A DNA stretch of 20,818 nucleotides from a virus: the IMG/VR virus record IMGVR_UViG_3300013138_000063, positions 1 through 20,818 of that record. One strand, given 5' to 3'. How positions within the stretch are numbered: the stretch's first letter is position 1; every line of letters begins with the position of its first letter. The translations under genes were made by a program, and so were the position numbers. Positions 1 through 20,818 of this stretch are shown here, one piece after another. Below the pieces are notes generated by a model. That model was given only the letters and a program-made list of their open reading frames with translations, had not been told where the DNA came from and ran no database searches.

Positions 1-3000
1 GAAAGCACCTCTTCCCACGTCATATCAAACGGCTGCCCGATTTTAGTCAGTAATTTCACCGCCACCGCCGGAAGATTACCATCGGATAGTTTAATCAGTT
101 CATAGGTGTATTCATCCACCTGCGACATGATGACCAGTTGTTTATACTTTTCAGCCTGATCAAAGTCTCCCTTAACAGTGCTGTTATACAGGTTGCGCAT
201 AGATTTTGAAAACTGCTCATACGCCAGAATATCCGGGTTATCGTTGTAATACTGTGTTGCCTTTTTGGAAAGGTATGGGGTCAGGATGGGTGGTGCGGTG
301 GATGTATCCATTGACATCGACTTGAAGTTCTCCACCTTTGTCAGAATACCTGGCCAGCGTTCTTCCGCCACCCGGTCGATCTCCGCTGATATAGAAAAGT
401 TTCCTGTGGAATTATCACTTTGCTTTCTCTGGTATTTCATCAACAGCGCGGCGTTATCCTCGTCCGGTGTGGTTTCGCTGATCCCTTTTAGAATATCCTG
501 TGCGCCGACCGAGTTCAGTTGTGCGTCTGTGCGTATCAACGGTTTAGGCTGTTCTGGGAACAGGTCAGCGGCTTTTTCAATCGCGTCAGCAATCTTGCCA
601 TCATAATTTTCTTTCAGATTCCAGTAATCCTTGACCTCCGGGAAATCGCGCAAATACTGTTCGGTATCTCCGCCGTTGTCTTTCAGGTAATAATACCCGT
701 CCAGCTTCCCAAAGATTTCTGCGCCAAATTTTTCGCCGGCTTCCCGATAAAACATCGAACGATAATAGTTTTCCAGATAATCCAACCCGCCGTAATACTT
801 GGATAGCAGGGGGTCTGCCAGCACAACCTGTTGTCGATATTGCAGGTAATTCTGTACATCCGGGTGCTGTTGTAAGAACATCTCTGCTTTGGAGTATTCT
901 CTGGTGCCGAGAACCTGATAATACTGATCTACCAGTTCTTTGACATCCGCTCCAAATACATCGGTACTGTACCGGTTCAGCATTGAATTTCTTGCTCTGA
1001 CCGCCGCCCATTCGTGAGAAGTCGTACCATCAGGAACCGCAAGCACAATGCCAATATCCAACGCGGCAGCCATCAGGTGCATCCGGTCTGTTTCAGCCAT
1101 TCCGGTCATTCCTTTATTGTCATAAAAAAAATTGAGAATCGACCGGTTCAGACCCACCGATTCAATAATTGTATCCTGTGATCCAGGCGGTATTCGGTTG
1201 AGTACCGCCCATACATACGCTTCATCCCTGACTTCATCCGACTTTCTGGATAGCATGACAGTTTCCATGAAGGGATAGCGTTCTTTCAAACGCTGCCACG
1301 CCATTGAATATTTATCCGGGGACATATTCGCTCTGTTCAGCATGATGGCGTTCATTTCAGAATATGCCTTATCAATCAGCGCATCTCCGGTATTCCTTCC
1401 CTTGAAGCCAATGCCTAAAACACCACCCATTGCCTGTGAGAATCCACGCTGTGAGTAAAACGGCTTTTCTGGATTGTTTACGGAATACTGTAAAGCCATA
1501 TTCCATATCTCGCCAGACTGTTGATAAGCAGCATCGTCAGCCTGTTCCAGCGTAATAACACCATCATTCACCATCTGCCCAAGGGTTCTACCCACTCTGC
1601 GGCGGTCGTAATTGGATAAACCGCCCTGCATCAGCATCAGCGGATCCAATTCTAAACCAGCCGGTGTAATTAACGGGTTATTCCCCTTGACACCCAGCAT
1701 GGCGCTGGCACCTTTGATTGCGCTGGTGATCGGAACAATCCTTCCCGCAAAGGTGCTGGCAGCTTCCGGGTTACCTTTGATCCAGTAATCCAGTGCCACT
1801 GCCATTGAGATCGGCGTCCATACAGACGGCCCAAACTTTCCAAGACCATCCACGGTCGCCCCAAAAGCAGACTCCCTGCGCTGTGGATCGTCAAAATCAA
1901 CACCAATCAATCCATTCAACGGGTTCAGTGTAGATTCCAGATTGAAGTACAACGGGTTCTCGCTGTCAATCCCAAGCAGTTCATTGGTGTTGACCTGGTA
2001 GCGATACCATTCCGGCATACCCGCATGTAGTTTTTCCATGTAATCACGATACCGCCCGTAGGTAGCACCCAGCCACGGGTTTTTCACAATCCGTTTGAAC
2101 CAGTTTGCATAGGTTCTGGAATACCAGTATTGATACGGATAGACATACGCAAGCAGCGCGTCAATTCCTCGCTTGTCTCGGTAATCCAACAGGGTAAACT
2201 TACGCGCTGCGCCACTGATTTTCATTGCTGTGGCTCTGGCAGTAGACATGCGTTCTGATATGATCTTTCCAAATGTAGCCAGTGCCTTTTGCTGGGTGGC
2301 ACTCAACGCAAGAGGTTTCTTTGGAACATAATTTCCAAGAGAATCAATGATCATATTGACCGTGCGTTCAACCTCTGGTAGGGTTTCCTGCGCCACGTCA
2401 TATTGTGTCGGTATTTCTGGTGTCGGGTTCTTGATATGTTCCCCCGCTTCACCTCCGGCAATCTCATCCCCAACATTATCACCGGATTTCCGAATCAGAT
2501 CGTCTACGGCATCCGCGTCATTGACATCAATCTTTTCAACGCCCGCAAGGTCTGATAGCTCATCGGCTTCTTTTTGAGTGGCATTGCCGTCTTTGGCTTT
2601 CTGGATCAATTCGGTGGCGCGTTCTGTGTTCTTGCTGATTTTCGGCTTTTTGACAATCCGCATCTTTCCAGTAGCAGCAAAATAATTCTTGTCCACCTGA
2701 TCCATCTGATTACAAACTTCTACCCCGTTTCTAGCCTTGATAATCAATGAATCATCGGTGAGAATACCTTCATACCCTTTTTTGAGTTCAGAAAATGCAC
2801 CGTCTATTTCACTGAACAACTCTTTTCGCAACTTGATATTCAGGCTATCTTTGGTTGCGTAAAACTTTTTCCACGCGTTATGTTTTTTGATCCGTGCCAT
2901 TTCACGCGATATTTTACCGGAGGACAATTCATCGTCAATCGCTTTTAACTCTTTTTCAATCATTCCGTGTAGTTCTTGTGTTCCTCTACGCAATAGTTTT

Positions 3001-5804
3001 GAATATTTTTCCCACGCTTTATTTTTTATGTCTCTGGCAACTTCAATGGCTTTATCGCTAATAGATGGGTCTCTGCCTATTGCCCGGTCAATCGCACTTA
3101 CGGCCGAATCAAAAGCCTGATTATATTTGTTGAGTGTCTGGTCTTTTTTCAGGTTCTTTCTGGATAGAAGATCATACTCATAATTACTCGTATCTTCCCC
3201 CAATTCATCCAGCCGTTTCAATAAGGCTTCCTCATCATCCATAATACTCTGATCGACTTCATTCAACGCCCGGCCAGTGGCTTCCTGTGCGTTGGCGCGG
3301 TCGGCAATCCTCCGTCTTTCGGTAATCGCCTGTCGCAATTCTCGCTTGATCGCTTCTGGATTATCAGCGTTTCTACGAACAATATCCAGAACAACATCGT
3401 CTAATTCAGCCTTGTGAAGTTCCGCTATCTGCTCCGGGGAAATAAAATCAGCCAGATCCACTTGCTTGCCAGATACCGTGTCGTTGATCGCCTTCCAGAC
3501 ATCCCCGAAGTTATCCCAGGTGCCGTTCTTGATTGCTTCAATTTGTGCGGGTGTGAAACCTGCGTCCGCTAAAATTCCCTGCGCATCGCGCATCATCACG
3601 CGCCACATCTTGCGCATTTCCTTATCCATTACCCTGGCCGCAAGCATCTTTGCCGATGCAGCCTCAACCTTACCATTCCACTTGCGAGAAAAAGCCATCC
3701 GATCCCAGATAGATTTTCCTTCAATCGTATTCTCAATACCCCCACCCTTGAAACCAATCGTTGCAAGATTACTGGCTCCCCATCCGTGTAATATCCGGTC
3801 TGCTCTGGCACCCGAATACTTGAAACCTCCTAGTAAGGCATCAGGATGATCGACTCCAATCTGGAACATATTGGTAAAATAGTTTCTGCTTGCAAACGCG
3901 GGGTTGATCCCCATAAAAGTAAAGGCGAAGAAATGGTTGATCGGCCCCACAAGGTTTTTCTGTACCGCTTCGTGGAATTTCAATATTCTAACCACAGCGG
4001 GATTAGGTGCTTTATCTGCCAGCCTGGATATAGCCACTGGTATATCCAATCCTTCACTCACCGCTTGACTGACCGCTTTGGCAATTTCCGCCTGTTTGGT
4101 AATCGAAGGATACATCGCCGCCGCGGCACCCTCAATTCGTTTCGATAATTTTTCTGTCAGGAAGGTCAGCGCGTTCGGGCCGTCATCCTTCACCTTTTCC
4201 AGCAGGTTTATAATTCCTTTGATATTGAACACGCCTTCCTGGTTGCTGAACATCCGCTTGAAACCAAGAAACGCGTCCAGCATATCATCGCCCAATAAAA
4301 CGCCGGCGTTCTCCATTCTGGATATTCTGGCAAGGGCTTCCAGCCGTTCAGCCGGTGTGCCGCTCACAATTTTCAGCATATCGTGAACCACACTACCAAA
4401 ATCATCCATTGTGCGGATTTCATGCGACTTCGCCAGTATTGTAAAGGCATCGTGCATCTTGTCTACAAGTCGGGCCTGCAACGCGGTGGAAACGGGAGAA
4501 AATATATTCCGTTGGGTGGCTTCTTTGATTTGTTCTGTGTTGCGTAACCGCACCCGTTCACCCACCCAATTGGACAATTTCTGTAATGGCGTTTCTGCTT
4601 TTTTGATTACCTTTGCAGAATCAACCACTTCATCCACACTAGAAATCATATTTGCCATTCCAGTGACATCATCCACCACGTTGGCAACATCTTCAACCGC
4701 GTTGACTCCTCTGGATACATCCTCCATTTGATTGATCGTTCGCGTAGCATCCACCAGCTTATCGGCTGCACTGACGGCGTTTTCTGCCTTTGCAACATCT
4801 TCGACCGCATTAACAGCTTTCAGCAAATCCGCGCCATCCTCGGCAATCGTCACGCCTTTGGAGGCAGCCTTCGCACCGCCCAGCATACCGCCTGATAACA
4901 GGTTCGTCGGATCTAAAATGCTCTGACCAAACGCTTCTGCCAATGGGTTTTGTAATTCCTGCATCAACAAGATAGGGTTTTCACCCGCTCTGTACCTGCG
5001 CAAGTATTCAGCCGTCAATCCTTCTTTGGCCACAGACGAATAAGCAATCCGGGAAGCTGCCCAGGATTCATACCAACTGATGTTTTCCCCCATCTGGATC
5101 TTATTCCCAACCGTTCCAATCAGCCTTTCTGCGCCATACCCCACATTCCCAAGCACTTCAAACGCGCCGCCAATAATATGCTTTACGGCTTTCAGTACAT
5201 ACCCAATTCCATAAGGCAGCGTCACCTTTTCGCCGTTTGTCCAAGCCCGACCAGCCGTAGCCAATCCTTCTCCAACGGTCTGCGCAATAGGAGAAAAAGC
5301 TTTTGTGGCATCCTCGCCAAAAGTACCGGTCTTATCAGATATAGCCACCCCGGCCTGTTTGAAAGAATCTGGAACAGTATCCCAATTTTCTTCCACGATA
5401 ATATCAATCGGGGTGGTATCTTTATTCTGGAAATCGAAAACGACATTTCCCCACCAGTTTTTCATGGCGTTTTCAACCTCTGACCAGAAGTTCGGATCAG
5501 GGTCTATATCTCCCCAATACGGCTTCCCGTACTGGTCAAACATACTGGCCATCCACTGTGAACCATCCAGCAACTTGATACTTGGCAGGGGTTCTCCGCT
5601 CATTCCCACAGTACCACCCGGCTTAAAATCCTCACTCACCTGGGTGGGATCAGTGACGGGTTTTTCAGGCTGCCCAATATCCGGGGTTTCTATTTGAACC
5701 GGCTGTGGAAGTTCCTGCTCCTGCGGTTTTTCAACCGGATTTGCGGACTGGATATTCTCCGAAAGAGTTTGCAGTATTTGCTCTAATGTGATTTTTTTAG
5801 CCAT
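1..5804 (-). CDS. Giant virion-associated (probable ejection/internal virion) protein, 3' end beyond window
   Basis: A single minus-strand frame stays open from the ATG at 5804 to the left edge: 1934 codons with no stop. The ATG overlaps the LysM gene stop (TAATG), so translation is probably coupled. Seen in the protein: a Pro/Glu-rich N-terminus (about residues 20-60); an Ala/Val/Asp-rich helical segment with a repeated VNAVEDVA motif (about 320-400); INPAFASRNYF at 633-643; a charged, helix-rich and probably coiled-coil stretch (about 780-1050); and an aromatic segment YPYQYWYSRTYANW starting at 1222. A P-x-F-x-x-RN motif followed by a YP-x-x-x-W segment recalls the large polyvalent proteins (LPD38-like) found in phage virion and ejection proteins; this is from memory and not verified. 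Position after portal and LysM genes fits a protein packaged in the head and injected with DNA, like T7 gp16 or the N4 virion RNA polymerase. No catalytic motif was identified. A tape measure is a less likely alternative. Open frame certain, role inferred. Confidence 0.75.
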   Translation of the reverse strand, partial: MAKKITLEQILQTLSENIQSANPVEKPQEQELPQPVQIETPDIGQPEKPVTDPTQVSEDFKPGGTVGMSGEPLPSIKLLDGSQWMASMFDQYGKPYWGDIDPDPNFWSEVENAMKNWWGNVVFDFQNKDTTPIDIIVEENWDTVPDSFKQAGVAISDKTGTFGEDATKAFSPIAQTVGEGLATAGRAWTNGEKVTLPYGIGYVLKAVKHIIGGAFEVLGNVGYGAERLIGTVGNKIQMGENISWYESWAASRIAYSSVAKEGLTAEYLRRYRAGENPILLMQELQNPLAEAFGQSILDPTNLLSGGMLGGAKAASKGVTIAEDGADLLKAVNAVEDVAKAENAVSAADKLVDATRTINQMEDVSRGVNAVEDVANVVDDVTGMANMISSVDEVVDSAKVIKKAETPLQKLSNWVGERVRLRNTEQIKEATQRNIFSPVSTALQARLVDKMHDAFTILAKSHEIRTMDDFGSVVHDMLKIVSGTPAERLEALARISRMENAGVLLGDDMLDAFLGFKRMFSNQEGVFNIKGIINLLEKVKDDGPNALTFLTEKLSKRIEGAAAAMYPSITKQAEIAKAVSQAVSEGLDIPVAISRLADKAPNPAVVRILKFHEAVQKNLVGPINHFFAFTFMGINPAFASRNYFTNMFQIGVDHPDALLGGFKYSGARADRILHGWGASNLATIGFKGGGIENTIEGKSIWDRMAFSRKWNGKVEAASAKMLAARVMDKEMRKMWRVMMRDAQGILADAGFTPAQIEAIKNGTWDNFGDVWKAINDTVSGKQVDLADFISPEQIAELHKAELDDVVLDIVRRNADNPEAIKRELRQAITERRRIADRANAQEATGRALNEVDQSIMDDEEALLKRLDELGEDTSNYEYDLLSRKNLKKDQTLNKYNQAFDSAVSAIDRAIGRDPSISDKAIEVARDIKNKAWEKYSKLLRRGTQELHGMIEKELKAIDDELSSGKISREMARIKKHNAWKKFYATKDSLNIKLRKELFSEIDGAFSELKKGYEGILTDDSLIIKARNGVEVCNQMDQVDKNYFAATGKMRIVKKPKISKNTERATELIQKAKDGNATQKEADELSDLAGVEKIDVNDADAVDDLIRKSGDNVGDEIAGGEAGEHIKNPTPEIPTQYDVAQETLPEVERTVNMIIDSLGNYVPKKPLALSATQQKALATFGKIISERMSTARATAMKISGAARKFTLLDYRDKRGIDALLAYVYPYQYWYSRTYANWFKRIVKNPWLGATYGRYRDYMEKLHAGMPEWYRYQVNTNELLGIDSENPLYFNLESTLNPLNGLIGVDFDDPQRRESAFGATVDGLGKFGPSVWTPISMAVALDYWIKGNPEAASTFAGRIVPITSAIKGASAMLGVKGNNPLITPAGLELDPLMLMQGGLSNYDRRRVGRTLGQMVNDGVITLEQADDAAYQQSGEIWNMALQYSVNNPEKPFYSQRGFSQAMGGVLGIGFKGRNTGDALIDKAYSEMNAIMLNRANMSPDKYSMAWQRLKERYPFMETVMLSRKSDEVRDEAYVWAVLNRIPPGSQDTIIESVGLNRSILNFFYDNKGMTGMAETDRMHLMAAALDIGIVLAVPDGTTSHEWAAVRARNSMLNRYSTDVFGADVKELVDQYYQVLGTREYSKAEMFLQQHPDVQNYLQYRQQVVLADPLLSKYYGGLDYLENYYRSMFYREAGEKFGAEIFGKLDGYYYLKDNGGDTEQYLRDFPEVKDYWNLKENYDGKIADAIEKAADLFPEQPKPLIRTDAQLNSVGAQDILKGISETTPDEDNAALLMKYQRKQSDNSTGNFSISAEIDRVAEERWPGILTKVENFKSMSMDTSTAPPILTPYLSKKATQYYNDNPDILAYEQFSKSMRNLYNSTVKGDFDQAEKYKQLVIMSQVDEYTYELIKLSDGNLPAVAVKLLTKIGQPFDMTWEEVL

Positions 5805-6565
5805 TAGAATTTCCAGGTATAGGTTCCAACAGAACCAAAGTATTTTGTCGGATCAACCGGTTCTGGCGGTTTTGGGTGATTCGCGTTATATCGATCAACC
5901 GACTCATGCTCCGCGCTGTAAATAATCTTCCCGTTCGGATCATAAATCACGTAATTCGCTCCAAGTTTGTACCGGTTCTGTTTATTCTGTTGCTTCTGTT
6001 GATTCTGTTGATTCTGTTGAGGCTTTGTAGACACAGTTCCTCCGGTGCCGTACTCCTGTTTTTTGAAGTCGGCCATATCGACACCGCCTACCGCACCGGT
6101 GCCGTACTCCTGTTTTTTGAAGTCGGCCATATCGACACCGCCTACCGCGGCTCTCCACGCATCATACTGCGCCTGATACCTTTGGCTATCAGTGACAGCT
6201 GTTTTTGCTTGCGCGGCTCTCCACGCATCATACTGCGCCTGATACCTTTGGCTATCAGTGACAGCTGTTTTTGCCGACTGGTAACCAAGACCCTGACGCA
6301 TAAAAGCGTTTTGCTCTAAAATATCTTTTCGATTTGTAAACGGTTTTGTTGCCAACGCTTCCCACGCGTTCCACTGTCCGCCCGCAAGATACGGAGGATT
6401 GGTTGGTTGAGAAGGCTGCGCGTAATAATTCGGTACTCTAATAATCAGGCCCGGCGACAGTATAGAAACTCCCGGATTCCCGGCCTTCAACTGTGCTACC
6501 GTCACCCCGTACTTCTGTGCGATCGATTCCCAGGTATCCCCGGTCGTTACTTGTCTGTCCGGCAT
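5804..6565 (-). CDS. LysM-domain virion-associated protein
   Basis: 253 aa. Residues about 4-46 form one LysM module (TTGDTWESIAQKYGVTVAQL, then NPG and an IIRVP end), a peptidoglycan/chitin-binding fold. The rest has no recognised enzyme domain: a Tyr/Trp-rich middle, two exact tandem duplications (22-aa and 18-aa units), a Gln/Asn-rich stretch (about 183-197) and a C-terminal part ending in GTYTWKF. The start is the ATG at 6565 behind GGTGAGGTGA. It lies between portal and the giant virion gene and is coupled to the latter by a TAATG overlap. LysM modules in phage virion proteins usually help engage the cell wall during entry or tail/baseplate function; with no catalytic domain here, a wall-binding or structural role is inferred. 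Confidence in the LysM call is high, in the exact role low. Confidence 0.85.
   Translation of the reverse strand: MPDRQVTTGDTWESIAQKYGVTVAQLKAGNPGVSILSPGLIIRVPNYYAQPSQPTNPPYLAGGQWNAWEALATKPFTNRKDILEQNAFMRQGLGYQSAKTAVTDSQRYQAQYDAWRAAQAKTAVTDSQRYQAQYDAWRAAVGGVDMADFKKQEYGTGAVGGVDMADFKKQEYGTGGTVSTKPQQNQQNQQKQQNKQNRYKLGANYVIYDPNGKIIYSAEHESVDRYNANHPKPPEPVDPTKYFGSVGTYTWKF
6042..6148 (-). repeat. Exact 54-bp tandem duplication inside LysM gene
   Basis: Two in-frame copies start at 6042 and 6096 (period 54 bp). They encode the 18-aa unit VGGVDMADFKKQEYGTGA twice. Identity is complete over the copied stretch, which suggests a recent duplication. Confidence 0.95.
6147..6274 (-). repeat. Exact 66-bp-period tandem duplication inside LysM gene
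   Basis: Two copies of a 62-bp identical stretch start at 6147 and 6213 (period 66 bp, 22 aa). They encode the unit beginning DSQRYQAQYDAWRAA twice. This duplication abuts the separate 54-bp duplication. Confidence 0.95.
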
Positions 6566-6647
6566 TGTTCACCTCACCCATTATTTCTTGTACATAGAGT
6601 CGCGCTTCCAGAATATCAATCAGCATCCGCTTCCTAGAATCCGACAT
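6438..6647 (-). CDS. Possible small gene overlapping portal end and LysM start
   Basis: 69 aa, beginning MSDSRKRMLIDILEARLYVQ. The ATG at 6647 sits just behind a strong ribosome binding site (GGGAGGT, 4-nt spacing) inside the last portal codons and overlaps the portal by 14 nt. The first 27 codons fill the gap between portal and LysM and look like an amphipathic helix. The remaining codons run out of frame over the 5' part of the LysM gene. Without this gene the gap would be an unusually good ribosome binding site serving nothing. It could be a real overprinted protein, or a short coupling ORF that carries ribosomes to the LysM start. No homologue recognised. Confidence 0.35.
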   Translation of the reverse strand: MSDSRKRMLIDILEARLYVQEIMGEVNNAGQTSNDRGYLGIDRTEVRGDGSTVEGRESGSFYTVAGPDY

Positions 6648-8415
6648 CCTGACCTCCCTGCGTCATGCCAGTCTGCATTTCCCTGGTCATTTCCGGGTTC
6701 ATCATCTGCGCCGGTATTCCCCCTTGATTCGGGTCAAAACCGATCCCGTTCGCAGGGTTCTGCTGCATCGGCGCATTATTCGCCATCTGGTTCAACTGCT
6801 GTTGTTGCGTTTGCAAAGCCATCTGCTGTTGTTGCGTTTGCAAAGCCATCTGCCCCTTTTGCTGCATCAAGGCCAATTCTGTCTGCAACATCGCCTCCCG
6901 CACCTTTTCCTTATCCGAAATACGCATCGCCCGCGAAGGATCGGTCACGCCAATTTCTTCCAGCGCGTATTCTTTCGGGAAACCAAGCTGCATCGCCATT
7001 ACCGCGGCATTGATCTTCTGCTGTCTGTCTGTCGCAACATCCGGGGATAGTTCAACCGTCAAATTTAATCTTTCAGGTAAAGATTTTGGATCAATCAACA
7101 TCTGTTTTCCAAACGTATCTTCGGCCCGCTCGTTATAAAACACAGCGGAACCATTGTGTCTGATCCACTTGAAGAACAATTTACAAATATCCGCGCTGAC
7201 CTGCTCCGCCAACTCCCGGTACTGTCTGATTTTCGCCACGCCCGTCTGAATCGACATATTGTACGTTGCAAAATTCACGTTCACCGGCGTATTTCCTTCG
7301 GTCATCATCCGCGGCAAGGTGCTTTTAGACATGGCTTGCGTCAGTAAATTCAGTGCGGTCGGTATATTCGGATCAACTGGCTCCACAGGGATACTTTTAT
7401 AGTCCACTCCCTGTGGTAAATCCACCCTTCCGCCCGGTGTCATGTAATCAAACTCCACCATTTCACCGCCCGGCCCCTGAAATATGTGTCTGGGTGCCGC
7501 GGCTCTGGCGATCATATCCGATATCAACAAACTTTGTGCGATATTTACCGTCTCCCAATCCCCCGAATGATAAATAGGCGCCAGTAAAGGACTGACCTGA
7601 TACTGTGGGTCGGTATCCAGGGTCGTTCCACCCACTCTACACGCCCACGGCATAAACGGCAGACCGTGATCTTCGTCTACAATCTTGTAAGTCGCTCCCC
7701 CACCGTACCCATCCTCTGACGCCCACACCACTTTCCGGTCAATATCACAATACTCATAAATATATAAATCGTCATTCATAGTAGACGGGTTATTCTCGTT
7801 CACTCTGGAAGTAATTTCCTTCGCAGCCTTCCCGTAAAAGTTAATCACGTCCGCCACTTTCCACTTACTGACATATAAAATCTGCTCTGGTACAATATCC
7901 GAGTAATTTACATGCACATCTTTGGGGTGACGCACGGTAACAATCCAATCTCCGTACTCATCCCTGGCGTTCTTCCAGCGTTTTTCTTCCCCAGGTCTTT
8001 TGGCGATCTTTTCCTGCCACGGTAAATACGTTACCTGGGCAGCGACCATATCATACAGAATCGCCGACCGCATCAAATCCCTGATTACAGACGTTCTTCG
8101 TCTCAACGAAGCATCCTTCAAACACAACCCAAGATACCTCTCCCACGTTTCCGCCTGATCCTTGTTCGCATCATCATCCGCCAAAGGAACAATCTTGATC
8201 CTCGGATCCAAACCAGAAAATATCTGAATCGCCGTCTGTACCGCATCCCTGGGATCTGAATTTTTCACCGTCCGTATCCACTTATACGACTTCAACGCCG
8301 GCGGTAATTCCCACTTCACATGGTACATATCATCCATCTTCGAGAACAACTCATTCCTTTTTGAGTCGTTCATAATCATTTCAGACGCTAATCCTGTATA
8401 GTATGAAAATTCCAT
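6634..8415 (-). CDS. Portal protein
   Basis: 593 aa, the usual size of a phage portal, the dodecameric ring at one capsid vertex through which DNA is pumped. The gene follows TerL with no gap: TerL's TAA is directly followed by this ATG, and GGGAGG within the last TerL codons serves as ribosome binding site. Visible features are a portal-like mixed N-terminal half (for example AVQTAIQIFSGLDPRIKIVP and repeated tryptophan/tyrosine segments), a central helical region (about 340-420) compatible with the stem, and a Gln/Met-rich low-complexity C-terminus (about 510-593) with a duplicated MALQTQQQQ unit. No MuF domain is fused. The call rests on position next to TerL, length and general look; no single diagnostic motif is claimed. 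Confidence 0.8.
   Translation of the reverse strand: MEFSYYTGLASEMIMNDSKRNELFSKMDDMYHVKWELPPALKSYKWIRTVKNSDPRDAVQTAIQIFSGLDPRIKIVPLADDDANKDQAETWERYLGLCLKDASLRRRTSVIRDLMRSAILYDMVAAQVTYLPWQEKIAKRPGEEKRWKNARDEYGDWIVTVRHPKDVHVNYSDIVPEQILYVSKWKVADVINFYGKAAKEITSRVNENNPSTMNDDLYIYEYCDIDRKVVWASEDGYGGGATYKIVDEDHGLPFMPWACRVGGTTLDTDPQYQVSPLLAPIYHSGDWETVNIAQSLLISDMIARAAAPRHIFQGPGGEMVEFDYMTPGGRVDLPQGVDYKSIPVEPVDPNIPTALNLLTQAMSKSTLPRMMTEGNTPVNVNFATYNMSIQTGVAKIRQYRELAEQVSADICKLFFKWIRHNGSAVFYNERAEDTFGKQMLIDPKSLPERLNLTVELSPDVATDRQQKINAAVMAMQLGFPKEYALEEIGVTDPSRAMRISDKEKVREAMLQTELALMQQKGQMALQTQQQQMALQTQQQQLNQMANNAPMQQNPANGIGFDPNQGGIPAQMMNPEMTREMQTGMTQGGQDVGF
6796..6849 (-). repeat. 27-bp tandem duplication in portal C-terminus
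   Basis: Two identical 27-bp units (6796-6822 and 6823-6849) encode MALQTQQQQ twice in the Gln-rich tail of the portal protein. It is a third in-frame duplication within about 800 bp. Confidence 0.9.
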
Positions 8416-9969
8416 TTAGCCTCCCAAAGCCAAAAACGGGTTCATCGTTTTTCTTTTCTCCACCGATGGTAATTCATCATAATTCATCGGTACAACCAGC
8501 ACATCCGGCATACCGCGTAACGCCCAGTACACCGCATCCATCGCATCATCGTGCCGGTTATTCGGGTATTCCCTCAACTCTTTCCGCAGCTCATTCAAAA
8601 ACGGCGTATCTGCATCCGATATTCTTACACGCATACTTTCCAACCACGGCCCCATCTGCCTTTCTAACCGCTCCATCTTCCCCTTACCACCCGTTTTCAT
8701 CGGTGTGATCTTCAACCCAGGCTTCAACATCAATGCCTGTATAAACTCTTCCCCTTTTCCATCCCCCTCAACTACACAATGCAGCCACCCGGGAAAAGTA
8801 TTCTGCGCCTTCTCCACATACCCCAAAGCCGGTAACATGGTCGTTCTCTCCAATACCCCATCCATCACCACCGCACCGCCCATCGGCATCTTACACACAT
8901 ACGCCAGCGCAAAGTAATCCGTATCCGACTTCACCGCTCCCCCTACATTCCTCATCGAAGAAGCATAATCCACCCCGCCTACAATCGGCCAACTCCCATT
9001 GATCTGTGAAGCAGGAAAGTCATACCACCTGAATACCTGACTATCTGCTTTACTCAAATCCAATAAGTACATCCTCGCAAATTCAATCTTCGCGGACATC
9101 GCCCGCCGTACCTTGATCTCTGCCTCTGGAAACCGAGACGGCCATACACTCTTATAAAACACCCCGTCCATCTCAAACCCTTCCGCACACTCATTTACAA
9201 TCGGCGTCTTTACCCTGATAAACTCATCTAACTCCGTCATCCCCATCACCGGATCATTCTCTTTCCACGGCGTAAATACACAACACAACCAGGCACCCTT
9301 TACAATCGTAGGAAATAAAGTACCCGTCATAATCTTCCTGACCGTCTCCATCTCCTTATCACTCGCCGTATTATTCTCATCCAAAATATCATCAATCAAT
9401 AACATCCCAGTAACACGCTTCCCAATAATCGCCCGGCTCTTATACCCTAACCCAATAAACGTAGGGTCTTTCCGGTCTGAATTGAGCCTGCGCCACTGCC
9501 CATACGGTATATCATCCCGCTTTACCTCATACCCACCCGCTCCCCATCCCTTCTCCATATCCGGTACTACATTCGGAAAACAACTCTTCCACCCTGGGTT
9601 ATTCGCTATGATATCAGCTACCTTCTCGGAATTATCCTGCGCTATATCATCCCCTACCTGTATCGTCAAATACGTCTTTTCAGGCTCTTGCCCAATCCGA
9701 AAACATAAAAACGCCGTCAAAACAGTCGTCTTTGCACTCCCACGAAACGCCTCTATCGCAAAATACTTCCCCACTTCACGCGCTTCATACAACTTCTCTA
9801 TCCACCCACGCGCAAACCGCGTCAACTTCCTCCCCGTTATTACCTCAAAGAACGCCCCAAACCCCTCTACGTTATCATTCTCCCTGGCTACCACAGACAA
9901 TAATAACTCCTCCGTTGCCTTGATCTGCTCCGGAGTCAATGTGCTGATGTATTGTTTGATCTCTTCCAC
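8416..9969 (-). CDS. terL: Terminase large subunit (ATPase-nuclease)
   Basis: 517 aa, the normal size for TerL, which powers DNA packaging and cuts the concatemer. The N-terminal ATPase has a deviant Walker A at 75-82 (FRGSAKTT, lysine K80, alanine where many have glycine) and a Walker B at 189-194 (MLLIDD). The C-terminal RNase H-like nuclease shows three acidic clusters: D334 in VGGVDYASS, E401/D403 in VVEGDGKG, and D474/D475/D478 in NNRHDDAMDAVYWAL. The start is the GTG at 9969: the frame upstream has no ATG, GTG or TTG before a stop, and the ribosome binding site is weak. It is the first gene of the leftward late operon, directly followed by the portal gene. Confidence 0.95.
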   Translation of the reverse strand: MEEIKQYISTLTPEQIKATEELLLSVVARENDNVEGFGAFFEVITGRKLTRFARGWIEKLYEAREVGKYFAIEAFRGSAKTTVLTAFLCFRIGQEPEKTYLTIQVGDDIAQDNSEKVADIIANNPGWKSCFPNVVPDMEKGWGAGGYEVKRDDIPYGQWRRLNSDRKDPTFIGLGYKSRAIIGKRVTGMLLIDDILDENNTASDKEMETVRKIMTGTLFPTIVKGAWLCCVFTPWKENDPVMGMTELDEFIRVKTPIVNECAEGFEMDGVFYKSVWPSRFPEAEIKVRRAMSAKIEFARMYLLDLSKADSQVFRWYDFPASQINGSWPIVGGVDYASSMRNVGGAVKSDTDYFALAYVCKMPMGGAVVMDGVLERTTMLPALGYVEKAQNTFPGWLHCVVEGDGKGEEFIQALMLKPGLKITPMKTGGKGKMERLERQMGPWLESMRVRISDADTPFLNELRKELREYPNNRHDDAMDAVYWALRGMPDVLVVPMNYDELPSVEKRKTMNPFLALGG

Positions 9970-10003
9970 ACTTACAGTATAAGGTTCTACAAGAGACTGT
10001 TTT

Positions 10004-10074
10004 TTTAGATGAATAAGTTTCCGTAACTAATTTAGATTATTATAATTTAGATTATGTTAACCATAACATCTAAA
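10004..10074. promoter_or_regulatory. TTTAGAT box cluster and AT-rich promoter region upstream of terL
   Basis: TTTAGAT occurs at 10004-10010, 10031-10037 and 10046-10052 in the same direction, and inverted as ATCTAAA at 10068-10074. The last two form an imperfect dyad (TTTAG..ATGTTA-ACCA-TAACAT-CTAAA, 10046-10074). A minus-strand TATAAT lies at 10044-10039, but no good -35 is seen at normal spacing. This suggests an activator- or repressor-controlled leftward late promoter. Confidence 0.4.
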
Positions 10075-10312
10075 ATAACGACGTTATTGAGCGAATAGGT
10101 GTCGTATGAAAACTTGGAGAAAAAAATAGGGTGGTAAACGTGCGCACTGCAAGCCAACGGTCTTACCAAGCGTACTACCAACGTGCCCCTACCCTACCGG
10201 CCATGCTGAATTTGCCATGATATTCTGACCATGCTCCGGCTGCATAGGGGTACACACCCCCTGAACGCTGATAGAAACACGCGCAGCTCCGGTCGCATGC
10301 GACACTGACAGG

Positions 10313-10447
10313 ATGTACAAGGTTTCGATAATGTCAATTATCGAAAGCAAGAACGCCGGGAATACCGGGATCCTGTATACCCCCGGGGAGTATATTGCAT
10401 GGGGTGTTGAAGTCTCACGCAGAATGTATCAATGTATCAATGTATAG
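10313..10447 (+). CDS. Doubtful 44-aa ORF in the control region
   Basis: ATG at 10313 to TAG at 10447, beginning MYKVSIMSIIESKNAGNTG and including ILYTPGEYIAWGVEVSRRMY. The amino-acid mix looks protein-like, but the only purine-rich sequence (CAGG) touches the ATG, and the frame runs through two palindromes and into the TGTAT repeats. It may be a small gene, a decayed one, or chance. No family recognised. Confidence 0.2.
   Translation: MYKVSIMSIIESKNAGNTGILYTPGEYIAWGVEVSRRMYQCINV
10323..10346. other. Perfect inverted repeat, 10-bp arms
   Basis: TTTCGATAAT and ATTATCGAAA flank a 4-nt GTCA centre. There is no T-run on either strand, so it is not a typical terminator. Candidate operator or origin element. 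Confidence 0.8.
10376..10394. other. GC-cored inverted repeat
   Basis: TATAC-CCCCGGGG-A-GTATA: a near-perfect dyad 30 bp beyond the larger palindrome. Function unknown; candidate protein-binding site. Confidence 0.55.
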
Positions 10448-10478
10448 ATGTATAGTATCCCATTGTATAGATGTATAG
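10423..10478 (+). repeat. Iteron-like TGTAT array
   Basis: TGTAT occurs at 10425, 10433, 10441 and 10449 (exact 8-bp period), then at 10464 and 10472. The second half of the array is a 17-bp direct repeat (10439-10455 and 10462-10478) with one mismatch. Candidate initiator- or regulator-binding iterons upstream of the clamp-like gene. Confidence 0.7.
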
Positions 10479-10561
10479 CCCGTCTATCGCGCTGACTACC
10501 AACACTAGTGCGATCTATACCGTCGTGGATTAAGACGAATGTCATACCGAAACTATTACAT

Positions 10562-10597
10562 TTGACACTATACCCGGCGCAAACAAAAAATTATACT
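10562..10597 (+). promoter_or_regulatory. Possible rightward promoter of the clamp cassette
   Basis: A consensus TTGACA at 10562-10567 and a TATACT at 10592-10597 precede the first cassette gene. The 24-bp spacing is too long for a standard sigma-70 promoter, so either these are not partners or the promoter needs an activator. Confidence 0.3.
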
Positions 10598-10638
10598 GAG
10601 TTTAACATCAAGAACGATCATTCAGATAGGAGAAAATC

Positions 10639-10725
10639 ATGGATACTACAACGATCATAACTCTTGCAATAGCGATCTTGCTGGTTGCATATTTTACAAT
10701 CAATTTATTACAATCCAAGTTATAA
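10639..10725 (+). CDS. 28-aa single-pass membrane peptide
   Basis: The protein starts MDTTTIITLAIAILLVAYFT and ends in LLQSKL. It is almost entirely one hydrophobic helix (about residues 5-24). The ATG follows a clear ribosome binding site (ATAGGAGAAAATC). It is the first gene of the rightward cassette, 37 nt upstream of the clamp-like gene, and the two share leader sequence (GATCATTCAG versus AATCATTCAT). Function unknown; short single-pass peptides in phages may affect the envelope or exclude other phages, but nothing here shows which. Confidence 0.6.
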   Translation: MDTTTIITLAIAILLVAYFTINLLQSKL

Positions 10726-10762
10726 GATAAGAATAATCATTCATCAGAGAGGATTAATCATC

Positions 10763-11530
10763 ATGTTAGAAACAACAACAAAGATTAATACTGTAACAAA
10801 GATCGACCTAAGTTCAATCGAACAAGTAATTAGGGTTACCGCCGGCCGTAAGAAATTTAACGATATACCAGCAATGGAATATGGTAGATTAGTTAGATTA
10901 TCGCTCGATCAATACGGTTATCACGTCGGTTCTACTGGTACGGATGGTTATCGCGTACATCGCTATTATGATAACGAACCAGTAGTAGAATATGTTTTAA
11001 TCCGATCTGAACTTGCATCCATGATGCTAAAATCCAAGACTGCGCCGTGGAGCTATTATAACGGCCGTATATCCGATGGGGTATCGGAGTATCCGACATG
11101 TGATGGTGTGGTATATCCTGATACCGATTCTTGGATTAACTCGTGGACTGAAAAGTTTTCCGATACAATCTATATCGACTATCACATGTGCAATAAAATT
11201 TTTACTCTTGCAGAGGTATATAGTCGTAGTAAGGGTATACATGCCTTTGTTATTGATATCACCGATACGTCAATTAATATTGACGTTGTATCGTATGATG
11301 GGGCTTACCGAACCGACTTTACGCCGGTTGCTATGAATGCCTTATCATTACCTATTCCCGATCTATTCGCACATAACCCTTGCAAATTCATAATCAACGT
11401 TAAGTATATACGTGATGCACTGAGGATAAAAGGTAATTATAAAATGAATTATTGTAGTGACAATCCAAATGCTCCGATTGTTATTAATATAAATCATTTC
11501 AAGGCGCTTATCATGCCTATACGATCATAG
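10763..11530 (+). CDS. Sliding-clamp-like protein with DnaN domains II and III only
   Basis: 255 aa from the ATG at 10763, which follows AGAGAGGATTAATCATC; the frame opens earlier (10685) but that start has no ribosome binding site. Landmarks match bacterial beta clamp (DnaN) in order: TDGYRVH at 60-66 (DnaN domain II has TDGHRL), followed by VLIRSELASMML; YPDTDSWI at 118-125 (DnaN has FPDYxxVIP at the II-III border); NVKYIRDAL at 212-220 (DnaN N-x-x-YL-x-DAL); and the C-terminal LIMPIRS (DnaN VMPMRL). By my recollection of E. coli DnaN (366 aa, TDGHRL near 172), spacing from the motif to the C-terminus agrees, so the missing part is domain I. A two-domain subunit would have to close a ring as a trimer (like PCNA), pair with another protein, or act as a decoy or inhibitor of the host clamp. 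Homology is read by eye. Confidence 0.7.
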   Translation: MLETTTKINTVTKIDLSSIEQVIRVTAGRKKFNDIPAMEYGRLVRLSLDQYGYHVGSTGTDGYRVHRYYDNEPVVEYVLIRSELASMMLKSKTAPWSYYNGRISDGVSEYPTCDGVVYPDTDSWINSWTEKFSDTIYIDYHMCNKIFTLAEVYSRSKGIHAFVIDITDTSINIDVVSYDGAYRTDFTPVAMNALSLPIPDLFAHNPCKFIINVKYIRDALRIKGNYKMNYCSDNPNAPIVININHFKALIMPIRS

Positions 11531-11538
11531 ACACGTGC

Positions 11539-11606
11539 ATATGGTAACCCGTAGGGGGCGGGTTATTAATAATCAAATAACCATATAAGAGAGGATGGTA
11601 ATTATG
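11539..11606 (+). promoter_or_regulatory. Structured 5' leader, copy 1
   Basis: AACCCGTAGGGGGCGGGTT (11546-11564) forms a 6-bp hairpin with a TAGGGGG loop. Downstream, ACCAT (11580-11584) can pair with ATGGT (11595-11599), placing the AGAGAGG ribosome binding site in the loop. ATATGGT (11539-11545) can instead pair with ACCATAT (11580-11586). The same module, with identical 58-nt distance to the ATG, precedes the next gene. Confidence 0.65.
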
Positions 11607-11981
11607 AAAGCCATAATCAACGTACAAACCGAAAACGATCTAGAAGCCGAGGTACAGGATATGATTAACAATCAGGGATACGATGACTTTGCTACGTTTA
11701 TACATGATCTAGAATATGGTGGGTGCAAGTCAGGAATCATAGACGGTTTGATTACGTATGCAGATACCTCAGCATTTTACGATCGGCACGAAGATGACAT
11801 TAAGGTTCTGCTGGATTATACCATGAAAGCCTACGGGTATAACTGCATATTGGACATGATCGCCGGGGTGGATTTGCTGGCGCAGACAAAGTATTCTAAA
11901 AACATGTTGGCATGGTTCGCCTTTGAAGAGACATGTAATACCCTTGCGGTCCGGCTGGAATGCGATCCAAAGTTTCACTAG
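11604..11981 (+). CDS. Conserved-looking phage protein of unknown function (125 aa)
   Basis: Starts MKAIINVQTENDLEAEVQDM and ends near NMLAWFAFEETCNTLAVRLE. The start at 11604 is chosen over 11595 because AGAGAGG (11588-11594) is well spaced from it and directly abuts 11595, and because the next gene has the same arrangement. The protein is acidic, soluble and mostly helical, with no membrane segment. The pattern of an N-terminal (V/Q)TENDL start, a central TYADTSAFYDRHEDDI segment and a C-terminal LLAWFxFEE-like motif recalls small uncharacterised phage/plasmid proteins (I think DUF7222), from memory only. No catalytic motif seen. Lies in the clamp cassette behind a structured leader. Confidence 0.75.
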   Translation: MKAIINVQTENDLEAEVQDMINNQGYDDFATFIHDLEYGGCKSGIIDGLITYADTSAFYDRHEDDIKVLLDYTMKAYGYNCILDMIAGVDLLAQTKYSKNMLAWFAFEETCNTLAVRLECDPKFH

Positions 11982-11985
11982 CAAT

Positions 11986-12046
11986 AACCCGTAGGGGGCG
12001 GGTTCCAAATAAATTTATAACCATATCAGAGAGGATGGTAATTATG
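11986..12046 (+). promoter_or_regulatory. Structured 5' leader, copy 2
   Basis: It repeats copy 1: the same AACCCGTAGGGGGCGGGTT hairpin (11986-12004), a 22-nt AT-rich spacer of equal length but different first half, and the same ATAACCATAT plus AGAGAGGATGGTAATT before the ATG. The ACCAT/ATGGT pairing with the ribosome binding site in the loop is kept; the upstream ATATGGT is absent. Confidence 0.65.
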
Positions 12047-12466
12047 TCAGCATTTGTCGTAAATAAAAAACACGTTTTAGAAATTGTTAGGTTCTTGGAA
12101 AACCACGGGTCAGAACTTGGTAACAGAATTACAGTTTCCGGGGTTGATTATTCTACCTGCAATAGCCATGATCTATTAACTCTATGCAATATTTTATATG
12201 CAGAAAACGTCCGTTCCGTATGCTATAAATATAGCGACGAGCGCGCGGAAACATACGGCATAATCGATACCTATACTTCTGTGGCGGAGACAATCAGCCC
12301 GGCACAGTGTATTATGTCTTTGAGATGCCTTGATTACCAGTCTTGCGAAACTGATGACTGGGAGACCACCGGCGCAAAACATATTATTGACCTGATAGAG
12401 TATGTAGCTATTAATCGTTTGATCGGTAAAGTACAAATGGAAAAGCTGGAATGGGAATTAAGATAA
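12044..12466 (+). CDS. Conserved-looking mobile-element protein of unknown function (140 aa)
   Basis: Starts MSAFVVNKKHVLEIVRFLEN. The frame opens upstream at 11960, but the leader module and AGAGAGG point to the ATG at 12044. It contains ENVRSVCYKYSDERAETY and, later, a CLDYQSCETDDWE segment. Proteins with an MSAF(I/V)V start, ENVRSV and YQSCE motifs occur widely in plasmids and prophages as uncharacterised proteins; this is from memory. Soluble, mixed alpha/beta, no membrane segment, no identified active site. Function unknown. It shares its leader with the gene before it, so the two are probably controlled together. Confidence 0.75.
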   Translation: MSAFVVNKKHVLEIVRFLENHGSELGNRITVSGVDYSTCNSHDLLTLCNILYAENVRSVCYKYSDERAETYGIIDTYTSVAETISPAQCIMSLRCLDYQSCETDDWETTGAKHIIDLIEYVAINRLIGKVQMEKLEWELR

Positions 12467-12481
12467 CAGAAAGGGTGTATT

Positions 12482-12706
12482 ATGTCAGAACTCGAACATG
12501 AACTACTTACCATACCGCAATCGCTTGTATATGCACGGAAGGTAGGGGCCGTGATATCGTACTCCGGGCTAAAATGCGCCTGTCAAGAGGGACACGTTCC
12601 AGGCGCCCGGAAGTTGGGAAGGGACTGGGTCATCCCTTACTTGGGATTACTCCAATACTTGATCAATCGGCCGAAACGCGGTCCGAAAAGAATCATAACC
12701 AGCTAA
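12482..12706 (+). CDS. Small excisionase/MerR-like DNA-binding protein
   Basis: 74 aa. The segment LKCACQEGHVPGARKLGRDWVIPYLGLL followed by RPKRGPK has the look of a winged-helix excisionase-type domain: a recognition helix, then a G(A)RKLGRDW wing and a basic tail. A ribosome binding site GAAAGGG precedes the ATG. It is the last gene of the rightward cassette and lies 1.5 kb from attP, convergent with the integrase operon. It is therefore a candidate recombination directionality factor, though a plain transcription regulator is equally possible. Confidence 0.65.
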   Translation: MSELEHELLTIPQSLVYARKVGAVISYSGLKCACQEGHVPGARKLGRDWVIPYLGLLQYLINRPKRGPKRIITS

Positions 12707-12712
12707 CCCTAT

Positions 12713-12728
12713 CGTGTTATGTGACACG
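12713..12728. terminator. Hairpin between convergent genes
   Basis: CGTGTT-ATGT-GACACG, flanked by CCC and GGG, lies in the 26-bp gap between the excisionase-like gene and the minus-strand gene ending at 12733. There is no long T-run on either side (only CTTTAATCTT), so it is at best a weak bidirectional terminator. Confidence 0.4.
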
Positions 12729-12732
12729 GGCT

Positions 12733-13281
12733 TTAATCTTCCTCGATGATCTCACCGTCTATCACGTTCCGCTGTCGGATCATGGACAACATCTCACGGG
12801 CTATATCCTGTGAGATGTTGACTTGTATCCCGTCGGTTTGCTCTTTATACCGCCTGTCCCGTAGCAGGCCGGCCGCGCCAAAAATGAACTTCGCCGCCTC
12901 TATGCTGTCCCGGTTCCCGCCGTCCAGGGCAATCTGGATGATCCTCCCAGCGATACTATCGGCACCGCCCTCCCAGTTGACATGCTGGGTGTGATGCGCC
13001 AGGGCCCCCCGGACAATTTCTTGTGCCCGCCGCTGGAAAAACTCACCCTTGACCTCACCCTGGTTATCTTTGGTGATCGCCCAAGCACCGCCTTTGGGAG
13101 CCCCCTTTACAAATGCCCCCGTAACCGTATCGAGAATCGCCCCAGATGCCAAAACCCGCTGGTGCTCCGGTTCCTCTACCGAGATTCTGACAATTTCACC
13201 CGTGGCCGCCAGCTTGATATCCCGTATGATCGGGTGGCCATGAGTACCCACTTCTATCACTCCGTCTGTTTTTTCTTCCAT
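12733..13281 (-). CDS. Possible terminase small subunit
   Basis: 182 aa. The N-terminal part contains GAILDTVTGAFVKGAPKGG; the middle is basic and helical (QRRAQEIVRGALAHH); the C-terminal half has SIEAAKFIFGAAGLLRDRRY and a helical end with IARE and EMLSMI. A helical core with an EAA-x-FIF-type segment resembles some small phage DNA-packaging proteins, but no diagnostic motif is present, so TerS is inferred from size, look and lack of another candidate. It starts 7 nt after the integrase stop, without a good ribosome binding site, suggesting co-transcription with the integrase. If it is TerS, it is separated from TerL by the opposite-facing clamp cassette. Alternatively it is an unrelated hypothetical protein. 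Confidence 0.35.
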   Translation of the reverse strand: MEEKTDGVIEVGTHGHPIIRDIKLAATGEIVRISVEEPEHQRVLASGAILDTVTGAFVKGAPKGGAWAITKDNQGEVKGEFFQRRAQEIVRGALAHHTQHVNWEGGADSIAGRIIQIALDGGNRDSIEAAKFIFGAAGLLRDRRYKEQTDGIQVNISQDIAREMLSMIRQRNVIDGEIIEED

Positions 13282-13288
13282 GAATTTA

Positions 13289-14164
13289 TTATAACTGGTC
13301 GCCGGGGCTGTATCGTGCCGCCAGCCGTAGATCGTCCTCGGTCTGCTTTAAGTATCTGCGCAGGATTTGTAGATCAGCATGACCCATTAACAATTGCAGG
13401 GTATAAATATCCATCCCGGAACGCAAGCAGTTTAATGCGTATGACCTCCGGAAGGCGTGGGGATACCAAACCCTGATTTTAGCCCGCTTGCATAGTCGGG
13501 CCAGTAAGTGCTGAATACCGCCGCTTGTGTAATAGGTTCCATAGCGATTGACGAATAGCGCCGGGTGGGTGTCGGTTCTGGTTTCCAGATATAGGCGCAC
13601 CGCTTTTCTTGCAGCGGATCCCAAAAACACCTTCCGGGGCTGATGGTTTTTCGTGTCTGTAAGCTGGGTCTCCCCGGAGATGGCATCATATTGTAGCCGG
13701 GTGAGTACAGACCATTCCCGCGCCCGGATGCCAGTATCGTATAGAAAAAGAATGATAGCTTTTTCTTTGACGTTCGCTATTGATAGTAGACTTTTGATAT
13801 CCGAGATTGGCACCGGGTCGAGCCGTTCAGGAACAGGATTTTTCAGCCTGATCTTACGGATCGCCGTAGTGTGATCGGTTTCCAATTCGTACCAGCGTAA
13901 AAATGACCGCATACACCGGAATGCCGCATGAACGCCCCCAGGATTATGGCTCTTTTGCAGGTGCAGGATGTACTCTCTCAAAACATCCGCGGATAACTGA
14001 TCCATGTCATAGATGCCGTGATCCTCGCACCAGTAAACCCAGGGTAGCAGTTTCTTCGTGTAGAAGTTGATCGTTCCGGGAGATCTGTCGAGTAGAGATC
14101 GTAAATAAGATTCACAGAATAAAATAATCCGTTGCTCCAAAATGGTATGTTCCGTCAGGGTCAT
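13289..14164 (-). CDS. int: Tyrosine integrase
   Basis: 291 aa from the ATG at 14164 (MTLTEHTILE), preceded by GGGGG 6 nt upstream; a longer form from 14194 is possible but would run through an attP arm repeat. The N-terminal SAM-like core-binding domain spans about residues 5-105 and the catalytic domain about 118-285. Catalytic residues visible in 291-aa numbering are R147 in TGIRARE, a lysine near 172-178 in TKNHQPRK, H236-x-x-R239 in HAFRRS, H262 in LMGHAD and nucleophile Y271 in LRRYLK. It catalyses phage integration and, with a directionality factor, excision. attP lies directly upstream. One arm-type repeat covers the ribosome binding site, so integrase binding could limit its own synthesis. 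Confidence 0.95.
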   Translation of the reverse strand: MTLTEHTILEQRIILFCESYLRSLLDRSPGTINFYTKKLLPWVYWCEDHGIYDMDQLSADVLREYILHLQKSHNPGGVHAAFRCMRSFLRWYELETDHTTAIRKIRLKNPVPERLDPVPISDIKSLLSIANVKEKAIILFLYDTGIRAREWSVLTRLQYDAISGETQLTDTKNHQPRKVFLGSAARKAVRLYLETRTDTHPALFVNRYGTYYTSGGIQHLLARLCKRAKIRVWYPHAFRRSYALNCLRSGMDIYTLQLLMGHADLQILRRYLKQTEDDLRLAARYSPGDQL

Positions 14165-14170
14165 TTTATA

Positions 14171-14354
14171 CCCCCATATATACGGAATATCCACTGTGTG
14201 ACCCCCACATATACGGCTTTTTTTATTGTGGCGAGGGTGGGATTTGAACCCACAACCAATGGCTTATGAGTCCACTGCTCCACCGTTGAGCTTTTTGCGT
14301 ATAGTATTGCGTATATATGGGGGATAGTCATTGTGTACCCCCCATATATAGCGG
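14171..14354. other. attP: attP: tRNA core flanked by arm-type repeats
   Basis: Four copies of a CCCCCATATATACGG-type sequence flank a tRNA fragment: 14171-14185 (CCCCCATATATACGG), 14202-14216 (CCCCCACATATACGG), 14309-14323 (inverted, GCGTATATATGGGGG) and 14339-14354 (CCCCCATATATAGCGG). Three of them are preceded by similar sequence (TCATTTTATA, CACTGTGTGA, CATTGTGTAC). The arrangement, two copies on each side of a core and next to int, is that of integrase arm-binding sites. Confidence 0.8.
14229..14291 (-). other. 3' fragment of a tRNA-Met(CAT)-like gene (attP core)
   Basis: Read on the minus strand it has a D-arm (GCTC-AACGGTG-GAGC), an anticodon loop CTCATAA with anticodon CAT, a T-arm (GTGGG-TTCAAAT-CCCAC) and the 3' acceptor strand CCTCGCC plus discriminator A. 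The 5' acceptor strand (expected GGCGAGG) is missing; ACGCAAA stands there instead. It is therefore not a working tRNA. Phages that integrate in the 3' part of a tRNA gene carry such a copy so the host gene is rebuilt. CAT could denote elongator Met or Ile2. Confidence 0.85.
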
Positions 14355-14407
14355 TTTTTCACAATTCTGACTTAAATATAGTCCATTGTACCAAGTTTCT
14401 TTAAGGT

Positions 14408-14554
14408 TCAAAGAACCAGGAACAGTATGCCAACAAATATCGCAATCACCGACAGATACCAGACCTCTGTACCCAGCGCAGCGATCCCACAGAGGATCAG
14501 AACGATCCCATTTCCACGCCTTCTTGCCACTAGAAAATTCCTGATGAATCCCAT
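14408..14554 (-). CDS. 48-aa two-helix membrane protein
   Basis: Starts MGFIRNFLVARRRGNGIVLI and ends IFVGILFLVL. A basic N-terminal segment (RRR) precedes two hydrophobic helices (about residues 17-28 and 31-48), suggesting a small inner-membrane hairpin protein. The ATG at 14554 follows a textbook ribosome binding site, GGAGGAACT. A minus-strand promoter candidate lies just upstream. It sits between the repressor and attP, in the lysogeny region, so expression from the prophage and a role such as superinfection exclusion are plausible but unproven. Confidence 0.65.
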   Translation of the reverse strand: MGFIRNFLVARRRGNGIVLILCGIAALGTEVWYLSVIAIFVGILFLVL

Positions 14555-14573
14555 AGTTCCTCCGTTCTATATA

Positions 14574-14603
14574 ATGATAACTGGCACCCACGACAGGTGT
14601 CAG
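14574..14603 (-). promoter_or_regulatory. Probable leftward promoter of the membrane protein and integrase
   Basis: On the minus strand CTGACA (14603-14598) and TATCAT (14579-14574) are separated by 18 bp; each differs from consensus at one base. The -35 overlaps a small dyad GACAGGTGTC (14592-14601). The start of transcription would fall close to the 48-aa gene's ribosome binding site. Confidence 0.5.
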
Positions 14604-14675
14604 ATTTAGAAAAGATGTTCTATAATCAGAGCAAAGGGAGATTTTCATTATGCACATCAAGGTAGGTTCAGCCCG

Positions 14676-15035
14676 TTATAAACTCGTCTTGATCCCATAC
14701 CTGGCCAACACCGCAGAGATGATCGCCTTGCCCGCTTCACTGGTCGGGCTGATGTTGTGCGCCTCGCAATCCGATAATGCGTCCTGGATGGCTGTACTAA
14801 TTAATCCAGACACAGAATCTTTAATATCCGAGGAAAACAGCACCGAATGAACCGCAGGTAATTTCTTCTCGATTGCCCAGATGGTCTCTACCGAGGGTGT
14901 CATATCTGGATATAGCAGGTAGCGATTCACAATTGATTGTTTCAATCCAAGCCATTCAGCAAACTCTGATTTGGATTTTTTCGTATCACCACGCCACTTG
15001 ATAAACTCATTCAATAACCACGTTCCGAATTTCAT
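14676..15035 (-). CDS. CI-like repressor, helix-turn-helix
   Basis: 119 aa. Residues about 18-60 (KKSKSEFAEWLGLKQSIVNRYL, then MTPSVETIWAIEKKLP) form a Cro/CI-type helix-turn-helix. The C-terminal half (about 65-119) is a small helical region ending VLARYGIKTSL, without a LexA/CI peptidase Ser-Lys dyad that I can see, so RecA-dependent self-cleavage is unlikely. It is transcribed divergently from the early operon across a region with TACTA-type dyads. The start ATG at 15035 has GGAAG upstream. Likely the lysogeny repressor of the rightward early promoter. Confidence 0.8.
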   Translation of the reverse strand: MKFGTWLLNEFIKWRGDTKKSKSEFAEWLGLKQSIVNRYLLYPDMTPSVETIWAIEKKLPAVHSVLFSSDIKDSVSGLISTAIQDALSDCEAHNISPTSEAGKAIISAVLARYGIKTSL

Positions 15036-15065
15036 TCTTGGCTTCCATCATTAACATTATCACGA

Positions 15066-15127
15066 TTGTACTAATTTTACAAGTGGTACTAAAAACTATT
15101 GACATGATAGTAGTACTATGTTACTAT
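15066..15127. promoter_or_regulatory. Divergent operator and rightward early promoter
   Basis: A consensus plus-strand promoter: TTGACA at 15099-15104, 17-bp spacer, TACTAT at 15122-15127. The spacer contains the 13-bp dyad ATAGTA-G-TACTAT (15107-15119), so a bound repressor would block polymerase. Two further GTACTA elements lie at 15068-15073 and 15086-15091, the first inside a TTGTA/TACAA dyad. On the minus strand TTGTAA (15082-15077) and GATAAT (15061-15056), spaced 15 bp, may form the repressor's own promoter. Confidence 0.75.
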
Positions 15128-15161
15128 ATAACCAATTATTCATGAAAGGAGATCGTATCGA

Positions 15162-15368
15162 GTGATTAATTGTAATCGCATCCCACAGGGGACAACCAGA
15201 CAGAATGTGTACCAATTCATTGTAGACCATCCAAACAGTTCCCTGGATGAAATAGCCGCGGGTGTGGGAATTACGAAAACACCAGTCAAGTACCACGTAA
15301 ATTGTCTGATCAGCGAGGGGAAGATTTCTAACATCCCCGGGAAACACCGCTCATTGAAGGTCGTATGA
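15162..15368 (+). CDS. Small winged-helix DNA-binding protein
   Basis: 68 aa with a GTG start behind AAAGGAG (10-nt spacing). TTRQNVYQFIVDHPNSSLDE, then IAAGVGITKTPVKYHVNCLI and EGKISNIPGK, is a complete winged helix-turn-helix like the ArsR/MarR or LexA N-terminal type, and nothing more. First gene of the rightward early operon, it occupies the position of Cro and may be a second regulator of the divergent operators. It overlaps the following gene by 4 nt (ATGA). Confidence 0.8.
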   Translation: MINCNRIPQGTTRQNVYQFIVDHPNSSLDEIAAGVGITKTPVKYHVNCLISEGKISNIPGKHRSLKVV

Positions 15369-15532
15369 CCTGCGACCACCCGGAAGAAAGTTTTGAGATC
15401 AAGGAGGAACGCGATTATCGTGTATTTTATGAGTTCTGTGAGCATCCGTTCACGCTGGCCATCGTCTGTGGAATTTGCGGCCAGATCATTGACCTAGATG
15501 TACCTTTCGAAAAGGATGATTATGCAATTTGA
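15365..15532 (+). CDS. Small Cys/His protein, possible zinc ribbon (55 aa)
   Basis: Starts MTCDHPEESFEIKEERDYRV. Cys/His pairs C3-x-H5, C25-x-H27 and C35-x-x-C38 (CGIC) suggest metal binding. The ATG overlaps the preceding stop (ATGA) and the gene overlaps the next by 11 nt, as expected inside this operon. No family recognised. Confidence 0.65.
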   Translation: MTCDHPEESFEIKEERDYRVFYEFCEHPFTLAIVCGICGQIIDLDVPFEKDDYAI

Positions 15533-16478
15533 GAAGGCTACCAAGAAGAAATCAAAACTACGGCTGGCTATTGACGGCCCATCAGGATCAGGAAAGACTT
15601 ATACTGCCCTGGTCGCAGCTAAAACCATTGGCGGTAAAATCGCCGTGATTGACACAGAACGCGGATCAGCGTCTCTGTACTCCGATAAATTCAGCTTCGA
15701 TGTGTTGGAGCTGCACACCTTTTCCCCATCGTTATACATCGAAGCCATCGAGACGGCCGAGAAAGCCGGATACGATGTAATCATTATTGATTCCCTGTCT
15801 CATGCCTGGGAAGGTGAAGGTGGGGCGTTGGATATGGTTGACCAGGCCGCCAAGCGTAGTCAATCCAATAACACCTACACCGCATGGAAAGACGTCACTC
15901 CATTACAGCGAAAGTTGGTGGATGCCATGCTCCAAAGCCCCGCGCATATTATAGCCACTATGCGCTCAAAAACCGAATACATCCTAGAAACCAATGATAA
16001 AGGCCGCCAGGTGCCAAAGAAAATCGGTATGGCACCGATCCAACGTCAGGGCATGGAATACGAATTCACTTTGGTCTGCGATATGGATTTAGACCATAAC
16101 ACGATTGTAAGCAAAAGCCGTTGCGAGTTACTTGCGGATAAGGTCGTCAATAAACCAGATCATAAGTTTTTTGACACCCTGGTCAAGTGGCTGAATGAGG
16201 GCGAATCTAAACCAGAACCAAAACCAGAATCTAAACCAGAACCAAAACCAGAACCAGAACCCCTTGCGAGCGTGTTACCTAACACACTCACGATTGAGGA
16301 AGCCCGCGCGATGGTTGGTTCGGATGGCATCCCCTACGGGGAGTGTACCAAAGAACAACTGGAAGGAAAGATCAAGGGCATCAACATCGCCATGAAGAAA
16401 CCAGCTGTTACCGAAGCGAAGATGGATGAGTACCTGAAAAAGCTGCAAGCAGCCAATATCTGCATTACCCAGATGTAA
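15522..16478 (+). CDS. Sak4-like RecA-fold ATPase (recombination/annealing)
   Basis: 318 aa from the ATG at 15522, which follows AAAGGATGATT; an upstream in-frame ATG at 15498 lacks a ribosome binding site. Walker A GPSGSGKT at 19-26, a conserved AVIDTERGSASLY (41-53), Walker B VIIID at 86-90 followed by SLSHAW, and ATMRSKTEY (145-153) then KKIGMAPIQRQGMEYEF (166-182) are typical of phage AAA/RecA-fold ATPases of the Sak4 type. These act with single-strand DNA binding or annealing proteins in phage recombination. A Pro/Lys/Glu linker of KPEPKPE repeats (about 228-247) joins a small C-terminal domain (about 253-318), which has a helical look and may contact a partner. No RecT/Beta or SSB gene is seen here. 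Confidence 0.85.
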   Translation: MQFEKATKKKSKLRLAIDGPSGSGKTYTALVAAKTIGGKIAVIDTERGSASLYSDKFSFDVLELHTFSPSLYIEAIETAEKAGYDVIIIDSLSHAWEGEGGALDMVDQAAKRSQSNNTYTAWKDVTPLQRKLVDAMLQSPAHIIATMRSKTEYILETNDKGRQVPKKIGMAPIQRQGMEYEFTLVCDMDLDHNTIVSKSRCELLADKVVNKPDHKFFDTLVKWLNEGESKPEPKPESKPEPKPEPEPLASVLPNTLTIEEARAMVGSDGIPYGECTKEQLEGKIKGINIAMKKPAVTEAKMDEYLKKLQAANICITQM

Positions 16479-16482
16479 AAAA

Positions 16483-16517
16483 CTTTTCACCCTGGCGGCC
16501 GGGGAAAAGACCGCCAG
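16483..16517 (+). promoter_or_regulatory. Interleaved RNA pairing before the 46-aa gene
   Basis: CTGGCGG (16492-16498) pairs with CCGCCAG (16511-16517). CTTTTC (16483-16488) pairs with GAAAAG (16504-16509) lying in the loop of the first hairpin. The order is that of a pseudoknot, though the 1-nt connector (16510) makes mutually exclusive hairpins more likely. It ends 4 nt before the ribosome binding site GAGG. No T-run, so not a standard terminator. Confidence 0.5.
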
Positions 16518-16529
16518 AGAGGATTTAGT

Positions 16530-16670
16530 ATGTACGCAATGTTAATCAGTATGGTTTTAGCATTTATCCTCGACAGAATTACCAACATTTCAGACCTGCC
16601 GTTGATCGTTTTTTGTGTCTGCCTGTTCATTCTGGCAGTCAAGAACGGCGCCTTCTCTTTTGGTGAATAA
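16530..16670 (+). CDS. 46-aa membrane protein
   Basis: Starts MYAMLISMVLAFILDRITNI and continues with a second hydrophobic stretch LPLIVFCVCLFILAV, ending NGAFSFGE. Two membrane helices are predicted by eye. The ATG follows AGAGAGGATTTAGT, the same AGAGAGGA ribosome binding site found in the clamp cassette. Unlike most neighbours it has its own structured leader. Function unknown. Confidence 0.6.
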   Translation: MYAMLISMVLAFILDRITNISDLPLIVFCVCLFILAVKNGAFSFGE

Positions 16671-16671
16671 C

Positions 16672-16890
16672 ATGAAAGAGATCAATTCTTACAAAGATTT
16701 ACCCAATCAACCCTGCGCCATGTACCTGCGCAGCAAGTCATTACAGGATGTCATCGCAGGATTTGAAAAACTGTTTGGTCGTGAACCAGAAGAAATTTAC
16801 GTTCACAAGACCGGATACCTGATCCCGATGAGTGTTTCTGAATATAACCAGCACAAAGCACTCATCGCCATCTATGTGCCGGGGGAATAA
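16672..16890 (+). CDS. Unknown early protein (72 aa)
   Basis: Starts MKEINSYKDLPNQPCAMYLR one base after the preceding stop, with GGTGA as weak ribosome binding site. An upstream in-frame start (16615) would overlap the 46-aa gene and is less likely. The middle (DVIAGFEKLFGREPEEIYVH) looks like a helix followed by a strand. No family recognised. It overlaps the next gene by 1 nt (TAATG), so the two are probably translated together. Confidence 0.65.
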   Translation: MKEINSYKDLPNQPCAMYLRSKSLQDVIAGFEKLFGREPEEIYVHKTGYLIPMSVSEYNQHKALIAIYVPGE

Positions 16891-17327
16891 TGACTTCCGA
16901 TGAGATATTCCTCCGAGAGTTAGCAGAAAGTGAAAAGTACGTGGATATAGCCGTGGATTGGTACACCCGTCACGGCGTAAAAGCCTACAAAGGACAGATG
17001 TACGTTCGGCCATCCTATGAAGAACGTTTCGAGTATTCCGATCATGGAGATTTATTTATTCCAGGATCAGGATGGGTGGACGTAAAACATCGGGATGTAA
17101 ACTTCCCACCTTACCCCTTCAAAGATGTGTACACCATCACAAAACACGCCTTTGAGCGGACACCGTGCTATCAGTATTTCATCATCAACCGCGATTGCAC
17201 CCATGCCATGATTGTGGATTCTAAAACATCTGATAGATGGAAGTTAGCCTACACCCGCGGTAAAGACGGATCCCCACTGACGCTGTATTCCGTCCCGGAA
17301 CACCTGTTCAGGTTGGTGCAGCTATGA
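16890..17327 (+). CDS. Candidate PD-(D/E)XK-fold nuclease (145 aa)
   Basis: The segment HGDLFIPGSGWVDVKHRDVN places D54 and D64-V-K66 in the D-x(9)-(D/E)-x-K spacing of the PD-(D/E)XK nuclease fold, after a helical N-terminus with E10/E13/E15 and before alternating strands and helices (YFIIN, AMIVD). The family normally has E where D64 stands, though D is accepted. Possible roles are Holliday junction resolution or end processing with the Sak4-like ATPase two genes upstream. The fold is inferred from one motif and from context, so confidence is moderate. Overlaps the DnaD-like gene by 4 nt. Confidence 0.5.
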   Translation: MTSDEIFLRELAESEKYVDIAVDWYTRHGVKAYKGQMYVRPSYEERFEYSDHGDLFIPGSGWVDVKHRDVNFPPYPFKDVYTITKHAFERTPCYQYFIINRDCTHAMIVDSKTSDRWKLAYTRGKDGSPLTLYSVPEHLFRLVQL

Positions 17328-18088
17328 AAAAAACGTGGATAAAAATAAAGCGCGGATTGCTGGAACCGAAACACATTGAGAAATTAGGCCAAGCCTGGTA
17401 TCTGTACCTGTATATGCTGGATCAAGCAGATTGGGAATCTGGTGACGTAAAAGAATGGAAAGACGCCTATGCCGCGGAAGATTTAGCCAAGCCGATCCGA
17501 ACAATACAGGATCACCGCAAACACCTGGTAGACGAGGGATACATTACCTGCACCAAAAAACAGCATTGTCAGGTAATCAAGATTTACAACTGGACGAACC
17601 CTAGAAACTACGATGGCGTTGTGATCAATAAAAACGACCAGAGTACGGAAAATTCTGAATGCAGTAATTACAGTACTCTGGATGAGAGTTCCCCCCAGAG
17701 TTCCCCCCAGAGTTCCCCCCAGACTTTTTTTTCTCCCTCTTATTTTTCACACTCTTCATCTAATCACATAACCACAGTATCACAGAATCACAGTGCTGCT
17801 GAAAACAATGTTTTTGCTGTTTATGAAAACAACATCGGTTTACTGACACCACTGATTGCAGACGAATTGATCCTTGCAGAAAAAGAATACGGGCCGCAGT
17901 GGGTGTGTGACGCGATAGCAGAAGCAGTAAAAGCGAACGTCCGCAGGTGGAAGTATATCCGGGCAATTTTGGAACGATGGAAAACTTCCGGGCGCGGTTC
18001 CAAGAAAAATAAAAACGAGGATACCAATAAGTCAATTTTCGGACTGACTTCTGATGAGGAGGACGAAATCTATGGCAACCCTGGCTGA
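17324..18088 (+). CDS. DnaD-like replication initiation protein
   Basis: 254 aa. An N-terminal winged helix (about 10-90, with KPIRTIQDHRKHLVDEGYI) is followed by a Ser/Pro/Asn-rich linker (about 105-160) with three SSPQ repeats and a C-terminal DnaD domain (about 163-222) ending ANVRRWKYIRAILERW, close to the family's YxxxIRAILxxW signature. Such phage proteins open the origin and recruit helicase loader and helicase. The acidic tail (about 231-254) overlaps the next gene by 17 nt. The origin may lie within this gene, as in lambdoid phages, or in the 9970-10638 region. Confidence 0.85.
   Translation: MKKTWIKIKRGLLEPKHIEKLGQAWYLYLYMLDQADWESGDVKEWKDAYAAEDLAKPIRTIQDHRKHLVDEGYITCTKKQHCQVIKIYNWTNPRNYDGVVINKNDQSTENSECSNYSTLDESSPQSSPQSSPQTFFSPSYFSHSSSNHITTVSQNHSAAENNVFAVYENNIGLLTPLIADELILAEKEYGPQWVCDAIAEAVKANVRRWKYIRAILERWKTSGRGSKKNKNEDTNKSIFGLTSDEEDEIYGNPG
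17685..17720 (+). repeat. Three 12-bp repeats with C6 runs
   Basis: AGAGTTCCCCCC occurs three times in a row (17685, 17697, 17709), encoding the SSPQ repeats of the DnaD-like linker. It is followed by a run of eight T. Could act as iterons or simply be slippage-prone linker sequence. Confidence 0.9.
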
Positions 18089-18611
18089 AATCAAAGTGAT
18101 CATGGGAACCATGTCAATCGCTTATCCGAATTACGTTGCCAAAGAAGGCACGCCGGATATTTATCACATGATCCTATCCGACTTACCCAAAGACGCGCTG
18201 GAAGCCGGTGCTAGATCATATCTGGCATCCTCCAACGCATTTTTTCCATCCCCAGGTCAATGGAGACAAGCATCCCTAGACATTATGCTGACCAACAGCG
18301 CGCCATCTGCTATTGAAGCCTGGGGAGAAATACTCGCACAATTTACTACCTGCGGATATTACAACGACCCGGTATTTAGCCATCCGCTGATTGAAAGGAT
18401 TGTCAATCAGTTCGGCTGGAAAAACCTTTGTATGTCAGAGAACCAGATAGCCGACAGGGCAAGATTTATCCAGGCATACGAAGCATCAGTAATTACCGCC
18501 AATGCAGATGTGCGCATGTTGCCTTCTGTAAAAACTGTATCCCAAAAATACCAGTTAGGTCGTGCCGGGGATGTTATCAAGAAATTAGCTGATGGAGTGA
18601 ACCATGATTGA
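18072..18611 (+). CDS. Helicase-loader-like replication protein (179 aa)
   Basis: Starts MATLAEIKVIMGTMSIAYPN. The ATG at 18072 is preferred over the in-frame ATG at 18054 because GAGGAGG lies between the two. A helical N-terminus with YPNY, then YHMILSDLPKDALEAGARSY and FPSPGQWRQA, matches the general pattern of phage helicase loader/inhibitor proteins of the G39P type, in which an N-terminal helical domain binds the DnaB-like helicase. Next to the DnaD-like gene this suggests the phage loads the host DnaB, since no helicase gene is present in the window. The C-terminal half is not recognised. Confidence 0.6.
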   Translation: MATLAEIKVIMGTMSIAYPNYVAKEGTPDIYHMILSDLPKDALEAGARSYLASSNAFFPSPGQWRQASLDIMLTNSAPSAIEAWGEILAQFTTCGYYNDPVFSHPLIERIVNQFGWKNLCMSENQIADRARFIQAYEASVITANADVRMLPSVKTVSQKYQLGRAGDVIKKLADGVNHD

Positions 18612-18747
18612 AGATTATCAAAAGTTTTTGAGATGCTGGGATTTCATTGCCAGACTTGTGATGATCGCAAAAGGATATAAGTCGTGTGATGAATTTACCC
18701 ATGAAGATATTGTAATGATCAATAACACGATGGAGATGCCACAATGA
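18604..18747 (+). CDS. Small unknown protein (47 aa)
   Basis: Starts MIEDYQKFLRCWDFIARLVM and ends MINNTMEMPQ. It overlaps the preceding gene by 8 nt and the next by 4 nt, and GGAGTGAACC supplies a ribosome binding site. Helical by eye, with no membrane segment. Support comes mainly from perfect fit in the overlapping gene chain. Confidence 0.6.
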   Translation: MIEDYQKFLRCWDFIARLVMIAKGYKSCDEFTHEDIVMINNTMEMPQ

Positions 18748-19112
18748 AAATACACCAGTTCAGCTTCCTGGATAACATCCGTGCATGTGAGGATTGCGGA
18801 GAAATGTTCCTTTCATTGGATCGACACCGCAAGTTCTGTTGTGCGTGCAGAAGTTTACACCACTTTGCGGCCAAGATGAAATACAAACAGAACGTGGTCT
18901 ATCCTATTTGCTCCAAACCAAAACATAACACCTGCAACGAACGCTACAACAAGTCGGAATATGTGGTTTTAGATGACCCAAATAACCTTTTCAGAGGTTC
19001 CCGGTTCTGCTTATCTGAAATTTTAGACATGGTGGAAGATGGATACTTTTACACAGCCGTTGTAGAAAACCAGAAAACACACCAAATCTGTTTAGCAGGG
19101 GAGCTGGCATGA
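18744..19112 (+). CDS. Zinc-finger-like protein (122 aa)
   Basis: C15-x-x-C18 and C32/C33 with C35 (FCCAC) frame an H28/R29 loop, typical of a zinc ribbon, with H39/H40 close by; C56 and C64 could form a second site. The C-terminal half (from about 72) is an acidic globular region without known motif. The ATG overlaps the preceding stop and the gene ends in an ATGA overlap. Possibly DNA- or RNA-binding; family not recognised. Confidence 0.7.
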   Translation: MKIHQFSFLDNIRACEDCGEMFLSLDRHRKFCCACRSLHHFAAKMKYKQNVVYPICSKPKHNTCNERYNKSEYVVLDDPNNLFRGSRFCLSEILDMVEDGYFYTAVVENQKTHQICLAGELA

Positions 19113-19264
19113 TCTGGGTGATGATTACTATTCTGGTTTCTTCCATAGCGTGTGCGGTCGTTTTTGAGAAGGCGTATAAAAACGGCTATCGGGACGGGAA
19201 ACAATCTGGATATGATATCGGCTATTTTGAAGGCTATACCTTCGGTAAAACGAGAAAACTATGA
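19109..19264 (+). CDS. 51-aa membrane-anchored protein with Gly-Tyr repeats
   Basis: MIWVMITILVSSIACAVVFE is one membrane helix; the rest contains GY-x(6)-GY-x-x-GY-x-x-GY-type repeats (residues 26-43) and a basic end KTRKL. ATGA overlaps on both sides place it firmly in the operon. C15 is in SSIAC, but the position does not make a convincing lipobox. Glycine-tyrosine repeats of this form occur in short membrane-linked proteins that self-associate; function unknown. Confidence 0.65.
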   Translation: MIWVMITILVSSIACAVVFEKAYKNGYRDGKQSGYDIGYFEGYTFGKTRKL

Positions 19265-19728
19265 TCTGCACCCGCTGTTCTCTCCCGGGTGATCCTTCAC
19301 CAGAAGCAGGAATTTGCCTGTCTTGTTTTGACAAAGAACGGGACGAAAAATTCAGCCTGATGCTGCGCGAAATACAGCGCAAAGAAATAAACGAGATGGT
19401 TACAGCCGTCTGTCGTATCTGTGGAGATGAATACGAGAAGCGAAAGGATAATCGGGTTCTTTGTTGCGAGAAGTGCGCCGGGGAAGCGCGTAAAAGGCAG
19501 GTTTCCAACCGTCAGAAAATCCGCGAACAAGTCGCCATGCTGAACGCGAACCTAAATTCTGAATGGGTGGTGGAGTACGACCCGATCCCCGTGGACGAAG
19601 GCGGTTTTGAGCGCGGCGCGCGGATCGTGTATTCCAATACCAACTTTGGAGACTATGATTCAATCGCCTTTGTGCCGGGAACTATTTTATATAACTCTAA
19701 AACAGGAAAATCGAGAAAGGTCAAGTAA
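19261..19728 (+). CDS. Protein with two zinc-ribbon motifs (155 aa)
   Basis: First site C3-x-x-C6 with C19-x-x-C22, second site C51-x-x-C54 with C68/C69 and C72, joined by a charged helix (about 24-46). The C-terminal half (about 80-155) begins with a basic helix (RKRQVSNRQKIREQ) and continues as a beta-rich part. A nucleic-acid-binding or transcription-related role is likely from the paired zinc ribbons but no family is recognised. Overlaps its neighbours by 4 nt (ATGA) and 1 nt (TAATG). Confidence 0.7.
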   Translation: MICTRCSLPGDPSPEAGICLSCFDKERDEKFSLMLREIQRKEINEMVTAVCRICGDEYEKRKDNRVLCCEKCAGEARKRQVSNRQKIREQVAMLNANLNSEWVVEYDPIPVDEGGFERGARIVYSNTNFGDYDSIAFVPGTILYNSKTGKSRKVK

Positions 19729-20360
19729 TGTACACCCTATTTTTTGATATCGAAACACACGCAAATTTTGACGCTATTGGCTTTATGCCGGCGCCTTCCG
19801 CCCCCAGTAATTACAAAGATGCTGAGAAGATCGCGGCCTACATTGCCGAGAAAAAAGCGGAGCAGGTGCAGTCGGCCGCTTTGGATCCAGACTACGGCCA
19901 GATCATTGCTATATCCATGCGCCGGGGCGTAGACGGGCAGAATATCACTTATTTATCCAGTGAAATCGGCGAGAAAGAACTGATCCAAGCGTTCTGGGAG
20001 GAATATAACCAGGCTTACGGAAGCGTTTGTGGATACAACATCATCGGTTTTGATCTTCCCTACCTGATGCGCCGGTCCATGGAGCTGAATATACAGATCG
20101 GATCAATCCCCAATTTGCAGAAGTATAAAACGTCACCGATCAACGATCTAATGGGCGTCTTATATAACTGGCAACAAGCCAAAGGTCTCAAATTTGTCTG
20201 CCGGAGATATGGGATACACAACCCATTACCAGAACTCGATGGCTCGATGGTAGAAAGCATGGACGCTGAAACACTGAAAGCGTACTGCGCCAATGATGTT
20301 CACCTGGTCGTAGAACTATTCAAACGGATGAATGGAGTTTATTTCGTGGAGGCACTATGA
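19728..20360 (+). CDS. PolB-like DEDDy 3'-5' exonuclease
   Basis: 210 aa. Exo I motif FFDIET with D7 and E9, Exo II GYNIIGFDLPYL with N104 and D109, and Exo III YCANDVHLV with Y186 and D190 give a complete DEDDy active site. The fold is the proofreading domain of family B DNA polymerases, but there is no polymerase domain, so it is a stand-alone nuclease like those found in phage recombination and replication modules. The ATG overlaps the preceding stop (TAATG). It probably trims 3' ends for the Sak4-like annealing pathway or proofreads in trans. Confidence 0.9.
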   Translation: MYTLFFDIETHANFDAIGFMPAPSAPSNYKDAEKIAAYIAEKKAEQVQSAALDPDYGQIIAISMRRGVDGQNITYLSSEIGEKELIQAFWEEYNQAYGSVCGYNIIGFDLPYLMRRSMELNIQIGSIPNLQKYKTSPINDLMGVLYNWQQAKGLKFVCRRYGIHNPLPELDGSMVESMDAETLKAYCANDVHLVVELFKRMNGVYFVEAL

Positions 20361-20740
20361 AAACCTTTCCAGACTATGTAACCGATTTAGAACAAGCGAT
20401 GGAAATAATGGCTACGTTCAAGCCAAATATCGTAGCGAATGTGAGCGACCCTGTAAGTGTGGCGTTGGAAGTGTCAAATTATATTGCAGGATTGAAAAGC
20501 CGCATCGCCGATTTAGAAATGGCTACTCGCTGGATACCTGTCAGTGAGCAACTGCCGGAAATGTACATACCTGTATTAACAATTTCTGGAAAAGCAAAAT
20601 ATCCGCGCATATTATCACGTGAAAATAGCATTAAATCATGGGAGTGGGCATCAAGACAATTACCGGGATATGTAGGATATGTTGTAAGTACAGCCACCCA
20701 TTGGATGCCACTACCAGAACCACCAAAGGAGGTGGAGTGA
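20357..20740 (+). CDS. DUF551-domain protein (127 aa)
   Basis: The C-terminal half starts RWIPVSEQLPEMYIPVLTI and ends THWMPLPEPPKE, the borders of the DUF551 domain common in phage early regions. The N-terminal part (about 1-57) is helical, with a coiled-coil-like GLKSRIADLEMA. Function of the domain is unknown. It overlaps the exonuclease gene by 4 nt and the next gene by 1 nt. Confidence 0.85.
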   Translation: MKTFPDYVTDLEQAMEIMATFKPNIVANVSDPVSVALEVSNYIAGLKSRIADLEMATRWIPVSEQLPEMYIPVLTISGKAKYPRILSRENSIKSWEWASRQLPGYVGYVVSTATHWMPLPEPPKEVE

Positions 20741-20818
20741 TGAAAAAATACGAACTGACAGATGAGGTAAATTCCGAAGGATTGCATCGTATCAAGTATC
20801 TAATTGACCTTCAAGAAA
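20740..20818 (+). CDS. N-terminus of a KKYELTDE-type phage protein, runs off the right edge
   Basis: 26 codons are visible, starting MKKYELTDEVNSEGLHRIKY. AAAGGAGG upstream is a strong ribosome binding site and the ATG overlaps the previous stop (TGATG). Phage and prophage proteins that start with (K)KYELTDE and a RI(K/R)-rich strand often continue as beta-helix or hexapeptide-repeat proteins; this is from memory and the body of the protein is outside the window. Confidence 0.55.
   Translation, partial: MKKYELTDEVNSEGLHRIKYLIDLQE

Follow-up and report, generated by a model that had tools for sequence, protein, structure and literature searches.

A divergent DnaN-like phage protein without clamp domain I and its possible roles

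What would a phage do with a sliding clamp protein that begins at its second domain? The window analyzed here, which is the whole of a 20,818-base phage contig, carries an open reading frame of 255 aa, intact from its ATG to its TAG, in which an earlier note recognized four landmarks of bacterial DnaN. The translation placed all four as described: TDGYRVH at aa 60-66, YPDTDSWI at aa 118-125, NVKYIRDAL at aa 212-220, and LIMPIRS at aa 249-255, the last of these being the C-terminus. DnaN (phrog_947, TIGR00663) and the phage protein have in common the order of domains II and III, the cleft motifs, and the C-terminal anchor. However, DnaN has three clamp domains per subunit, while the phage protein is without domain I.

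The clamp gene lies between TerL and the integrase block in a rightward cassette encoding, in order, a 28-aa membrane peptide, the clamp-like protein, a DUF7222 protein, a 140-aa protein, and an HTH protein (Table 1). It is oriented opposite to the leftward portal (6634-8415) and large terminase (8416-9969) genes, and the cassette is separate from the early/replication operon, which runs rightward from 15.1 kb and encodes an AAA_24 protein, a DnaD-like helicase loader, and a 3′-5′ exonuclease. This gene order agrees with the earlier description of a self-contained rightward cassette outside the replication operon. The leader upstream of the ATG is common to the next two cassette genes, and the start is unchanged in a near-identical contig (L001/L006); the start is therefore not an artefact of truncation. 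The membrane peptide directly upstream is likewise unchanged in the twin contig L006. A 62-base intergenic repeat (11545-11606 and 11985-12046; copies 87% identical, stem AACCCG-CGGGTT) carries the ribosome-binding site and start codon ahead of two of the cassette genes. It was found nowhere other than in this phage and its twin contig, and it matched no Rfam family.

Table 1. Coordinates of the clamp-like gene, its parts, and neighboring features in the window.
Feature	Position	Strand	Basis
Promoter-like TTGACA-18-AAAAAT ahead of cassette	10562..10591	+	Consensus match only, weak
28-aa predicted membrane peptide MDTTTIITLAIAILLVAYFTINLLQSKL, cassette gene 1, own ribosome-binding site	10639..10725	+	Prediction
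Ribosome-binding site AGAGAGG of clamp gene	10746..10752	+	Motif also precedes next two cassette genes
DnaN-like protein, domains II and III only, 255 aa	10763..11530	+	ORF, family matches, block profile, model and Foldseek
Clamp domain II, about aa 10-120	10790..11122	+	Alignment and model secondary structure
TDGYRV, cleft (E. coli T172, G174, H175, R176, L177)	10940..10957	+	Alignment
YPD, cleft residue P242	11114..11122	+	Alignment
Clamp domain III, aa 134-255, order b-a-b-b-b-b-a-b-b-b complete	11162..11527	+	Model secondary structure
NVKY, cleft residues N320 and Y323	11396..11407	+	Alignment
LIMPIR, cleft residues V360, M362, P363, M364, R365	11507..11524	+	Alignment; duplicated in frame in relative L001
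DUF7222 gene, next in cassette, probable start 11604	11604..11981	+	Pfam E=4e-18
Cassette gene, 140 aa, without assigned function	12044..12466	+	ORF; Pfam and PHROG searches
Integrase	13289-14194		

Several sequence comparisons point to DnaN. At E=0.001, the best PHROG match was PHROG_947, the DNA polymerase processivity factor family; aa 53-254 aligned to profile positions 165-364 of 368 and were collinear up to the final residues. The only other PHROG match was phrog_12598 (E=0.15). The sole NCBIfam match, TIGR00663 (dnaN), was weak (E=0.05; 12.5 bits, below the curated cut-off of 137.65) but agreed in register with the PHROG_947 match, pairing aa 118-254 with positions 241-366 of 367. Identity to phage and bacterial DnaN is about 15%. 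A profile of five blocks, picked from DnaN conservation alone and held to family-like spacing, scored 14.3 on the protein, while 20,000 shuffles had a mean of -50.9 (sd 9.4) and a maximum of -4.4; when 1,194 real ORFs were scored, the ones that came within 12 bits of it were short DnaNs and its own relative. Other searches were less telling. Pfam returned no DnaN domain (PF00712, PF02767, or PF02768) even at E<1, phmmer found no match in the PDB, and plain hmmsearch with custom profiles built from 12-56 DnaNs gave borderline scores. A genome-level search with phrog_947 also missed this record, even at E<=1, which we attribute to the prefilter of that search. On these sequence comparisons, assignment of the protein as a remote, highly divergent DnaN homologue is well supported.

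Structure prediction, one of the checks suggested in the earlier note, yielded two clamp domains when DnaN sequences were supplied and none from the single sequence, for which AlphaFold returned an unfolded chain (pLDDT 33.6). Aligned with 38 viral DnaN segments, the protein was modeled as two clamp domains (pLDDT 70.5, pTM 0.72), of which domain III has all the clamp-domain strands in order and domain II has most of them. Strands 7-8 of domain II were compact and uncertain, with pLDDT below 50 at aa 104-117. In a Foldseek search the top 50 PDB matches of this model were all DnaN (E~5e-11, TM 0.68), evidence that is partly circular because the DnaN alignment supplies the fold. Membership in the PCNA family was rejected, given that neither PCNA nor gp45 was among these 50 matches.

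A domain I encoded nearby in another frame would have spoken against a reduced clamp. A domain I profile run against every frame of the window gave no convincing match, and a frame-shifted or upstream domain I was accordingly rejected. Taken with the homology results, this upholds the view that a DnaN-type clamp has been cut down to domains II and III. The absence of domain I from the gene is well supported. The lack of domain I, the ribosome-binding site and leader, and the identical start in the sister contig together argue for a dedicated domain II-III form and not a broken DnaN.

The cleft between domains II and III has been kept better than the rest of the protein. The DnaN alignment has 47 columns with conservation of 85% or more, and the phage protein matches 12 of them; by the cleft residue list of PMC11139829 (E. 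coli numbering), it matches 8 of the 15 cleft columns but 4 of the remaining 32 (Fisher p=0.009). Three further cleft positions carry conservative substitutions (L177V, V360L, M364I), while L155, R152, R246, and V247 are replaced by E39, P36, S123, and W124, respectively. The cleft is presumed to be functional. The four helices expected to face the inside of a ring have a net charge of +9 in a protein whose overall net charge is -1. By permutation, this charge bias gave p=0.002 with generous helix ends and 0.10 with strict ends.

A phage clamp without domain I was expected to be unusual. This expectation did not hold. In a tblastn search of phages with E. coli DnaN, the match began only at domain II in many records. 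These short fragments, of 171-192 aa, consist of domain II and the C-terminal half of domain III and retain the cleft motifs. Sodalis SO-1 gp7, used as query, matched 275 records, and in 254 of these the match covered 80% or more of the query; a few of the records may hold full-length DnaNs. Examples are GQ502199 gp7 (L015), NC_004333 gp15 (L115), and NC_025458 S141_43 (L118), among about 250 phage records with fragments that start at domain II. They are filed as phrog_3007, "RusA-like Holliday junction resolvase," yet match phrog_947 and, weakly, PF02767, and the labels given by depositors include "DNA Pol III b subunit fragment" and "possible moron." The fragment gene is solitary or belongs to a small cassette, oriented against head or tail genes, in Dhillonvirus, Skatevirus, Klebsiella VLCpiS13a, Bcep781, and Shewanella 1/41; in Serratia Eta and BcepC6B it is found among replication genes. 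These results point to fragments starting at domain II as a large group of phage proteins that has been overlooked and misnamed and is often encoded by accessory genes.

The phage protein resembles these phrog_3007 fragments (Sodalis SO-1 gp7, Bcep781 gp15, Dhillonvirus, Skatevirus, Vibrio 1.098) in starting at domain II, and they too have cleft motifs (TDGxR, FPD, FNxxY, MPMR) and are often solitary, opposite-strand genes among structural genes. They differ in having about half of domain III and in being far nearer to bacterial DnaN, whereas our protein exceeds 200 aa, has a complete domain III in the model, and has no phrog_3007 profile match. Other short phage clamps also count against rarity. 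Bacillus phage Sam46 has an annotated 217-aa "PolIII beta-like processivity factor" (gp53), a short DnaN-type fold that the model matched in Foldseek (E=2e-9, TM 0.67 on target) at 15% identity. T4 gp45 is a two-domain phage clamp that forms a trimer (PMC9690074). Close relatives of the 255-aa protein came down to a single copy, 98% identical, in IMG/VR, with none in searches of phages, plasmids, and genomes. A TerL scan of genomes gave no match, and the host was not found.

Comparison with related phages bears on whether the gene is needed. The sister phages L003 and L007, whose TerL is 91% identical and which also share portal, integrase, AAA, and DnaD genes, have other small ORFs at the cassette position and no DnaN that could be found; the replication programme that these phages have in common therefore does not need the clamp gene. 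Its accessory status is well supported, and we regard it as a gene of the moron type, which has a leader of its own and may also have a promoter of its own. No member of a DNA polymerase family was found in four related records, which may be incomplete, so these phages probably use host Pol III.

The clamp gene is also changing quickly. Relative to L006 it has four amino-acid changes, one silent change, and a 27-base duplication that repeats the C-terminal strand in frame. Across 16 other unrecombined genes there are two amino-acid changes in total (clamp gene faster, p=0.0003). Among the changes in the clamp gene, V65L and W124C affect residues of the cleft. At L001:5785-5837, the counterpart of window positions 11500-11530, a 26-base tandem duplication and one inserted C at the 3′ end of the gene jointly give ALIMPYTIKALIMPIRS and preserve both the frame and the C-terminal MPIRS. 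Strong positive selection on the gene was considered and rejected, as the counts are tiny and the non-coding DNA just upstream has also diverged (13 substitutions in 10200-10530); this indicates a fast-changing locus in which positive selection is unproven. Elsewhere in the comparison with L006, two HTH genes, one repressor-like and the other the small gene that follows it (14676-15368), have diverged strongly between nearly identical flanks, probably reflecting a swapped immunity region. At 5804-6565, a LysM-like N-terminus is followed by two distinct short tandem duplications, AKTAVTDSQRYQAQYDAWRA and VGGVDMADFKKQEYGTG, that differ in copy number from L006.

With regard to function, we tentatively favor, at a little short of an even chance, a cleft-bearing DnaN fragment that engages clamp-binding host proteins and is not a processivity ring of the phage. 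Such a DnaN-derived protein would have lost domain I and kept domains II and III, above all the cleft between them. The cleft would hold proteins with clamp-binding motifs, such as the clamp-loader delta subunit, Pol III alpha, other polymerases, ligase, and mismatch-repair proteins, and binding of these presumed partners may divert or tune the host replication machinery. The delta subunit is a good candidate: it binds the beta monomer about 50-fold tighter than the dimer (PMC11139829), and an E. coli clamp that was monomeric but had a functional cleft seemed to be dominant-negative (PMC3022782). Among the other proteins of the window, a search for clamp-binding motifs turned up a single weak match; this was QVAML, within the 155-aa protein at 19261. 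This reading is favored because the half-domain forms in other phages keep the cleft without a full second domain, and because the gene is dispensable and fast-changing. Similar considerations lean toward the proposed non-ring state, namely that the gene is accessory, that the cleft is preferentially retained, and that the shorter forms are unable to make six whole domains. Counting against a cleft decoy are the retention of two whole clamp domains, more than a bare cleft requires, the positive helices that would line a ring, and the several changed cleft positions. In addition, the DnaD-like loader and the lack of a detected phage polymerase make dependence on host Pol III probable, so a strong clamp poison could hurt the phage too.

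The main rival is a homotrimer in which two-domain subunits form a six-domain ring on the PCNA/gp45 plan, loaded by the host loader. T4 gp45 and PCNA have two clamp domains per subunit, and the phage protein has two in the model, with strands 7-8 of domain II left unresolved there. Its positive inner helices would suit a ring, and in the alignment the hydrophobic pair V152/Y153 falls approximately where DnaN has its interface residues I272/L273. A bacterial clamp form of the same make-up is E. coli beta*, a UV-inducible short DnaN of about 26-29 kDa that consists of domains II and III and arises from an internal start within dnaN. It was reportedly described by Livneh and co-workers in 1996, and offers a precedent for a domain II-III clamp of which the phage protein would be the counterpart. 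Unlike beta*, which is produced from inside dnaN, the phage protein has a separate gene with its own ribosome-binding site and no upstream dnaN part. Closing a trimer would, by homology, require that strand 8 (about aa 107-113, VSEYPTC), which forms the free edge of domain II, pair with domain III of a neighbor, but this strand is short, contains a proline, and is where the model has its lowest confidence. The sister phages lack the gene, and the charge signal varies with the choice of helix ends. On balance we consider a trimer rather unlikely.

A heteromeric cap is quite improbable. The domain II edge would here dock on domain III of host DnaN and leave a five-domain open ring that can be neither loaded nor kept closed. 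Such a cap follows from the head-to-tail geometry of clamps and fits the accessory setting, but it depends on the same weak edge strand as the trimer. To much the same degree we doubt that the gene is a relic of a phage or host dnaN decaying under relaxed selection. The excess of changes over the 16 other genes and the duplication would fit decay; yet the frame is intact in both contigs, the duplication spares frame and MPIRS alike, the ribosome-binding site and leader are clean, and the cleft is preferentially retained. Least probable, and indeed very unlikely, is a chance resemblance in a short phage protein of another fold, which the empty Pfam search, the unfolded single-sequence model, and the borderline custom scores would allow, but to which the two top family matches, both DnaN and in one register, and the failure of any of 20,000 shuffles to reach the block score are opposed.

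Phage proteins made of clamp pieces may either be cleft decoys that redirect host replication partners, as we favor for the protein described here, or in some cases form trimeric rings from DnaN domains. PCNA has been noted to align with domains II-III of DnaN (PMC8357120). Such rings, if true, would bear on the relation between dimeric and trimeric clamps, and the present protein would then be a separately encoded natural counterpart of beta* that bridges the plans of the bacterial dimer and the PCNA trimer.
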